From a bacterium (GTDB taxonomy: Bacteria; Electryoneota; Electryoneia; Electryoneales; Electryoneaceae): a stretch of DNA of 64,000 nt. Both the position numbers and the translations under genes were made by a program. Positions 1 to 64,000 of this stretch are shown piece after piece; the stretch's first letter is position 1, and each line of letters opens with the position of its first letter. The notes beneath the pieces are model-generated. The model worked only from the letters and a program-made list of their open reading frames with translations, was not told the DNA's origin and made no database searches. The DNA lies in contig JAHLLH010000004.1 of NCBI GenBank assembly GCA_020444265.1, forward strand, positions 186,001-250,000. The letters are read 5' to 3'.

Positions 1-863
1 AGGAGGGCGTTGGTGTCGAGAATGTTGAGGAGGGACCCACTCCGCTTCTTCTTTCCGTCCTGGTGGTTCTCCAGGAACGTAGCGGTCCACTCCGGAAGTG
101 ATGCAGGGTCAAAATCTGAGGTGCCTGCAATCCGATCCACAAGTTCGGCGGTGGAGTGACCCTTATCGAGCCACTCGCTGACATCCTTCGCATCCGAAAA
201 GGGCTCAACCAGCTTCAACCACTCAGCAACCTCATTCAAGCTGGCAGAAGCTTTCAGGCTATGGCTGACTCCTGCACGGTCAGCATCAGAGAGGAAGATG
301 ACCTTCTTTCCCCTGAAGTACTGCTGGTATTCACTCCGGTACGCTCCAGCGCCATCGGGGAAGGTGGTCACACAACCCATTCCGGCTTTGACAAGGCGGT
401 CAGCATCTTTCTCGCCCTCCACCACAATCACCCGTTCTGCTTTCACGAGTTCGTGGAGACGGTAGGGTACGCGACGGACCCCCTCCAAGCCATTGGTGTA
501 GCCGCCCTTACCATCAGGGCGGCGGTGATAAAACCGTTTTCCTTCCAACCGTACCAGTTCGGAGAGGAGGTTGCCCTCCTCATCCGTGTACTGGTAAATG
601 GTTTCTTTCTTGGGGCTGGGTTCGAGGCGCTCGGGATAGAGGTCTGCCATTTTGAGCCCAAGTGCCTCAAGAATGCTCTCGATGGTGCAACCAGCTTGGC
701 AGTGCATCAAGACACGGCCATCCGGTGCTTCAGCGATGGACAGTGAAGGGTTTTTGTCGTCATGCGCAGGGCATTGTGCCAGAAATCCCTTGCTCTGTTT
801 CGAGAAGCGAAGCCCCTTGTCGGTGAGGGCCTGCAAAACCCTCTGAAGTGGGAGGTTATTCAT
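1..863 (-). CDS. Phage/plasmid-type DNA primase (CHC2-like zinc finger plus TOPRIM), truncated by window edge
   Basis: Read on the minus strand, an open frame begins at the ATG at 863-861 and runs without a stop through position 1; 287 residues are visible and the C-terminus is missing. Residues about 28-55 hold a zinc-finger-like Cys/His pattern (CPAHDDKNPS, then HCQAGC), as in CHC2-type primase fingers. Around residues 140-190 a TOPRIM core is visible (VIVVEGEKDADRL, later FLSDADRAG). These are hallmarks of primases or primase-helicases of phages and integrative elements; a helicase domain may follow outside the window. The start overlaps the end of the excisionase-like gene by 8 bp, so the two are likely co-transcribed. 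It probably serves replication of the integrated element. Confident in primase class, not in subfamily. Confidence 0.8.
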   Translation of the reverse strand, partial: MNNLPLQRVLQALTDKGLRFSKQSKGFLAQCPAHDDKNPSLSIAEAPDGRVLMHCQAGCTIESILEALGLKMADLYPERLEPSPKKETIYQYTDEEGNLLSELVRLEGKRFYHRRPDGKGGYTNGLEGVRRVPYRLHELVKAERVIVVEGEKDADRLVKAGMGCVTTFPDGAGAYRSEYQQYFRGKKVIFLSDADRAGVSHSLKASASLNEVAEWLKLVEPFSDAKDVSEWLDKGHSTAELVDRIAGTSDFDPASLPEWTATFLENHQDGKKKRSGSLLNILDTNAL

Positions 864-1089
864 TGCCCACCTCCCGTGCAGGAAGACCCTGCTCCTCGCT
901 TTTCTGTTCCACCCAATCGAAGAACGCTGCTTCGTCGATCAGGATGCGCCGCCCAGCGCGGCGAATGACTTTGTCGAAGCCGTTGGTTTTCGAGTAGAAG
1001 ACCAGATGACGCAATCCCCCAAGGGGTGGCCATGCGTGGTACTTCGGCCAATCCGCCAGTGGGATCAGCCTTGGCTGCTTGGAAATCAT
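856..1089 (-). CDS. Excisionase-like small HTH DNA-binding protein
   Basis: A 77-residue protein. The ATG at 1089 is preferred because GTGAGG lies just upstream; a GTG at 1122 would add 11 residues. The central part (PLADWPKYHAWPPLGGLRHL, then a basic RRAGRRILID and an acidic helix FFDWVEQ) resembles the MerR/AlpA-like 'helix-turn-helix domain 17' fold used by excisionases and element-encoded regulators: a recognition segment followed by a short wing ending in a strand (RILID). It lies directly before the primase, overlapping it by 8 bp, and upstream in the element's leftward gene order. It may act as recombination directionality factor for the neighbouring integrase or as a transcriptional regulator. 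Family assignment is by pattern only. Confidence 0.6.
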   Translation of the reverse strand: MISKQPRLIPLADWPKYHAWPPLGGLRHLVFYSKTNGFDKVIRRAGRRILIDEAAFFDWVEQKSEEQGLPAREVGNE

Positions 1090-1212
1090 CTTTGCCTCAC
1101 AAGTAAATGAATCGTTCAACACTGCGCGCGCTGGGACGAGAATAGACTTGATGAGGCTTGGAGGTTAAAAGCTTAAATCGGGGTGTTTGGGATGTGTAAT
1201 ATTTGCAAACGT

Positions 1213-1677
1213 TTATTCTTCATTTTCACCGGATTCATCGTCTGTGGATTCCTCTCCATACACTTCTGGGAGGATGTCACGCAGAAGCTTCCGCTCTTTG
1301 TAGTACAGGTTTGCGACGTGTCTCCACTCGATGTTGGTTGCTATCTCAACTTTGAAAAAAGCATCCTCAAGGGTCTTTGCTGAGCCATCTTCAAGCAGCT
1401 TCTCCACAGCACAGAACGTCTCATGCTGCCGGGCTTCGGTTTCCCAATAGTCCTTCTGGTGGCCAGGTTTTTTTCTGAGATTGAAAGCTGAATCAGCACT
1501 TTCACCATTCAGAATTCTTGTAAAACACATGACCGAATACGCCTTCAGAGGTTCAGGGAACTTCATACCTGCTTCGTTAAACTCCTTCATATGGCCAATC
1601 AACATCATGGCGTTTCTTGTTTCTCCATCTTTCGCTGAGGCAATCAGCACTTCAAGCATTCGATCCTGAGCCCACAT
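1213..1677 (-). CDS. Hypothetical protein of the integrative element
   Basis: A 154-residue protein whose ATG at 1677 is preceded by a strong GAGGAGAA Shine-Dalgarno; a TTG at 1707 in the same frame would overlap the integrase end by 8 bp. I do not recognise the family. It is largely helical by composition, with basic and aromatic residues in the middle (YWETEARQHETF) and a strongly acidic tail (GEESTDDESGENEE). Such small proteins encoded just after an integrase in phage-like elements are often terminase-small-subunit-like or regulatory, but nothing here proves either role. It is translated in the same direction as the integrase and probably shares its transcript. Confidence 0.6.
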   Translation of the reverse strand: MWAQDRMLEVLIASAKDGETRNAMMLIGHMKEFNEAGMKFPEPLKAYSVMCFTRILNGESADSAFNLRKKPGHQKDYWETEARQHETFCAVEKLLEDGSAKTLEDAFFKVEIATNIEWRHVANLYYKERKLLRDILPEVYGEESTDDESGENEE

Positions 1678-1699
1678 GGGTATTCTTCTCCTCTTGGGA

Positions 1700-2761
1700 C
1701 TATCCAATGAACTTCGAGTTCATCCGTTCGAGAATGGCGGATGTGTGCTGCTCGGTCAGGTGTGCATAACGCTTGACCATAGCGAGGGTTTTGTGGCCCA
1801 AGACCGCAGCGATCTCCGAGGGTGTAGCGCCACTCATGGCGAGATAGGAAGCGGTGGAGTGCCTGAGGTCATGCCACCTGAAATCAGTCAGTTCAGCCTT
1901 CGTAACTGCGTTTTCCCATGCCGTGCGGAAGTCGATGGGTTTCTGAGGGTCGAGGCCTGGGAAGAGGAGGTCTGTGTCGATCCTCCGCAGCCGACTTTTC
2001 TCGGTCAACAGCTCCAAGGCTTTCCCTCGGATCGGAACGGTACGGCGTTCGTTGTTCTTGGTCTCGTGGAAGGTGGCCATAGACTTGTTAAAGTCGATCT
2101 GTGACCACGTAAGACCCCATATCTCGCTTCTACGGGCACCTGTTGAGAGGGAAAGCAAGACAGCGAGGTAGAGGTCTGGGTTATGGCTTTCCTGGCAGGC
2201 ATTCAGCAGACGGGCGCGCTCATCGTCGTCAAGGAAGCGTACCCGCCCCCTCGGTTCCTTGAGTTTGCGAACTTTCCGCATAGGTGACTCGTCCAGCCAT
2301 TCCCAATCCTTTTCAGCAGCGGAGAGAACACGTGAGAGGGTGGTTGTGTAGCGGTTGGCTGTGCTGTCGCTCTTTCCCTCACGGATGAGCTTGTCACGGT
2401 ACTGAATGATGAGGCTGGGGGTGAGGTCAGCAAGAGTCACAGCGCCGATTGATTCCCGCCAATAGCGGATGTGAACCTTTGGCTTGGCTTGGTCCTTGAA
2501 CCGGGGCAGGGCATCCTTCTCCCAGCGGTCAAGCGTTTCTGTAAGGGTGTGTTTCTCGGCGGTAGCCTTCTTGAAGTAGCGCCGTTCCCTGATCTCGGTC
2601 TCGGTCTTCTGAGCCCACTTGGTAGCGTCTGTCTTGCGGTCAAAGGTCTTCGAGACGGTTGGGTGTCCCTTCAACCGAACCTGAACCCGGTAGGCGGTTT
2701 TCTCCTTGACCTGACCGCTCTCGTCTGTGTGCTGCCAGACTCTTTTCTCGATGTACGCCAT
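1700..2761 (-). CDS. Tyrosine recombinase / site-specific integrase
   Basis: A 353-residue phage-type integrase. The N-terminal ~60 residues contain an arm-binding-like segment (YRVQVRLKGHPTVSKTFDRKTDA), followed by a SAM-like core-binding domain (about 70-160) and a catalytic domain (about 170-345). The active-site set is complete: Arg210 in TGARRSE, Lys235, His297 and Arg300 in HDLRH, His323 in LGHKT, and Tyr332 in RYAHL. It begins 123 bp from the 3' end of a tRNA-Lys gene on the same strand, the usual arrangement of an element integrated into a tRNA 3' end. It would catalyse integration and excision of the element that occupies the left end of the window. Confidence 0.93.
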   Translation of the reverse strand: MAYIEKRVWQHTDESGQVKEKTAYRVQVRLKGHPTVSKTFDRKTDATKWAQKTETEIRERRYFKKATAEKHTLTETLDRWEKDALPRFKDQAKPKVHIRYWRESIGAVTLADLTPSLIIQYRDKLIREGKSDSTANRYTTTLSRVLSAAEKDWEWLDESPMRKVRKLKEPRGRVRFLDDDERARLLNACQESHNPDLYLAVLLSLSTGARRSEIWGLTWSQIDFNKSMATFHETKNNERRTVPIRGKALELLTEKSRLRRIDTDLLFPGLDPQKPIDFRTAWENAVTKAELTDFRWHDLRHSTASYLAMSGATPSEIAAVLGHKTLAMVKRYAHLTEQHTSAILERMNSKFIG

Positions 2762-2843
2762 AGGTCACAACCCTCCGGTTTAGCCTACAGCAAGCTACAA
2801 CACTTTTTCTGGGAGTGCACCATAGCTCCCCCATAAACAGAAA

Positions 2844-2872
2844 AAAGGTTCAGGCGTGACGCCTAAACCTTT
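2844..2872 (-). terminator. Rho-independent terminator downstream of tRNA-Lys
   Basis: A hairpin with stem AAAGGTT-C-AGGCG / CGCCT-A-AACCTTT around a 3-nt loop. On the minus strand it is followed by a run of six T. It sits 12 bp past the tRNA 3' end and would end the tRNA transcript. It may also have been supplied or rebuilt by integration of the element. Confidence 0.75.
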
Positions 2873-2883
2873 GTTTTACTTAG

Positions 2884-2956
2884 TGAGCCGAGTGGGACTT
2901 GAACCCACGACCTTGGGCTTAAAAGGCCCCTGCTCTACCAGCTGAGCTATCGGCTC
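2884..2956 (-). tRNA. tRNA-Lys (anticodon TTT)
   Basis: 73 nt on the minus strand fold as a standard cloverleaf. The acceptor arms are GAGCCGA/TCGGCTC, the D arm is GCTC...GAGC, the anticodon loop is CTTTTAA (anticodon TTT) and the T arm is GTGGG-TTCAAGT-CCCAC, with discriminator A. The anticodon stem has four clear pairs and a G/A at its outer end. CCA is not encoded. Its 3' end faces the integrase gene, so the T-arm/acceptor half is the likely attachment site (attL or attR) of the element to the left. Confidence 0.95.
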
Positions 2957-3520
2957 GACCGGATCGGTGCCCTGAGGGCGACCGGTCGCTGTAAAATCCC
3001 GCGAGGGAGGGCGGTGTGCCTGATGAGTGGGGGGCAATCATCAAGGACGCCTGACCCCTCCAACGCGGAAACGCAAATCTAATCGTTTCACATCCCCAAT
3101 GCAGGCCCTGATTGGGTCACCGGGAGACGTTTTCCTGCAAATCGGCGGTTTGCCACGAGGGCAGGGACTCGCCGGGGTACGTGAACCTGGCGAGTGGGGC
3201 CGATGGTTGTTCAACAGCGTTCGCACCTGCGGTGCGGGAATGTCGATGGCCTGCGGCCATCTTCGCCGGGGTTGGAAACCCCGGCCTACTCGACAACTGC
3301 ATCGCCGGATTCAAGAATCCGACCTACACTGGATGAATACTTCCGACTTGACAAGCAAGTCGGGCCACCCCGAAAGGCCACACTTTGCATCCGGGGCGGC
3401 CCTCAGGTCTCCACTATGTTCAGGACCTGACGGAACACAATCGCATCGCCGGATTCAAGAATCCGACCTACACTGGATGAACAGACCCGACCTGACCAGC
3501 AAGTCGGGCCACCCTGCCTT
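2957..3520. repeat. Gene-free region with a 70-bp direct repeat built of palindromes
   Basis: No gene is seen in this 564-bp stretch between tRNA-Lys and the purA stop. Positions 3301-3370 and 3445-3514 are a 70-bp direct repeat. Each copy contains a palindrome (GGATTCAAGAATCC) followed by the shared text CTACACTGGATGAA and a second hairpin ending in AAGTCGGGCCACCC. Differences between the copies fall mainly in the second hairpin (CCGACTTGACAAG versus CCGACCTGACCAG). Other hairpins here are TGGCC-TGC-GGCCA near 3247, GCCGGGGTT-GGA-AACCCCGGC near 3265, and CAGGTC/GACCTG at 3404-3429. Confidence 0.75.
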
Positions 3521-4798
3521 TTAACGCATCACGATAACCGCTTCACGTTCCGGGCCGACACTGATGATGTCGATCGGGACACGCGTCTGGTCCTGAATGA
3601 AGTCGAGGTAGTCCTTGCAGGCCTTCGGCAGCTGCGCGTAGCGACGGATATCCGAAATATCCTGGTTCCACCCCTGCAAAGTCACCGTCTCAGGCCTCAC
3701 CTCATCAAGCAGCCAGGGTTCGGCCGGGAAATGGTCGATCTTGCGGCCCTTGTGGGTGTAGTGCGTGCAGACCTCGATTTCTTTCAGCTCGCTCAGAACA
3801 TCCAGCTTGGTGATGGCCCAGGCATCGACACCGTTGACACGAGCCGCATACCGTGCAATCACAAGGTCCAACCAGCCGCAACGGCGTGCGCGACCTGTGG
3901 TCGCTCCAAATTCACCGCCCCACTTGCGGAATTCGCTCTGCAGCGGTTCCTCGTGCTCGGTGGGGAAGGGGCCATTGCCGACACGGGTCGTATAGGCCTT
4001 CATCACACCGATGACCTTGGTGACAGCTCGTGCGCCGATTCCCACACCTGTCGCCGCAGAACCTGCAGTCGGGTTCGAGCTGGTGACAAAGGGATAGGTC
4101 CCGTGGTCAACATCAAGCAGCGTACCCTGCGCACCTTCCAGCAGCACATCCTTGCCATCACGGATCGCTTCGGACAGCATTACCGAAACATCCTTGATGA
4201 AGGGGTCAACACGCTTGTCGAAATCGATGTACTCGTCGACGATGCGATCCACATCCAGCTCGGTACCGTGGTAATAGTCTTTCAGGAGACGGTTCTTGTC
4301 CTCGAGATTGGCGCGAAGCTTCGTCTCGAAATAGGAACGGTTCAGCAGGTCGACAATCCGGATGCCGGACCTTGCATACTTGTCCGTGTAGCTTGGTCCC
4401 ATGCCACGGCCCGTTGTGCCGATCTTGCGGCTGCCCGCTTGAGCTTCCGCGGCTTCATCGATAGCCCGGTGATAGGGCATGATGAGATGAGCCTTCTGGG
4501 AGATGAAGAGACGGTCCTTGACCTTGATCCCCTTGTTCTCGAGCATTTCAATCTCGGTGAAGAGGATGCGAGGGTCGATCACGCACCCGTTGCCGAGGCA
4601 GCAGGTGGTGTTCGGATGCAGGATACCGCTGGGGATCTGGTGCAGGATGGTCTGCTCGCCCTCGTGGACGACAGTATGTCCTGCGTTCGGCCCCCCCTGG
4701 TAACGCGCAACGACATCGGTCCGTTCACTGAGCAGGTCGACGATTTTCCCTTTGCCTTCATCGCCCCACTGGCAACCGACGACTACGCTTACAGCCAT
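3521..4798 (-). CDS. purA: Adenylosuccinate synthetase
   Basis: 425 residues, the usual length for PurA. It catalyses GTP-dependent joining of IMP and aspartate, the first committed step to AMP. The N-terminal GCQWGDEGKGK P-loop-like motif is intact, as are NAGHT, GTTGRGMGPSY and the GTP/IMP-binding segment TTGRARRCGW. The start at 4798 follows GGGGAGG and gives the canonical MAVSVVVG N-terminus; a longer in-frame extension upstream has no family support. It is transcribed leftward, downstream of secDF. purH at 51.9 kb is the only other purine gene in the window. Confidence 0.98.
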   Translation of the reverse strand: MAVSVVVGCQWGDEGKGKIVDLLSERTDVVARYQGGPNAGHTVVHEGEQTILHQIPSGILHPNTTCCLGNGCVIDPRILFTEIEMLENKGIKVKDRLFISQKAHLIMPYHRAIDEAAEAQAGSRKIGTTGRGMGPSYTDKYARSGIRIVDLLNRSYFETKLRANLEDKNRLLKDYYHGTELDVDRIVDEYIDFDKRVDPFIKDVSVMLSEAIRDGKDVLLEGAQGTLLDVDHGTYPFVTSSNPTAGSAATGVGIGARAVTKVIGVMKAYTTRVGNGPFPTEHEEPLQSEFRKWGGEFGATTGRARRCGWLDLVIARYAARVNGVDAWAITKLDVLSELKEIEVCTHYTHKGRKIDHFPAEPWLLDEVRPETVTLQGWNQDISDIRRYAQLPKACKDYLDFIQDQTRVPIDIISVGPEREAVIVMR

Positions 4799-4893
4799 GA
4801 AACCTCCCCGTGGCAAAATCGGGTCGCCAGACGCGTCCCCAGACACGTGCGACACCGGATCATGCAAGCAAGATAGCGCCCAAGCTGGGCACA

Positions 4894-4921
4894 AGAAAGC
4901 CCGGGGATGCTGCCCCCGGGC
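4894..4921 (-). terminator. Terminator-like hairpin after secF
   Basis: A GCCCGGGG / CCCCGGGC stem with loop ATGCTG. On the minus strand it is followed by TTTCTT. It lies 25 bp past the secF stop and ends the secDF transcript before purA. Stem sequence and the TTTCTT tail match the CCCGGG-hairpin family found after many genes in this window. Confidence 0.6.
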
Positions 4922-4945
4922 GGACACTCCAGTTCCAACCGGAGA

Positions 4946-5860
4946 CTACTTCTTGGTCCGTTTCTCCGGTTTACGAATATTCCACTCCACCAGGATCGGG
5001 CTGGCGACGAAGATCGAGGAATAGGTACCCACGACCACACCGGCCAACAGGGCGAAGGCGAAATCATGAATCACCGCGCCACCGAAGAAGTAGAGGATGA
5101 AGACCACAATCAAAGTCGTGCCGGATGTCAGCACGGTACGCGACAGGGTCTCGTTGATGGAGATGTTCACCTGGTCAAGGAACGGTTTGCTGCGAAGCTT
5201 CTTGACGTTCTCGCGGATACGGTCGAAGACAACGATGGTATCGTTTAACGAGTAACCGACAATCGTCAGGAAGGCTGCTACAACCGCAAGGCTGATCTGC
5301 AGGTTGAGGATGCTGAACAAGCCGAAGACGATCAACACGTCATGCGTCAACGCCGCAATTGCTGCGATCGCATACCGGTACTGGAATCGCCAGGTGATGT
5401 AGACGACGATAAAGAAGAGGGATGCGATGATGGCCAGGATCGCGGCATTGCGCAATTCATGACCAATCTTCGGGCCAACCGCTTCCACACTCCGGACGGC
5501 TGCCTCGTTGCCCGGGAAGGCAGCTTGGAGTCCGCTCAGGATGGATTCGATCTGCGCGTCCGCGTCCGCAGCTTCCGGGATTCGGACCATCAGGTCTTCC
5601 TGTCCTCGCCCAATAACCAGCTTCACCTCTGCATCGGGGAAGCCAAGCTCGCCCATCGCGGCGCGAACATCAGACTCCTCGACATGCTGCTCAAAACGGA
5701 GGACGATGGAAAGACCACCGGTGAAGTCGATCGAATAGTTGGGTCCGCCGCGGAGGACGGTGGCCACAAGACCGATTATGATCAGGGATGCGCTGATGAA
5801 AAACGCGATCCGGCGCTTGCCCTGAAAATCGTAGTGAGTGTTTTTGAAAATCGTGAACAT
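4946..5860 (-). CDS. secF: Protein translocase subunit SecF
   Basis: 304 residues with six predicted membrane segments. The first is near residue 20, then come the conserved IDFTGG motif and periplasmic P1-like domain, and then five helices in the C-terminal half ending in a lysine-rich tail. With SecD it uses the proton gradient to pull exported proteins through the SecYEG channel. It starts 4 bp after the secD stop, so the two genes form one operon in the order secD-secF. Confidence 0.97.
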   Translation of the reverse strand: MFTIFKNTHYDFQGKRRIAFFISASLIIIGLVATVLRGGPNYSIDFTGGLSIVLRFEQHVEESDVRAAMGELGFPDAEVKLVIGRGQEDLMVRIPEAADADAQIESILSGLQAAFPGNEAAVRSVEAVGPKIGHELRNAAILAIIASLFFIVVYITWRFQYRYAIAAIAALTHDVLIVFGLFSILNLQISLAVVAAFLTIVGYSLNDTIVVFDRIRENVKKLRSKPFLDQVNISINETLSRTVLTSGTTLIVVFILYFFGGAVIHDFAFALLAGVVVGTYSSIFVASPILVEWNIRKPEKRTKK

Positions 5861-5864
5861 GGTG

Positions 5865-7934
5865 TCAGATGCTCAGCTTCTTCACCGACCAGGTGGCGGT
5901 GATCCAATCGAAAATGGCCCGGCTGACAACAAGGGCTGTGAACATGGAGGCGATGATACCAATCATCAGGGTGAGGGCAAAGCCCCGGATCGGACCCGTA
6001 CCGAACTGGTAGAGGACGATCCCCGCGATGAGGGTGGTGACATTCGCATCCATAATGGTAATGAACGCACGGTCAAAGCCGTTCTTGATCGCGTTCCAAA
6101 CCGTCTTGCCCGCGATCAACTCTTCACGGATACGCTCGAAGATCAGCACGTTGGCATCTACCGCCATACCAATCGTCAAGATGATGCCCGCAATACCCGG
6201 CAGGGTCAAGGTAAAGCCGAACCCACCCAGCACCGACATCAGGAAGATGATGTTGAGGAGAAGGACGAGGTCCGCGATAAGGCCGCTGCCACGGTAATAA
6301 ATCGCCATGAAGACCATTACCAGCAGAAGGCCGAGGACCGCGCTCAGGGTACCCGCCTGGATCGAATCGGCACCGAGGCTCGGACCAACAGTCCGTTCTT
6401 CGATGATCTCGACCGGGGCAGGAAGCGCACCGGCACGCAGGACGATGGCGAGGTCATTGGCCTCTTCCACCGACTCGCTGCCCTCGATGATCGCGCGGCC
6501 GTCGGGGATCCTTGTACGGATCACCGGCGCCATGTGGACCTTGCCGTCCAGCACGATCGCCAGGTGCTTGCCAATGTTATTTTCCGTGATGCGCGCAAAG
6601 CGACGTGCGCCGTCACGTTTCATGGTCAGGTTGACAATCGCCGCACCGGCCTGGGTCGGGTCGGCAGCGCCGGAACCGATGGTCACCTGGGCATCCGAAA
6701 GGGACGATCCGGTGAGCTCGGCACGGGTCTTCAGCAGGTAGAGCATCCAGAAGGTCTGCCCGTCCTGCGCGACTTCCGATTTGTGGCCCCAGCGGAAAAC
6801 ATAGTCCGGCGGGATGATGCCCTGGACGTCGGTACGGTTGAGGTAACGCTCGACCGTATTCCGATCCGATTCCAGCACCATGATCTGGTTCTGGTAGAGG
6901 CTCATCATACTGGATAACGGATGGTCGCGGTCGAACATCATGCCGCTGTCGGTGCCTGCGGAGGTGTCGGCCGCCATCTCCCCGCCTTCGCTGAACAGCG
7001 ATTGCGTCGAAGTGGTCTCATCCGTTTCAGCGTCGGCATCGTTGCTCATCGCTTCGCCGGCATCAATGCCTTCAGCCATCCGGTCAAACGCACCTTCATC
7101 CTCAAGCTTCTCGGCAAGCAACTCGTCCAGATCCTTGATCACCTGCGCGGTGACTTCCGGTTCTGCGACAAGCTGGAACTCGAGCAGCGCCGTCCGTCCG
7201 ATCAGGTTACGGGCGCGAGTCGGATCCTGAACACCCGGCAGCTCCACGACGATCCGTCGTGTTCCCTGCTTGGTAATCGAGGGCTCGCTGACACCGAACT
7301 CATCAACACGGTTGCGCAGCTTGGTTAAGGTGAGGTCCACCGCTTCTTCGGCCTGGGTACGCAGCTCTCGCAGGATTTCGCGGTCCGACTGACGCGGATC
7401 GCCAAAGTAACGCGCCATCGGAATGTCGCGCTGCGAGAATGCGTCCAGCATCGCCGTTTCGAAATCTTCGTCCGGGTTGGCCGTCAGGCGCGCCTCGACT
7501 TCCTCGCTGATCTCGGTGAAGGTGGCATCAACATTCTTTGCCGTGTTCTTCATCAGGTCAACAAGGTTCACTTCGAGGACCAGATGCATACCACCCTGAA
7601 GGTCGAGGCCGAGCTTGATCGAACCATTCTGCGATGCATCGAGCTTCTGGTAGAAGTCGGTGCGCAGGTCATGGATTGATCCAAGCACGTCCTCGCGGGT
7701 AGCGGCATCCAGGCTTGTGTCGGTCCGGACCTCATGGGCCAGGTCGACATCGAAGCGGAAGATGTCTTCACGAAGAATGGATGGGTCCATCCCGGTCTTT
7801 TCGCTGATCTCCCCAAGACGGCTGTCCAACTCACGGTTGAGCACAGTCGTGTGGTAGGTCGGGTACAGATAGACCAGCGCGAGGACTACCAGCGCCAGGA
7901 TGAGCAGGGTACGGAATAGGTTTGAACGTCCCAT
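5865..7934 (-). CDS. secD: Protein translocase subunit SecD
   Basis: 689 residues from the ATG at 7934 (MGRSNLFRT), which places a transmembrane helix right after a short cytoplasmic N-terminus. An in-frame ATG at 7982 adds 16 residues, and neither start has a clear ribosome-binding site. The SecD signature GLDLQGGMHLVLEV, the long periplasmic domain and five C-terminal membrane helices with MAVDANVLIFERIREE are present. The protein is longer than common SecD proteins because of an acidic, Ser/Thr/Met-rich insert at about residues 275-335 (GEAMSNDADAETDE onward) in the periplasmic part. It partners SecF in export. Confidence 0.96.
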   Translation of the reverse strand: MGRSNLFRTLLILALVVLALVYLYPTYHTTVLNRELDSRLGEISEKTGMDPSILREDIFRFDVDLAHEVRTDTSLDAATREDVLGSIHDLRTDFYQKLDASQNGSIKLGLDLQGGMHLVLEVNLVDLMKNTAKNVDATFTEISEEVEARLTANPDEDFETAMLDAFSQRDIPMARYFGDPRQSDREILRELRTQAEEAVDLTLTKLRNRVDEFGVSEPSITKQGTRRIVVELPGVQDPTRARNLIGRTALLEFQLVAEPEVTAQVIKDLDELLAEKLEDEGAFDRMAEGIDAGEAMSNDADAETDETTSTQSLFSEGGEMAADTSAGTDSGMMFDRDHPLSSMMSLYQNQIMVLESDRNTVERYLNRTDVQGIIPPDYVFRWGHKSEVAQDGQTFWMLYLLKTRAELTGSSLSDAQVTIGSGAADPTQAGAAIVNLTMKRDGARRFARITENNIGKHLAIVLDGKVHMAPVIRTRIPDGRAIIEGSESVEEANDLAIVLRAGALPAPVEIIEERTVGPSLGADSIQAGTLSAVLGLLLVMVFMAIYYRGSGLIADLVLLLNIIFLMSVLGGFGFTLTLPGIAGIILTIGMAVDANVLIFERIREELIAGKTVWNAIKNGFDRAFITIMDANVTTLIAGIVLYQFGTGPIRGFALTLMIGIIASMFTALVVSRAIFDWITATWSVKKLSI

Positions 7935-8223
7935 GGAGTTTTGACGGAGAATGTTGTCCGCCGGGCACGGCGGAAGGTTCATAGTGCATTCACAGTGGGA
8001 ACGGCGCCTGCCTTTTCTCGCCCGTACGGTCAGCCTTGCTGTCCGCCAAGCCCAGTTCCCGCCATGAAACCGTCTGTTTCAAGCTCGACCTGCGTGAAAA
8101 ACCGGTCCCCGTTCGGAACCGGCGCAAATCGAACCCCTGAATATACACGAGGGTCCTGAGTGAGTCAACCAAAACAATGGTGCGCTCTCGGTGCGTTTGG
8201 CCCGGGGAGGTGGGGGGTATCAG

Positions 8224-8468
8224 GGTGACTGGTACACCATCTTCCCAATGGGAAGATGGTTTCCATCCCCAGCAGAGTGCCTGGGAGAAAAAGTTGGTGC
8301 TTCACGGAGTGTACCTGTCACCTGTGTATGGTTAGCGACGAACGATCTGTTCCACTTCGCCCGAGACCAGGTGACCGGTACACTCGATGCGAATACCTGT
8401 TCCGAAGGCCAGTACTTCTGTCAATGGGGATAGGATCGCTCGTTACCCGACGTTGTGTACCAGTCACC
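8224..8468. repeat. Nested inverted-repeat element, copy A (245 bp)
   Basis: Four 14-bp arms in nested order: GGTGACTGGTACAC (8224-8237), GTGTACCTGTCACC (8309-8322), GGTGACCGGTACAC (8370-8383) and GTGTACCAGTCACC (8455-8468). The outer pair is a perfect inverted repeat; the inner pair has one mismatch. Outer-to-inner spacing is 71 bp on both sides. The left spacer holds its own hairpin (CCATCTTCCCA/TGGGAAGATGG). It fills the gap between secD and the dsrE-like gene, both on the minus strand. Related copies are at 26176-26386 and 41690-41906. Confidence 0.85.
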
Positions 8469-8497
8469 TTAGCAGGCCAGCCGGGATACAGTTGCTT

Positions 8498-8953
8498 CTA
8501 CCAGTCCATTGTTACAATCCGACCATCGGTAAAGCCGGTGAAGGTTTCCGCGCTCGCAATACGTACCCCGTCAACCAACTGATCCTTGGTCACCCCGTGC
8601 GACTTCATGCACATCGGGCAAGCGTCAATGTGAATCCCCTTGTCCAGTAACGCCTTAACAAGCTGCTTCGAGGTCATCTCGAACCCTTCATATGTCAAGT
8701 CAGGGCCGTCCTTGGTGACCAGGAAAATGGCATCAATGTCGAGGAAGAGCTGGACATCGTGTACCTCGGTCATCTTGAGTGCGAGGGTGAGGGGCATCAT
8801 GGCACGATGAGGATCATCGACCGATTTACTGATGTGCATCAGCATGCCGTCTCGAACAGTGTCTGCCTGCTCGCCATTGGTCTGCAACCAACCGAGCGAA
8901 ACAATCAGGACGACCGCTGCGGCGATCGCCAGGTAGGACGAAAAGCGCTTCAT
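8498..8953 (-). CDS. Exported DsrE-family protein
   Basis: 151 residues. The ATG at 8953 follows GGAGG at 5 bp and starts a signal anchor or signal peptide (MKRFSSYLAIAAAVVLIVS). The mature part has the alternating strand-helix pattern of DsrE/DsrF-like proteins (MPLTLALKMTEVHDVQLFLD, then LLDKGIHIDACPMCMKSHG, then LVDGVRIAS). The cysteine pair in CPMC matches the position of the conserved cysteine in DsrE sulfur-relay proteins. A role in periplasmic sulfur or redox handling is inferred. It stands alone; no dsr or tus genes are nearby. Confidence 0.8.
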   Translation of the reverse strand: MKRFSSYLAIAAAVVLIVSLGWLQTNGEQADTVRDGMLMHISKSVDDPHRAMMPLTLALKMTEVHDVQLFLDIDAIFLVTKDGPDLTYEGFEMTSKQLVKALLDKGIHIDACPMCMKSHGVTKDQLVDGVRIASAETFTGFTDGRIVTMDW

Positions 8954-9160
8954 TCTGCCTCCGGTATGGAAAGGATGGAGGTTGCCGGGGGGCAAATCGA
9001 AAGTTCGTACCGGGATGTGCACAAATCCAAATTCGGTAAGGGGAATCACATCTTTTCATGAGCTGGTCTCTCAAAGTCAGCTCTGAACAGGCACCGTCTC
9101 GAGCGTCTCGTGCAGGCGGCTGTACCTACCCTGCGAATCCCTTATATTCCTCCGCACGTG

Positions 9161-9185
9161 AGGTACGCTTTACCGAGGCGTACCT
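9161..9185 (+). promoter_or_regulatory. Hairpin in the gcvPB leader
   Basis: A perfect 8-bp inverted repeat AGGTACGC / GCGTACCT around a 9-nt loop, 51 bp upstream of the gcvPB start. It could be an operator or an RNA leader hairpin. I found no glycine-riboswitch core in the leader. Confidence 0.3.
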
Positions 9186-9235
9186 GTGTTTCTTTCATTG
9201 ACCATGCGCGACGATTGTCTACCAGGAACCAGATA

Positions 9236-10678
9236 ATGCCTGAAAAACTGCTGTACGAACTCTCAGTCGAAGGACGCCGTGGTGTCCCGATGCCATCCTC
9301 TGATGTTCCCGCTGCTGATACCCTGCCCGGGTCGCTGGCACGTACCGAGGATGCACCGTTGCCGGAAGTCTCCGAGAACGAAGCGGTCCGTCACTTCGTC
9401 CGACTATCGACGATGAACCATCATGTGGACAAGGGTTTCTACCCGCTGGGTTCGTGCACGATGAAGTACAACCCAAAGGTGAACGAGTCCATTGTGGCGA
9501 TGAAGGAATTCGCCGATGTGCATCCCTTCGCGCCGACACGTATGGTCCAGGGTGCGATTCGTGTCATGGTCGAGCTGAATGAGGCGCTCAAGGAAATCAG
9601 CGGCTTTGCGGCCTGCTCGCTGCAGCCACCTGCGGGGGCGAGCGGTGAGTTGACCGGCCTGATGATGATGAAAAAGTACCATGCGGACCGTGGCGATTCC
9701 GGCCGCTACCGTGTCATCATCCCCGACTCCGCACACGGCACCAACCCGGCGACCATCGCCTTCGCTGGTTGCGAGGTGGTCGAGATTCCCTCGAAAGAGG
9801 ATGGCACCCTTGACCCGGAAGCTATCCGTGATGCGGTCGATGAACGTCTGGTCGGTCTGATGGTGACCAATCCGAACACCCTCGGCATCTTCGAGAGCAA
9901 CATCCGTCAGGTGGCGGACATTGTCCATGAGGCGGGCGGCCTGATGTACATGGATGGGGCCAACCTGAATGCCTTGCTCGGGATCACCACTCCCGATGCC
10001 CTCGGCTTCGATGTCATGCATATCAACTTGCACAAGACCTTTTCGACGCCGCATGGTGGTGGCGGCCCAGGCAGCGGTCCGGTCTGCTGCACCGAAGCAC
10101 TCGAACCCTTCCTGCCAACTCCGATCGCAGCAAAACGTGGTGACAGCTACCTGCTCGATTGGGACCGTCCGAAATCCATCGGCAAGATGCACGGCTTCTA
10201 TGGCAACTTCGGGATGCACGTGCGCGCGTTGACCTACATCTGGAGCAATGGCAAAAACGGCCTCGAGGATGTCAGCAAGCTGGCGATCCTCAACGCCAAT
10301 TATGTGCGAGCGATGTTGCAGGATGACTACGAGCTGCCACGTGCGGATCGTTGCCTGCACGAGGTCGTCTTCAGCGCGGACCGTCAGGCGGCCAACGGTG
10401 TCAAGGCGCTCGACATCGCGAAACGGCTGCTCGATTTTGGTATGCACGCGCCCACTGTCTACTTCCCGCTCATCGTCCACGAAGCGATGATGATCGAGCC
10501 GACGGAAACCGAGTCGAAGGAAACCCTGGACGAGTTCATTGCCGCGATGAAGCAGATCGCGAAGGAAGCCATCGAGACACCTGAACGATTGCACGAGGCC
10601 CCGACAACCACCCCGGTCCGTCGCCTCGACGAAGCCGCCGCGGCCCGTAACCCGAATGTGCGGTTCACGAAAGCGTAG
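9236..10678 (+). CDS. gcvPB: Glycine dehydrogenase (decarboxylating) subunit 2 (P-protein beta)
   Basis: 480 residues, normal for the PLP-binding subunit of two-part P-proteins. The ATG at 9236 is preceded by AGGAACC; a 42-residue in-frame upstream extension is not supported. Family motifs are present: FYPLGSCTMKYNPK near the N-terminus, LQPPAGASGELTGL, PDSAHGTNPAT and the PLP lysine (about Lys267) in NLHKTFSTPHGGGGPG. With GcvPA it decarboxylates glycine and transfers the aminomethyl group to lipoylated GcvH. gcvPA, gcvT and gcvH are not in the window, so the genes of the glycine cleavage system are dispersed here. Confidence 0.95.
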   Translation: MPEKLLYELSVEGRRGVPMPSSDVPAADTLPGSLARTEDAPLPEVSENEAVRHFVRLSTMNHHVDKGFYPLGSCTMKYNPKVNESIVAMKEFADVHPFAPTRMVQGAIRVMVELNEALKEISGFAACSLQPPAGASGELTGLMMMKKYHADRGDSGRYRVIIPDSAHGTNPATIAFAGCEVVEIPSKEDGTLDPEAIRDAVDERLVGLMVTNPNTLGIFESNIRQVADIVHEAGGLMYMDGANLNALLGITTPDALGFDVMHINLHKTFSTPHGGGGPGSGPVCCTEALEPFLPTPIAAKRGDSYLLDWDRPKSIGKMHGFYGNFGMHVRALTYIWSNGKNGLEDVSKLAILNANYVRAMLQDDYELPRADRCLHEVVFSADRQAANGVKALDIAKRLLDFGMHAPTVYFPLIVHEAMMIEPTETESKETLDEFIAAMKQIAKEAIETPERLHEAPTTTPVRRLDEAAAARNPNVRFTKA

Positions 10679-10715
10679 CAAGTATTTAGCGTATATGCAC
10701 TTGTTTGATACAGAC

Positions 10716-10745
10716 AAAAACCCGGGACAATTGTCCCGGGTTTTT
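10716..10745. terminator. Bidirectional terminator between gcvPB and the barrel gene
   Basis: A perfect palindrome: five A, then CCCGGGACAATTGTCCCGGG, then five T. It lies between two convergent genes and would end both transcripts. Confidence 0.85.
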
Positions 10746-10797
10746 ATTACGATCATGCTCTGGCAAACAAAGTTGATTCATTTGGCTGGAAACGAGT

Positions 10798-11964
10798 TTA
10801 CTTGCCCAGGAATACCGTCCACTGAAGTTCGAGAGTGTTGAATCGGTATTCCTGATCATACCTGTATGGACTACTAAACTCTTCACCAGTAAGGTTCGCC
10901 CATATCCGGTATCGATAGGAAGCCCAGGCGACATCGAAACGCATGATGGACAGATCGAATCCTGCACCGATTGAATACCCTACCGCACGCCCTGGTTCCA
11001 ATACCCGTACGAAATACATCTCGCTCATAGGATCGTCTACTTTGCCGCTATAAAGGGGAAGGGATAGCAGGCCGCCTCGCAACTTTAATGCACCGTTTGA
11101 CCATTCTTTTCGGTATTCCAACCCGATTCGACCACCGAGCATCAAGTTGGAATAGGCGTATGGATCAGTCGTCAATTTACTACCGGAGCTGTACGTTTGC
11201 GTTCGTTCGATGTTGTTGGGATCTACTACATCTACATCAAAACTGATATCCAGGTCGGACAAAGGAGTGAATAAAAGACCCAGAGAATACTCGTTCGGCT
11301 GAGTATCCACCTGTTTGCCACTGGGATAGGAAGATTCGAAGTCATAGGAAGGACGGTATGACAAGCCGAGCACTAGCGGCAACTGTCGTTCGGTGCGGTT
11401 GAGGTCAACAGTGAGACCAACTTGAAGACTCGACCCCTCGTAGTTCGTTTCGTAACTACCCGAGTAGAGAGTCTCGTTTGACTTCTTACCATCCAGAATT
11501 CTCAGAGCGAATCCTGCTGTTAGTGGTTTCAATACGTCTACCGCCGCGCCCAAAGAGAGGAAGTGGGGATTCCCCTCTTTGGTACTATACTCGTAAATGC
11601 CTGGTTCCCTCTTGTTCCAGTGTCGTTCATACGCAAAGCCGACCGCCCACCTGCGGTTCCCAGGATGAGAATAGAGCAGACCAGCGCTGTTGATCGCAAT
11701 TTCATTCGACAGGGAGGAGTTGACCATATTCCGCTCTTGAATGCCTCGAGCCATGAAAACCGCGCCTTGAATGCTGATGGATGTTCTGCTTCGTGTCAGC
11801 AGAGAGGGGTTATTGGAGATGACATTAATCCCCGTCCCAGCAGCCGTGGTGACACCGCCCATGCCGAGGGAACGGACCCCGGCGTTCATTGGCCATTCTT
11901 CAAACGCGGAACTGGTGGTGGCAATCATCGCAAAGGCGAGTAAAAGGAAGAAACGAGTTTTCAT
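10798..11964 (-). CDS. Outer-membrane beta-barrel protein (PorV/FadL-like)
   Basis: 388 residues with a signal peptide (MKTRFFLLLAFAMIATTSSA). The mature start EEWPMNAGVRSLGMGGVTTA, followed by a NNPSLL motif, is typical of FCB outer-membrane barrels of the UPF0164/PorV/FadL type, in which a Gly-rich hatch segment and an 'NP-A/S' turn precede the strands. The rest alternates polar and hydrophobic residues as amphipathic strands and ends in hydrophobic VFLGK. Function could be transport of hydrophobic solutes or a type IX secretion accessory; the sequence does not decide. Confidence 0.7.
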   Translation of the reverse strand: MKTRFFLLLAFAMIATTSSAFEEWPMNAGVRSLGMGGVTTAAGTGINVISNNPSLLTRSRTSISIQGAVFMARGIQERNMVNSSLSNEIAINSAGLLYSHPGNRRWAVGFAYERHWNKREPGIYEYSTKEGNPHFLSLGAAVDVLKPLTAGFALRILDGKKSNETLYSGSYETNYEGSSLQVGLTVDLNRTERQLPLVLGLSYRPSYDFESSYPSGKQVDTQPNEYSLGLLFTPLSDLDISFDVDVVDPNNIERTQTYSSGSKLTTDPYAYSNLMLGGRIGLEYRKEWSNGALKLRGGLLSLPLYSGKVDDPMSEMYFVRVLEPGRAVGYSIGAGFDLSIMRFDVAWASYRYRIWANLTGEEFSSPYRYDQEYRFNTLELQWTVFLGK

Positions 11965-12327
11965 CGGACGATCCTGATTAAGTGATTGTTTTATGCCTTC
12001 CTAAAAGATAGATGTGTGGGAAAAGGTGCAGCAAAAGGTTAGACTCTCCGATCTTTGCCCCGGAGATGAATTCAACGCACGCTAACTCTGTTATCTGCTA
12101 TTTCAGATAGACCAGTTTCTGCGTACGGATTGTCTTTGTACGGCGACAGAGTGGGTACCCTGAATTCCCGGCCCGGCTCAACTTCGCACCCCACAAAAAA
12201 AGATAGCGAAGACCAGGAACGCTGATCTTTGTTAGAAGACACAGCGGACCTTTCGAGATACACAGTTCTGTTTTTCTCTGGCTCCAGCCCTATATTCACC
12301 CAACATCCAACCGAGGAAGTGCTAACC
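11965..12327. other. Gene-free divergent intergenic region
   Basis: 363 bp between two divergently transcribed genes (barrel protein and dinG). It must contain both promoters. Apart from a small inverted repeat ATCTG/CAGAT at 12093-12108 I see no repeat, RNA or ORF with support. Confidence 0.4.
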
Positions 12328-15216
12328 GTGAAACTGCCCGACCCATCCCCGATTTCTCCCGACGAACTGGCACGGCTTGCGTTGGCACGTTTTGTCGCCA
12401 TCGATTGCGAAACCACCGGGACGGACCCGGTCCGTGGACGAGTTATCGAACTGGGGGCGGTGCGCTTCGAGGGTGGGGTCGAAGTGGCACGCTACAGCGA
12501 ACTGGTCGGTATCGATCAGGACCTCGATCCTTTCATCACCCGCCTTACAGGTATCACCGATCAGGACCTTTCAGGCAAACCTCGCTTCGAAGAACTGGCC
12601 AAGGATTTTGTTGATTTCCTTGGGGATAGCCCCTTGGTCGGGCAAAACGTACAATTTGATATCTCCTTCATCGAGGAGGAGCTGAAACGGTTGCCGGCAG
12701 GGATGGATGTACGTCTCGCACGATCGGCAGTCCACGATACTCTGCCTCTCGCTCGTGCCTTTTTCCCGACCTTATCCTCATATGGGCTCGGAGCGTTAGC
12801 CCGTCAACTTGGTGTCAAGCTTGCCCAAGCACACCGTGCCGCCGAGGATGCCGCCGCCACCGGCCGTGTGCTGGTCAATCTGCTGCAACGTGCGAGACGT
12901 ATCCCGTACGGTGAGCTGAATGAATTGAGCCGTCTGCTTGGCGGAGCGGCCTTTACCATGGGTGCTCTGATCGACGGCCTGATCAAGATCGGTCCGGGCG
13001 CGCTGGGGGTTGAGGAACGCGAGGAGGAGCGGGACAATCGTGTCGGGGATTGGGGACCCGATTCCTGGCATGATCTCGAACCGATCAAGCTCGACAAAAC
13101 CTGGTTCGATACCTTCTTCAAGGAAGAAGAGGAAGGGCCGTTGCACGATCTGGTGCCCGGCTATCAACGGCGCGATGGCCAGGTTGAGATGGCCGAAGAT
13201 GTTTACAACACCCTGAAGGATGGGGGAGCCCTGCTCGCCGAAGGGGGAACCGGGACCGGCAAAAGTTTCGCCTACCTGTTGCCTTCGCTATTGTTTGCCC
13301 GCAATGTGGGCAAACGTGTGATGGTCTCGACCCACACCAAGCATCTGCAAAATCAACTTTTCGACAAGGACCTGCCGACCCTTTTCGAATCCCTCGGCGG
13401 CGGGATGCGAGCCGTGCTGCTCAAAGGACGCGGGAATTACATCTGCCGCCGTCGCTTCGAGGCCCTGATCGCCGACCCGGAAGCGCTCAAGCCTGAGGAA
13501 CGTATTGCGCTGCTTCCGTTGGTCCGTTGGATCCTGCGTACCAAAACGGGCGACATCCAGGAGGCGACAGCGTTTCGTCAGGGTGGCGTTCGCAGCCTCT
13601 GGCCACGGATCTCCGCTGATTCCGGCTATTGTACCAGCCGTACCTGCCGTGGCAGCAAAGATTGTTTTTTGCACCGTATCCGCACCAGCGCCTTGCGCAG
13701 CCATGTGGTGCTGGTCAACCACGCCCTCCTCTTCAGCGACCTCGCCAGCGAGGGAGGTGTACTCGGCGAATACGGCCATGTCATCTTCGACGAGGCCCAT
13801 CATCTCGAGAAGATCGCGGCGAACCACCTCGGCATAAGCTGGAATATATCCCAGGTTCGAGCCGTCTTGCTCCAATTGTACGATTCGTCCGCCAAGCGTG
13901 GTGTGTTGACTGGCCTTCGAGCCTACGAGGCGCTGGTGGAAACACCGATCGAACGGGGCGATGCGGGGCCCGGCCTCGTCGACAAGGCGATGGAATCTCA
14001 GGCCACCGCCATTGATACGGCAGAACTGTTCGCGACCGAACTCGATCTCAGCGTTGGTCATGATGCCGAAGGATCAGGTAATGGCTACTCACGTAAAAAT
14101 CGCTACACCTGCGGACGTGACGAGTTCGAGGACCTCGCCACCTTTGTTCGGCGTCATCATGCGGCGATGCGTGACCTCGATGGCTGCCTCAACGACCTCG
14201 CGCGCGGGTTGGATGATCTCGATCTGGAACCGACGGAAAATGGCGACGATGTCCTTGCCGAATTTCGCAGGCTGCACAATGAGGTGAAACGGCTTGACGA
14301 AACCTTCCTGCGTTTGACCGGGGATGAGCAGGAGAACATGGTCCTCTGGTACGAGGCGCCTGCGGTAACCAGCCGTCAACCGGTCCGCTTGTTTGGTGCC
14401 CCACTCGATGTTAGCAAGGTGTTGCAGGACAACCTCTATCCACGACTCGAAGCGACGGTAATGACCAGCGCGACGATGACAGTCAACGAGAGCTTTGACT
14501 ACATTGCGGGTCGTCTCGGTCTGCCCGATGCCGAAGGGAAACTCTACCCCTCGCCCTTCGACCTGCGCGGTCAGCTCTACATCGCCATCGCCGATTTCCT
14601 TGGCAACCCGAAGCAGGATATCGGACGGTTTACGCAAGGTGTCGGCAAGCTGGCGTGGCGCTTGCCGGAAGAACTCGATGCCGGTACGCTGGTCTTGTTC
14701 ACCAGCCAACGGATGCTTCAGGAAGCCTACGGTTACGCCTCCCCCTTGCTCGAAAAAGATGGCTGGCTGACCCTCGCGCAGGGCATCGGTGGCAGCCAGG
14801 CGGAGATGCTGGAGAAATTCCGTCTTGAACGGAAATCGGTCCTCTTCGGGGTCGATTCTTTCTGGGAAGGTATTGATGTGCCGGGCGAATCGCTCGAGCT
14901 GGCGATCATCGCACGTTTGCCCTTCGATGTTCCGACTGAACCTCTGATTGCGGCACGTGGTGAAGCCATCCAGGAAGCGGGTGGCAACCCCTTCATGAAG
15001 TACACCCTTCCCGAAGCGGCGCTGAAGCTGCGTCAAGGTATTGGACGTCTGATCCGCACCACCGGCGATGTCGGAGCGGCTGTCATCTGCGACCCACGAT
15101 TGGTCTCAAGCCGTTGGGGCAAAGTGATCATCAATTCGCTGCCCGTCACCCCCGTCGTCTACAAGAACTACGACGACCTCGCCCGCGACCTGCACGCCTT
15201 CCTGCGCAACGAGTAA
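12328..15216 (+). CDS. dinG: DinG-family helicase fused to DEDDh 3'-5' exonuclease
   Basis: 962 residues from a GTG at 12328 with GAGGAA 9 bp upstream. Residues about 20-190 are an exonuclease domain of the DnaQ/epsilon type (Asp26 and Glu28 in DCETTG, later HRAAEDAAATG). From about 270 an XPD/DinG superfamily-2 helicase follows: Walker A GGTGTGKS (Lys312), four cysteines for an Fe-S cluster (NYIC, GYC, RTC, DCF), DEAH, MTSATM, FWEGIDVPGE and the motif VI segment RQGIGRLIR. This is the domain order of Gram-positive-type DinG. It probably acts on R-loops, G4 or repair intermediates. A degenerate second copy of its last codons lies 180 bp downstream (15335-15384). Confidence 0.95.
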   Translation: MKLPDPSPISPDELARLALARFVAIDCETTGTDPVRGRVIELGAVRFEGGVEVARYSELVGIDQDLDPFITRLTGITDQDLSGKPRFEELAKDFVDFLGDSPLVGQNVQFDISFIEEELKRLPAGMDVRLARSAVHDTLPLARAFFPTLSSYGLGALARQLGVKLAQAHRAAEDAAATGRVLVNLLQRARRIPYGELNELSRLLGGAAFTMGALIDGLIKIGPGALGVEEREEERDNRVGDWGPDSWHDLEPIKLDKTWFDTFFKEEEEGPLHDLVPGYQRRDGQVEMAEDVYNTLKDGGALLAEGGTGTGKSFAYLLPSLLFARNVGKRVMVSTHTKHLQNQLFDKDLPTLFESLGGGMRAVLLKGRGNYICRRRFEALIADPEALKPEERIALLPLVRWILRTKTGDIQEATAFRQGGVRSLWPRISADSGYCTSRTCRGSKDCFLHRIRTSALRSHVVLVNHALLFSDLASEGGVLGEYGHVIFDEAHHLEKIAANHLGISWNISQVRAVLLQLYDSSAKRGVLTGLRAYEALVETPIERGDAGPGLVDKAMESQATAIDTAELFATELDLSVGHDAEGSGNGYSRKNRYTCGRDEFEDLATFVRRHHAAMRDLDGCLNDLARGLDDLDLEPTENGDDVLAEFRRLHNEVKRLDETFLRLTGDEQENMVLWYEAPAVTSRQPVRLFGAPLDVSKVLQDNLYPRLEATVMTSATMTVNESFDYIAGRLGLPDAEGKLYPSPFDLRGQLYIAIADFLGNPKQDIGRFTQGVGKLAWRLPEELDAGTLVLFTSQRMLQEAYGYASPLLEKDGWLTLAQGIGGSQAEMLEKFRLERKSVLFGVDSFWEGIDVPGESLELAIIARLPFDVPTEPLIAARGEAIQEAGGNPFMKYTLPEAALKLRQGIGRLIRTTGDVGAAVICDPRLVSSRWGKVIINSLPVTPVVYKNYDDLARDLHAFLRNE

Positions 15217-15249
15217 GACACCCAGTGTGGCAATCCGTTATCAATGTAG

Positions 15250-15326
15250 GCCGGATTCTTGAATCCGGCGAGGCCACCGTGGAACGGTGACGTTCCCTAT
15301 TCGGTCAGGTTTACGGACCTGACCGA
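15250..15326. repeat. Cluster of three palindromes between dinG and its duplicated tail
   Basis: GCCGGATTC-TT-GAATCCGGC (15250-15269), GGAACG-GTGA-CGTTCC (15281-15296) and TCGGTCAGGT-TTACGG-ACCTGACCGA (15301-15326) stand in a row. The first matches the palindrome in the 70-bp repeat at 3.3-3.5 kb; the last belongs to the GTCAGG/CCTGAC hairpin family seen at many other sites. The cluster separates the dinG stop from a duplicated copy of the dinG 3' end. Confidence 0.75.
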
Positions 15327-15334
15327 ACGCAGGA

Positions 15335-15384
15335 GTCGTCTACAAGAACTACGAGGACATGGCCCGTGACATGCACGTTTTTTG
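15335..15384 (+). pseudogene. Duplicated 3' fragment of dinG
   Basis: These bases repeat the end of dinG (15154-15200). 16 codons read VVYKNYEDMARDMHVF and then stop; the intact gene has VVYKNYDDLARDLHAF. Differences include synonymous-looking changes, suggesting divergence after duplication or descent from a related dinG allele. No start codon or upstream coding sequence is present, so this is a remnant, not a gene. Confidence 0.7.
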
Positions 15385-15502
15385 AGGTCGGATTAATTCA
15401 GAGCCAGAATGCCCCCTCTCGTCTCCTTGAAATGTGAATGCTTTCTCAATATGTTTACCGTGAGAACGAGATCATCAATCAACCCGATAGACAGGGGGAG
15501 TC

Positions 15503-16015
15503 ATGCACAAGAAGAGCATTGAACTGCTGAACAAGGCAATTGCGGACGAGCTGACCGCGGTCCATCAGTACATGTATTTCCATTTCCATAGCGACGATCA
15601 GGGTTTTGAGCTGATGGCGGCACTCTTCCGCAAGACGGCCATTGAAGAGATGATGCACATCGAGTTGCTGGCGGAGCGCATCCTCTTCCTCAACGGTACC
15701 ATCGAGATGAAAGCCTCGGACGATGTTGTCCCGGTGCATGATCCGAAAGGGATGCTCGAGCTGGCGACGAAAATGGAAGAGAACAGCGCGAAGGACTACA
15801 ATAAATTCGCCAACGAGTGCTCGAAAAACGCAGACAACAATACAAAGAAGATCTTCGAAGCGCTGGTGGATGACGAGGAACGTCACTTCAACCAGTACGA
15901 TGACGAGCTCGACAACATGGGCCGTTTCGGCGACAACTACCTCGCCCTGCAGACCATCGAACGCTCCAAAGCAGCCTCCGGCGGCGCGCCCGGCGGTGCA
16001 GGCGCTGGCGCCTGA
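15503..16015 (+). CDS. bfr: Bacterioferritin / ferritin-like iron storage protein
   Basis: 170 residues with start after GGGGGAG. A four-helix ferritin-like bundle is visible with ferroxidase-type ligands: Glu in ADELTAVHQYMY, EEMMHIE with its His, and DDEERHFNQYDDE near the end. The layout fits the bacterioferritin/DPS-like group that opens MHKKSIELLNKAIADELTA. The tail is Gly/Ala-rich (GGAPGGAGAGA), longer than in most family members. It would store iron and detoxify peroxide in the cytoplasm. It stands alone between repeat-rich spacers. Confidence 0.88.
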   Translation: MHKKSIELLNKAIADELTAVHQYMYFHFHSDDQGFELMAALFRKTAIEEMMHIELLAERILFLNGTIEMKASDDVVPVHDPKGMLELATKMEENSAKDYNKFANECSKNADNNTKKIFEALVDDEERHFNQYDDELDNMGRFGDNYLALQTIERSKAASGGAPGGAGAGA

Positions 16016-16046
16016 TCCATCGTGACATGCTTCAGTAGTAGACTGG

Positions 16047-16116
16047 CCCGGACAGCTTGATGTCCGGGTTTTCTTGTTGGAACTGGCCCGGGCAATCTTG
16101 TTGCCCGGGTTTCTTT
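16047..16116 (+). terminator. Twin terminator-like hairpins after bfr
   Basis: Two hairpins in tandem: CCCGGACA-GCTTGA-TGTCCGGG followed by TTTTCTT, then CCCGGGCAA-TCTTG-TTGCCCGGG followed by TTTCTTTT. Both carry the leading text ACTGG. The second stem and loop recur exactly at 63681-63703 after the phosphate transporter gene and with one change at 26887-26909. Confidence 0.7.
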
Positions 16117-16148
16117 TGCTCAGGCAGATGGTGATGCATGGTGGAGGG

Positions 16149-16563
16149 TTGCGTCAGGCCCCGAGCCTGACGCAATATCCGTCAGACGTGGGCGTCTGAC
16201 GGAACGGGCAGCACGTGCGTGACGAGGTTAGGCGTGCCCCGGCTTGTCTTGCCAAGCCGGGTTTTAGCAATGGAGAAAGTGTCCGTGAGGACACCCCTTT
16301 CGCGCCTGCGGCGCGATGCACGGGCAGGATGCCCGTGCTACAGGGTGGCCCGGGCAGTCCTCTGCCCGGGTCTCACTCCCCGACAGAACCGTTTCAGCAA
16401 GAGGCACGCACCCGGCTGCGTCAGGCCCCCAAGCCTGACGCATGATCCGTCAGACGTGGGCGACTGACGGAACGAGGTAGTGGACGTCTGACGGCACATA
16501 CCAGGGCGAACGGTTTGGGTATACCGTGCTGATAGGCACGCTTGGGTGACGGGGCACCCAAGC
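16149..16563. repeat. Dense palindrome array downstream of bfr
   Basis: A gene-free stretch packed with hairpins. A two-hairpin module (GCGTCAGGC/GCCTGACGC, then CCGTCAGACG-TGGG-CGTCTGACGG, then AACG) occurs at 16149-16202 and again at 16417-16470; the second copy has one stem mismatch. Between them lie CCCGGCTTG/CAAGCCGGG (16238-16261) and CCCGGGCAG/CTGCCCGGG (16349-16370). At 16540-16563 comes GCTTGGGTG-ACGGGG-CACCCAAGC followed by CACAAAAA, which recurs with altered stem at 40342-40365. The stretch codes for nothing I can support. Confidence 0.8.
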
Positions 16564-16565
16564 CA

Positions 16566-16606
16566 CAAAAAAAACCGGGCCGTGGATGTCGCCCCACGGC
16601 CCGGGT
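16566..16606 (-). terminator. Terminator of the sorting-domain protein gene
   Basis: Stem CCGGGCCGTGG / CCACGGCCCGG with a run of eight T on the minus strand. It lies downstream of the minus-strand gene ending at 16720 and is the best intrinsic terminator in this area. Confidence 0.75.
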
Positions 16607-16719
16607 TGCGTCGTATCCATCAAACCCGCTGTCGCACGGGGATTGAGGTCCAGCAAAACTGTAGATCCTTCAGGCTGTGCATTGCACACCCTTCTGGATG
16701 ACCATCGCCACGGCGATGG

Positions 16720-17700
16720 TTATTTCACCAGCATCACCTTACGGACATCCTGTGCCGCATCGGTCTTCAGCACGACAAAATAGGTGCCGGCCGGCTGCGA
16801 AGTGGCGTTCCAGCTCGCCTTGTTCATCCCTGTCAAGAAGCTGCCATCGACCAGCGTGGCAACTTGACGTCCCAGCACATCAAACACCGCGAGGCTCGTC
16901 TTCGCACCGTTGACCTCAAAGCTGATCGTGGTCTCCGGGTTGAAGGGGTTCGGGTAGGTGCTGACAATCTGTGCTGAGGATGGGATGGTGATCAGCGGGT
17001 TGTCTCCGACCGAGCTGACCTCGCCATCGGTCACCATGATACCATCGACATCGGTCGCGGCGGTACCCATGAAGTTGAAGATGTACACCCCAGGTGCACC
17101 GGCTGCGAGGTAGGTGTCATCGGCGACGGTAAAGGGCGACCCCGTCATCTCTGTATCATCGTACCAGAGACTGATCTGGTCGCCGAAGACATCAATCCGG
17201 AACTGGTGCCAGGAATCCTCAGCCGGCATCCCGCCGGGAATGTCCTCGCCGGTCCATTCGCTGATGATGGTCGGACCAAAGCTCTCGCCTGGGTACTTGA
17301 CCAACTGGAGACGGGCATCGCTGTCAAAGTCCGAACGGAAGGAGTAGTAGGAAAGCGAACCGCCAGTTGTATCCATGCGCGCGACAACACCGTTGTAGGA
17401 GCTGGTCCCAACCGTGGTCTTGACCCATGCGCTGTAGGAGTAGTCTTCCATGTCAATCGGGCCGAAGCAGGTGGTACCCACACCACCGCCGCTGCCTTCA
17501 TTGGTCAGGTGGCCAATCCAGCCGTCCTCATCGGGAGCGTTCTCATCAGGGGAGGAAACGATGTTCTCGCCGCCTTCCCAGACGCTGTACCAATCGAGGG
17601 CGAGGCCGCCATCAAGAAAATGCTCTTCGTACAAAACTTCCTGTGCGGAAACAGCGCCGGTCAGGGCCAGCGCCAGGACAAAGCTGAGTGCAATGCGCAT
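16720..17700 (-). CDS. Secreted lectin-like protein with type IX sorting domain
   Basis: 326 residues. The ATG at 17700 follows GGAGGA and begins a signal peptide (MRIALSFVLALALTGAVSAQ). The mature part opens YEEHFLDGGLALDWYSVWEG and has the look of a concanavalin-like jelly roll (LamG or laminin-type), with strand patterns such as YSFRSDFDSDARLQLVKYP and QFRIDVFGDQISLWYDD. The last ~75 residues are a type A C-terminal sorting domain: YPNPFNPETTISFEV, VFDVLGRQVATLVDG, SWNATSQPAGTYF, and VMLVK at the end. It would be exported by Sec and then by type IX secretion to the cell surface. Ligand unknown. Confidence 0.85.
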   Translation of the reverse strand: MRIALSFVLALALTGAVSAQEVLYEEHFLDGGLALDWYSVWEGGENIVSSPDENAPDEDGWIGHLTNEGSGGGVGTTCFGPIDMEDYSYSAWVKTTVGTSSYNGVVARMDTTGGSLSYYSFRSDFDSDARLQLVKYPGESFGPTIISEWTGEDIPGGMPAEDSWHQFRIDVFGDQISLWYDDTEMTGSPFTVADDTYLAAGAPGVYIFNFMGTAATDVDGIMVTDGEVSSVGDNPLITIPSSAQIVSTYPNPFNPETTISFEVNGAKTSLAVFDVLGRQVATLVDGSFLTGMNKASWNATSQPAGTYFVVLKTDAAQDVRKVMLVK

Positions 17701-18056
17701 GGCAACATCCTCCGTAGTTGGCATCTTGTTCAAGATGTCCGGGGAGTGAAGGACGATCCGGGCGGGCCCGTTTCGCCGCGATCCCCATCCGACTCTTTCT
17801 GCCGTCCGGGCTACAGAACTCCGTAAGTCGGCCCGAGAAGGGAAAGTAGACGGATGATTGTTGTCGAATCAATTGATCAGGCCAACGAATTGAAATCAAT
17901 CCTCCATCGTGGCAATCACAAGAAACGATTCATGCTTGTGGAAAATGTCACGGAATCCTCACAAGGAGCCCATGGGACAACTCGCATTAAACGGCTGCCT
18001 CATGGACTGCGTCCTATGGTCGAACGGAGCGGATAACGATGGATGAGGAGAATACG
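17701..18056. other. Gene-free divergent intergenic region
   Basis: 356 bp between the divergent sorting-domain gene and the Spy-like gene. It must hold both promoters; I see no repeat family member or convincing ORF here. Confidence 0.4.
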
Positions 18057-18605
18057 ATGAACGCGAGAACAGTTGTTGCGATGGCAGTTATGATGTTGAT
18101 GATGGTCGGCACGCAGGCCCAGGCGAAATCCCCACGTGGGGAACGCCCCCCTCGCGCCCCACGTCCTGCAGTGGCACCCGATCACCAGAGGTTGCCCGGG
18201 CACAGCAAGCTGGACAGGATGATCGAGCTGGGGTTGTCCGACAGCCAGATCCTTGAGATCGACCAGGTTCGTCAGGATCACATGGAAAAGGTTCTCCCCC
18301 TGAAGCGTGAACTCCATGACCTGATGGAACAGAAAAGGGAGCTAGGCGAGGATGCGTCCACAAACCGGGACAAGATCGTCCAACTGAGCAAGAAGCTCGG
18401 CGATATCCAGGCCGACCTCGAAGGACTGCGGATCGACCTGATAACCGATGCAAAGAAGGTGCTGAGTGACGAGCAACTGGAGAAGCTCGGCGACCGTGAA
18501 CTTTTCGGGATGCACAAGGGTGGACGGTTCCCGCATGGGCCGCGCCGGGGGCAGCAACCTCCACCTCCTCCGGACAGCCCGGAACCTCATCAGGATCAGC
18601 GATAG
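18057..18605 (+). CDS. Spy/CpxP-like periplasmic protein
   Basis: 182 residues from the ATG at 18057, which has GAGGAG upstream; an in-frame ATG at 18039 would add six acidic residues before the signal peptide. The signal peptide is MNARTVVAMAVMMLMMVGTQAQA. The mature protein has a basic/Pro-rich linker, then helices with LTxxQ-like repeats (LSDSQILEI near residue 60 and LSDEQLEKL near 145) separated by a heptad-like charged helix, and a Gly/Pro-rich tail. These are features of the LTXXQ family of periplasmic chaperones and metal/envelope stress sensors (Spy, CpxP, CnrX-like). The partner is unknown. Confidence 0.72.
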   Translation: MNARTVVAMAVMMLMMVGTQAQAKSPRGERPPRAPRPAVAPDHQRLPGHSKLDRMIELGLSDSQILEIDQVRQDHMEKVLPLKRELHDLMEQKRELGEDASTNRDKIVQLSKKLGDIQADLEGLRIDLITDAKKVLSDEQLEKLGDRELFGMHKGGRFPHGPRRGQQPPPPPDSPEPHQDQR

Positions 18606-18646
18606 AGAGACGGTTGTCTTCCAGTCATGATCCTGGCCAGCGTGCA

Positions 18647-18677
18647 ACGGCCCGGCCTTTCGCCGGGCCGTCTTGTC
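18647..18677 (+). terminator. Terminator after the Spy-like gene
   Basis: Stem ACGGCCCGGC / GCCGGGCCGT with loop CTTTC, followed by CTTGTCT. Located 42 bp after the stop. Confidence 0.7.
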
Positions 18678-18772
18678 TCTCCCAATCACGTGAGAGGGTG
18701 ACCACCGTCATCGAATGGGAATAAAAATGAGGCTACACTCATGAAAAGGCTCCCAACGATTCAGGAGGTTCC

Positions 18773-19210
18773 ATGCGGCAACGTGTGATTGTTTTTTCCC
18801 TGTTCTTCGTATTTCTCTTTGCAGCGGCAAATGCTTCCGCGACGACTCTTGATGGCAACAAGTATGGAGTCGGGCTGCAGGTAGTGGATGGTGGTGCGAG
18901 TGGGTTGGCGATGACCATCGATCTCAAAAATTCACCAGCCTCAATCCAACCGATTCTCGGGTTCAATGATTTTCCCGCATTGGCTGGCCGTCTGCGCTAT
19001 GCGTTCATCCAGAAACGCTATCTCGATGGCTATGGCTATGGCATGCTGGGTACCTCGAACGCTGAACCGCTGATGGCCGGTGCAGGAGTCGGTATCGAGT
19101 GGGACTGGCGCATGCTGGACCGCTCCCTGCCACCCGTATCCTTCAGTTTCGATATTGGGTTTAATACGGACCGTCTCGGCTACGGCCTCGGAATCCATTA
19201 CACCTTTTAG
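18773..19210 (+). CDS. Small exported barrel-like protein
   Basis: 145 residues; start after CAGGAGG. Signal peptide MRQRVIVFSLFFVFLFAAANASA. The mature part is a run of amphipathic strands (KYGVGLQVVDGGASGLAMTID, FSFDIGFNTDRLGYGLGIHYTF) and ends in the aromatic residue Phe, as beta-barrels recognised by BamA do. About eight strands would fit. I do not recognise the family; it could be a small OmpW/OmpX-like outer-membrane protein. Confidence 0.65.
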   Translation: MRQRVIVFSLFFVFLFAAANASATTLDGNKYGVGLQVVDGGASGLAMTIDLKNSPASIQPILGFNDFPALAGRLRYAFIQKRYLDGYGYGMLGTSNAEPLMAGAGVGIEWDWRMLDRSLPPVSFSFDIGFNTDRLGYGLGIHYTF

Positions 19211-19395
19211 TAGTTGCTTTTCCCCGCATTCGTATCGCCCCTGCACACTCATCTCCGGGAGTGTGGGGGCGAGACCTTTCTGGCCTCCCCATCGCATTGC
19301 CATCTCCGAGCATGAGGGATATCTTCTCGCATCGCAAACGGCTGGCGATTACGATCACCTACCAACACCATTCTGACCGGGGGCAGGGTCTGAAC

Positions 19396-20742
19396 ATGGA
19401 TGCATCTCAGCAGGAACCAACGGCAGATCAACCCCGCGACGACATCTTCTGGGTCCATGATCTCGGGTGGGATGGACGAGGGGTTGCGAGGCGGAGCGAT
19501 GGACGTGTGATCTTCATCTGGGGCGCTCTGCCGGGGGATTCGGTTCGTGCCGACGTGGTGGATGATCCTCCGAAAGGCCCACTGTCCGGTGAGTTGCGAG
19601 CCGTGCTGGAACCCTCCCCGCAACGTGTGCCCCATCCCTGTCCGCACTACTATGAAGGTTGCCCTGCTTCCTTATTGGGTGCGGTGAGACGCGAATTTTC
19701 GCTTAATTGGAAACGCGATCACCTTGTTGAGACCTTCCGTCGTATCGGAGGCTTCGAAGGGGTCCTGGTTGAGGATGTCATTCCCTCGCCGCGCCAATGG
19801 CGGTACCGTGAACGGCTCGAGTTCACGATGCAGCGTATTGGCGAGCTGTTGAAGATGGGCTACCAGACAAGGGATGGGTTGCTCCCGATCCAGGATTGCC
19901 GTCTCGGCGGCGAGGAACTGGTTGGACCCTATCGTCAACTGCGACGTGCCCTGCCGATGTTGGATGAACATCCGCACCTCGGCGAAGAGATTCCGTTGCG
20001 CCTTCTGATTCGTGCCAACGGACGCGGGCAGGCTGTGGCGGTGGTTTTTGTCATCGGCAAGGAGGTCCCTGACCTGGATCCGCTGGTTGCCTGGCTTGGC
20101 AAAGCAGACCTCGTTGGCTGGCAGATTCGATTATCGAAATCGGTGAAACGGCGCTATTTCGGGTCGAAATTGATTCGTGAAGAAGGTGAAACCACCGTCT
20201 ACCAGACCATCGTGGGACACGAACTACCCACCGAACCGATTTCCTTTGCGCAGGCAAATGTTCGCGCCTCGAAGCTGCTTGTCCGTCTCGCCCTCGAACA
20301 TGTCACTCCGGAAAGCAATCTGCTAGACTTGTACGGTGGCTATGGAGCGTTCGGGCTGGAGCATGCACTGCGTGGGGGACGTGCCACGGTTGTTGATTCT
20401 TCACCTTCCGGTATTGAAGCAGGCCGTGCCTTCGCCAGCGAACACAACCTTCCAGTCGATTATGTCGCCCATGATCTCGGCAAGACCGAGGGCCTTGAGG
20501 TGGATTTCAGCAAGTACGATGCGATCCTGCTCGATCCGCCGCGATCCGGGGTGGAGCAGCAGATGCTCGAGTTGCTCGACAACAAGGGCCCGTCGCGCGT
20601 TGTCTATGTTTCCTGCCACCCGGCCGCGCTGGCTCGTGACCTGCGCAGGATGAAACACTATACGACGTCGTTGATCATTCCGGTCGACATGTTCCCCTCG
20701 ACAAGCGATCTCGAAACCATCGCCGTGCTCGATCGCGCCTAG
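19396..20742 (+). CDS. 23S rRNA (uracil-5-)-methyltransferase, RlmD/TrmA family
   Basis: 448 residues from the ATG at 19396. N-terminal residues about 15-75 form a TRAM-like RNA-binding domain (LGWDGRGVARRSDGRVIFIWGALPG). A cysteine cluster follows (CPHYYEGCP, later IQDC) at the place of the Fe-S ligands of RlmD; the usual CGGC motif is replaced by GCPAS, so the cluster may be altered or absent. The C-terminal Rossmann methyltransferase has LLDLYGGYGAFGLEHA, DPPRSG and VYVSCHPAALARDL, the last containing the nucleophilic cysteine. It likely makes m5U in rRNA or tRNA; which one cannot be read from the sequence. Confidence 0.85.
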   Translation: MDASQQEPTADQPRDDIFWVHDLGWDGRGVARRSDGRVIFIWGALPGDSVRADVVDDPPKGPLSGELRAVLEPSPQRVPHPCPHYYEGCPASLLGAVRREFSLNWKRDHLVETFRRIGGFEGVLVEDVIPSPRQWRYRERLEFTMQRIGELLKMGYQTRDGLLPIQDCRLGGEELVGPYRQLRRALPMLDEHPHLGEEIPLRLLIRANGRGQAVAVVFVIGKEVPDLDPLVAWLGKADLVGWQIRLSKSVKRRYFGSKLIREEGETTVYQTIVGHELPTEPISFAQANVRASKLLVRLALEHVTPESNLLDLYGGYGAFGLEHALRGGRATVVDSSPSGIEAGRAFASEHNLPVDYVAHDLGKTEGLEVDFSKYDAILLDPPRSGVEQQMLELLDNKGPSRVVYVSCHPAALARDLRRMKHYTTSLIIPVDMFPSTSDLETIAVLDRA

Positions 20743-20753
20743 CCTCTGCCTGG

Positions 20754-20779
20754 CCCGACACTTCAGTGTCGGGTCTCTT
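20754..20779 (+). terminator. Terminator-like hairpin after the methyltransferase gene
   Basis: CCCGACAC-TTCA-GTGTCGGG followed by TCTCTTC, 11 bp after the stop. It has the same frame as the CCCGGG hairpin family (leading CTGG, trailing TCTTC). Confidence 0.6.
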
Positions 20780-20830
20780 CGGAGGTCCTGGACCGATACA
20801 GTTTCCCGTTCAGACGAAAGTGAACCTCTT

Positions 20831-21012
20831 GTCATCCCCAGCGCGATAGGCCGTGGCAACGGCCTTGCGGGCAAATGCCCGCCACCAGCGCGTCGGGGAT
20901 CCCCTGTGGTGTGGATCGTTGGGTGGGGTGCTCATGTTTTGGGGATCCCCGACGCATGCCGGTGCGCATAGCGCACGACAGGGTTGGCACCCTGTTGCAT
21001 GCTGGGGATGAC
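20831..21012. repeat. GTCATCCCC nested inverted-repeat element (182 bp)
   Basis: Outer perfect 12-bp inverted repeat GTCATCCCCAGC (20831-20842) / GCTGGGGATGAC (21001-21012). Inner perfect 15-bp inverted repeat GCGTCGGGGATCCCC (20890-20904) / GGGGATCCCCGACGC (20941-20955). Spacers of 47 and 45 bp contain small palindromes. It occupies most of the gap between the methyltransferase and aminopeptidase genes. The layout parallels the other nested elements in this window. Confidence 0.85.
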
Positions 21013-21228
21013 AGAAGCACGGTCCAATTCACGTATATATTGGGCTGATTGACTCCCCCTTCCGATGCAACACTACACAAAACTGCTGAGGCCAGCAATA
21101 CGATCGTTGTAGGAAGAACATCCTTGCTCCGCTCCAGTGCCCGCCCGCACCACCCATGCAACCCAAGCACCATCCCGCTTTCCACACTATCTTCCTCAGA
21201 ACCAACCGAACATGAAGAGAGGAAAGCT

Positions 21229-22251
21229 ATGGACCTGCTGCGCAAGCTCACCCAGACATCTGGTACCCCTGCGAACGAGGACGCGATCCGTGAGATCGTC
21301 CGCAAAGAACTCGAACCCCTCGTCGATGAAGTCCGTCAGGACAACCTCGGAAATTTGATTGGGGTGAAACGCGGCAACGGCGGTCCGCGTGTCATGCTTG
21401 CTGCGCACATGGACCAAATCGGCTTCATGGTCAGCCACATCGATGACAAAGGCTTCCTCCGCATCAACCCGACTGGTGGCTTTGACCCGCGTACGCTGCT
21501 CAACCAGCGGGTCACCGTGCACGGGAAAAAGGTGCTTTCGGGGGTGATAGGCAGCAAGCCGATCCATGTGCTGAGCGCCGAGGAACGAAAGAAGGCGCTT
21601 GAAGTGAAGGATTACTTCATCGATCTCGGCCTGCCGGGCGACAAGGTAAAGGAGTTGGTTCGTGTCGGCGACATGGTCACTTGGGTTGGCGACCTGGACG
21701 AAATGGGCGACATGTGGTGCAGCCGTGCGATGGACGATCGCATTGGGGTTTACATCATGATCGAAGCGCTCAAGAAGCTGAAAGACCATGACTGCACCAT
21801 TTATGCCTGCGCTACCGTGCAGGAAGAAGTGGGCATCCGAGGCGCTACTGCCGCTGCGGCGGAAATAAAGCCAGAGATCGGGATTGCATTGGATGTAACA
21901 ATCGCCAATGATGTCCCCGGAGCCCAGGAGAAGGATCAGATCACCATCATGGGTGGGGGGATCGGCATCAAACACATGGATGGCGCCTCGATTTCAAGCC
22001 CGAAGTTGGTCCGTCACCTGCAGGATGTTGCGGATGCCGCTGAGATTTCATGGCAGCCGGAAATCTTGCCGGCTGGTGGCACCGATGCTGGAGCGATCTG
22101 GCGTGTTCCGGGTGGTGCCCATGTCTGTACCCTGTCGGTGCCCAGCCGATACGTGCATTCCACCGTCGAGATGGTGCACAAGGAAGACGTGCAGGGAGGC
22201 ATAGACCTGCTCGCAGCCTGGTTGGGAGAGGCCGGGAAAGTGAAGTACTGA
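21229..22251 (+). CDS. M42 family metallo-aminopeptidase
   Basis: 340 residues from the ATG at 21229, preceded by GAGAGGAAAG; the upstream in-frame extension lacks family support. The M42 metal-binding set is visible: His in AAHMDQIGF, Asp in SRAMDDRIG, the Glu pair in QEEVGIRGA, Asp in ALDVTIAND and His in RYVHSTVE. The family forms tetrahedral (TET) dodecamers that trim peptides in the cytoplasm. Neighbouring lon and hsp20 genes, transcribed in the same direction, give a protein-turnover context. Confidence 0.93.
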   Translation: MDLLRKLTQTSGTPANEDAIREIVRKELEPLVDEVRQDNLGNLIGVKRGNGGPRVMLAAHMDQIGFMVSHIDDKGFLRINPTGGFDPRTLLNQRVTVHGKKVLSGVIGSKPIHVLSAEERKKALEVKDYFIDLGLPGDKVKELVRVGDMVTWVGDLDEMGDMWCSRAMDDRIGVYIMIEALKKLKDHDCTIYACATVQEEVGIRGATAAAAEIKPEIGIALDVTIANDVPGAQEKDQITIMGGGIGIKHMDGASISSPKLVRHLQDVADAAEISWQPEILPAGGTDAGAIWRVPGGAHVCTLSVPSRYVHSTVEMVHKEDVQGGIDLLAAWLGEAGKVKY

Positions 22252-22287
22252 AGTGAGACCCAAGTTCGGTCAGGTTTCCCGACTCGT

Positions 22288-22375
22288 TGTGTCAGGTCCT
22301 CAGACCTGACACATAATCGCGCGGGAGGCGCGATAGACCGTCAGGTCTCCGCTTCGCTAAGGACCTGCCGGAACG
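22288..22375. repeat. Three-hairpin composite repeat, copy 1
   Basis: Hairpin 1 is TGTGTCAGGTC-CTCA-GACCTGACACA (22288-22313). Hairpin 2 is ATCGCGC-GGGAG-GCGCGAT (22316-22334). Hairpin 3 is CCGTCAGGTC, a 14-nt loop TCCGCTTCGCTAAG, then GACCTGCCGG (22338-22371), followed by AACG. The same three hairpins in the same order occur at 32991-33076 with different but complementary arms. It fills the gap between the M42 and hsp20 genes. Confidence 0.8.
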
Positions 22376-22416
22376 ATAAAACGCAGATTGCCAGTCAGCC
22401 GCATCTGGAGGATGAG

Positions 22417-22866
22417 ATGGCAAAAAACAAGGGTGACCGTACCCTGATGATGGGGACGGGCTCAAAAGAAGATCTCGATATGTATTTCGAGTTCTACTTC
22501 GGAGCCCATCGCCCGCCCCTGATGCACGCCGACCGGGGCTGGCATCCGCCCGCGGATATGTTTGAAACGGATAAGTCCATTGTTATCCGGGTCGATCTCG
22601 CGGGCGTCGACATTCAGCAGGTCAACGTGGTGCTGGACAAAGAATCGCTGACCATGACCGGCTGTCGGATGGAGCCTGAAGGGGCCGAGAAACGACAGTA
22701 CCACAAGATGGAAGTGCCCTACGGGCCGTTTGAACGGGTCTTTCGCCTGCCGGTTTCAGTCTGTGCGGATGAGACCCGCGCCGAGTACAAGGACGGTTTT
22801 CTCGTGATCGAATTGATGAAACGGGACAAACCTGTCGCACGTAAAACTACCATACGAATTCGCTAA
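22417..22866 (+). CDS. Small heat-shock protein (Hsp20/alpha-crystallin)
   Basis: 149 residues; start after GGAGGATGAG. The alpha-crystallin domain spans about residues 45-149: PADMFETDKSIVIRVDLAGV, DKESLTMTGCR, FERVFRLPVSV and DGFLVIELMKRDKP, the last two in the usual strand 5 to strand 9 positions. It is an ATP-independent holdase. The lon gene starts 16 bp downstream, so holdase, protease and nfo form one stress operon. No CIRCE-type operator was seen upstream. Confidence 0.92.
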   Translation: MAKNKGDRTLMMGTGSKEDLDMYFEFYFGAHRPPLMHADRGWHPPADMFETDKSIVIRVDLAGVDIQQVNVVLDKESLTMTGCRMEPEGAEKRQYHKMEVPYGPFERVFRLPVSVCADETRAEYKDGFLVIELMKRDKPVARKTTIRIR

Positions 22867-22882
22867 GACAAGGATAGATCCC

Positions 22883-25333
22883 ATGGCCGCGAACTCCGCT
22901 GTCGACTCAAGCGCAAGCCAGCCGGAAGCCAATGCCATTCCCGATGTCCTTCCGCTCTTCATGCCGAAGGATCTCATCATCTACCCCGGCCTGATTGTCC
23001 CGCTTTCCATTTCGGATGACGATGTGGTCAGCATGGTGGATGATGTGATGAAGAAGGGATCGCGCATCCTCGGCGCCTTCCTTCGCAAACCTGATTCGAA
23101 AGACGGTGATCCCAACGGGACCTATCGTCTCGGAACCGCCATCACCATCCACCGCATGCTGCGTGTCGGTGATGGTACCATCCGGATGATTGTACAGGGC
23201 CTTGAACGGATTGAGCTGAAAGAGATCGTTGACGAGAAGCCATACGTGACCGCCGAGGTCGAAGTTATCCCGGTCAAGACACGAAAGACGGTTCGCCTCG
23301 AGGCAATGAACCGTGCGCTGATCGAAGACTTTGATAAGATGGCCGAGCTGACCCCGGATATGCCGGAAGAATTCAAGCTCGCTGTTCACAACCTGGACGA
23401 TCCGGGTAGCCTGGTTGACCTTATCGCTTCCAACCTCGACCTTGATCCGCCTGTTCGGCAGCAAGTACTCGCAACGATTGCCGTGCCGGATCGTATCCGT
23501 CTGATGCGTCAGCTGATCGACAGAGAATTGCAGATTCTTCAACTCGGTAACAAGATCCAAAGTGCGACACGGGGCGAGATCGAAAAGTCCCAGCGCGAAT
23601 ACTACTTGCGTCAGCAGCTTCGCCAGATCCAGAAAGAGCTGGGAGAAGAGGAAGAGGGTGGCGAAGCCCTTGAGTGGCGTAAAAAAGTAGAAGAAGCGGA
23701 CCTGCCGGAACGAGTTCTTGAAGTTGCGGAAAAGGAGATGGAACGTCTCGAGCGCATCAACCCCGCGTCCGCCGAGTACTCCGTGGTTACCACCTACCTC
23801 GACTGGCTGATTTCCCTTCCGTGGGAAACCATGTCCGAGGATAATCTCAACCTCGACCACGCATTCGATGTGCTTGAGGAAGACCATTACGGCCTACAGG
23901 ATATCAAGGACCGCATCATCGAGGTGCTGGCTGTCCGCAAGTTGAAGCCGGATGCCCAGGGTCCGATCCTTTGCCTGGCAGGCCCCCCGGGAGTCGGGAA
24001 AACATCTCTTGGGCAGTCGGTCGCTCGTGCGATGAACCGTGAATTTGTCCGCATCAGCCTCGGTGGCGTGCGTGACGAAGCGGAAATCCGTGGCCACCGC
24101 CGTACCTATGTCGGTGCGCTGCCGGGACGGATTATCCAGGCGCTCAAGAAAGCAAAGACACGCAACCCGGTCTTCATGCTGGATGAGATTGACAAGCTGG
24201 TCAGCGATTTCCGCGGCGACCCCTCCTCGGCCCTGCTCGAGGTGCTCGACCCGGCGCAGAACAGCACCTTCTCGGACCACTATGTCGAGATCGATTTCGA
24301 CCTCTCGAAGGTCTTCTTTGTGACCACGGCGAACTACCTCGAGAACATCCCGCCACCCCTGCGTGACCGTATGGAGATCATCCGTCTCCCCGGGTACATC
24401 ACTGAGGAGAAGGTCCAGATCGCACGTCAGTACCTCGTGCCGCGCCAGATCGAGCGGAATGGCTTGAAGAAGAAACAGATTTCGATCCACAAAAGTGCCC
24501 TCGAGGATATTGTCGTTTACTACACACGTGAGGCGGGGGTTCGTAACCTGGAACGCGCCATCGGGCAGGTTTGCCGTAAGGTGTCACGCAAGGTGGCAAC
24601 CGTTGAAAACCAGCCGAAGGTGACCGTGACACGGAAAAATCTGCATGAGTTCCTCGGTCCTAAAAAGATCACCCCATCCTGGGCCTCTCGGAAGTCGTCG
24701 GTTGGTGTCACCAATGGCTTGGCATACACGCCGTACGGCGGGGATACGCTGAAGATCGAAGCGCAGCTGATGCCCGGCAAGGGCGGTATGAAGATCACCG
24801 GTCAGCTTGGTGATGTGATGAAGGAATCGGCTCAGATCGCGATGTCCTGGATCCGTGCCAACCAGAAAAAGCTGGGGATCAAGCCGGAAACGTTCCAGAA
24901 GTACGACCTCCATATTCATGTGCCGGAAGGTGCCACCCCGAAGGATGGCCCATCGGCGGGTGTTTCGCTTACGACCTCACTTGCATCGATCTATACCGGA
25001 CGGAAGGTGCGGAGCGATGTGGCGATGACCGGTGAGATCACCTTGTACGGTCATGTGCTGCCCATCGGCGGTCTGCGTGAAAAAACTGTCGCCGCCAACC
25101 GTGCCCGCATCGATCATGTTATCATCCCGTGGGACAACCAGAAGGACCTGGAAAATGTCCCGGATGATGTGCGTTCCGATGTCGAATTCCACCCGGTGAA
25201 GGAAGTGGAAGAAGTGCTCGAAATTGCCCTCGAACCGGCACGGAAACCGCGCAACACGTCCTCGAACAATGGGCACAGCAAGACGAAGACGGCTACGAAA
25301 AAGTCACCCAAACAAGAGGCAGTGGAAGCATGA
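22883..25333 (+). CDS. lon: ATP-dependent Lon protease
   Basis: 816 residues, full length. The N-terminal substrate-binding domain begins LPLFMPKDLIIYPGLIVPLSI; a coiled region (REYYLRQQLRQIQKELGEEEE) precedes the AAA+ module with Walker A GPPGVGKT (Lys373) and Walker B FMLDEID. The C-terminal serine protease domain carries the Ser691-Lys734 dyad (DGPSAGV and GGLREK). A basic Ser/Thr/Lys-rich tail (SSNNGHSKTKTATKKSPKQ) follows the domain. It degrades damaged and regulatory proteins in the cytoplasm. Its stop overlaps the nfo start by 4 bp (ATGA). Confidence 0.98.
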   Translation: MAANSAVDSSASQPEANAIPDVLPLFMPKDLIIYPGLIVPLSISDDDVVSMVDDVMKKGSRILGAFLRKPDSKDGDPNGTYRLGTAITIHRMLRVGDGTIRMIVQGLERIELKEIVDEKPYVTAEVEVIPVKTRKTVRLEAMNRALIEDFDKMAELTPDMPEEFKLAVHNLDDPGSLVDLIASNLDLDPPVRQQVLATIAVPDRIRLMRQLIDRELQILQLGNKIQSATRGEIEKSQREYYLRQQLRQIQKELGEEEEGGEALEWRKKVEEADLPERVLEVAEKEMERLERINPASAEYSVVTTYLDWLISLPWETMSEDNLNLDHAFDVLEEDHYGLQDIKDRIIEVLAVRKLKPDAQGPILCLAGPPGVGKTSLGQSVARAMNREFVRISLGGVRDEAEIRGHRRTYVGALPGRIIQALKKAKTRNPVFMLDEIDKLVSDFRGDPSSALLEVLDPAQNSTFSDHYVEIDFDLSKVFFVTTANYLENIPPPLRDRMEIIRLPGYITEEKVQIARQYLVPRQIERNGLKKKQISIHKSALEDIVVYYTREAGVRNLERAIGQVCRKVSRKVATVENQPKVTVTRKNLHEFLGPKKITPSWASRKSSVGVTNGLAYTPYGGDTLKIEAQLMPGKGGMKITGQLGDVMKESAQIAMSWIRANQKKLGIKPETFQKYDLHIHVPEGATPKDGPSAGVSLTTSLASIYTGRKVRSDVAMTGEITLYGHVLPIGGLREKTVAANRARIDHVIIPWDNQKDLENVPDDVRSDVEFHPVKEVEEVLEIALEPARKPRNTSSNNGHSKTKTATKKSPKQEAVEA

Positions 25334-26172
25334 TTCTTGGTGCTCACGTCAGCACGCAGGGGGGAGTGGACAACGCTCCGGCGAATGCCGAAGAGCTTGA
25401 CATCAAAGCGATCCAGATCTTTTCGAAGAACCAGCGGCAATGGGTAGCCAAACCTCTCGAAGAGGAAGCGGTCAACCGCTGGCACGAGGAGATGAAACGG
25501 GTCGGGATCACTCATCAGGTGTCGCACACCTCCTACCTGATTAACCTCTGTGCACCGGACGATGAGAAACGGGAAAAATCTCTTGACTCGTTGGTGGATG
25601 AACTCGAGCGAGGCGAAAGGCTCGGCCTGACACATGTTGTGCTCCACCCCGGCAGCCACCTGAAGGAAGGTGAGGAGTGGGGACTGACCAGGATTGCCGA
25701 GTCGCTTGATATTGTGCACGAGCGCACTGCCGGGTTCAAGGTGAAGGTGGCCCTCGAGAATACCGCAGGACAGGGCACCAACTTGGGCTACACCTTCGAG
25801 CACCTGAAATCGATCATGGAGCAGACCAGGGAGCATGAACGGCTGGCGGTCTGCTATGACACCTGTCATGGATTCTCGGCGGGCTATGACCTCCGTACGA
25901 AAGAAGTCTATGAGCAGACCTTCTCGGAGTTCGACCGGATTGTCGGCATTGACCGTCTGCAGCTCTTCCATTTGAACGACACCAAGAAAGAATTCGGCAG
26001 CAAGAAGGACCGTCATGACCACATCGGCCAGGGAGGCCTCGGCCTCGATCCCTTCCGTTTTCTGCTTGCCGACCCGCGCTTTGAGAAGGTCCCCGGCTAC
26101 CTTGAAACCCCCGAAGACGACCTCGGTGGCTACGAGTACGACTTGAAGCTTTTGCGCGAGATGCAGGTCTGA
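25330..26172 (+). CDS. nfo: Endonuclease IV (AP endonuclease)
   Basis: 280 residues, normal size. A TIM-barrel AP endonuclease with the zinc-ligand motifs of the family: HTSYLINL near residue 66, VLHPGSH near 105, LENTAGQGTNLG near 140, YDTCHGFSAGYD near 175, LFHLNDTKKEFGSKKDRHDHIGQG near 215. It cleaves 5' to abasic sites and processes oxidised 3' ends. Translation is probably coupled to lon by the ATGA overlap, which places DNA repair and proteolysis on one transcript. Confidence 0.97.
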   Translation: MILGAHVSTQGGVDNAPANAEELDIKAIQIFSKNQRQWVAKPLEEEAVNRWHEEMKRVGITHQVSHTSYLINLCAPDDEKREKSLDSLVDELERGERLGLTHVVLHPGSHLKEGEEWGLTRIAESLDIVHERTAGFKVKVALENTAGQGTNLGYTFEHLKSIMEQTREHERLAVCYDTCHGFSAGYDLRTKEVYEQTFSEFDRIVGIDRLQLFHLNDTKKEFGSKKDRHDHIGQGGLGLDPFRFLLADPRFEKVPGYLETPEDDLGGYEYDLKLLREMQV

Positions 26173-26175
26173 ACA

Positions 26176-26386
26176 GGTGACTGGCAGACGCTATTTGCAG
26201 AAGTCGTGTGCTGATCAACGCTGCTTTGCCTGGCCTGACCAATAAATGTCTGTTCAGAGTGTACCTGTCACCGAGTGTAAGCGATGGTGACAGGTACACT
26301 CGTTTTTTCAACCGATTTCATCGCCCATGATTTCTCGCTGTATCCCTGAGTGTCGCGCTTTCCCCCGGTGATGTGTACCAGTCACC
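26176..26386. repeat. Nested inverted-repeat element, copy B (211 bp)
   Basis: Arms: GGTGACTGG at 26176-26184 (the left arm is degenerate over its last 5 bases), GTGTACCTGTCACC (26259-26272), GGTGACAGGTACAC (26286-26299) and GTGTACCAGTCACC (26373-26386). The inner pair is perfect with a 13-nt loop and is followed by CTCGTTTTTT, so it can act as a terminator for hsp20-lon-nfo. Spacers between outer and inner arms are 69 and 73 bp. The element begins 4 bp after the nfo stop. Confidence 0.85.
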
Positions 26387-26514
26387 CTCCCAGAACCTTG
26401 TTGAGAATCAAAAGGAAAACTGTCACAGCCCAGATTGCCCAAGTAAGAAGCTCTTCTTGACTCACAGTATTTCTTGGTTTACGTTTTCTCGTCCAAACAG
26501 GGGAGTTTCGGGCA

Positions 26515-26862
26515 ATGAGTGTCTCAACAGAACGATTGCTTGCTGAAGTACTCGAAGAACAGAAGCAAATCAACCGAATGCTGCGGTTTGTCGCCCATCG
26601 TCAGGCGCGAGAGCTGATTGAAGAGAACTTGACCAAGTCGATTGAGAGGCGGGTCTATGAGCTCTCGGATGGCTCACGGTCAAGTCGCGACATTGAGAAG
26701 ACAGTGGGCAAGGAAGTGACCCAGCGTACGGTCGTTTCCTGGTGGCAGAAATGGCGCCGCCTCGGCCTGGTCGAACAATCCCCCACCTATTCCGGCCGCA
26801 TGCGCCAACTGATGCCCCTGGAGGAATTGGGGCTTGAGATCGACGTGGATAACTCGCACTAA
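26515..26862 (+). CDS. Small coiled-coil plus winged-helix-like protein
   Basis: 115 residues. The N-terminal half is a charged amphipathic helix (STERLLAEVLEEQKQINRMLRFV). The C-terminal half has a helix-turn-helix pattern with SRSSRDIEKTVGKEVTQRTVVSWWQKWRRLGLVEQSP, where a recognition-helix-like VVSWWQKWRRLGLVE is followed by a turn, as in small winged-helix regulators. I do not know the exact family. It stands alone between repeat elements and a terminator-like hairpin at 26887; regulation of a distant target is possible but not shown. Confidence 0.6.
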   Translation: MSVSTERLLAEVLEEQKQINRMLRFVAHRQARELIEENLTKSIERRVYELSDGSRSSRDIEKTVGKEVTQRTVVSWWQKWRRLGLVEQSPTYSGRMRQLMPLEELGLEIDVDNSH

Positions 26863-26886
26863 TCCTCGCCGATCCGATGGAACTGA

Positions 26887-26914
26887 CCCGGGCAATCTTC
26901 TTGCTCGGGTTTCT
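26887..26914 (+). terminator. Terminator-like hairpin
   Basis: CCCGGGCAA-TCTTC-TTGCTCGGG (one G-T pair) followed by TTTCTTATT. Located 24 bp past the stop of the small winged-helix gene. Confidence 0.65.
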
Positions 26915-26960
26915 TATTGTTCGGCGTGCCGTCGATCGGGTTTATTTATCCAAAACAAAA

Positions 26961-26984
26961 GCGTCAGGTCTGAGGACCTGACGC
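26961..26984. repeat. GCGTCAGGTC hairpin
   Basis: GCGTCAGGTC-TGAG-GACCTGACGC followed by AACC; a perfect 10-bp stem. The same stem family with other loops is found at 31010-31035 and 40292-40315. It lies just past the stop of the convergent FKBP gene. Confidence 0.7.
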
Positions 26985-27011
26985 AACCATTCTGACAAGT
27001 GAGGATTTCCC

Positions 27012-27440
27012 TTAGCCGATCTCGACCAGGGTCAGCTCGAAGTTCAGGGCCTGACCGGAAAGGGGATGGTTCGCATCGATGGTGATGGTATCGTCGGTCA
27101 CCTCGGTGATCTTCACATCGTTTACCTGGCCGTCAGGGCTCTGCGCCTGAAGGAACATGCCCACTTCCGGGGTCAGTTCTTCGGGGAGACGGGAACGTTC
27201 GACGGTCCCGATCAATTCTTCACGCGGCTGGCCATAGGCCTCGTCCGGGTTCAGCGCGACACTCTGGGTCTCGCCAACTTCCATGCCCTCGACCGCCTTG
27301 TCAAATCCGTCGATCACCATCTTTTTGCCCAGGGTGAACTCGATCGGATCACGATCCTTCGAACTGTCAAAGACGGTACCATCGTCAAGTGTACCCGTGT
27401 AGTGCACCTTGACCGTATCGCCTGCTTTTGCCTTTGCCAC
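27012..27440 (-). CDS. FKBP-type peptidyl-prolyl isomerase, SlyD-like
   Basis: 142 residues from a GTG at 27440 with AGGAGA upstream; in-frame upstream codons have no homology-like character. The FKBP core opens AKAGDTVKVHYTGTLDDGTVFDSS. The chaperone-type insert-in-flap lies about residues 70-120, and the end DANHPLSGQALNFELTLVEIG is typical of SlyD. The His-rich metal-binding tail of E. coli SlyD is absent. It acts as a cytoplasmic prolyl isomerase and folding helper. Confidence 0.93.
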   Translation of the reverse strand: MAKAKAGDTVKVHYTGTLDDGTVFDSSKDRDPIEFTLGKKMVIDGFDKAVEGMEVGETQSVALNPDEAYGQPREELIGTVERSRLPEELTPEVGMFLQAQSPDGQVNDVKITEVTDDTITIDANHPLSGQALNFELTLVEIG

Positions 27441-27680
27441 GGCTTCTCTCCTGTGGGGAACCAAATAAATCGGCAGGCCCAACGTGCCCGCCGTTCTCAT
27501 CAATGAAGGAACCTAGTGCCTGCTAACCATTGGATCAACCCTCAGGGAGCCGGATTCGCGCAGAGCGAGGCGGGTGTGAAAGGTACCCTCAGTCGTAGCG
27601 AGCTTATCACGATTTTGAGAGAGGTACACCTACTCAGATGGGTAAGGCGGTCAACTTGGAAACAGGCACTCTGTGGTCAC

Positions 27681-28895
27681 TTACACCATCAGCTTCAGTT
27701 TGAGTGTGGAGTCATTCGAGAAGTCCAGGGTCTTGGGGCGGACACGGTTGCCATCGGGATCGGCATAGAGGATCAGGAAAGGATGCGCCGGGGTTGTGCC
27801 CTGTTCCTTGACGATGGCATAGTACCCTTCCAGCCCGAAAGCGCTGCTCTGTTGGACCTGGATCATGCTGCCGGTCGGGTAGAGGCAGACAATCTGGCTA
27901 AAGGCATGGCAGACCGCCTGATTAAACCGTTTCCCCGCAAAAGACATGATCATACCCAGCGCATCGGCCGGGTCGAGAGGGCGTGGCACCTCGCCATTTC
28001 CATGCACGAGGTTGTCGTAGCTCTCGGCGATGGAGATGATTTCTGCGTAGCGATGGATGCCATCGTCGGCACGCTCCAGGCTTCGCGAGGGTGGCAGGTT
28101 GTCACCCTTCAATCCCTGCGGGTAGCCGCCCCCATTCTGCCACTCATGGTGGTGCAGCACTGTTAGACGTTCAGCGACGAGCGATGGATCGGTATTGTGA
28201 ATCAGGATGGAGCCATAGGTCGGATGCTCCTGGAAGCGCTCAAGGTCATCTCCCTCGAGCTCGTGCTTTGGGCGAGTCATCAAATCGTCACCAAGGCAGA
28301 CCTTTCCGAAATCATGCAAGATGGCGGATAGGCCGAGCTCACGCAGTTGACGGCTTGTCAGGCCAAATTGACGGCCTATCAGCACCGCCAGGGCCGCGAC
28401 ATTGACAGCATGACGATAGATATAGGTCGAGGAGGCGACTTCGGCGAAGATGTCTACGAGGCCGATGTTTCGATCGATGATGTCACGCACGACACTCGAA
28501 ACAGCGTGCGACATGTCATCGACATTGGGAATATTGAAGAGGTCGGGCTCAGAACTGAGCAGGTCGCTGGTGATCTGTCCCGCCTCCGCCTTCATCTGGA
28601 CCGCATGTTTCAGCTTGTCGACACCCTCGTGCAAGGCATTTTCTGCGAGACGGCGGGTTGTGTCAGACAAAATGTCCTGCGGGGTGATTTCTTCAAATCC
28701 ATCTTCTTCTACATAGGTCCACTGGTAGCCATAGTCGCCCAACAGCTTGATGTACCGAGGGTCCAGCTTCTGCCCGGCGGCAAGGGCGAGAGTGTTGGTC
28801 GCGGAAAAAAGCGATCTGCCCAGCACCATTCCTGGCTCAAGGTTTTCCACGGGTATCCGTCGCACACGTCCCTCATTGTCTTTCGTGAGACCCAC
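27681..28895 (-). CDS. HD-GYP domain protein (c-di-GMP phosphodiesterase)
   Basis: 404 residues from a GTG at 28895. The N-terminal ~60 residues (IPVENLEPGMVLGRSLF, AAGQKLDPRYIKLL) match the DUF3391-like domain often placed before HD-GYP. The catalytic domain spans about 150-320: HDFGK with the HD pair, then HHEWQNGGGYPQGLKGD carrying HHE and GYP. Metal-ligand residues look intact, so it is probably an active phosphodiesterase. The last ~80 residues (LYPTGSMIQVQQSSAFGLEGYYAIV) form a small beta domain common in this group. No receiver domain is attached; the signal that controls it is unknown. Confidence 0.9.
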   Translation of the reverse strand: MGLTKDNEGRVRRIPVENLEPGMVLGRSLFSATNTLALAAGQKLDPRYIKLLGDYGYQWTYVEEDGFEEITPQDILSDTTRRLAENALHEGVDKLKHAVQMKAEAGQITSDLLSSEPDLFNIPNVDDMSHAVSSVVRDIIDRNIGLVDIFAEVASSTYIYRHAVNVAALAVLIGRQFGLTSRQLRELGLSAILHDFGKVCLGDDLMTRPKHELEGDDLERFQEHPTYGSILIHNTDPSLVAERLTVLHHHEWQNGGGYPQGLKGDNLPPSRSLERADDGIHRYAEIISIAESYDNLVHGNGEVPRPLDPADALGMIMSFAGKRFNQAVCHAFSQIVCLYPTGSMIQVQQSSAFGLEGYYAIVKEQGTTPAHPFLILYADPDGNRVRPKTLDFSNDSTLKLKLMV

Positions 28896-29012
28896 TTTCC
28901 AGGCAGCGGCTCACGTCTGTCCATCCCCCCATCACGCTGAATTGATAGGGTCTTTGCATTGTCGTAACTTAGTATCAAGACTGGGGACACGTTAAGCCGT
29001 GAGTCAGGTCAC

Positions 29013-29558
29013 ATGTCCTCATCCTTTTCATCAGTCGGAGATAGTTTGATTAAGATGGCGAATGGCAGCACTTTCGGCAAGGGTACTCCTCCCGGAACCG
29101 AGATTGGTGTGGTGATGGAGGTTGATGGCGACACGGCACGTATCAAGCCGCAGTCAAGCGCGGTCTGCGATACGTGCGGCTCCTCGTCAGTCTGTTTCCC
29201 GTCGGAGGGTGAGAGCCCCTTGATCGAAGCTCGCAATGAGGTCGGGGCGACCGTGGGCGATCTGGTCTCCATCGAACGTGGCGAGGCACAGCGCATCGGC
29301 GCTTCCCTGGTCCTCTTCGGTCTGCCGGTGGCGACCACGGTTGGCGGTACGCTGCTCGGTTCCAGTTCGACCCAGGATGTGACTGGCGGTGCGGCTACCG
29401 GCGCGATTGCCGGGCTCGCCCTGGGCATGCTGTTGATCAGCCTGATCAACAAGATTGTTGCACAGCGATCCGGCCTGAATCCCGTCGCCAAATCCATTCT
29501 CGGTCGTACGGAGGTGGTGGAGCACGGGTCGCAGCCCCCTCTGCCCGGCACTCCATGA
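29013..29558 (+). CDS. RseC/MucC-like membrane protein
   Basis: 181 residues; an alternative start is ATG 29055. An N-terminal beta domain with a cysteine cluster (CDTCGSSSVCF, about residues 50-60) is followed by two membrane segments (GASLVLFGLPVATTVGGTLLG and GAIAGLALGMLLISLI). This is the layout of RseC/MucC proteins (SoxR-reducing system / sigma-E regulation), which share the C-x2-C-x5-C pattern. Its stop overlaps the queG start (ATGA), so the pair is co-translated. The meaning of the coupling with queuosine synthesis is not clear; both are redox proteins. Confidence 0.8.
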   Translation: MSSSFSSVGDSLIKMANGSTFGKGTPPGTEIGVVMEVDGDTARIKPQSSAVCDTCGSSSVCFPSEGESPLIEARNEVGATVGDLVSIERGEAQRIGASLVLFGLPVATTVGGTLLGSSSTQDVTGGAATGAIAGLALGMLLISLINKIVAQRSGLNPVAKSILGRTEVVEHGSQPPLPGTP

Positions 29559-30688
29559 CCCTTGAAGGTCGGATCAAACAAGCCGCGATGGAGCACGGCT
29601 TCTCCTTTGCTGCGATTGCTCCCGTAACCCCTCCGCCGTACGCAGACCGTCTGAATGACTGGCTCGACGCAGGCCATGCTGGTGAGATGGGCTGGCTCGA
29701 AAAGAATCGCGAGAAACGCCAGGATCCACGTCTCCTCCAACCTTGCACCAAGTCCATCCTCGTAGTAGGCCTCAACTATTTCCAGTTCGTGCCACCCGAA
29801 TTGCTCAATGATCCGTCACGCGGACGATTTGCACGGTACGCACTCGGAAAAGATTATCATGACTTGATCGTGCCCAGGCTCCGTATCCTGGCCGACGAGG
29901 TTAGCGATATCGCAGGACGGAGGGTGGAATCCCGTGCCTACACCGACACAGGACCCTTGCTTGAACGACCTGTCGCGTTTGGTGGCAATGCTGGGTTTCT
30001 CGGAAAAAATACTCTCCTGATCCGGCGTGATTTAGGCTCCTATTTTTTCCTCGGTGAACTGCTTTTGGACCTCGAACTCGAACCCGACCCGGAAGAGCGG
30101 GTATCCTTCGGCTGTGGCATTTGCCACCGTTGTGGAACCAACTGTCCCACCGGGGCACTCGAGACCGAATTCAGCGTCAAAGCAAACCTCTGCATCAGCT
30201 ACCTCACCATCGAGCACCGTGGTCCGATCCCGAGAAACCTGCGTCCGAAAATGGGCAACTGGGTCTATGGCTGCGATGTCTGCCAGGAAGTTTGTCCTTA
30301 CAATGCGCGCAATCAGATGGCAACCACCGAAGAGTTTTTTATGCCACTGGTCGCCGATGCCGCCGCTCCGAAGTTGTCCGACTTGATGTCCCTCGACCAG
30401 GATGGTTTCAGCAGACGGTTCCGTGGCAGCGCTGTGAAACGGACCAAACGTCGCGGGCTGTTGCGCAATACAGCCATCGCGTTGGGCAATTGGGGCAGCG
30501 ATGAAGCCCTGCCTGCCCTCAAACTGGGGCTGAAGGATCAAGAACCGCTTGTGCGAGGGCATGCTGCGTGGGGAGTCGGTCAAGTTGCTGGGGTTCGGTC
30601 GAAAAGTCTGCTCGAGCAAGCACGCAGCTGGGAGGAGGATGCCACCGTTCTCACCGAAATCAACCTCGCCCTCGAAGAACGAGGCTGA
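29555..30688 (+). CDS. queG: Epoxyqueuosine reductase
   Basis: 377 residues. It reduces epoxyqueuosine to queuosine in tRNA using cobalamin and two 4Fe-4S clusters. The cluster motifs are visible: CGICHRCGTNCPTGAL and CDVCQEVCPYN, with CISYLTIEHRGPIP between them. The N-terminal part (FAAIAPV, GMGWLEKNREKR, DYHDLI) matches the QueG cobalamin-binding domain. The C-terminal ~60 residues are HEAT-like helices (NTAIALGNWGSDEALPAL). It overlaps the rseC-like gene by 4 bp. Confidence 0.96.
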   Translation: MTLEGRIKQAAMEHGFSFAAIAPVTPPPYADRLNDWLDAGHAGEMGWLEKNREKRQDPRLLQPCTKSILVVGLNYFQFVPPELLNDPSRGRFARYALGKDYHDLIVPRLRILADEVSDIAGRRVESRAYTDTGPLLERPVAFGGNAGFLGKNTLLIRRDLGSYFFLGELLLDLELEPDPEERVSFGCGICHRCGTNCPTGALETEFSVKANLCISYLTIEHRGPIPRNLRPKMGNWVYGCDVCQEVCPYNARNQMATTEEFFMPLVADAAAPKLSDLMSLDQDGFSRRFRGSAVKRTKRRGLLRNTAIALGNWGSDEALPALKLGLKDQEPLVRGHAAWGVGQVAGVRSKSLLEQARSWEEDATVLTEINLALEERG

Positions 30689-30696
30689 TCACCTGG

Positions 30697-30720
30697 CCCG
30701 GGCCTGCGGCCCGGGTTTAT
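30697..30720 (+). terminator. Terminator-like hairpin after queG
   Basis: CCCGGGCC-TGC-GGCCCGGG followed by TTTATCC, 9 bp after the stop. The same stem and loop recur at 43565-43583. Confidence 0.65.
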
Positions 30721-30765
30721 CCTTTTATCACCCCTCCTCTCGGGTACTCGCTCGGATCAACCCCC

Positions 30766-30938
30766 ACGTCATTGCGAGGACCGTCGCGCAGCGAAGGGAC
30801 GTGGCAATCTGGGTTGTACCAACGGTGTTGTCAGACACCGTTCGGGCGAGAGTGTGGAAATGGGGTTCGTGGGTGAGGGCTGTCGCTCCTAATCAAGACA
30901 GATTGCCGCACTGCGCTTCGCTACGTTCGCAATGACGT
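30766..30938. repeat. GTCATTGCGA nested inverted-repeat element (173 bp)
   Basis: Outer perfect 12-bp inverted repeat ACGTCATTGCGA (30766-30777) / TCGCAATGACGT (30927-30938). Inner GGCAATCT (30803-30810) / AGATTGCC (30900-30907). This wording is a palindromic repeat type I know from intergenic regions of very diverse bacteria. A further hairpin CGGTGT/ACACCG lies in its centre. The rest of the gap up to 31103 holds a GCGTCAGGT hairpin (31010-31035) and no gene. Confidence 0.8.
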
Positions 30939-31103
30939 GCTGGGACCATTCTGCGAGTGGACTGGGGAGTGTGACCCGGAGCAAGCCCCTGGCCACCCTG
31001 TAAAAAGGTTGCGTCAGGTACCTCGACCTGACGCATTTCTACTCATAAATGAACCCGACTTGGCAAACAATTCGGGCTACACTCTTCAGACGGACAGCTC
31101 ACC

Positions 31104-31823
31104 TCAATCAACCTGGCTCGGCGGCTGGGTGAAGAGGTCCTCGACTTTTTGCAGCTTGACAGTCAGACGGTCATGGATGTCGAGCATGGCATCCTTCAGG
31201 CCCGCATACTCGGTACCCACCACCTTGCCATGCTCAGCCATTTCCTCGAGACTCTGTACGACCATTTGAATTTTACGAGTTCCTTCCCGGACCGCCTGTT
31301 TCAGTTGACGGACCTGCTCTGGGGAATCGTCGCTGGTTATGTCGGCACGGCCCGACATGACAGTGAGGGCATTGTTGAGATAATGGGCGAGGGTGACCAT
31401 CAGTTGGGAGAGAGTTTCGGCGCGGGCCTCCTCCGCGACTTCCGCGGCCCCGCGTCGATGCCTCAACTGTGAGGCCACCCTCGCCACAAGCTCATCACTA
31501 TCAAAAGGTTTGACGATGTAATCATCCGCCCCGGCTTCAAAGCCCAGTTTCTTCTCTTCCGGGTCGGGAATCGCGGTCAGGAAAATGATCGGTACCTGTT
31601 TCATGGCAGGGTCGGCACGAAGTTGACGTGCTGCTTCGAGGCCATCCACTTTCGGCATACGGACATCCATCATGATCAGGTCCGGATGCTGGTTCCGTGC
31701 GAGGATCAATCCCTCCTCGCCGTCACGTGCGACCAACGTCAGGTAGCCAGCATGGGACATCAAATGATCGAGCAGAAGCCGCATATGCGGTTCATCGTCG
31801 ATAATCAGGATACGATCTGCCAT
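31104..31823 (-). CDS. Response regulator with kinase-like dimerisation (DHp) domain and no ATPase
   Basis: 239 residues. The receiver domain spans residues 3-122 with an intact acidic pocket and phosphorylation site: Asp9/Asp10, Asp53 in MMDVRMP, Thr83 and Lys105. A short linker leads to a two-helix segment from about 135 to 205 (LSQLMVTLAHYLNNALTVMSGRAD), which resembles the histidine-containing H-box of HisKA domains (His147, NN at 150-151), with Tyr in place of the usual Glu/Asp after the His. No catalytic ATPase domain follows. It may accept or relay phosphate or only dimerise. It is monocistronic with no kinase gene beside it. Confidence 0.82.
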   Translation of the reverse strand: MADRILIIDDEPHMRLLLDHLMSHAGYLTLVARDGEEGLILARNQHPDLIMMDVRMPKVDGLEAARQLRADPAMKQVPIIFLTAIPDPEEKKLGFEAGADDYIVKPFDSDELVARVASQLRHRRGAAEVAEEARAETLSQLMVTLAHYLNNALTVMSGRADITSDDSPEQVRQLKQAVREGTRKIQMVVQSLEEMAEHGKVVGTEYAGLKDAMLDIHDRLTVKLQKVEDLFTQPPSQVD

Positions 31824-32059
31824 AGAGTACTCATGACCTGAGGGTGGTTGTCTGGAATCATGTTCCGTAAATTTGTGATACTGGGAAGTATACGAAAAAG
31901 TGAGTCACGGGGCACCTCTTCGAGCAGGATGGGTCGAAAAGCCCGGATCACAACTGCTCATTGTCTCTCACCGGCTTCCCTCCTTTGTGTCACGTTACGC
32001 ATTGTGCCATATTCCTGCATGCAATCAAGGGATCGACAACCAACGTGTGGAGGCGAACG

Positions 32060-32836
32060 ATGAGCTTCGAGAAGCTGCACCTCGAGGTCAGTGAAGGAAT
32101 CGCGACAATCACCATCGACAACCCGAAGGCGAACGCCCTTTCTCGTCAGGTGATCAAAGAACTGGACCGCGCGTTTGCCGAGGTGAAGGGCGATGCGGAT
32201 GTCAAGGCTGTGATTCTGACCGGCGCGGGACGGATGTTTGTCGCCGGGGCGGACATTGGCGAACTCAACAAACTCTCACCTCTCGAAGCGATGGAGTATT
32301 CACGATCCGGACAGCACCTGATGACACGGATCGAGTCGCTCGCCAAGCCGGTTGTCGGGGCAATCAATGGCTTTGCGTTGGGAGGAGGCTGCGAAATTGC
32401 CATGTCCTGCACGCTTCGCATCGCCACCGATGCCGCAAAATTCGGTCAGCCGGAAGTAAAGCTTGGATTGATCCCCGGATTCGGCGGCACACAGCGTCTC
32501 CCGCGTTTAGTCGGCCCCGGTCCCGCACTCGAGCTGCTGCTGACCGGCGACATGATCGATGCAACCGAAGCTCATCGTCTCGGACTTGTCAACAAGGTTG
32601 TCGAGGGCGACAAGCTGATGGACGAGGCCCGAGAGTTGGCGAATAAGCTCGCCGCAGTCGGCCCGGTGGCTCTTCAGTTGACCAAGGATGCAGCTTATCG
32701 TGGCATGACCATGAGTGCAAGCGATGGCATGCGTTTGGAAGCCGATCTCTTCGGCCTCGCTTTCGCGACCGAAGATGCCAAGGAAGGAACCGCCGCCTTC
32801 CTCGAGAAACGTGCTGCGGACTTCAAGGGCAAATGA
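32060..32836 (+). CDS. Enoyl-CoA hydratase/isomerase (crotonase)
   Basis: 258 residues; the ATG at 32060 follows GTGGAGG. Crotonase fold with the oxyanion-hole motifs GRMFVAGADIGEL and INGFALGGGCEIAMSC, and both catalytic-type glutamates (in GGGCEIA and GQPEVKLGLIPGFGGTQRL), so hydratase activity is likely. It would hydrate trans-2-enoyl-CoA in fatty- or amino-acid breakdown. No other beta-oxidation gene is in the window, so the substrate is open. Confidence 0.9.
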   Translation: MSFEKLHLEVSEGIATITIDNPKANALSRQVIKELDRAFAEVKGDADVKAVILTGAGRMFVAGADIGELNKLSPLEAMEYSRSGQHLMTRIESLAKPVVGAINGFALGGGCEIAMSCTLRIATDAAKFGQPEVKLGLIPGFGGTQRLPRLVGPGPALELLLTGDMIDATEAHRLGLVNKVVEGDKLMDEARELANKLAAVGPVALQLTKDAAYRGMTMSASDGMRLEADLFGLAFATEDAKEGTAAFLEKRAADFKGK

Positions 32837-32851
32837 GGAATTCGTGGGTGG

Positions 32852-32878
32852 CTCGGGCAGTCCCCTGCCCGGGTTTCA
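32852..32878 (+). terminator. Terminator-like hairpin after the crotonase gene
   Basis: CTCGGGCAG-TCCC-CTGCCCGGG followed by TTTCAT; one G-T pair. It lies 15 bp after the stop and belongs to the CCCGGG hairpin family. A CCGTCAGACG/CGTCTGACGG hairpin follows at 32909-32932. Confidence 0.6.
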
Positions 32879-32990
32879 TACCCCGTTTACACGCACCGAC
32901 CTGCTGTTCCGTCAGACGCCCACGTCTGACGGATGCATGCGTCGGGCTCGGGGATATGGCGCAACGGTTTGAGAATCGATTCCCCTTGTT

Positions 32991-33076
32991 CCGTCGGATC
33001 CTCAGATCCGACGGTGATTCGCGCCTAGGCGCGATCCACTGTCAGATCTCCGCTTCGCTAAGGATCTGACAGAACG
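32991..33076. repeat. Three-hairpin composite repeat, copy 2
   Basis: Hairpin 1 is CCGTCGGATC-CTCA-GATCCGACGG. Hairpin 2 is TCGCGCC-TA-GGCGCGA. Hairpin 3 is CTGTCAGATC, a 14-nt loop TCCGCTTCGCTAAG, then GATCTGACAG, followed by AACG. Loops of hairpins 1 and 3 are identical to those at 22288-22375 while the stems differ by paired changes. A partial repeat of the last phrase (GGATCTGACAGAACG) follows directly at 33081-33095. Confidence 0.82.
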
Positions 33077-33119
33077 TATAGGATCTGACAGAACGTAAAC
33101 GGTTTGATAAGAAGCGAGA

Positions 33120-34607
33120 GTGGAAAACTTCATGGAAAAACCCCTCAAGCAGTACGGTCTCCGTCGTAAAATCCTTCGCACGTTGACTCTGTTGCTGCTG
33201 GATGCAGTCAAACACCCGGACAAGCTCAAACTTGCCTACAGTGTCGGGGATGGTTATTTCTTCCACCTCGGCGGCGACCATCCACCCCTGCCGCGAGATG
33301 TTGTTGCGATCAAGCAGGCGATGCTCGAAGCAGTCAAAGCGAACCGTCCCATCGAGACCGCCCAGATGGATCGTGAGGAGTTGGTTTCGAAGCTGACCGA
33401 CCTGAAGCGGACCCGGACTCTGGCCTGGTTGCAGGACCGCAGCGAACCGGCCCCAACATTGATTCGTCGCAATGGGGATGTTTTCGCCTTCGATGGACCG
33501 TTGCTGGATTCGACGGGCCAGGTGGGACCTTGGGATTTGGTGCCTTACCCGCCTGGTCTGCTGCTTCGTATGCCGCCGAATGGGGTCCAGGAACTCGGCC
33601 CCCACCGTGAACGGCCCGGTCTTTTCCGTGCGTTCTATGAGGGCGATCAGTGGGGACAGGTGCACGGCACCAGCTATGTCAGCGATGTTAACAGCGTCAT
33701 CCGTACCGGCACCCTGCCAGACCTGATCCAGGTTTCCGAAGCGCTTCAGGACCGGACCATCGCAAAGATTGCGGACAAGATCCTGACCACCCAACCGCGT
33801 CCTTCTGTCGTGCTTGTCAGCGGTCCATCCTCATCCGGCAAGACTAGCTTTTCGATGCGTCTGCGCACCCATCTTCGATTGCTGGGCATGGTGCCGCATG
33901 CCATCGGGTTGGACAACTACTACCTGCCACGAGACCAGGTGCCGAGGACGTCAGACGGGGACTACGACTACGAACGCCTCGAAGCACTCGATATCGACCT
34001 GTTCAACGAGTCCCTGCTGCGTCTGATCAGCGGGGACAGTGTCAACCTGCCCGTTATTGACTTTAAGACTCATGATCGCAAAGAGGGTCCGGCGGTCAAA
34101 CTGGATGGCCGTGGCATCCTGATTGTCGAAGGCATACATGGTTTGAATCCGCATTTGACCCCGCATCTCACGGCGGCGTCAACCTTCAAGGTCTATGTCT
34201 CCGCGTTGACCCACCTCAACCTGGATCGTCTCAACCGTGTCTCGACCACAGATCTGCGTCTCCTTCGAAGGATGGTGCGAGATCGTCGCTCACGTGGTTA
34301 CCCGGCGGACGATACGCTCAGCCGTTGGCCAAGTGTCCGTCGCGGTGAATTGCAGCACATCTTCCCCTACCAGGAAGAGGCCGATGTGATGTTCAACTCG
34401 GCGCTGCCTTACGAACTGAACGCGCTCAAACCACTCGCGCATGAGGCGATGCAGGAATCCGCCGACCAGACTGTACAGCGGGAGATCGACCGTCTACGTG
34501 ACATCCTTGACGGGGTCCAGCCCATCGGGGTGGATACGTTAAACCGTCACCTGCCCCCGACAAGCATCCTGCGCGAGTTCACCGGTGGGAGTGTGCTCGT
34601 CGCATGA
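33120..34607 (+). CDS. Uridine-kinase-like P-loop kinase with ThrRS-like N-terminal region
   Basis: 495 residues from GTG 33120; ATG 33132 is an alternative start. The C-terminal half is a nucleoside/phosphoribulokinase-type P-loop kinase: GPSSSGKTS (Lys241), GLDNYYLPRD, DGDYDYERLEALDIDLF, LIVEGIHGLNP and RLLRRMVRDRRSRG. The N-terminal ~210 residues correspond to the region that in this nucleoside-kinase family resembles the editing part of threonyl-tRNA synthetase; the HxxxH zinc motif of true editing domains is not seen. It probably phosphorylates a nucleoside or related sugar; the real substrate is unknown. Transcribed alone. Confidence 0.85.
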   Translation: MENFMEKPLKQYGLRRKILRTLTLLLLDAVKHPDKLKLAYSVGDGYFFHLGGDHPPLPRDVVAIKQAMLEAVKANRPIETAQMDREELVSKLTDLKRTRTLAWLQDRSEPAPTLIRRNGDVFAFDGPLLDSTGQVGPWDLVPYPPGLLLRMPPNGVQELGPHRERPGLFRAFYEGDQWGQVHGTSYVSDVNSVIRTGTLPDLIQVSEALQDRTIAKIADKILTTQPRPSVVLVSGPSSSGKTSFSMRLRTHLRLLGMVPHAIGLDNYYLPRDQVPRTSDGDYDYERLEALDIDLFNESLLRLISGDSVNLPVIDFKTHDRKEGPAVKLDGRGILIVEGIHGLNPHLTPHLTAASTFKVYVSALTHLNLDRLNRVSTTDLRLLRRMVRDRRSRGYPADDTLSRWPSVRRGELQHIFPYQEEADVMFNSALPYELNALKPLAHEAMQESADQTVQREIDRLRDILDGVQPIGVDTLNRHLPPTSILREFTGGSVLVA

Positions 34608-34717
34608 TCCAGGTGGAAGTTTGTTGAATTTCTCCGGGTGCTACGACAAGTCGTACCGAGCGAGCGTATATTCCGCGGGTTCGCGAGATAAGGACAGTTG
34701 ACCAGGAGCGGCGTACG

Positions 34718-36106
34718 ATGAGCGAAAGCAATGATCAGGAACAGCTGAACCAGACGGATCAACCGGTTGAGGAGGAGAAAGAACTATCCATCCTCGACAA
34801 CCTCAAGATCCTCTTCGGTGCATCACGTGCCTTCTGGCTGGTCAACCAGGTAAATTTTTTTGATGGGATCGCCTACTTCGGCATCCTCAACCTGCTGACC
34901 CTATTTATCAACCGTGAAGTCGGACTGAGTGAAACCTGGACCGGCATCAGTGTCTCCTGGTTCACCGGCGGTGTTACCCTCTTCATGTTTGGCGGTGGCT
35001 TTGTCGCGGACAAGCTCGGGGTACGCCGGTCGTTGACTCTCTGTTTGATGGGTCTGCTTGTCGGACGAATGCTGCTGGTGGGCAGCCCGATGTTCGGCGG
35101 CTTCGCCACCGATGTCGCGCTCTGGGGCGCTCTGCTGATCATGGCTCTCGCGACTGGCGTCCTGCAGCCGACCATTTACGCCGGCGTTAAAGAATTCACC
35201 GATCCCCGCACCGCGACCATCGGCTACAGCTTGCTGTACGCCATCATGAATCTAGGCATCGTTGCCAGTACCATCGTCAGCCCGCTGATCCGTGAGGGAG
35301 CGGTCGGCAAGGAAGCGGCATCACAGGGCGGGGGCATCAGTCGTGTTTTCCTGATTTATGTCGGGGTCACTCTCTTCATGCTCTTCCTGCACCTGGTGGG
35401 CTTCTCGAAGAAAACCGAGGACCGGGACCGTGTGGTCGAAGTCGTAAAGGACGAACCCTACGACGGACCGAAGAAGAGCTTCCGTGAAAAGATGCGTGAG
35501 CTGCCTTTTCTCGATTCTCGCTTCATTTTCTTCATTTTCATCCTTCTACCGGTACGCACCCTCTTTGCGCACCAGTTCCTCACCCTGCCCGACTATGTGA
35601 TTCGTTGCTTCCCGGAGGGAGTTGGCGCACGGTACGAATGGTTCCAGGGATTAAATCCTCTGATTATTGTCATTTTTGTGCCGCTGATTGCTGCGTTCAC
35701 CCGAAAGGTCAACATCATCAAGATGATGATCATCGGCACCAGTATTTCGGCCATTACCACCTTTATCCTCGTCCCGGGTCCGCATCTTTCTACTCTGATT
35801 CTGTACGTGGTCCTCTTCTCGTTCGGTGAGGCAGTTTGGTCGAGCCGTTTCCTTGAGTATGTTGCCAATCTTGCCCCAGCGGGGAAGGTGGGAGCCTACA
35901 TGGGATTGGCGGGGATTCCGTGGTTCCTGGCCAAGTTTACGACAGGCTTCTACTCGGGCTCGATGATCGCCCACTTCATTCCGCGTGGTGGCATGCAGGA
36001 TAGTGGGACGATGTGGCTCATCTACGCACTGATTGCCTGCATCACTCCCATTGGGCTGATAATCGGCAAGAAGTGGGTTGAAAAGGGCGTGTTGCAGAAC
36101 GCCTGA
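34718..36106 (+). CDS. POT/MFS family transporter
   Basis: 462 residues with about 12 hydrophobic segments after a 30-residue acidic N-terminus. It opens FWLVNQVNFFDGIAYFGILNLLTLFI, close to the proton-dependent oligopeptide transporter (POT) signature with its ExxER-like first helix changed to FDGIAYFG. It has the MFS loop motif GFVADKLGVRRSL between helices 2 and 3. A hydrophilic loop (DRDRVVEVVKDEPYDG) links the two halves. Peptide or another small solute uptake is plausible; missing POT ionisable residues leave the substrate open. Confidence 0.8.
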   Translation: MSESNDQEQLNQTDQPVEEEKELSILDNLKILFGASRAFWLVNQVNFFDGIAYFGILNLLTLFINREVGLSETWTGISVSWFTGGVTLFMFGGGFVADKLGVRRSLTLCLMGLLVGRMLLVGSPMFGGFATDVALWGALLIMALATGVLQPTIYAGVKEFTDPRTATIGYSLLYAIMNLGIVASTIVSPLIREGAVGKEAASQGGGISRVFLIYVGVTLFMLFLHLVGFSKKTEDRDRVVEVVKDEPYDGPKKSFREKMRELPFLDSRFIFFIFILLPVRTLFAHQFLTLPDYVIRCFPEGVGARYEWFQGLNPLIIVIFVPLIAAFTRKVNIIKMMIIGTSISAITTFILVPGPHLSTLILYVVLFSFGEAVWSSRFLEYVANLAPAGKVGAYMGLAGIPWFLAKFTTGFYSGSMIAHFIPRGGMQDSGTMWLIYALIACITPIGLIIGKKWVEKGVLQNA

Positions 36107-36424
36107 CGTATCAATATGCACGGTCGGCTTCGAGGGGTTACCACAGACGTAAAGGCTGTGGTAATCCTGTTTACGATACTCTGTTCCGGGGAGGGTGAAT
36201 GCTGCCCACAACCAGGAACGTAGTGTATGCGAATCGCAACACTGGTGTGGTGACCGCTACACCAAAGTGCACATCTCCCCTAGACTGGCACGATTCGTTT
36301 TCATTCTCAATGTCTTACCATAGTTGCACTTACGTCATGCTCTGGAGACTGGCACAGCTTTCGCTAGGTGGCGGGGCAGAGACAGATTGTGCTGAGTTTC
36401 TCAAACTAAAACGAGAATCGACCG
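36107..36424. other. Gene-free region before the first TonB-dependent receptor
   Basis: 318 bp. A hairpin TTACCACAG/CTGTGGTAA at 36139-36163 follows the transporter stop and may end its transcript, although the T-run is weak. The remainder probably holds the receptor promoter; no ORF with support and no member of the repeat families is visible. Confidence 0.4.
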
Positions 36425-38749
36425 ATGTGTGAACGTGTGATGCGTCAACTACTGGTGGGAGTTATGATCTTTCTGGGGATCACTGTCCCACTCTTCGCCG
36501 GTCCACAGGCCGGACAGCCCATTCGTGGGTTTGTCGTGGATGAGACCAACGGCGAACCTCTTCCTGTCGCAAACGTGAGCGTGGTGGGAACATCACGCGG
36601 ATCGTCGACCAACCTGGACGGCTTCTTCCTCATTCCCGCGATGTCACCGGGAAGCTACACCCTCCAGGTGAACTACCTCGGCTACCAGATGACCGAATAC
36701 GAAGTACAGGTCACCAGCGAGGTGATGTCGCCGATTAAAATCGAGCTGAAGCCTGCATCTTTCGAGTTGCAGGAAGTGGTGTATGTCGCCGAGGACGAGG
36801 ATGATGACGCGAAGCGTGAAAGCCCGCGTGTCTCCACGGTCCCGGTCGATGCGGCGGCAATTCGCGCCATGCCTGCCCTCGGTGCTGAGATGGACGTGCT
36901 TCGTGCCGTGCAGGCGATTCCGGGTGTGAAAGCGTCGTCGGAACTCTCCAGCGCCCCCGTCGTACGCGGCGGCAGCCCGGACATGACCCTGATCCTGATG
37001 GACCAGAGCACGGTCTACAACCCCAGCCACATGTTCGGCATCTTCTCGACCTTCAACGGTGATGCGGTCAAGCGTCTTGAACTGATGAAGGGCGGCTTCC
37101 CGGCAGAGTATGGCGGTCGCGCCGGATCAGTTCTTGAAGTGACCACCAATGACGGTAACCGCAAGGAGACAGAAGGTCTCGTGTCGGTTGGTGTGGTTGC
37201 TGCGCGTGCCGCACTGGAAGGTCCCCTTGGCAATGAGCGCGGCTCGTATGCCATCAGTGGACGCCGGACCTACTTCGAACCCGCCCTCGCCGTCATGCGT
37301 GAAGCCTTCGATACTGATTTGCCGGATTACTACTTCTACGATGGCAATGGCAAGGTGAACTTCGACATCACGCCGAAGACCACCCTCACCGTTGGTGGCT
37401 ACATCGGGCTTGATGAACTCGACTTCGAGTTCGGTTCGGACGATGCACGGGCCCTGTTGACCACCTACTGGGGCAACCGCACCGCGACTTCGCGTCTGCG
37501 CCATGTCGTCGGCGACAACGCCTTTCTCACCATAGGCTTGAACTGGAGCCGCTACCGCAGTGGTGCCGAGTTCTGGTCGAAGAATCCGAACACCGGTGAG
37601 GATGTGCTGATTCAGGACTTTAAAAACCGGTTCAACGACTTGAACCTGCGTGGTGACTACGAGTACCTCGGGTGGGAAAACCACAAGTTCAAGACTGGCT
37701 TCATGTACAGCAGCCTGAACACAGATGTGATCAACCAAACCGAAGAAACGACCTACGTCAGCATCGATACAACCACGAGTAACATCTCGGGGTACGTCCA
37801 GGACCAGTGGCGGCTGAACGCACTTTGGGAAATTATGCCGGGCCTGCGTACGACCTACCACCAGGATGGTGATCTGTTGCTGTTCGATCCGCGTTTCGCC
37901 GTCGTCTACCATCAGAGTCCTGAGATGCGTTTCAAGGCAGCCGCAGGACGGTACCATCAGTTCGTCAACGTCATCTCTGCTGGCGAAGCTTTGAGCTTCT
38001 TCGACATCTGGGTGCCTGCGGACGGAAGTGTCGACCCAACCTACATGGACCAGTTTGTCCTCGGGTGGGAGTGGGATTTCAATCGCAACCACGAGGTGAC
38101 CATCGAGACCTACTACAACAACATGGGTCAGGTTCTCGAATACAACATGAACACCGACGAGGCCAACAGCCTCGCCCAGGCCTTCCTACAGGGCGAAGGT
38201 CGTGCCTACGGCGCCGAATTCATGGTTCGCCGCAAACATGGCCGGATCACCGGTTGGCTGGGTTATTCGCTGAGCTGGTCGGAACGTCGCTTCCCCGGTT
38301 CAGAGGTCAACAACGGTGACTGGTACTTCCCGAAGTATGACCGTCGCCACGACTTCATGGCTGTCGTGCTGTACGACATCAACGATCGCTGGAGCGTTTC
38401 GGGCCAGTGGCGCTACAACACCGGCCAGGGCTACACCGAAGCTAAGGCCTGGATGGATTATACGCTTGATGGTGCCCCGCAGAGTTCGCTTCCGAACAAC
38501 GGGATCAGTGGCTTGTACGGTGCAAAGAATAATTACCGTCTGCCCGCAGACCATCGTCTGGACATTTCAGCGGACTACAAGCACCATTTCTTCGGCCTGC
38601 CGGCCAAGGCGACCTTGAGTCTCTACAACGCCTACAACCGTCGCGCCATCTTCACCCGGAACTACGACAAGAGCGAAAATCCGCCTGTCGCAAACGATGT
38701 AAAGCTGCTTCCGATCCTGCCGTTGGTCGGCTACGAAGTGAGGTTTTAG
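36425..38749 (+). CDS. TonB-dependent receptor with carboxypeptidase-regulatory domain
   Basis: 774 residues. The signal peptide ends near AGPQAG. Residues about 30-120 form a CarboxypepD_reg-like beta-sandwich (GQPIRGFVVDETNGEPLPVANVSVVGT, STNLDGFFLI, GSYTLQVNYLGY). The plug domain follows (MDVLRAVQAIPGVKASSELSS, PVVRGGSPDMTLILMD, FPAEYGGRAGSVLEV). The barrel closes with GYEVRF, an aromatic C-terminus for BamA insertion. An acidic linker (EDEDDDAKRE) precedes the plug. It imports an unknown ligand across the outer membrane. The lipoprotein gene starts in the very next base after its stop, so they are a functional pair. Confidence 0.92.
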   Translation: MCERVMRQLLVGVMIFLGITVPLFAGPQAGQPIRGFVVDETNGEPLPVANVSVVGTSRGSSTNLDGFFLIPAMSPGSYTLQVNYLGYQMTEYEVQVTSEVMSPIKIELKPASFELQEVVYVAEDEDDDAKRESPRVSTVPVDAAAIRAMPALGAEMDVLRAVQAIPGVKASSELSSAPVVRGGSPDMTLILMDQSTVYNPSHMFGIFSTFNGDAVKRLELMKGGFPAEYGGRAGSVLEVTTNDGNRKETEGLVSVGVVAARAALEGPLGNERGSYAISGRRTYFEPALAVMREAFDTDLPDYYFYDGNGKVNFDITPKTTLTVGGYIGLDELDFEFGSDDARALLTTYWGNRTATSRLRHVVGDNAFLTIGLNWSRYRSGAEFWSKNPNTGEDVLIQDFKNRFNDLNLRGDYEYLGWENHKFKTGFMYSSLNTDVINQTEETTYVSIDTTTSNISGYVQDQWRLNALWEIMPGLRTTYHQDGDLLLFDPRFAVVYHQSPEMRFKAAAGRYHQFVNVISAGEALSFFDIWVPADGSVDPTYMDQFVLGWEWDFNRNHEVTIETYYNNMGQVLEYNMNTDEANSLAQAFLQGEGRAYGAEFMVRRKHGRITGWLGYSLSWSERRFPGSEVNNGDWYFPKYDRRHDFMAVVLYDINDRWSVSGQWRYNTGQGYTEAKAWMDYTLDGAPQSSLPNNGISGLYGAKNNYRLPADHRLDISADYKHHFFGLPAKATLSLYNAYNRRAIFTRNYDKSENPPVANDVKLLPILPLVGYEVRF

Positions 38750-39688
38750 ATGAACCAGACCATGACCTTGAACCTGACCGGCATGCGTGAGTGGACGATC
38801 CGCGCCGGATTTGCCCTGATCCTGATGACGCTTCTCTTCATCACGGGCTGTGACAGTACCCCGACGGAAGTCGAGGATTACGAACCCGAAGCGCAGCTGA
38901 CCGCATTCCTGCACACCGGCGAAGCGATTGACATGATCAACCTGCACTGGGTGGGACGATTCAACAGGTACTACGACCGTCGCGACCTTGGCATTGTGAA
39001 CGCTTCGGTTAAGATCTTCCCGGTGAAGGATGCGGATGGGAGCGATGCTGATACGACGGGTCGTGTCTGCTACTTCACGGACCATCCCGACAGCATCGGC
39101 GACTACCTGCCGACCTCGGTCTACATCCCGGAAGGGTTGGTCCGCTACCGGATTGAGGTTCGTAAGCCGAGCGAGGGCATCGACCTCTGGGCGGAAACCA
39201 CCTCCCCGGACACCTTCAGCTTCCAGATCTACCAGAATGACCTTGAGGTCGATGTGGATGGAGACACCCTGACACGCGAAATGCCAGACCTCTACATTCG
39301 CTGGTCAGAGTCAGCTGGTGCGGAAGGTTACCAGGCGGGTATTCTCGCGACAGGTGATCCTGATACCTTGCTGCCGCTGGATCCGAACTACGACCCGACC
39401 GATGAAAACCAGGTGGAACAGTACGAAAACGTCGGCTACTACAACTACACCGTCGCACCCGACTACCAGCTGTCGATGACCATCGCCTGGTTGTTCTTTA
39501 CCTGGGAAGGGCCGACACGCATCGATATCCGGGCCTGTTCGAAAGAGTACTACGATTACTACTTCAGCAGCCTGATGGGTGGCAGCCAGAACCCGGTGAT
39601 GAATGTGCACGGTGGCGTGGGGATGTTTGGCGCCACGGCCGTCAACACCTTCGAGGTGTTCATGGATCGAGCTGAGCCCAATCCGTGA
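38750..39688 (+). CDS. Outer-membrane lipoprotein, DUF4249-like, partner of the receptor
   Basis: 312 residues. A lipobox FITGC ends the signal peptide (LILMTLLFITGC), so the protein is lipidated at about Cys35. The mature part begins DSTPTEVEDYEPEAQLTAFL, and blocks such as GIVNASVKIFP and RYRIEVRKPSEG fit the DUF4249 group that accompanies TonB-dependent receptors in Bacteroidota relatives. It probably acts as a lid or ligand-binding partner of the receptor encoded immediately upstream. Confidence 0.75.
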   Translation: MNQTMTLNLTGMREWTIRAGFALILMTLLFITGCDSTPTEVEDYEPEAQLTAFLHTGEAIDMINLHWVGRFNRYYDRRDLGIVNASVKIFPVKDADGSDADTTGRVCYFTDHPDSIGDYLPTSVYIPEGLVRYRIEVRKPSEGIDLWAETTSPDTFSFQIYQNDLEVDVDGDTLTREMPDLYIRWSESAGAEGYQAGILATGDPDTLLPLDPNYDPTDENQVEQYENVGYYNYTVAPDYQLSMTIAWLFFTWEGPTRIDIRACSKEYYDYYFSSLMGGSQNPVMNVHGGVGMFGATAVNTFEVFMDRAEPNP

Positions 39689-39710
39689 CCTTTCCTTTTC
39701 GAGTGATCCT

Positions 39711-39742
39711 AACCCGGGGTAAACAACCCCGGGTTTTTTTTG
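39711..39742 (+). terminator. Terminator after the receptor-lipoprotein pair
   Basis: AACCCGGGG-TAAACAA-CCCCGGGTT followed by eight or more T. It lies 22 bp after the stop and is a classic intrinsic terminator. Confidence 0.85.
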
Positions 39743-39923
39743 TGGGCAATCAGGGGGCAGGTATGGTCATCATTCAACTGCGACCCTTAGAGTCGAAATC
39801 GCGAAAAAATGAGTAGAAGGGGTGGTGGATGTGATCTCACTCACATCCATTGGGGATGGCGTCCCGCATCTTCTTTCAGATGCACCGAGAGACGGTGTGC
39901 GGGGGATTGAATGGAGTGGTGCA

Positions 39924-40004
39924 ATGAGTGGCATCCTGATTATCGCAGTGGCTGGTGTGTTGTTGTTTGCAGCCAATGAATGGTACCTGAAACGAAGCCA
40001 ATAA
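39924..40004 (+). CDS. Possible 26-residue single-pass membrane peptide
   Basis: ATG at 39924 with GGAG 7-8 bp upstream. The peptide is MSGILIIAVAGVLLFAANEW followed by YLKRSQ: one hydrophobic helix with a short basic end, much like the small accessory subunits of solute symporters (compare the 33-residue peptide at 42020). No transporter gene adjoins it. It is short enough to be chance, so confidence is low. Confidence 0.35.
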   Translation: MSGILIIAVAGVLLFAANEWYLKRSQ

Positions 40005-40118
40005 GGTGACTGTTGTCAGGCCCGGTCCAGCCCAGGCACCGGACCTCACCTCACGCGGCATCCGGTCCCTCAACCGGATGCCGCTCCGTTTGTTCTTGAA
40101 TGAATGCTCACCAGTCTG

Positions 40119-40376
40119 TCTTCCCGGGCTTGACCCGGGATCCAGCCGAGAATCTCGTCTACGAAGAGAACCGCTGATTCTCGAGGCAAAGAGGAGAGTT
40201 TCAGTTCCGTTACGTCGTGAGCGTCTCATCAGGGTGGCCCGACTGGGTGGCCCGACTTGCTCGCAAGTCGGGTCTATTCATCAAAGAAAAAGCGCCAGGT
40301 CGACGGACCTGACGCAACCACTTCTACGTGCTGAAATGCACGCCTGGGTGACGGGGCACCCAGGCCACAAAAAGCC
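40119..40376. repeat. Repeat-rich spacer after the small peptide
   Basis: Holds a half copy of the GTCATCCCGGG element (CCCGGGCTTGACCCGGGA near 40124), then CCCGACTTG-CTCG-CAAGTCGGG (40251-40272), GCGCCAGGTC-GACG-GACCTGACGC with one mismatch (40292-40315), and GCCTGGGTG-ACGGGG-CACCCAGGC (40342-40365) followed by CACAAAAAG. The last is the partner of 16540-16563 with the same loop and flank. No gene is visible. Confidence 0.75.
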
Positions 40377-41567
40377 TCACCCTACCTGGATCAGCCCATA
40401 CTCCATCGGCGTGACTACTTCGGCAGCATCGGGCAGCACCACCACCGTATCCTCGACGCCAACCCCACCATCCTCGAAGATGATCTTCGGTTCGACCGCC
40501 AGCACCATGCCACTGATCAACGGCTCCTTGAAGGGTTTGGCGAGGACTGGCCACTCGTCCATCTCGATCCCGACACCATGGCCGAGGAAACGGACCCTGT
40601 TGTCGCCACGGTTCATGAAATTGTCGCCGTACCCAGCCTTTTCCGCTTCAGCGACTGCCCAGGCATAGATCTCTGCCGGGATCGCGCCGGGCACCATCTG
40701 CCTCAGCACCGATTTGTGAATCTCAACGCAGAAATTGTGCGCATCGACAAACCGTTGGTCGATCTCCCCGATGTAATACGTCCGGGTCATGTCAGTCATG
40801 TAGCCGTTGTACCCGGCGGTGTGATCGGCGATGATCGGTGCATTCTTGACAATCGGATTGCCGCCCGCACCCATCGGGGCGAGGGGATTGCGTCCCGGTT
40901 GACCAATTGGACCATCGAACGCGGTTGTCGCGGCGGCGGACGCTCCGCAGGCAACGACACCTCGTGCTTCGGCGTTGAAGGCACGGGTTCTGGTCATCGA
41001 CTGGTCGCCGGCGACACGCATGGCCACATCCATCAATGCCTGCGCTTCGTACTCGTAGACCCCTTCCTGCAGGATGTCACGCAGGCTTTCGAAGCCAGTT
41101 GCAAGGATTTTTCCGCTGTAGCGAACCTGTTCGAGTTCTTCCTCGGATTTGACAGCTCGCTGGTAACGGATTTTGGATGAGATGTCGATCGACTCCCCGC
41201 CATCCCAGATAGCGTTCAGCAGCATTTTGTGATGGGCGACAGGCAAAGAGTCCTCTTCAAACCCGATCCGTTTCCAACTGCCAAAACCCGCCTGCTTCAT
41301 CGCATCGGCAAGTTTGCCCATGCCACGCACCGGGACCGTTTCAACCGGCAGATTTTCAGGCAACCAGCCAGCCCCGCGCCAGGTAAAGAGGATCGGGTTA
41401 CCATTTGTCGGCATGGCTAAAGCACCCTGGAAGGCGGCGCCAGTAAAGTAGACGAGATCGGCACGTTGCAGGATCAATGCACCGTCGAGTCCCAGCTCCT
41501 GCACAGAACCCTGAAGGCCGCGCAGACGGCGGCTTAATTCGGTTTCGCTGAACACACCCTTTGTCAT
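40377..41567 (-). CDS. M24 family metallopeptidase (Xaa-Pro aminopeptidase-like)
   Basis: 396 residues from the ATG at 41567, preceded by AGAGGAAC. The N-terminal creatinase-like domain spans about 1-145 (LILQRADLVYFTGAAFQGAL). The pita-bread catalytic domain follows with the five metal ligands: two Asp in ADHTAGYNGYMTDMTRTYY, His in GHGVGIEMDE, Glu in AVEPKII and Glu in GVGVEDTV. It cleaves an N-terminal residue before proline, or a related substrate. It is divergent from the symporter gene, with nested repeat copy C between them. Confidence 0.9.
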   Translation of the reverse strand: MTKGVFSETELSRRLRGLQGSVQELGLDGALILQRADLVYFTGAAFQGALAMPTNGNPILFTWRGAGWLPENLPVETVPVRGMGKLADAMKQAGFGSWKRIGFEEDSLPVAHHKMLLNAIWDGGESIDISSKIRYQRAVKSEEELEQVRYSGKILATGFESLRDILQEGVYEYEAQALMDVAMRVAGDQSMTRTRAFNAEARGVVACGASAAATTAFDGPIGQPGRNPLAPMGAGGNPIVKNAPIIADHTAGYNGYMTDMTRTYYIGEIDQRFVDAHNFCVEIHKSVLRQMVPGAIPAEIYAWAVAEAEKAGYGDNFMNRGDNRVRFLGHGVGIEMDEWPVLAKPFKEPLISGMVLAVEPKIIFEDGGVGVEDTVVVLPDAAEVVTPMEYGLIQVG

Positions 41568-41689
41568 CGCGGAAGTTCCTCTGCTGGTGAAGTTGGTTGT
41601 CGAGTCGAGAGTAGCGTAACCGTCGTTCCGTTTCAAGGGGCGCGGAGACGGATTGGCGCGGGATGGAGGGATGGGCTGGGCCTTCAGCC

Positions 41690-41906
41690 GGTGACTGGTA
41701 CGCCCTGTTGCGGGGTGCATCGAAGGGTTCCAGCTGCTGCTGATTGCGGATTGGGTGAGGTGGCTGGATGTTCCGAGCGTACCTGTCACCATTCGAAGCA
41801 GGAAGTTCGGTGACAGGTACACTCGGCGCCCTGACATGCATCCTGCTAAACCCTTGAGTATCAGAGGAAACCTTCAGCACTGATAAGATTGTGTGAACCA
41901 GTCACC
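41690..41906. repeat. Nested inverted-repeat element, copy C (217 bp)
   Basis: Arms GGTGACTGGTACGC (41690-41703), GCGTACCTGTCACC (41777-41790), GGTGACAGGTACAC (41809-41822) and GTGAACCAGTCACC (41893-41906). Spacers between outer and inner arms are 73 and 70 bp; the inner loop is 18 nt. It lies in the divergent gap between the M24 peptidase and the symporter genes. Arms match copies A and B, while spacer sequence does not. Confidence 0.85.
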
Positions 41907-42019
41907 TTCGGTACGCCTCCGCTATTCACGATCAATTTGACCGAATCCCGTTGCCTGACTTGATTCCGTCAGCCCCGTACCGTAGCTAATTCCCCATCCG
42001 ATGAAACAGGAGCTTCTCC

Positions 42020-42121
42020 ATGACTACCGGTGCTGTGCTGCTGGTCCTCGCTGCAACTGTCCCCTGGGTAACCTGGGTGGTGATCTACTACCTGAAAAAC
42101 CGTAAGGGGGATGGACGATGA
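42020..42121 (+). CDS. Small accessory membrane peptide of a solute symporter
   Basis: 33 residues: MTTGAVLLVLAATVPWVTWV, then VIYYLKNRKGDGR. It has a good Shine-Dalgarno (CAGGAGC, about 7 bp upstream of ATG 42020), one transmembrane helix and a basic end. The stop overlaps the symporter start (ATGA). Short peptides with a W-x-x-YY-x-K-type end encoded right before SSS or NSS symporters are known as small accessory subunits, so a structural or stabilising role with the next protein is likely. Confidence 0.75.
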   Translation: MTTGAVLLVLAATVPWVTWVVIYYLKNRKGDGR

Positions 42122-43551
42122 GTGTCACGATTGTCATTGTGGTCCTCTATTTCCTCGTGCTGCTGGCGCTGGGTGTGGTCGCCTCGAGGCGTACGAAAAC
42201 GGTCGAGGATTTTTATGTCGCCGGGAAAGGGCTCGGCTTTTATGTCTCAGCGTTGTCGAGCCGTGCCACTGGTGAATCGGGCTGGTTGCTACTCGGCTTG
42301 ACCGGCATGGGTTGGGCGGTAGGGATTAACGCCTTCTGGGTGATGCTCGGCCAGATGGCGGGGGAGAGTGTCTCCTGGATGCTGATTGCCCGTCCCTTCA
42401 AGCGAGCGACGGACCGTTTCAACTCGATCACCATTCCCGACTACCTCGAATCAAGGTTCCGCGACACCAAACACATCCTGCGCTGGATCGGCGCCTTGGT
42501 GATTGTGGTCATGGTCACCGCTTACCTCGCGGCGCAGTTGACTGCCAGTGGGAAGGCGTTCCGTGACTTTCTCAACATGGACTTCCAGACGGGTGCGATC
42601 TTAGGGCTGGTCATTGTGCTGTTCTACACGACACTCGGCGGATTTCATGCCGTCGCCTGGTCCGATCTCTTCCAGGGCAGCCTGATGCTGCTCGGCTTGA
42701 TCCTGGTGCCGATCATCGCGATCAAGACGGTTGGCGGCCCTGCGGAGATGATTGGGTCCTTGCAGGGTGCCCATCCTGAGATGCTGACTGCCTTCGGCAA
42801 GGATGGCATCACACAGGCGGGTGTTCTGACCGCTATCGGGTTTATCAGTCCGGGGTTGGGCTATCTCGGGTCGCCACAGCTATACACACGCATGATCGCG
42901 ATCAAGTCGGAACGTTCCCTCATCCCCGGTGCGTTGGTCGCGATTCTCTTCACTCTCTTTACAAGTGGCGGGGCCATTCTGGCGGGGATGGCAGGCCGTC
43001 TGCTCTTCCCGGAACTGGCCGACCAGGAAGCCATTTTCCCGCTTTTGGCCAATGAACTGTTCGGAGTTTTTCTGACTGGGTTATTGGTCGCGGTGGTGTT
43101 GGCAGCGGTGATGTCCACTGCTGACTCGCTGTTGATTCTTGCAGTTTCCGCTGTAGTCCGTGATGTTTACCAGAAGGTCTTCCGCCCGGAGGCGACCCAC
43201 AAACAGGTGGTGATGCTCAGCCGCATCCTGACCGTCGTCATCGCGTTGGTCGCCCTCGCTTTCAGCCTGATGGAGATTCGCCTCGTCTTCTGGTTCGTCC
43301 TCTTCGCGTGGGCAGGCATCTCGTCGGCCTTTGTGCCAACCATCGTTTTGTCACTCTTCTGGAAAAAGATGACGTTACGCGGGGCGATAGCATCGATGGT
43401 GGTCGGCTTCGTTGCAGCGATTGCCTGGAAGCTGACCCTGGGACACATCCTCTACGAGATGGTCCCCGCCTTCGCCCTGTCACTCATCGCGGCAGTGGTT
43501 GTTTCGTTGTTGGACAAGAACGGGGAACGTGGCGAAGTGGATAAAATTTGA
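42118..43551 (+). CDS. Sodium:solute symporter (SSS family, PutP-like)
   Basis: 477 residues with about 13 hydrophobic segments. It opens with a membrane helix and SRRTKTVEDFYVAGKGLGFYVSALSSRATGESGW, the family's first-helix region with the residues that line the sodium site. It also has IPDYLESRFRD and the 3-4 loop typical of PutP proteins. Proline or a similar small solute is a reasonable substrate guess; the sequence alone does not fix it. It is translationally coupled to the upstream 33-residue peptide. Confidence 0.92.
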   Translation: MSVTIVIVVLYFLVLLALGVVASRRTKTVEDFYVAGKGLGFYVSALSSRATGESGWLLLGLTGMGWAVGINAFWVMLGQMAGESVSWMLIARPFKRATDRFNSITIPDYLESRFRDTKHILRWIGALVIVVMVTAYLAAQLTASGKAFRDFLNMDFQTGAILGLVIVLFYTTLGGFHAVAWSDLFQGSLMLLGLILVPIIAIKTVGGPAEMIGSLQGAHPEMLTAFGKDGITQAGVLTAIGFISPGLGYLGSPQLYTRMIAIKSERSLIPGALVAILFTLFTSGGAILAGMAGRLLFPELADQEAIFPLLANELFGVFLTGLLVAVVLAAVMSTADSLLILAVSAVVRDVYQKVFRPEATHKQVVMLSRILTVVIALVALAFSLMEIRLVFWFVLFAWAGISSAFVPTIVLSLFWKKMTLRGAIASMVVGFVAAIAWKLTLGHILYEMVPAFALSLIAAVVVSLLDKNGERGEVDKI

Positions 43552-43564
43552 GCACTGAAACTGG

Positions 43565-43590
43565 CCCGGGCCTGCGGCCCGGGTCTATCC
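43565..43590 (+). terminator. Terminator-like hairpin after the symporter gene
   Basis: CCCGGGCC-TGC-GGCCCGGG followed by TCTATCCTG; the same stem and loop as 30697-30715. It lies between convergent genes. Confidence 0.6.
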
Positions 43591-43618
43591 TGTTTTTACC
43601 CCAATTATCCGATGGTTA

Positions 43619-45175
43619 TCACCCATCATTCTCATCATGATCCCTCAGATACCGCACATCATAAAGGTCGAGGCGACGGTCCATCCAGTTGCGAGTCGTA
43701 CCCGCTTTCCGGTGACGTTTCAACATCTCCAGGTCCACATCGCTGATGACCACCGTCTCCACGTTCGGTGTACACTCTGCAGCGATCCCGTCACGTGCAA
43801 ACTCGAAGTCGGAGGGGGTCAGGATGGCCGACTGGGCGTACTGGATGTCCATATTCTCAACACGGGGCAGGTTGCCAACGGTCCCCGCAATCGCGACATA
43901 AACATGATTCTCGATGCAACGGGCCTGGGCGCAGTGACGGACCCGCCAGTAGCCGGAGCGTTCGTCGGTGCAGAAGGGCGTGAAGATGATTTGTGCACCG
44001 TGCTGGGTCGCGATACGGCTTAGCTCCGGGAATTCGACATCGTAGCAGATCTGGATGGAGATCCGGCCACGGTCGGTCTCGAATACTTCAACCGCATCCC
44101 CCGGTTCAATCCCCCACCAGGTCCGTTCGCTGGGTGTCACATGGATCTTGTACTGCTTCCCAATCTCGCCATTACGTTTGAAGAGGTAGGCGATGTTGTA
44201 GAGGTGGCCGTCCTCCTCGGTAAAGTGGCTGCCCCCGACAATGTTGACGTTGTAATGGATCGCCAGGTTGCTGAAAAGTTCAAGGTATTGCGGAGTGAAT
44301 TCGGACAGTTTTCTCGCTGCAGCACCCGGCTGCATCGGTTCGAGAAACGAGAGTAGCTGAGTGGTTATCAATTCCGGGAAGAGGACAAAATCAGCCTTGT
44401 AGTCGGATGCAACATCAACAAAATATTCGCATTGGGTAGCAAAATCGTCGAAGTCTCGAATGGTGCGCATCTGGTATTGCACTGCGCAGATACGAACCGG
44501 ACGCGATGAGAGATACCTTTTGTGGCTGTCTGGACGGTAATCGACATTCGGCCATTCGAGCAGGATGGCATAGCCCTGTGAGGAGGCGTCCTCTTCTAGG
44601 TAGTCCGTCATGATGCGCTTCAACACGAAGCCAATCGCGAGCTGTGCGGTCAGGACCGGATCGACCAGGGCTTTACGAACCACGGCATCGACATACTCAC
44701 GGACATTCATCTTGTCCGAATGCTTCTCATACCCCGGAATCCGTCCGCCGATCACAATCCGCATCAGATTGTGGTCGCGTGCCAATTGCTTGCGCGCATC
44801 GTAGATACGACGTGCCAGCTTCAGACCGCGAAACTCTGGGTGGACCATGATCTCGATGCCGTAGAGGGTGTCACCCTCCGGTGTATGATTGCTGATGTAG
44901 CCGTTCTCGCTGACCTCTTCCCAATGATGGGTTTCACCATAGATGTCATAATCGAGAATCAAGCTGCTGGAGGAGGCGACCAACTCGCCCTCGTATTCAA
45001 CTCCGATCTGTCCCTGGGGGAAGGTGCGCAACTGGCTTTCAAACTGGTCACGTTGCCAGGGTTCCATCCCGGGGAAACAGGTGAGCTGCAACTCGATTAC
45101 ACGCTCGAAGTCGTCGAGGGTGAGGTGTCTTACGATGACCTTCTTCTCAATTGAATTGAGATCGATGGTGTTCAT
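43619..45175 (-). CDS. GNAT acetyltransferase-nitrilase fusion protein
   Basis: 518 residues; start after GGAGT. Residues about 10-210 are a GNAT N-acetyltransferase domain ([42 protein letters not shown] with the acetyl-CoA loop). From about 225 a carbon-nitrogen hydrolase (nitrilase superfamily) domain follows with a complete triad: Glu in LFPELIT, Lys in QYKIHVTP and Cys in [11 protein letters not shown]. This two-domain type is widespread but its substrate is unknown in the cases I know. Fusion suggests the amidase acts on an acylated or amide intermediate of the acetyltransferase. Confidence 0.93.
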
Positions 45176-45282
45176 GAGCTACTCCGGTGGTTGAAGCTGT
45201 CCTGACCGGTAGGATACAATATCCCATTCGCCAATGTGGTCAGGCTGCTAATTTACGCAGATACGGGGAGTGGAAGGGATAG

Positions 45283-45321
45283 AAAAAAGGGTTCGGAGCT
45301 GCAACAGCAGCATCCGAACCC
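45283..45321 (-). terminator. Terminator of the Asp-box protein gene
   Basis: Stem GGGTTCGGA / TCCGAACCC with six T on the minus strand, 29 bp beyond the stop at 45350. Confidence 0.8.
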
Positions 45322-45349
45322 CAATGGTCACCGAAAATAGAATTCCAAC

Positions 45350-47521
45350 CTATTTCACCAGAAGCATCTTGCGTGTGTCGGTCATCCCGACCGCTTCAAG
45401 ACGGTAGAAGTAGACCCCGCTCGGGATGCTTGCCCCATTGAACTGAATCTGGTGTTGCCCGGCGCTGACCGGGGCATCCAGCAAGGTCGCCACCTGGCGT
45501 CCCAGCAGATCGAAAACGCTCACCTTCGCGAATCCGGACTGCGGAATCGTGAAGGAAATGGTCGTGCTGGGGTTAAACGGATTCGGATGGTTCTGGGCCA
45601 GCTCGAAACGAATCGGTGCAGAAGCAGCCTGCTCTTCGGCAGCAACCGTCAGAGTGTTCAGGTAGAGCCCGTGATTGGTCAACGCCATCATCGAGCCGTC
45701 CGATCCTGCCCGCAACTTTGTGACGCTGCTGAACCGGAAGGGAACCTGGGGCAGTGTAGGAGTGATGTCACTAAAGCTGTCGCCATCGTCGCCAGAGGAA
45801 AGCAGACGAGTCTGCTGCAACCCATTCGCGTTGATCTGAACCTCGACCGCGGCGAACAGGGTTCCGCTTGCATCATAGGCGATATTGATCCTGCCGTTCT
45901 GCCAGTATTCTGCGCCCAACGTGTTATTGATTGCTGCCATGATGTCTGTGGAGGTCTCGCCGCCATCCGTTGTGCGTTCGATGCCGCCAAATCCACCCGC
46001 CAGCAGAAAAGTGCTGTTGGTCGGGTTGCCAATCAGTGTTTCCGGGGTGGTGACATCAATGGTAATCGGGTTCCACGTTGATCCGTTGTCTGTCGAAATG
46101 CGGATTCCGGTCCAATCGGCCATCAGCATGTCGCCATTCCCATTGACAGCAACCTTGCCTGCTGCGTCCGTAGAAAGCACTGTCCAGTTGACCCCTCCAT
46201 CAGTCGAACTCAATAGTCCGCTTGTCTGGGTGGAAGCGTAGAAGGTACCATCCACCTCGACCAGATGGTCGATAGTCGCTTCCAGTTCGGAGGCACCATT
46301 TACAGCGGTCCAACTGGTACCATCGCTGCTGTAGAACCCGCCGGCGTGGGTACCACCTTGGTTGACCCCGCCGAGAACAACCATCTCGCCGTTTTCCCCA
46401 ACAGAGGCCGCTTCGACATACATCGAATGGGATTGGTAACTCGGGGCTTCCACCGTCGAAAAACCATCGCCAGTATCAAAGAAGGCTTTGCCACTACGCA
46501 GGATAAACACCTCGCCATTGGAACCCACAGCAGCATCGGCCATCAAGCTGCCGAAGAGGCCGGATGTAGTCGTACTCCAATTCGAACCACCATCATTACT
46601 TGAGTAAACTCCTTCTGAGGTGCCCACCACGATGGTGCTGCCACTCATATGGACCATTTCCAGTGCAGAGATGTCGTCAGGGTTGACCAGGTCGAAATCG
46701 GTACCATTGCTGGAATAGAGGAAGCCGGGGTGACGGGCAATGACAATCGATCCATCGCTACCCAAGCTGAAGTTGCCGAGGGAGAAATTGTCATCGGTGG
46801 CGTGAATTTCGGTGCTGGTCTCACCAAAATCTGTGGTGGTACGTAAGGCGTGAACCTGTTGGATCTGGTAATTGTGCGTGTACCAGAGGGTGCCATCACT
46901 GTCGAATTCCATGTCTTCAAGGGAACCGAAGACGCCTGTAAACTGCTGCTGGGTCCAGTTGTCGCCGCCATCCTCGGAGTACCAGACAAAGATGCCGCCA
47001 GGACGTTCCATGTGGGCGACTACGCTGCCGTCGACCGGGTTGATGCGGAGACGATAGATACTCTCCCATAGATTGCTTTCACGGGATAGCACTCGCTGCC
47101 ACTGCCCACCGCCATTGGTCGAACGGTAAATCTCGTACATCGTCGCCGCATAGAGTGTGTCACCGTAGCGTACAATCTGCTTGATGTTTGGCGGATACCA
47201 GCTCAATACATGGAACGAATGGCAGTCGGAATTTCCCAAAAGGGCCTGATCCGCTGCGATCAGGATACGGCCATCCTCCATCTCGACGGCACGGCTGCCG
47301 CTGGAAAGGTCCAGTGTGCCAACGCCAGCGAAGTGCCAGCTCTGCCCACCATCGAGGGAGGCGAATAGACCGGCCGATGTTGACATCAACAGCTTGCCCG
47401 ACGGGAATTCGTGGATGTAATTCGTGTTCGCATCGAAGGGGGTGTCGACCAACCCCCATTCTGCGACGGATAAGCTCGCTACGACGAGTAGCATCACTAG
47501 AACTGGTACCAGCCTACGCAT
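45350..47521 (-). CDS. Secreted Asp-box beta-propeller protein with type IX sorting domain
   Basis: 723 residues from the ATG at 47521, which has GGAGGAGAAGG upstream; the signal peptide is MRRLVPVLVMLLVVASLSVA. The body contains repeated Asp-box motifs (SLDGGQSWHF, STNGGGQWQRV, SNDGGSNWSTT, STDGGVNWTVL, STDNGSTWNPI, SSGDDGDSF), which close the blades of sialidase/Ycf48-like propellers. The end is a sorting domain: HPNPFNPSTTISFTIP, FDLLGRQVATLLD, FNGASIPSGVYFYRLEA and KMLLVK. Exported by Sec then type IX. Role at the surface is unknown. Confidence 0.88.
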   Translation of the reverse strand: MRRLVPVLVMLLVVASLSVAEWGLVDTPFDANTNYIHEFPSGKLLMSTSAGLFASLDGGQSWHFAGVGTLDLSSGSRAVEMEDGRILIAADQALLGNSDCHSFHVLSWYPPNIKQIVRYGDTLYAATMYEIYRSTNGGGQWQRVLSRESNLWESIYRLRINPVDGSVVAHMERPGGIFVWYSEDGGDNWTQQQFTGVFGSLEDMEFDSDGTLWYTHNYQIQQVHALRTTTDFGETSTEIHATDDNFSLGNFSLGSDGSIVIARHPGFLYSSNGTDFDLVNPDDISALEMVHMSGSTIVVGTSEGVYSSNDGGSNWSTTTSGLFGSLMADAAVGSNGEVFILRSGKAFFDTGDGFSTVEAPSYQSHSMYVEAASVGENGEMVVLGGVNQGGTHAGGFYSSDGTSWTAVNGASELEATIDHLVEVDGTFYASTQTSGLLSSTDGGVNWTVLSTDAAGKVAVNGNGDMLMADWTGIRISTDNGSTWNPITIDVTTPETLIGNPTNSTFLLAGGFGGIERTTDGGETSTDIMAAINNTLGAEYWQNGRINIAYDASGTLFAAVEVQINANGLQQTRLLSSGDDGDSFSDITPTLPQVPFRFSSVTKLRAGSDGSMMALTNHGLYLNTLTVAAEEQAASAPIRFELAQNHPNPFNPSTTISFTIPQSGFAKVSVFDLLGRQVATLLDAPVSAGQHQIQFNGASIPSGVYFYRLEAVGMTDTRKMLLVK

Positions 47522-47780
47522 CCTTCTCCTCCAATAAATATCAGTATCAATCAGTTGTTTTCCGACCAGCGTCATCGGGCGCTTTCACGGAGTCTAAATT
47601 AGGAACGCCGAACATTATATTGGAATTTTTGGTTTTTTTGTGAGTGATGTCACAGGAACCAGAGTCAACGGGAGCATCATTTCAAGGCAAGTGTCCGGTT
47701 AGCAGAGCAGATGTTGAGTGCATTTCCGGGAGGTGGGGGCTGTATATTCCAGACGGACGAACCGGAGGAGCGCCAGACCC

Positions 47781-48944
47781 ATGGAGCAGATCAACCTGAT
47801 CGATGTCACCTTGCTGTTGGCAGCCGCCCAGGGCATGTTCCTGACCATCTACCTGCTGCACCGCCACCGCCGTCCCCTTCCCAACCGCTTCCTCATTGTG
47901 CTCAACTTCTCATATTCAGTGATCCTGATCGAAATGATGCTGGAGGAGCTGAACTTCTGGGATCCTTTTCCCTGGCTGATTCCCGTTGTTCTGGGCATTG
48001 TCTTCGTAATGGTTCCGGCTCACTACTATTACGCTTTGCATCTGACACGACCTGGACGGAAACTCCAGTGGCGCGACTTGCTGCACCTGTTGCCATTTGT
48101 ACTGCTTGAACTGTTCCAGGGAGTAGGGATGCTGCGTGGCCAGGATCCGACGGAAGAGTTGTTTGTTCCCAGCCATGGTGGAATCACTGTTTTTAACCTG
48201 ATCCTGATGGGTTATGCCCTAGTCTACATGATCCTCACGCTGGTTCGCCTGGAACGGCATCGTGCGGCAAGCCTGGCCTTTCTCTCCAACATTGAACGCA
48301 TTCAGTTTCGTTGGCTGAACAACTTGACCTGGTTGACGATCATCATCCTGATCTCGTTCTCGCTGGAAAACCTCCTGTTGCTACGAGGGATTCAGCTATC
48401 CGACGAGTTTAACCTTACCTCACTACTTGTGGCGTTGTTTGTCTACGCATTGGGTTACCAGATCCTGCTGCACCCGGATATTCTGGTCGTGCCCCGTGCC
48501 GAAACTCTTGGCGCAAACGAGCAGGCTATTTCCGCTGAAGGACCAATTGACGTGCTGAGAGAGGACGCTCCCAAGTACCAGAAGTCGGGTTTGAGCGACG
48601 AGCGGGCCGATGCGATCCGGACGGCATTGTTGCAGGTCATGGAGCAGGATGAGGCTTTTCGCAACCCCGATCTCACACTGATCGATCTCGCCGACCGTCT
48701 TGAGGTTTCGCCGCACAATCTCTCCGAAGTGATCAACACACGGCTCGGCGTCCACTTCTTTGATTATGTCAACCGGTACCGTATCGAACAGGTGAAACGG
48801 GATATTCTTGATCCCGGCAAGCAGCATTTGAAAATGCTGGCGATTGCATTTGAAGCGGGATTCCGTTCCAAATCCTCCTTTAATCTGCTCTTCAAAAAGC
48901 ATGTGGGCATGACCCCCTCCGAATATCGTAAGCAAAACAGCTGA
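47781..48944 (+). CDS. Membrane-bound AraC-family transcriptional regulator
   Basis: 387 residues from the ATG at 47781, which follows GGAGGAG. The N-terminal ~230 residues contain about seven membrane helices (LIDVTLLLAAAQGMFLTIYLL, FLIVLNFSYSVILIEMML, LIPVVLGIVFVMVPAHYYYAL and others). After a linker, the last ~110 residues are an AraC-type double helix-turn-helix (LTLIDLADRLEVSPHNLSEVIN, then LKMLAIAFEAGFRSKSSFNLLFKKHVGMTPSEYRK). It would sense a membrane or periplasmic signal and act on DNA directly. The TonB-dependent receptor gene begins 140 bp downstream, same strand, and is the likely target. Confidence 0.9.
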   Translation: MEQINLIDVTLLLAAAQGMFLTIYLLHRHRRPLPNRFLIVLNFSYSVILIEMMLEELNFWDPFPWLIPVVLGIVFVMVPAHYYYALHLTRPGRKLQWRDLLHLLPFVLLELFQGVGMLRGQDPTEELFVPSHGGITVFNLILMGYALVYMILTLVRLERHRAASLAFLSNIERIQFRWLNNLTWLTIIILISFSLENLLLLRGIQLSDEFNLTSLLVALFVYALGYQILLHPDILVVPRAETLGANEQAISAEGPIDVLREDAPKYQKSGLSDERADAIRTALLQVMEQDEAFRNPDLTLIDLADRLEVSPHNLSEVINTRLGVHFFDYVNRYRIEQVKRDILDPGKQHLKMLAIAFEAGFRSKSSFNLLFKKHVGMTPSEYRKQNS

Positions 48945-49084
48945 AGCAGGTCCAATCCCAACGGATTGGACCACAAATCCTGCGTTCACAGGTCCAAACC
49001 CACGGGCCAAGGCGAATTGCATCACCCAATACCCTACCCTGCATCCAGCAAACGAGCCAGGACCGCCTGACCTCTTCAACCAGC

Positions 49085-51613
49085 ATGGGTAGAAACGTGA
49101 CTCACTCCCCCTTGAATCCGACGAAATCGCCAGTTCCGAAGCTTGGCATCCGGATCTTCTACTGGATTATCCTGATTCTCTCGATCCTCTTTGTGCTCGC
49201 CGAACTCAGTTTCGGCCAGAGCGATGAATCCCACCTCGGTGCGATCCGTGGACGGGTTGTCGAACAAGGTTCGCTTGATCCAGTTGCAGCAGCAAATGTG
49301 CTCGTGCCGGGTACGACTCGCGGCGCGGCAACCGATCTCAAAGGAGCATTCCAAATCGATCATCTCGAGCCTGGTACCTACAGCCTGCGTATATCGTCAC
49401 TGGGCTATGAGGAGAAAACCATCTACGATATCCCGGTAAGTCCGGGACGATCGCGTTTCCTCGAAATTCGTCTGCATGCAACAGCCGTTGTCGGGGAAGA
49501 GGTGACCGTGACCGTGGATCGTTATGTCCCCTCGACCCCCGAATTGCCTACATCCGCACGAAACCTTCGTTACGAGGAGGTTCGTCGAGCTCCCGGCGGG
49601 CTTGAGGATGTGCAGAGGACGGTGCAAGCATTGCCCGGAGTGGTTACCTCGAATGATCAAGACAATGCGGTGATCGTCCGTGGTGGTGCCCCCGATGAAA
49701 ACCTGACCATCATTGATGGCATCGAGGTGGAAAACACCAACCATCTCACGATCGGCGACGAGGTCAAAGGGAATGGTGGGCCGATCAATGCGCTCAGCAC
49801 CGAGTTTTTGCAGGATGTTACCTTCGCGAGTGGTGGGTTCTCAGCACGCTACGGGGACCGTTTGTCCTCGGTGCTCGTGCTGGACCTGCGCGAGGGCAGC
49901 CGTGAACGCTACGCCGGGGCGGCGGACATCAATATGGCCGGAGCAGGTGGTTATGCAGAAGGGCCTCTCCCTGGCGGGAAGGGCAGTTTTCTTGTCACCG
50001 CTCACCGTGCTTACCTCAACCTGTTGCCTCCAGAAGATTTTGGTGTCCAGTCCTGGCCAGACTACTGGAATGGTCAGGCGAAGGTGACTTGGGATTTCTC
50101 GCCTCGTCACCACCTCGCCATCAACACTTTACTGCTCGAGGATGAGGTGGATGACCGTGAACAGCCCAGCGATGATGAGGATGGAAAATGGGATGGTCTG
50201 ATCTTACATACCCGGCGCATGATGACCGGCGCACGCTTGCGAAGTGTCTGGGGCAATGGTTTCAGCGATCTGGTTGTGGGACGTTCTACGGCAATGTCGG
50301 AATGGGAATTCATTGCCAATGAGACCGACAACGCGGGGACTGTCCATTCACGGACTACCACGAAGAGTCGACGAGCCACCACTCAGGACCAGGTGCACCT
50401 GCACTGGAATGGGAATCTTCTTCAACACGACCAGTGGGCCGCTGGCCTCAGCCTGAAGCCCTTCCGCTACGAGTACACCTTCTACACAGAAGGTGATTCG
50501 ATCCTCTACAATGACGATGTTCTCGGCGGTGATGCGGACAACGATCCGGATGTTTTCCAGTACGACGACCAGCGTGAAAAAGTGGACGAAACCGGCCTGA
50601 AAATCGCCTCCTACCTGCAATTCACGTGGCGACCGACCCGAGACATCACCTTGACCGGCGGAGGACGACTCGATGCCTTCGACTACGCTGAACAAGTTAC
50701 CCTCGCTCCCCGGTTTTCCGCCAGTTGGTCCTTTCGACCACGGTGGGCGGTCAGCATGGCATACGGCCACTACTACCAGTCGCACGATCCCTCGGTTTAT
50801 ATGAACAAAGCGGGTCAGGCTTACAACAAGACGCTTCCTCATGCACGTGCCGACCAGATTGTTGCTGGCTTTTCATACCAACCACGTAGCTCCTCACTGC
50901 TCACAATCGAAGCCTTCCATAAGGACTACACCAATCTGCTGGTGCGTGAGGAGGATGTGGTCCGTGAGCAGACCGACAACAGGATGTACCAGAGTGACCG
51001 TTGGTTGAAGGAGGCGACAAAAGAGGCGTGGGGTCTTGAATTGTTTGCCCAGCAGAAACTGGCGGACCGTTGGTACGGCACCCTCAGCTACTCCTATGGC
51101 AAGGCGGAAGCGGATGACCCGGCCTATGGGGAGTACCCATCTGACTTCGATTACCGTCACGTCGCCACCGCCACCCTCGGCTACAAGACCTCGCTGATCA
51201 CCAACAAAGGCTACCGTTCCTTTGTCACTCGCCCCTGGGGTTGGTGGCTCTATGTGGTACCGATCAACGGCGATGAGGTGACCTTCTCGAGCCGGTACCG
51301 CTTGATGAGCGGGCGGCCCCATACAACGCAAATCTGGTACGCTGAGGGTGAAGAGTCGCCGGAACCGATCTACGAGGGCCATTGGGAGGAGGGTGCACAC
51401 AACAGCGAACGTTATCCCACCTACAGCCGCTGGGATATCCGTGCCGACAGCAAGCACTATTTTGGACGATCTGCTCTGATCTATTATCTCGAGATCCAGA
51501 ACATTGACGATCATCTCAATGTTGCGGATTACATCTACAAGGAGAATGGTGTCCGCGAAACAGCCCTCCAGTTCAGGCAGTTTTGGGTGCTCGGGATTCG
51601 ATATGAATTCTGA
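49085..51613 (+). CDS. TonB-dependent receptor with carboxypeptidase-regulatory domain
   Basis: 842 residues. A signal segment (IFYWIILILSILFVLAELSFG) leads to a CarboxypepD_reg-like domain (IRGRVVEQGSLDPVAAANVLV, GSYSLRISSLGYEEKT-type wording) and a plug (RRAPGGLEDVQRTVQALPGV, VIVRGGAPDENLTIIDGI, FSARYGDRLSSVLVLDLREG). The barrel fills the rest and ends FWVLGIRYEF, aromatic. No lipoprotein partner follows. It lies behind a membrane-bound AraC regulator, which points to ligand-responsive control. The imported substrate is unknown. Confidence 0.92.
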   Translation: MGRNVTHSPLNPTKSPVPKLGIRIFYWIILILSILFVLAELSFGQSDESHLGAIRGRVVEQGSLDPVAAANVLVPGTTRGAATDLKGAFQIDHLEPGTYSLRISSLGYEEKTIYDIPVSPGRSRFLEIRLHATAVVGEEVTVTVDRYVPSTPELPTSARNLRYEEVRRAPGGLEDVQRTVQALPGVVTSNDQDNAVIVRGGAPDENLTIIDGIEVENTNHLTIGDEVKGNGGPINALSTEFLQDVTFASGGFSARYGDRLSSVLVLDLREGSRERYAGAADINMAGAGGYAEGPLPGGKGSFLVTAHRAYLNLLPPEDFGVQSWPDYWNGQAKVTWDFSPRHHLAINTLLLEDEVDDREQPSDDEDGKWDGLILHTRRMMTGARLRSVWGNGFSDLVVGRSTAMSEWEFIANETDNAGTVHSRTTTKSRRATTQDQVHLHWNGNLLQHDQWAAGLSLKPFRYEYTFYTEGDSILYNDDVLGGDADNDPDVFQYDDQREKVDETGLKIASYLQFTWRPTRDITLTGGGRLDAFDYAEQVTLAPRFSASWSFRPRWAVSMAYGHYYQSHDPSVYMNKAGQAYNKTLPHARADQIVAGFSYQPRSSSLLTIEAFHKDYTNLLVREEDVVREQTDNRMYQSDRWLKEATKEAWGLELFAQQKLADRWYGTLSYSYGKAEADDPAYGEYPSDFDYRHVATATLGYKTSLITNKGYRSFVTRPWGWWLYVVPINGDEVTFSSRYRLMSGRPHTTQIWYAEGEESPEPIYEGHWEEGAHNSERYPTYSRWDIRADSKHYFGRSALIYYLEIQNIDDHLNVADYIYKENGVRETALQFRQFWVLGIRYEF

Positions 51614-51629
51614 GGTTTGACCTTGAGGT

Positions 51630-51815
51630 GTCATCCCGGGCTTGACCCGGGAACCAGCTATCAGCTGCATATACGAAGCTGAACCGTAGGCCCTTTTGCA
51701 GCCTCGACAATTCGGGGGTGGTAACTGCAGGACGAACCCTGCATCCCATGTCAAGGAACCTGACGCCCCTCGCCTGGTCATCCTCGGCTGGATCCCGGAT
51801 CAAGTCCGGGATGAC
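51630..51815. repeat. GTCATCCCGGG inverted-repeat element (186 bp)
   Basis: The 23-bp end at 51630-51652 (GTCATCCCGGGCTTGACCCGG...) is inverted at 51793-51815 with two mismatches. Each end is itself palindromic (CCCGGGCTTGACCCGGG). The element covers most of the gap between the receptor and purH. The same end sequence appears as a half copy near 40119-40142. Confidence 0.85.
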
Positions 51816-51976
51816 ATAGGCAGCAACTTATCTAAAACTGCCGCTGAGAGACCCCCTCCGATCTTGCGCGGGACATCCTTCGGCAGTAGGTTCCCGCCAT
51901 CACAACCTCACCCGCCCGGGCACCTCTCGAACTCCTGTCTGGGACGGGGTCAACCAGATCCAACCCTGGGGATGCC

Positions 51977-53557
51977 ATGAGCGCCATTGTTCCGATCAAA
52001 CGTGCCTTGATGTCGGTGACCGACAAGTCCGGCCTGACCGATTTCGCCAAACCTCTTGCCGATGCGGGAGTCGAGATTCTTTCCACAGGCGGTACCGGCA
52101 AGGCGCTCGCCGAAGCTGGTATTCCTTTTGTCGAGGTCTCGAAAGCGACCGGCTTTCCGGAAATTTTCGGGGGACGAGTTAAGACGCTTCATCCCAAAAT
52201 CCACGGTGGCATTCTGATGCGCAGGGGCAACGGGGACGATGCTGCGCAGGCTACTGAGCAGGGGATCGATCAGATCGATCTGGTCGTCGTCAATCTCTAC
52301 CAGTTCGAGAAAACCGTCGCCAATGAGGGGGTCACCTTCCAGCAGGCGATCGAGGCGATTGACATCGGTGGTCCCGGGATGATCCGTGCCGCCGCCAAGA
52401 ACCACGCTGCGGTTGCCGTGGTCACCAGCCCCGACCAGTATGCCCTCGTGCTCGCCGAAATCCAGCAGCAGGGCGGTTTGCGTGACACCACTCTCCGCAC
52501 CCTCGCGGCGAAGGCCTTTGAGCACACCGCCAGTTATGATCGTGCCATCGCCGACTGGTTCGCTTCGCAGGTCGAGACAGTCTCTGATAAAGACAACGCT
52601 TTCCCCGAGACCGTCCGCATCAACCTGACCAAGCAGCAGTCGTTGCGTTACGGCGAGAACCCCCACCAGGGTGCGGCTTTCTACCGGATGCAGGGTGAGG
52701 AGCAGCTCGGTGTTGCCGCCTGCGAGCAGTTGCACGGCAAGGAACTCTCCTTCAACAACCTGATCGATGCCGACATCGCGCTGAGCATGCCGTACGAGTT
52801 CGATGAGCCCGCCGTGGCCATCCTCAAGCATACGACACCCTCCGGCGTTGCCATCGGCGGGACCATCGCCGAGGCGGAAGCGATGGCACGTGCCTGTGAT
52901 CCGCTGAGCGCCTTCGGCGGTATCGTCGGCATGAACCGTCCGTGCGACCTCGAAACCGCTCAGCAGATCGACAAAGCCTTTACCGAAGTGATTGTTGCGC
53001 CGAGCTACACCGACGATGCGCTGGAATTGCTGAAAAAGAAAAAGAACCGCCGTCTCTTGGTCGCCCCGAAAGAAGCGGCGAAGCCCTTTGGGTGGGATAT
53101 CCGTCGTGTCGCCGGTGGCGTGCTGGTGCAAGATCGTGACGCTGGCTTCCCGGAACTGGATGAGCTGAAGGTGGTGACCAAACGTCAGCCGACCGAATCG
53201 GAATGGCGTTCCCTGAAATTCGGCTGGATCGTCTGCAAGTATGTCAAGTCCAATGCGGTCCTCTTCGCACGTGAAGGCGCGACCCTCGGCCTCGGTGCGG
53301 GGCAGATGAGCCGTGTCGATGCGGTCCAGGTGGCGGCGATGAAGGCAGCCGATGCGCAGATCGACCTTGCTGATTCCATCCTCGCCAGCGATGCCTTCTT
53401 CCCCTTCCCGGATGGCCTGATGGCTGCCGTGAATGCTGGAGCAACCGCCGTCATCCAGCCCGGCGGAAGCGTGCGTGACGATGAAGTGATCGCCGCTGCT
53501 GACGAGGCCGGAGTAACCATGGTCCTCACCGGCCGCCGTCACTTCAGGCATGCGTAA
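51977..53557 (+). CDS. purH: Bifunctional AICAR formyltransferase / IMP cyclohydrolase
   Basis: 526 residues, full length. The IMP cyclohydrolase domain is N-terminal (ALMSVTDKSGLTDFAKPL, STGGTGKAL, GRVKTLHPKIHGGIL). The AICAR transformylase domain follows from about 200 (KQQSLRYGENPHQGAAFY, KHTTPSGVAIG, KYVKSNAVLFAREGATLGLGAGQ, and the end MVLTGRRHFRH). It performs the last two steps to IMP. The start has GGGGA before ATG 51977. It stands alone; purA, the next enzyme towards AMP, is 47 kb away. Confidence 0.98.
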   Translation: MSAIVPIKRALMSVTDKSGLTDFAKPLADAGVEILSTGGTGKALAEAGIPFVEVSKATGFPEIFGGRVKTLHPKIHGGILMRRGNGDDAAQATEQGIDQIDLVVVNLYQFEKTVANEGVTFQQAIEAIDIGGPGMIRAAAKNHAAVAVVTSPDQYALVLAEIQQQGGLRDTTLRTLAAKAFEHTASYDRAIADWFASQVETVSDKDNAFPETVRINLTKQQSLRYGENPHQGAAFYRMQGEEQLGVAACEQLHGKELSFNNLIDADIALSMPYEFDEPAVAILKHTTPSGVAIGGTIAEAEAMARACDPLSAFGGIVGMNRPCDLETAQQIDKAFTEVIVAPSYTDDALELLKKKKNRRLLVAPKEAAKPFGWDIRRVAGGVLVQDRDAGFPELDELKVVTKRQPTESEWRSLKFGWIVCKYVKSNAVLFAREGATLGLGAGQMSRVDAVQVAAMKAADAQIDLADSILASDAFFPFPDGLMAAVNAGATAVIQPGGSVRDDEVIAAADEAGVTMVLTGRRHFRHA

Positions 53558-53569
53558 GGTGGATCGGTT

Positions 53570-53677
53570 CCAGACAGTTTTACTTTTCGTTTCGCGAGGG
53601 TGATGTGTACAGCGGTCATCGCTAAGCACACTGATGGTCCTCAGGGTACTGCTCGAATGAAAAGTTAAACTGTCTGG
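53570..53677. repeat. 108-bp element with 19-bp terminal inverted repeats
   Basis: CCAGACAGTTTTACTTTTC (53570-53588) is inverted at 53659-53677 with a single mismatch. The 70-bp interior carries no ORF. It lies between the convergent purH and Asp-box genes, so it may act as a terminator for both or be a MITE-like insertion. No clear target duplication flanks it. Confidence 0.75.
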
Positions 53678-53696
53678 ATGCTTCACCTCCAAGTCG

Positions 53697-55958
53697 CTAC
53701 TTCACCAGCACCGCTCTCGTTGACACCTGCTGCTCGCCTTGGGTAAGACGGAGGATGTAGGTCCCGCTAGCCAATCCGAGCGATGAGGTGTTCCAGGTGG
53801 TGCTGTGCTGACCGGCGGATTGATGCGGTTGGTCGAGACGGGTCACTTCACGTCCCAGCAGATCAAAGACCTGAAGGGTGACCTGCCCCGCTTGGGGGAT
53901 GGTATAGGTGATCCGGGTTTGCCCGTTGAAGGGGTTCGGAGCCGTGCTGAGGATGTGGAGAGGATCAGGCAGGGATTGAGATTCGTGTGGTACATCCAAA
54001 AAGATGGCATCGGTCCCTTTCCACAATTTGCCTCCTCCAGTGCCGCGATACACTTCCAGGTCATTATTCACCTGAATGAATGACGATCCCCCTGTGAGGC
54101 CTGCATGGATGGTTCTCCAGTTCACCCCCATGTCGACGCTGTATTGAATGCCATCTGATGTTGCTGCAAGGATAGCGGACGGTGAAGTGGGGTAGTAGGT
54201 GGCACAATAAACATAATCAGCAGGTGATGGTTCAGTGTTGAACGTTTCCCCATGATCAACAGACGACAAGATTAGGGCATCGTCTTCGATTCCGTACAAA
54301 TCTCCTGTCACGGGATGGACGTAAAGATTACGTGCCTGAAAATCATCCTGGATTTGAGTGTAGTTCAAGCCCCCGTCGTCGCTTCGGTATAGCGTGCTGA
54401 AGCGTTCATTCTGGAAATAGAGACATTGAGTGTTGGTCGGATCGGGAATGAAGGAACCATACCGCGATCGAATTTGGTTCAAAGGTGACCAATTCTCCCC
54501 CGCATCGGTTGAATAGTAGCTGTTCGGATAATCATCGGACTGGAGATGCTCAAACGATACCAAGAGGGTATCCGCATCAGGGCCCGACATCCAAAAGGAA
54601 TAGAGTTCAAAGCTGGTACGTGAACCGAATTGATCTGCGATGATATCTTGCCAGGTCTCGCCGCCGTCTACAGAACGTTCAAGCCGGTTCAGAATACCAA
54701 CCTCTTCATTTCCCCACACACCCCAACGGTGGTGGATAGCTGGATTCTGCCAACTGATAAGGTACCGCCGCCATGTCGTCGGCGTGACATGGGACCAGCT
54801 TTCAGCATGATCCTCGCTTTTCCATAAACCCGAAACTTTATTGGTAACAAACAGGGTACCAGGTTGAGCAGGATGAATTGTGAGCGAGAGAAGCGTTGCT
54901 TCCGTATAACCCTCCCCGATGCGTTCCCAATCCAGTCCACCGTTTGTCGTGCGGAACAAGAGGCCGGATCGGAAACAGTACAACGCATCACTTTGGGTTG
55001 GATGGGCAAATGCGGGGAAAGGTGTCGGGTCCATGGAGGTGCTTGCTAATGGCCAGGAACCTCCTTCTGCAAAGAGAGGGGTCCATGTCTGCCCTGCATC
55101 AATACTTCTCGATGGGTTTTCCAGACTGTATTTGTGCAGAGTACCGTCATGAGCGTACGTGACGATTGCACCATCGGTTTCGAGTATAGTCCATTCGTTC
55201 CCGCCATCGGGAGAGATATGATAAACTCGATTACTTGGAGGGTGCGAATAATCAAGAAACGTCGCAAGGATTTGAGACGGATGCTCAGGATGGATCGTCA
55301 GCTCACGAGGCAGTGCGTCGTAGATCAGTTGCCAGGACAGACCTTGATCATAGGAAGCAAAAACCCCGGATGATTCTTCAACATATTGCCCGGACACGTA
55401 GATGATTTGAGGGGATGTTGGGTGGAAGCAGACCGCATTGCAGGAGAGAAAATTGGGAAATGAAGACCAACTGTCCCCCAGGTTTGTTGAGACGAAAAGT
55501 CCCTCATTCGTGGGCAGGTAAATCGTACTGTTCCAGGGCGCCATGACGGGACCACCGTTGAAATACCCGACGGTATCAACAGAAACAGGATGTTCTTCCC
55601 AGCTTACCCCTGCATCTGGCGAAAGGTAGAGGACTCCATTATTTCTGAAGGAAAGCGTGAGCAGCGTGTCCGGATGTGCGTAGGATGAAGTAAAGAGCGG
55701 CAGCATCGCATAGTGAAGAGAGTCGTTGTACAACGTGAAGTTTTCCCCGCCATCCGTTGAGCCCCAAAATCCCCTACGGCCAAAAATCAAGAGCTTTTCC
55801 GGGTTACTCGGACTCTGGTAAATCATATCTGGGTAGCCACCCGGAATCGATATTTCTTCCCATGATTGCGGGGAGGCTGAAAATGGAACCACGAGGACAA
55901 AGAGGATGGAGAGCAGCAGAACAGTGATTCGACATTGATGGAAGCATTGAAACTTCAT
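53697..55958 (-). CDS. Secreted Asp-box beta-propeller protein with type IX sorting domain (second)
   Basis: 753 residues. Signal peptide CRITVLLLSILFVLVVPFSASP. Many Asp-box repeats mark propeller blades (STDGGENFTLY, SPDAGVSWEEHP, SYDQGLSWQLI, TTNGGLDWERI, SVDGGETWQDI, STDAGENWSPL, SVDMGVNWRTI), two propellers by number. The final ~80 residues are a sorting domain: APNPFNGQTRITYTIP, FDLLGREVTRLDQP, WNTSSLGLASGTYILRL and AVLVK. It is similar in plan to the protein at 45.4 kb but not a recent duplicate. Surface or secreted; ligand unknown. Confidence 0.87.
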   Translation of the reverse strand: MKFQCFHQCRITVLLLSILFVLVVPFSASPQSWEEISIPGGYPDMIYQSPSNPEKLLIFGRRGFWGSTDGGENFTLYNDSLHYAMLPLFTSSYAHPDTLLTLSFRNNGVLYLSPDAGVSWEEHPVSVDTVGYFNGGPVMAPWNSTIYLPTNEGLFVSTNLGDSWSSFPNFLSCNAVCFHPTSPQIIYVSGQYVEESSGVFASYDQGLSWQLIYDALPRELTIHPEHPSQILATFLDYSHPPSNRVYHISPDGGNEWTILETDGAIVTYAHDGTLHKYSLENPSRSIDAGQTWTPLFAEGGSWPLASTSMDPTPFPAFAHPTQSDALYCFRSGLLFRTTNGGLDWERIGEGYTEATLLSLTIHPAQPGTLFVTNKVSGLWKSEDHAESWSHVTPTTWRRYLISWQNPAIHHRWGVWGNEEVGILNRLERSVDGGETWQDIIADQFGSRTSFELYSFWMSGPDADTLLVSFEHLQSDDYPNSYYSTDAGENWSPLNQIRSRYGSFIPDPTNTQCLYFQNERFSTLYRSDDGGLNYTQIQDDFQARNLYVHPVTGDLYGIEDDALILSSVDHGETFNTEPSPADYVYCATYYPTSPSAILAATSDGIQYSVDMGVNWRTIHAGLTGGSSFIQVNNDLEVYRGTGGGKLWKGTDAIFLDVPHESQSLPDPLHILSTAPNPFNGQTRITYTIPQAGQVTLQVFDLLGREVTRLDQPHQSAGQHSTTWNTSSLGLASGTYILRLTQGEQQVSTRAVLVK

Positions 55959-56138
55959 TGTCGCCCCCCCGGATTGATAATAGATTCCATACTGAGAAGG
56001 TATGCGATTACGGGATACGACACAATAATGTCACATCAGCAGACCAAACATCTCCCAAACCCCCCGGAAGCGCTTGATTGACAGGCATTTCGTGCCTACC
56101 TTCGCATCCGAACGGTACCGTTATGTCAGGCTTGACCG

Positions 56139-56162
56139 TAACCCCCGGATTAACCGGGGTTT
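56139..56162 (+). promoter_or_regulatory. Hairpin in the mreB leader
   Basis: CCCCGG-ATTAA-CCGGGG with AA/TTT extension, ending 17 bp before the mreB ATG and close to its GCGGAG ribosome-binding site. It could modulate translation or be a short palindromic repeat. Weak evidence. Confidence 0.3.
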
Positions 56163-56178
56163 AGGCGGAGACCTCTGG

Positions 56179-57204
56179 ATGTCCCTCTTTAGCTTCGGAT
56201 CCTTCTTTACCAGCGATATTGCCATGGACCTCGGCACGGCCAACACCCTTGTCTATGTCAAGGGAAAAGGCATTGTGGTCCGTGAGCCGTCTGTCGTTGC
56301 CATCCGTAAGGATGACGGCAAGGTGGTTGCAATCGGGCGTGAGGCCCGTGAAATGATGGGCAAGACCCACGGGCAGATCGAAGTGATCCGACCCATGCGT
56401 CACGGTGTCATCGATGATGACGAGGTCGCGGAAATCATGATCCGCAGCCTGCTCCGGCGTGTGGTGAAGAATCGTCTGATCCGGCCCCGCGCGATTGTCT
56501 GCGTCCCCTCCGGAGTGACCAAATCGGAGAAACGCATCATTCGTGATGCGGCCGAGCACGCGGGTTGCCGTGAGGTACACCTTATTGCCGAGCCGATGGC
56601 GGCGGCGCTGGGTGTCGGCCTGCCGGTCAGCGAAGCGGTCGGGTCGATGGTCATTGACATCGGCGGTGGCACCACCGAAATCGCGATCATCTCGCTTTCG
56701 GGTATCGTCAACGATACCTCGATCCGTGTAGGTGGCGACGAGATGGACGATGTAATCGTCCAGTTCATGCGTCGCAACTACAACCTGTTGATCGGCGAAC
56801 GGATGGCGGAAGAGATCAAGCAGAAGGTTGGCTCCGCAGTTCCGCTCGAGCAGGAACTGTCGATGATCGCCAAGGGCCGTGACCTTGTCGCCGGCATCCC
56901 GAAAGCCATCGAGATCAACTCGGTCGAAATCCGCGAAGCGATTGCCGAACCGGTCGGGCAGATTGTGGATGCTGTCAAGCTCGCCCTCGAGCGGACACCC
57001 CCGATGCTGTCCGCTGATATTCGAGACCGTGGCATCATCCTCACCGGTGGTGGCGCTCTGTTACGTGGGCTGGATCAACGTCTGCGTGACGAAACCTCGT
57101 TGCCGATCAACCTCGCGGAAGATCCGTTGACCTGCGTGGTCCGTGGCACCGGTGTGGTCCTCGACAATTTTGAACGGTACGAACCGGTCCTGCTGAAGAA
57201 CTGA
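56179..57204 (+). CDS. mreB: Rod shape-determining protein MreB
   Basis: 341 residues from the ATG at 56179 with GCGGAG upstream. Actin-like ATPase with the phosphate-1 loop IAMDLGTANTLVYVKGKGIVV, the motif VVDIGGGTTE-type VIDIGGGTTEIAI, and the adenosine region ILTGGGALLRGLD. It polymerises on the inner membrane and directs lateral wall synthesis. It is the first gene of a five-gene cluster with mreC 47 bp downstream, so the organism is expected to be rod-shaped. Confidence 0.98.
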   Translation: MSLFSFGSFFTSDIAMDLGTANTLVYVKGKGIVVREPSVVAIRKDDGKVVAIGREAREMMGKTHGQIEVIRPMRHGVIDDDEVAEIMIRSLLRRVVKNRLIRPRAIVCVPSGVTKSEKRIIRDAAEHAGCREVHLIAEPMAAALGVGLPVSEAVGSMVIDIGGGTTEIAIISLSGIVNDTSIRVGGDEMDDVIVQFMRRNYNLLIGERMAEEIKQKVGSAVPLEQELSMIAKGRDLVAGIPKAIEINSVEIREAIAEPVGQIVDAVKLALERTPPMLSADIRDRGIILTGGGALLRGLDQRLRDETSLPINLAEDPLTCVVRGTGVVLDNFERYEPVLLKN

Positions 57205-57251
57205 CCGGACGTTTTCGTCGCACGTTTAGAGTAACCCTTCCTCGGGGCACG

Positions 57252-58043
57252 ATGAACCTGTTGGCCTTGCTTGCCGCCCTGCGTGACTGGGTAGCGCTGA
57301 TTCTCGCGCTACTCATTTCGCTGGTGCTGATGAATTCTTCCAGTCATCCCGCAGCGGATACCTTCCGAGGTGGGATGGGTAAGACCCTCTCGTTTATTAC
57401 CGCACCCCTGACCATCATCCCGCGCAGCGTCGAATTATGGGGCGAAAACGCTGAGTTGCGTGCCAAGGTGGTCGAACTCTCTGGCGAACAGAACGACTGG
57501 CGGGACGCGATGCTAGAAAATGTCCGTCTCCGCAAGTTGCTCGGTTTCCGTGACCGTCCCGAGTTTACCTACCTCGCCAGTGAAGTGATCGCACGCGACC
57601 CGACCATCACCCTGACCAGTCTCTTGCTGGACAAGGGACGGCGGGACAGTGTCAAGATCGGCCAAGCAGTGGTGACCGCTGATGGACTGGCTGGAATCAT
57701 CCACCGCAGTGATCGCTCCTCATCGGTAGCCCTGCTCGCGATTGACCGCAACTTTGCGGCGAGCGCCCGTGTTGAACGCAGCCGTGTGGATGGCATCGTT
57801 CGCTGGGCGGGTGGCGAATCGCTCGAGCTGACCGAAGTGCCGCGCAACCTCGATGTCAAGGCGGGGGACCGTGTGGTGACCAGCGGCCTTGGCGGGGTGA
57901 TTCCCGGGGGTATTCCGGTTGGGGTGGTAACAAGGGTGAAACGTCAGGAAGGCCTCTTCCTAAGCGTCCACATTGATCCTTATGTCCGTTTCTCACGGCT
58001 GGAAGAAGTTTTTATTCTGCTTCCGCGAGGAGGCAGCCGATGA
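57252..58043 (+). CDS. mreC: Rod shape-determining protein MreC
   Basis: 263 residues. A membrane anchor (WVALILALLISLVLM) is followed by a coiled-coil (SVELWGENAELRAKVVELSGEQ) and two beta domains, with VIARDPTITLTSLLLDKGRRDSVKIGQAVVTADGLAG and DRVVTSGLGGVIPGGIPVGVVTRV typical of MreC. It links MreB filaments to the periplasmic synthesis complex. Its stop overlaps the mreD start by 4 bp. Confidence 0.96.
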   Translation: MNLLALLAALRDWVALILALLISLVLMNSSSHPAADTFRGGMGKTLSFITAPLTIIPRSVELWGENAELRAKVVELSGEQNDWRDAMLENVRLRKLLGFRDRPEFTYLASEVIARDPTITLTSLLLDKGRRDSVKIGQAVVTADGLAGIIHRSDRSSSVALLAIDRNFAASARVERSRVDGIVRWAGGESLELTEVPRNLDVKAGDRVVTSGLGGVIPGGIPVGVVTRVKRQEGLFLSVHIDPYVRFSRLEEVFILLPRGGSR

Positions 58044-58531
58044 ACCGGACACGGACCTTGATTATTGCGCTTGTTGTGGCGGTGTTGCTCCAGGCATCGG
58101 TGATTCCCTACCTCGCCATCGGAATTATCCGTCCCAATGTGCCGGTTCTCGTGCTTGCCTTTACTGCAGCTAGACGTGGCCCCTATTTCGGGGTGATCGC
58201 CGGTTTCCTTGTCGGGTTGGGTGTGGACCTGCTGAGTACTGGTTTCCTCGGGTTGTCATCCTTCAGCTTCAGTATAGTCGGGTTCCTGATCGGCAAAGTT
58301 TTTTATTCCGATGTTCCCATGTCGGTGGGCCGTTGGGCGGTCGCAAGTGGAGTGGCCACTGTGGTCTGGGCCATTCTATTCATGTACATCTACACGCTTG
58401 GCACCCAAGCAGGCTTGCTTGCCGTCCTCATGCGCCAGGCTGTTCCCACAGCGCTCTACACCTGGGTGATCGGCATGTTCTGGGCCATTAGCCCCCTGTA
58501 TGAACGGCGGGGCGGGGTGCGGCTCGATTGA
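58040..58531 (+). CDS. mreD: Rod shape-determining protein MreD
   Basis: 163 residues with about five membrane helices (LIIALVVAVLLQASVIPYLAI, VLVLAFTAARRGPYFGVIAGFLVGLGVDLLS and three more). Size, topology and position between mreC and the PBP2 gene identify it. Overlaps both neighbours by 4 bp. Confidence 0.93.
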   Translation: MNRTRTLIIALVVAVLLQASVIPYLAIGIIRPNVPVLVLAFTAARRGPYFGVIAGFLVGLGVDLLSTGFLGLSSFSFSIVGFLIGKVFYSDVPMSVGRWAVASGVATVVWAILFMYIYTLGTQAGLLAVLMRQAVPTALYTWVIGMFWAISPLYERRGGVRLD

Positions 58532-60372
58532 ACGGCCCGCGTCGATTCGACCTCTCGCGTCTCCTCGCGGTGGGTGTCCTCATCTCATCGCTGTTTGGCG
58601 TTCTCGTCATCCGTCTGGCCCGTCTCCAGCTGGTCCACTCGGAGATGTACCTGAAGCAGTCGGAAACGAACCGTGTTCGCATCCTTGAAAAGCCCCCTCT
58701 TCGTGGCCTGATGCTCGACCGGAACGGTCGCCTGATGGTAGACAATTATCCCTCGTACACTCTTCTCGCTGTCCCGCAGATGCTCGATCAGAACGATCAG
58801 ACACGTGACACATTGCTCGCGTTGACCGGTCTTGACGAGGAAGAGTTCAACCGCCGTTTGCATCGGATTCCGAAGAACCGTTACACCCCGGTCAGAATCA
58901 TGCGTGATCTCGACTTCCCGACACTCGCTTCGCTCGAGGAACGGCGTGCACGGATGCCGGGGATCATGTTTCGGGTGGAATCGAAACGGGCCTACCCGAC
59001 ACCGGTGGCGCCGCACACGTTGGGCCATATCGGGGAGTTGAAGGAAGAGGCGAAGGAGAAGTATCCCAACCAGCAGTCGGGGGATATTGTCGGTCTTGCG
59101 GGTCTCGAGGAACAGTGGAACGATGTTTTAATGGGTCGCAAGGGAGTCGAGTACCTCGAGGTGGATGCGCTCGGGCGAGTGGTCGGTCCGCTGTCCGGAG
59201 TGAAGCCGATCCCGCCTGAGTCCGGTAGCGACCTGGTCTTAACTATCGACCTCGACCTGCAGCTACGTGCAGAAGAACTGCTGGGCGAGCAGGCCGGTGC
59301 GGTGGTCGCGCTGGAGCCTCAAACAGGCGAGGTGCTCGCCATTGCCAGTAAGCCCGATTACCCACCGGAAACCTTCGCTGGGTTGCTGACTCCAGACAAC
59401 TGGCGGCAGTTGCAGGAAGATGAAAATACGCCCTTGTTGCATCGAGCTGTACAAGGGCTATATCCGCCCGGTTCAATCTTCAAAATGTCAGTACTGACGG
59501 CTGGGTTGCAGACAGAAACCATCACCACCTCCTGGAAGGTGACATGCAACGGCGTGTATCAGCTCGGGCGGCGACCCTTCCGCTGCTGGAATCGTGGCGG
59601 GCATGGCGAGGTAGACCACGAGCTTTCGATCGAAGCCTCTTGCGATATCTTCTACTACCTGCTCGGCAACAAGATGGGGATCGACAAGTTCCACGATCAG
59701 ATCAGCCACTTTGGCTTTGGGCAGGTGACCGGGATTGATCTGCCACACGAGAGCTCAGGGCTGCTGCCCGGCCGTGATTTCATGGACCGCCGCTACGGCG
59801 AGAATCGATGGACCAGTGGTCACCTTTTTAACATTTCTATCGGTCAGGGCGATGTGTTGGTGACTCCGCTGCAGTCGGCAGTCTTCGCCGCGGCTCTCGC
59901 CAATGGTGGCTGGTGGCTGACTCCGCATCTCGTGCGAGAAGTTAAACAACCTGATGGTACGGTCATTCCATCAGAGGAACCGGAACGGCATGAAACCGGT
60001 TTTGATCCGGAGATTCTGACCCTCGTACGCGATGATATGCTATTAGTGACCGAGGGGTCGCACGGAACCGCGCACTGGCTGTACGATCCACGGATGCATG
60101 TGGCAGGGAAAACGGGTACCTCTCAGAACTCGCAGGGCGAGGACCATGCCCTCTTTATTGCCTTTGCCCCCTTCGAGAATCCGGAAATTGCGGTGGCGGT
60201 GGTTGTGGAACATGGAGAGCACGGCTCCACCGCTGCGGCACCGATTGCGATGAAGTTGATCCGTCAGCACCTTGGACTTGATGACGAAACCTGGCAACGC
60301 TACCGTTGGAAGATCATTGCGGATCGGAGACGAGCTCAGGCGCAGCTGCAACCGGAGGGGCCGACCGAATGA
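58528..60372 (+). CDS. mrdA: Penicillin-binding protein 2 (elongasome transpeptidase)
   Basis: 614 residues starting with TTG at 58528, overlapping the mreD stop (TTGA). An N-terminal anchor (LLAVGVLISSLFGVLVIRLARL) is followed by the dimerisation domain (LEKPPLRGLMLDRNGRLMVDN, GRVVGPLSG) and the transpeptidase domain with all three motifs: SIFK (Ser316), SCD in IEASCDIFYYLLG, and KTG in GKTGTSQ. It cross-links peptidoglycan during elongation together with RodA. The tail is Glu/Gln-rich (AQAQLQPEGPTE). Its stop overlaps the rodA start. Confidence 0.97.
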   Translation: MNGPRRFDLSRLLAVGVLISSLFGVLVIRLARLQLVHSEMYLKQSETNRVRILEKPPLRGLMLDRNGRLMVDNYPSYTLLAVPQMLDQNDQTRDTLLALTGLDEEEFNRRLHRIPKNRYTPVRIMRDLDFPTLASLEERRARMPGIMFRVESKRAYPTPVAPHTLGHIGELKEEAKEKYPNQQSGDIVGLAGLEEQWNDVLMGRKGVEYLEVDALGRVVGPLSGVKPIPPESGSDLVLTIDLDLQLRAEELLGEQAGAVVALEPQTGEVLAIASKPDYPPETFAGLLTPDNWRQLQEDENTPLLHRAVQGLYPPGSIFKMSVLTAGLQTETITTSWKVTCNGVYQLGRRPFRCWNRGGHGEVDHELSIEASCDIFYYLLGNKMGIDKFHDQISHFGFGQVTGIDLPHESSGLLPGRDFMDRRYGENRWTSGHLFNISIGQGDVLVTPLQSAVFAAALANGGWWLTPHLVREVKQPDGTVIPSEEPERHETGFDPEILTLVRDDMLLVTEGSHGTAHWLYDPRMHVAGKTGTSQNSQGEDHALFIAFAPFENPEIAVAVVVEHGEHGSTAAAPIAMKLIRQHLGLDDETWQRYRWKIIADRRRAQAQLQPEGPTE

Positions 60373-61574
60373 GGCTGGGACGGCGTGAAGTCGAATGGGT
60401 GCTACCTCTGTTGATCCTCTTCCTGCTCGGGATGGGGGCAACCGTGCTCTTCAGCGCGACCCACAGCCAGGACTTCTCGGTTTTCAACCGTCAGCTCCTC
60501 TATATCGGTATCAGCTTGATGCTCTTCACCGGGGCGGCCTTCCTGCCAGACCGTGTCGTCTTCGCCTTCGCCTATGTCGCCTATATCGGCAGCCTGCTTT
60601 TGCTGCTGCTGGTGTTGTTCGTCGGTACCGGACCAACCGGACGATGGCTGGGGTTGGGGGCGTTTCATATCCAGCCCTCTGAGTTGGCGAAATTGACTAC
60701 GGTCCTGGCATTGGCGCGGTTCCTTTCGGACCGTCGAAATGACTTAAGCCAACTGAAGAATATCCTCTACCTCGCGGTTATTGCGGCGCTTCCTTTCCTG
60801 CTGATCGCGATTGAGCCCGACCTCGGTACCTCGCTGGTTATCCCAGTGATCGCAGGGGCGATGGCTTTTTGGGGAGGGATTCCCTTGATCGCAATGGTGC
60901 TGATCCTCTCGCCTGTGGCGGTGATGGTCGCAAGCATCAATCCCTATTCGCTGGTCGCTGTTATCGGGATGCTGATTCTCTTCGCCTATGTGTCTGGTAT
61001 TCGCTTGCCACTCGGCTTGATCTGGGGGACAGTTGTGGGTGTGATCGGCGCATTCACTCCGACTCTGCTCGGGCATTTGCAACCCTACCAGCGGCAACGA
61101 TTGACCGCCTTCCTCAACCCGGAGGCCGATCCGCTTGGATCGGGCTACCAATTGATCCAGTCCAAGGTGGCGATTGGGTCGGGACGGTTCTGGGGGAAGG
61201 GATATCTCGAGGGCAGTCAGACCCAGGGTGGGTTCCTGCCTGAGCAGCAGACTGACTTTATTTTTTCCGTCGTCGGCGAAGAACTCGGTTTCTTCGGGGC
61301 GGTAGTCGCTCTGTTCCTCTTCTGGTTGCTGATTGTGCGTTTATTGATGTTGGCAAAAAAGGTTGCGAACCCCTTCTCGAGTCTGGTGACTGTCGGGGTC
61401 GGATCGATTCTTGCTTTTCAGGTGATTGTGAATGTGGGCATGACGACTGGGATTATGCCGGTAACCGGATTGCCCTTACCCTTGTTCAGTTATGGCGGGT
61501 CCAGTATGATGACCACCATGATCGGTCTCGGCCTTGTGACAGGCATGGGATCGAGATGGCGTCAACATGGTTGA
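60369..61574 (+). CDS. rodA: Peptidoglycan glycosyltransferase RodA
   Basis: 401 residues from the ATG at 60369, which overlaps the PBP2 stop (ATGA). A SEDS-family polymerase with about ten membrane helices and the family motifs GTGPTGRWLGLGAFHIQPSELAKL, IAIEPDLGTSLV, KGYLEGSQTQGGFLPEQQTDFIFSVVGEELGF and GLPLPLFSYGGSSM. It makes the glycan strands that PBP2 cross-links. It is the last gene of the mre cluster. Confidence 0.98.
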   Translation: MRLGRREVEWVLPLLILFLLGMGATVLFSATHSQDFSVFNRQLLYIGISLMLFTGAAFLPDRVVFAFAYVAYIGSLLLLLLVLFVGTGPTGRWLGLGAFHIQPSELAKLTTVLALARFLSDRRNDLSQLKNILYLAVIAALPFLLIAIEPDLGTSLVIPVIAGAMAFWGGIPLIAMVLILSPVAVMVASINPYSLVAVIGMLILFAYVSGIRLPLGLIWGTVVGVIGAFTPTLLGHLQPYQRQRLTAFLNPEADPLGSGYQLIQSKVAIGSGRFWGKGYLEGSQTQGGFLPEQQTDFIFSVVGEELGFFGAVVALFLFWLLIVRLLMLAKKVANPFSSLVTVGVGSILAFQVIVNVGMTTGIMPVTGLPLPLFSYGGSSMMTTMIGLGLVTGMGSRWRQHG

Positions 61575-61674
61575 TTCCCACCTCCTCGAGGTGGTTGCCG
61601 GGGTGGAATTGTCGTAAGATTAACACAAACCTAACCGGGCAGTAATAAACTCGCCATCCAAACGGAGGCAGTAG

Positions 61675-62367
61675 ATGAACATCCTGAGTAAGCTGCTTGG
61701 GGCCCCTTCACCCTTCGATGCATTGCTTGTCCATCTTGACAAAGTGATGGAGTGTGTCGACTTGATTCCTACCATTGTCGATGCGGCGATGGAAGGAAAA
61801 GCAGACAAGGTGGAGGAATTATCCCATGATATTTTCCGCCTCGAGCACGAAGCAGACGAGATCAAGAATTCCATCCGTGACAACCTGCCGCGCGACCTCT
61901 TGCTTCCTGTTTCGCGCATCGACTTCCTCGCCTTCCTACGTGAACAGGATTCCCTCGCGGACAAGACCGAAGATCTCGCGATGATGCTTTCCATCCGCAA
62001 GCTGCATCTGCCGGAGGATTGCGGCAACCGGAAATGCCGGGACGAGCTGCATCACATGGCTGTGCACGCGGTGAATTCCGCACAGCAAGTCGCGAAGATG
62101 ACCCGCAAGATCGAGGAGCTGCGTCAGCATGGCTTCAAGGGCGATGTCGCAACCAAGATGCGCGATACGGCGAAGGAAGTTGGCCACCTCGAGTGGAAAG
62201 CAGACAAACACCAGTACCGTCTCCTGAAAACCCTCCTTCAGCAGGACGAAAGGGAATGGGCGTTTGTCGATTCCTACGTGCTGATGCAGGTGATTACTGC
62301 ACTTGGCAAATTGGCGAATCATGCGGAAAGCATGTCGGACTACCTGCGACTGATGATCGCAGAGTAA
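61675..62367 (+). CDS. DUF47 family protein (PhoU-like), partner of the phosphate transporter
   Basis: 230 residues, helical throughout, with the PhoU-like repeated acidic motifs (DKVEELSHDIFRLEHEADEIKNSIRDNL, and DTAKEVGHLEWKADKHQYRLLKTLL). Start ATG 61675 follows GGAGGCAG. This is the DUF47 (TIGR00153) group, which regulates or assembles with PiT transporters. The transporter gene starts 15 bp downstream, so they form an operon. Confidence 0.92.
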   Translation: MNILSKLLGAPSPFDALLVHLDKVMECVDLIPTIVDAAMEGKADKVEELSHDIFRLEHEADEIKNSIRDNLPRDLLLPVSRIDFLAFLREQDSLADKTEDLAMMLSIRKLHLPEDCGNRKCRDELHHMAVHAVNSAQQVAKMTRKIEELRQHGFKGDVATKMRDTAKEVGHLEWKADKHQYRLLKTLLQQDEREWAFVDSYVLMQVITALGKLANHAESMSDYLRLMIAE

Positions 62368-62382
62368 CTCTCGAGTGAGGAC

Positions 62383-63654
62383 ATGGATTTTCTCTCCTCT
62401 TTTCTGAACACGACAGATCCGAACATGATCGCCCTGGCCATGATGGCGGTTGGCTTCGGGATCTACATGGCGTGGACCATCGGTGCCAACGATGTGGCCA
62501 ACGCTATGGCGACCAGTGTGGGGTCGGGCACCATCTCCCACAAACAGGCGGTTGTTATCGCCGGTGTGTTTAACTTTTCCGGCTGTGTCTTTGCCGGGGG
62601 ATCGGTGACAGAGACGGTCCGTAAGGGGATTGTCAATACGGATCTGTTCATGAACGATCCGAACCTGCTGATCCTCGGGATGGTGGCCGCGCTGCTTGCA
62701 GCGGCGCTCTGGCTGCACGGTGCGACCCTCTTCGGCATGCCGGTTTCCACGACCCACTCAATTGTCGGCGCGATTGTCGGGTTCGCCCTGCTGGTGTACG
62801 GGGTCCAGGCGGTCAACTGGGACAAGGTCATCCAGATCGTCCTGAGCTGGGTCGTCTCCCCGCTACTGGGCGGCTTGATCAGTTACCTGATGTTCAGCCT
62901 GATTCGCCGTTCCATTTTGAATGCGAAGGACCCCGTCTTATCGGTGAAGATCTGGGCGCCCTTGTTTGGCGCCCTTACTATTGGGATCATTGCGATCTCG
63001 ATGATCTTCAAGGGGTTGAAGAATCTTCACATTCATGTGACGACCCTGCAGCTGTGGATGATCACGCTCGGGGCGGCGCTGATTGGTTTTATCACCATCT
63101 CGATCATCGTCCGGCGATTGAACATGGAAGGGCGTGACGTCCGCAAGGTGGAACGTGTCTTCATGATTCTGCAGCTGCTGACAGCCTGCTATGTTGCCTT
63201 TGCACACGGTGCAAACGATGTTGCGAATGCCATCGGCCCGGTTGCGGCGGTGATCGCTACCATCCAGGCGGGCATTGTCGCGCTGGAAGTACCGGTCCCC
63301 TTCTGGATCCTCTTCCTCGGCGGCGCCGGCATCCTGACCGGCTTGCTGAGTTACGGCTACAAAGTGATGCAGACCGTCGGCAAAAACATCACAGAGATCA
63401 CCCCGACTCGTGGCTTCTCGGCTGAATTTGCTGCCGCGACCGTCGTCCTGATCGCCTCGAAGATGGGTATTCCGGTGTCGACCACCCACACCCTTGTCGG
63501 TGCGGTCCTCGGTGTCGGCTTCGCCCAGGGCTTCGACGCCTTGAACTTCAAGGTGGTCCGTTCGATCGCCTTCTCCTGGCTGATCACCCTGCCCATCGCA
63601 GCTATCCTGACCGCCGGCATCTTCCTCGCCCTACGAGCGATCTTCGGGATGTAA
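62383..63654 (+). CDS. Inorganic phosphate transporter, PiT family
   Basis: 423 residues with about ten membrane helices. The duplicated PiT signature is present twice: TIGANDVANAMATSVGSGTIS near residue 28 and AHGANDVANAIGPVAAV near residue 270, plus paired GMPVSTTHSIVGAIVG and GIPVSTTHTLVGAVLG. A low-affinity, cation-coupled phosphate symporter in the inner membrane. Paired with the DUF47 gene upstream. Confidence 0.97.
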   Translation: MDFLSSFLNTTDPNMIALAMMAVGFGIYMAWTIGANDVANAMATSVGSGTISHKQAVVIAGVFNFSGCVFAGGSVTETVRKGIVNTDLFMNDPNLLILGMVAALLAAALWLHGATLFGMPVSTTHSIVGAIVGFALLVYGVQAVNWDKVIQIVLSWVVSPLLGGLISYLMFSLIRRSILNAKDPVLSVKIWAPLFGALTIGIIAISMIFKGLKNLHIHVTTLQLWMITLGAALIGFITISIIVRRLNMEGRDVRKVERVFMILQLLTACYVAFAHGANDVANAIGPVAAVIATIQAGIVALEVPVPFWILFLGGAGILTGLLSYGYKVMQTVGKNITEITPTRGFSAEFAAATVVLIASKMGIPVSTTHTLVGAVLGVGFAQGFDALNFKVVRSIAFSWLITLPIAAILTAGIFLALRAIFGM

Positions 63655-63680
63655 GCTGGCTTCTGTTTGAGATTATCTGG

Positions 63681-63709
63681 CCCGGGCAATCTTGTTGCCC
63701 GGGTTTCTT
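63681..63709 (+). terminator. Terminator-like hairpin after the phosphate transporter
   Basis: CCCGGGCAA-TCTTG-TTGCCCGGG followed by TTTCTTA. Stem, loop and tail are identical to 16087-16113. A second hairpin of the family, CCCGGCTTG/CAAGCCGGG followed by TTTCT, lies at 63746-63768, and a degenerate member of the 14-nt-loop hairpin at 63819-63847. Confidence 0.65.
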
Positions 63710-63927
63710 ATGTCCGGCAGAATGGTGAAGCTTGATTAAACGTGCCCCGGCTTGGCTTGCAAGCCGGGTTTCTGAAAAGCGTAAGTAAGGTTGTACCCTT
63801 CCACACCGTGCCACACATCAGGTCTCCACTTCACGATAGACCGGACGGAACGCCTACCTTCGTTGGCCAAAGGCTTGCCACCAGTTTAAAGCGGGTGTAG
63901 GTTGTTTGAGTGAATCAGAGGTCCCCA

Positions 63928-64000
63928 ATGAAACGCCCTGTTCTTCACTTCTTGCTTTCCTTCCTTGTCGTACTGCTCTGTTCAGCCATCACCTCCGCCC
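63928..64000 (+). CDS. Exported protein, start only (truncated by window edge)
   Basis: ATG at 63928 with AGAGG about 7 bp upstream. 24 codons are visible and encode a typical signal peptide (MKRPVLHFLLSFLVVLLCSA followed by ITSA). The mature part lies outside the window, so family and function are unknown. Confidence 0.7.
   Translation, partial: MKRPVLHFLLSFLVVLLCSAITSA

Follow-up and report, generated by a model that had tools for sequence, protein, structure and literature searches.

Inverted 14-base ends at a set distance around nearly free interiors: a family of dispersed, probably REPIN-like units in a bacterial genome

What kind of element keeps four 14-base arms at nearly constant distances in three separate intergenic places, while the DNA between the arms differs from place to place? 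The question is raised by a stretch of 64,000 nucleotides (hereafter the window), corresponding to C1:186001-250000 of an assembly of 4,329,111 bases in 19 contigs that is 94% complete. The original prediction placed twelve arms here in three copies, and all 12 are present at the expected positions, with outer-to-inner distances of exactly 71/71, 69/73 and 73/70 bp. Two types of arms can be distinguished, the T-arm (GGTGACTGGTACAC) and the A-arm (GGTGACAGGTACAC), and a unit consists of a T-arm, 69-73 bp of interior and the reverse complement of an A-arm. The six units of the window form three back-to-back pairs (Table 1); 7 of the 12 arms are exact, and the remaining 5 carry one or two changes. 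In unit 3a the identical change is found at both ends, so that pairing is preserved. Arm-like sites with at most three mismatches number 23 in the window, compared with 8.0 ± 2.5 in shuffled sequences, none of 100 shuffles reaching 23. Element 1 is neighbored by SecD and a DsrE-like gene, element 2 by deoxyribonuclease IV (gene 25330-26172, with unit 2a beginning 4 bp past its stop codon) and a 115-aa ORF, and element 3 by an M24 peptidase and a sodium/proline symporter-like gene. No common theme is evident among the genes adjoining the three elements, and no known RNA families were found in window positions 7900-42200.

Table 1. Units of the three window elements and the regions of their facing A-arms (window positions; z, folding score)
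Feature	Position	Strand	Arms and details	Interior (bp)	Fold z
Unit 1a	8224-8322	+	T-arm 8224-8237; A-arm 8309-8322	71	-4.8
Element 1, gap between facing A-arms	8323-8369		47 bp
Unit 1b	8370-8468	-	T-arm 8455-8468; A-arm 8370-8383 (one change, GGTGACCGGTACAC)	71	-3.6
Unit 2a	26176-26272	+	T-arm 26176-26189 (two changes, GGTGACTGGCAGAC); A-arm 26259-26272	69
Element 2, facing A-arms	26257-26301		perfect 17-bp hairpin on folding
Unit 2b	26286-26386	-	T-arm 26373-26386; A-arm 26286-26299	73	-2.9
Unit 3a	41690-41790	+	T-arm 41690-41703 (..ACGC, GGTGACTGGTACGC); A-arm 41777-41790 (..ACGC, GGTGACAGGTACGC on minus strand)	73	-3.2
Unit 3b	41809-41906	-	T-arm 41893-41906 (one change, GGTGACTGGTTCAC on minus strand); A-arm 41809-41822	70

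The window elements belong to a larger family, as a genome-wide arm search recovered 28 copies with the fixed spacing and inverted arms. These units occupy 15 loci of the 4.33-Mb genome; the count of 28 is a reading of all arm places, and copy numbers rest on the genome search. For the exact 14-mer there are 36 genomic sites versus none for the reversed control, and a search for paired arms yielded 20 units versus none. Copies of the 12-bp arm core number 49 in this genome and 0-3 in any one of 38 further genomes from the phylum. When the 28 units were used to build a covariance model, it recovered all of them together with one more distant unit at C10:3001-3095 (E-value = 0.016), produced only chance-level matches (E-value of 0.19 or worse) in the 38 other genomes, and detected no decaying or decayed copies. 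Exact paired arms were sought in 60 relatives, viral contigs and a collection of 84,980 species; a single unit from Chryseomicrobium, the only species matched in the collection, was retrieved. Literature searches with the arm sequences gave only unrelated matches among the titles listed. All 15 loci are intergenic according to a codon-usage gene call, as had been proposed for the window copies, and a gene 3′ end lies within 12 bp at six of them and within 30 bp at seven.

The geometry of the family is narrowly constrained. Units are 97-101 bp long, and the distance between arm starts ranges from 83 to 87 bp (84 in 11 units, 85 in six, 83 in five, 87 in five and 86 in one). A T-arm is combined with an A-arm in all units but the one at C9:664490, where both arms are A-arms. 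In ten tail-to-tail pairs, 13-47 bp separate the facing A ends. Pairs of the kind first described in the window thus do exist, but the basic element is the unit rather than the pair, because solo units occur at C9:664490, C12:44921, C18:79569 and C19:9205. An additional A-arm is found in the cluster at C10:160758-161062, where it precedes the next A-arm by 83 bp in direct orientation. The interior of the atypical unit within this cluster (C10:160882-160978) includes, on the minus strand, GTGACCGTTAC and also matches C10:3119-3144 over 26 bp, and this unit is possibly a hybrid of two repeat families.

The two 14-base ends of a unit form an imperfect stem of 13 pairs with one conserved mismatch, closing a loop of about 70 nearly free bases. 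On the strand that starts with the T-arm, 13 positions of the ends are paired, and position 7 is mismatched in 27 of the 28 units (T.T in 25, T.G in two), being paired only in the A/A unit. Changes in the arms are coordinated: ACGC occurs with GCGT (three units), ACCC with GGGT, and the outermost T with the outermost A. Overall, 98.1% of cells pair, five cells are altered on both sides, and the covariation score was reached in none of 500 shuffles. These compensatory changes indicate pairing of the arms into a stem, in which the T.T mismatch is conserved. Folding as single-stranded DNA, which had been suggested as a check, agrees with this: four window units fold with their arms paired (z from -2.9 to -4.8), and the consensus fold comprises the arms only. 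Within a lone arm self-complementarity is limited to GTG/CAC. Immediately inside the A-arm, 26 of 27 units have GA, mostly as CCGA or CAGA, and 10 of 27 have CCGA outside the T-arm, one base away. No GTRG/GTAG tag was found at the arms, the conserved flank being CCGA.

The interiors are strikingly different, with a mean pairwise identity of 27-30% versus 94% for the arms. Interior-versus-interior BLAST gave no more matches than shuffled sequences did, in agreement with the proposed absence of similarity between spacers; however, a weak signal in the same orientation remains. The mean interior alignment score is about 7 standard deviations above dinucleotide shuffles in that orientation only, 34 interior positions hold 5.2-5.8 bits of column information versus 2.85 expected by chance, and A is present at interior position -18 in 20 of 27 units. 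No conserved fold was found in the interiors (mean z about 0), and searches with 16 of them retrieved no source elsewhere in the genome except for the 26-bp stretch of the atypical unit noted above. The possibility that left and right interiors of one element are inverted copies of each other was rejected, as they are less alike than average. On the genome strand, left and right interiors have concordant GC skews despite the opposed directions of the units (r = 0.74, permutation p = 0.003), and interiors also correlate in skew with their flanks (r = 0.57, p = 0.01). Since the skew follows the genome strand and not the orientation of the unit, the interiors have either drifted in place or represent local DNA. 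This compositional evidence, as distinct from a dated comparison, suggests that they drifted where they lie. In the C1:15366-15804 cluster, all three interiors are strongly G-rich on the genome plus strand (GC skew 0.65, 0.47 and 0.33), with flanks at -0.06.

As movement by a REP-associated tyrosine transposase (RAYT) had been one of two original proposals, we looked for Y1 transposase genes flanked by the same arms. The genome has three Y1 genes above the Pfam cut-off, all matching the NCBIfam REP-associated tyrosine transposase model, one scoring well over its curated cut-off, one at it and one below. RAYT-type genes are therefore present, but none is so flanked: arms of the family (GGTGACWGGTACAC) were not found around the three genes in this 94%-complete assembly, each of them having other flanking repeats, and tblastn revealed no RAYT genes at the arm sites of relatives. 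Only related arms were found, AGTGACAGTTACTA at the RAYT gene on C10 and GGTGACAGGCACC in Chryseomicrobium. The C10 gene has GTGACAGTTAC hairpins on both sides, and 10 of the 14 bases in its arm are as in the A-arm. Among dispersed copies of the GTGACAGTTAC repeat, some have arms 26 bp apart and three have them 61-63 bp apart around unrelated spacers; coordinated changes are seen in C10-type copies as well (GATAATTAG or GTTAATTAG). At C6:34582, C12:22899 and C16:545325, 27-bp palindromic arms (GATAATTAGTGACAGTTACTAATTATC and variants) lie 61-63 bp apart around unrelated spacers, and within any one element the arm copies all show a single variant, as though they had changed in concert. The ends AGTGACTGTTTC and GTGACAGTTACGCTCG mark a bridging subfamily, in which they lie about 82 bp apart unless the unit is interrupted; this subfamily retains the T/A asymmetry and links the arm type of the family with that of the C10 RAYT gene. 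Arms 113 bp apart instead of about 84 are seen in one bridging unit, at about C10:3001-3251. It contains GACACTGAAGTGTCGGGCCAG, the palindrome also found flanking the RAYT gene on C2, and has the appearance of a repeat into which another was inserted. Bridging-subfamily arms at about C1:6229 and C6:70480 lie next to yet another dispersed palindrome, CCCGGGCAACAAGATTGCCCGGG. The RAYT gene of Chryseomicrobium has inverted GGTGACAGGCACC units on both sides, and the GGTGACAGGTAC unit of that species has interior sequence in common with the GGTGACAGGCACC units of its genome. A GTGACAG core is common to the arms of the family, the arms at the RAYT gene of its own genome and GGTGACAGGCACC. The link to RAYT enzymes is one of arm similarity, short of proof of a shared enzyme. 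In a genome of the same taxonomic family (G006:C71), a Y1 transposase gene has TTAGGGACAGACCCCTATTATT hairpins on both sides, which represent another Y1 repeat family, with a GGGACAG core.

Taken together, we consider it probable that the family represents non-autonomous REPIN-like (TIR-type) miniature elements of a Y1/HUH transposase of the RAYT kind, their mobility being inferred. The predicted REP/RAYT class thus fits best, although no RAYT with these arms was found and the arms are not strict REP palindromes. In the proposed scenario, when the strand is single, as in replication, a RAYT-kind Y1/HUH transposase would recognize the mismatched stem, perhaps together with the CCGA foot outside it, and would cut and re-join the strand, so that units are copied around the genome. 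Such an enzyme would read the ends and the length but not the loop, and the loop may have drifted as a consequence. The family would be a long-standing resident whose own transposase gene has been lost, is missing from the assembly, or might be the C10 RAYT with its hairpins of related arms. No target-site duplication of 2 to 8 bp was detected in 27 units or 8 pairs. This fits a RAYT-type origin, because Y1/HUH transposition (as in IS200/IS605) is expected to proceed without target-site duplication. Against it stand the arms, which are not self-palindromic and have no GTRG tag, and the lack of a RAYT gene with the exact arms in the 94%-complete assembly or at arm sites of relatives; nor was an empty site seen.

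The same observations bear on two further views of the family. Inverted ends, constant length, a body of about 100 bp and dispersal in one genome are what one would expect of MITE-like remnants left by a DDE (cut-and-paste) transposon whose terminal inverted repeats measured 14 bp. However, there is no target-site duplication, the bodies are unrelated, as they would not be in recent MITE copies, and both ends change in coordination with the mismatch retained, which makes such an origin highly improbable. It is also very unlikely that ends were placed around local resident DNA, with interiors being host sequence at a set distance that never had a common ancestry. Unrelated interiors with the strand bias of their surroundings agree with this, but their weak common signal and the length held at 69-73 bp suggest descent or a shared constraint, and we know of no mechanism that frames resident DNA with ends at a set distance.

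A more serious alternative is that the arms are host sites, either for a DNA- or RNA-binding protein or as an mRNA 3′-end structure, selected locus by locus at a distance of about 84 bp (about eight helical turns), with the interior serving for spacing only; they might be formerly mobile repeats that were co-opted. The contrast in identity between arms and interiors, the lack of decayed copies, the spacing peak at 84 and the location just past stop codons all argue for it, as does the strand-following GC skew, by which units look old in place with their arms intact. Conversely, helical phase is not strict, given that the spacing ranges over 83-87 and is 87 in five units; the compensatory changes are indicative of a paired strand rather than of double-stranded sites; the family is confined to one of 39 genomes of the phylum; and the genes next to the window elements lack an evident theme. 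We regard this alternative as unlikely on balance but retain it because it better explains the intact arms. A protein-binding array with fixed phasing, the second of the original proposals, may likewise apply.

Indeed, intact arms are the difficulty for the RAYT-type origin that we prefer. With interiors far more diverged than the arms, apparent drift in place and no decayed copies found, past copying alone leaves the intact arms unexplained, and something appears to hold the arms at loci whose interiors seem to have drifted. A bolder and quite doubtful extension is that the ends are selected working sites, of which only the two arms and the distance of about 84 bp are read: a formerly mobile family would have turned into a host system of fixed-geometry sites, bound for example by a domesticated HUH protein. 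Populations of REPINs are regarded as very long-lived, and what maintains them is an open question. By combining near-identical ends with near-saturated interiors, the present family sharply separates the conservation of ends from the age of copies. It also poses the question of whether units are gained and lost, as in a mobile family, or fixed, as in a host function, and adds a phylum that has been little studied to the range of Y1-associated repeat families.

The known systems most like the family are Y1-associated repeats. A DDE-transposon MITE would have a target-site duplication and a shared body, both absent here. REPINs consist of two REPs that together form a hairpin (Bertels and Rainey 2011, PMC3116915; PMC8049555). 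Similarly to them, the units have conserved inverted ends, two per unit and separated by a set distance (71 bp in the commonest type of P. fluorescens SBW25, about 84 here), a diverse spacer, compensatory ends, intergenic dispersal, copy numbers from a few dozen to hundreds and a tendency to cluster; REPs have likewise been reported near gene 3′ ends (PMC3733652). Unlike in REPINs, the ends are not GTAG-tagged self-palindromes, left and right ends differ by the fixed T/A, spacers are near random rather than merely less conserved, and a RAYT bordered by the same ends was not found in the assembly. Because two defining features, a GTRG-tagged palindromic REP at each end and a RAYT with the same ends, were looked for and not found, we call the family REPIN-like and not REPIN. 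In the TIR families of Y1 transposases (TIRYTs/TIRtrons; Di Nocera et al. 2013, PMC3733652), inverted ends of Y1 genes, which need not be self-complementary, are dispersed in moderate abundance and occur as dimers and clusters. The present family resembles them in its dispersed inverted ends, which occur as dimers and clusters and are not GTAG REPs. The GGGGWSAS motif found in the ends of many, not all, TIR families (PMC3733652) is matched at 7 of 8 positions by GGTGACAG and at 6 of 8 by GGTGACTG, not exactly; here, in contrast to TIRYTs, no Y1 gene in the assembly is bordered by these ends, the nearest being that of Chryseomicrobium with GGTGACAGGCACC. Finally, the C10 GTGACAGTTAC and Chryseomicrobium GGTGACAGGCACC repeats differ in arm spacing (26 and 61-63 in the former, 34 in the latter, not 84) and lack the T/A asymmetry, but both share with the family inverted arm pairs and a GTGACAG core followed by AC, and the C10 repeats additionally have copies with an unrelated spacer of near-constant length.
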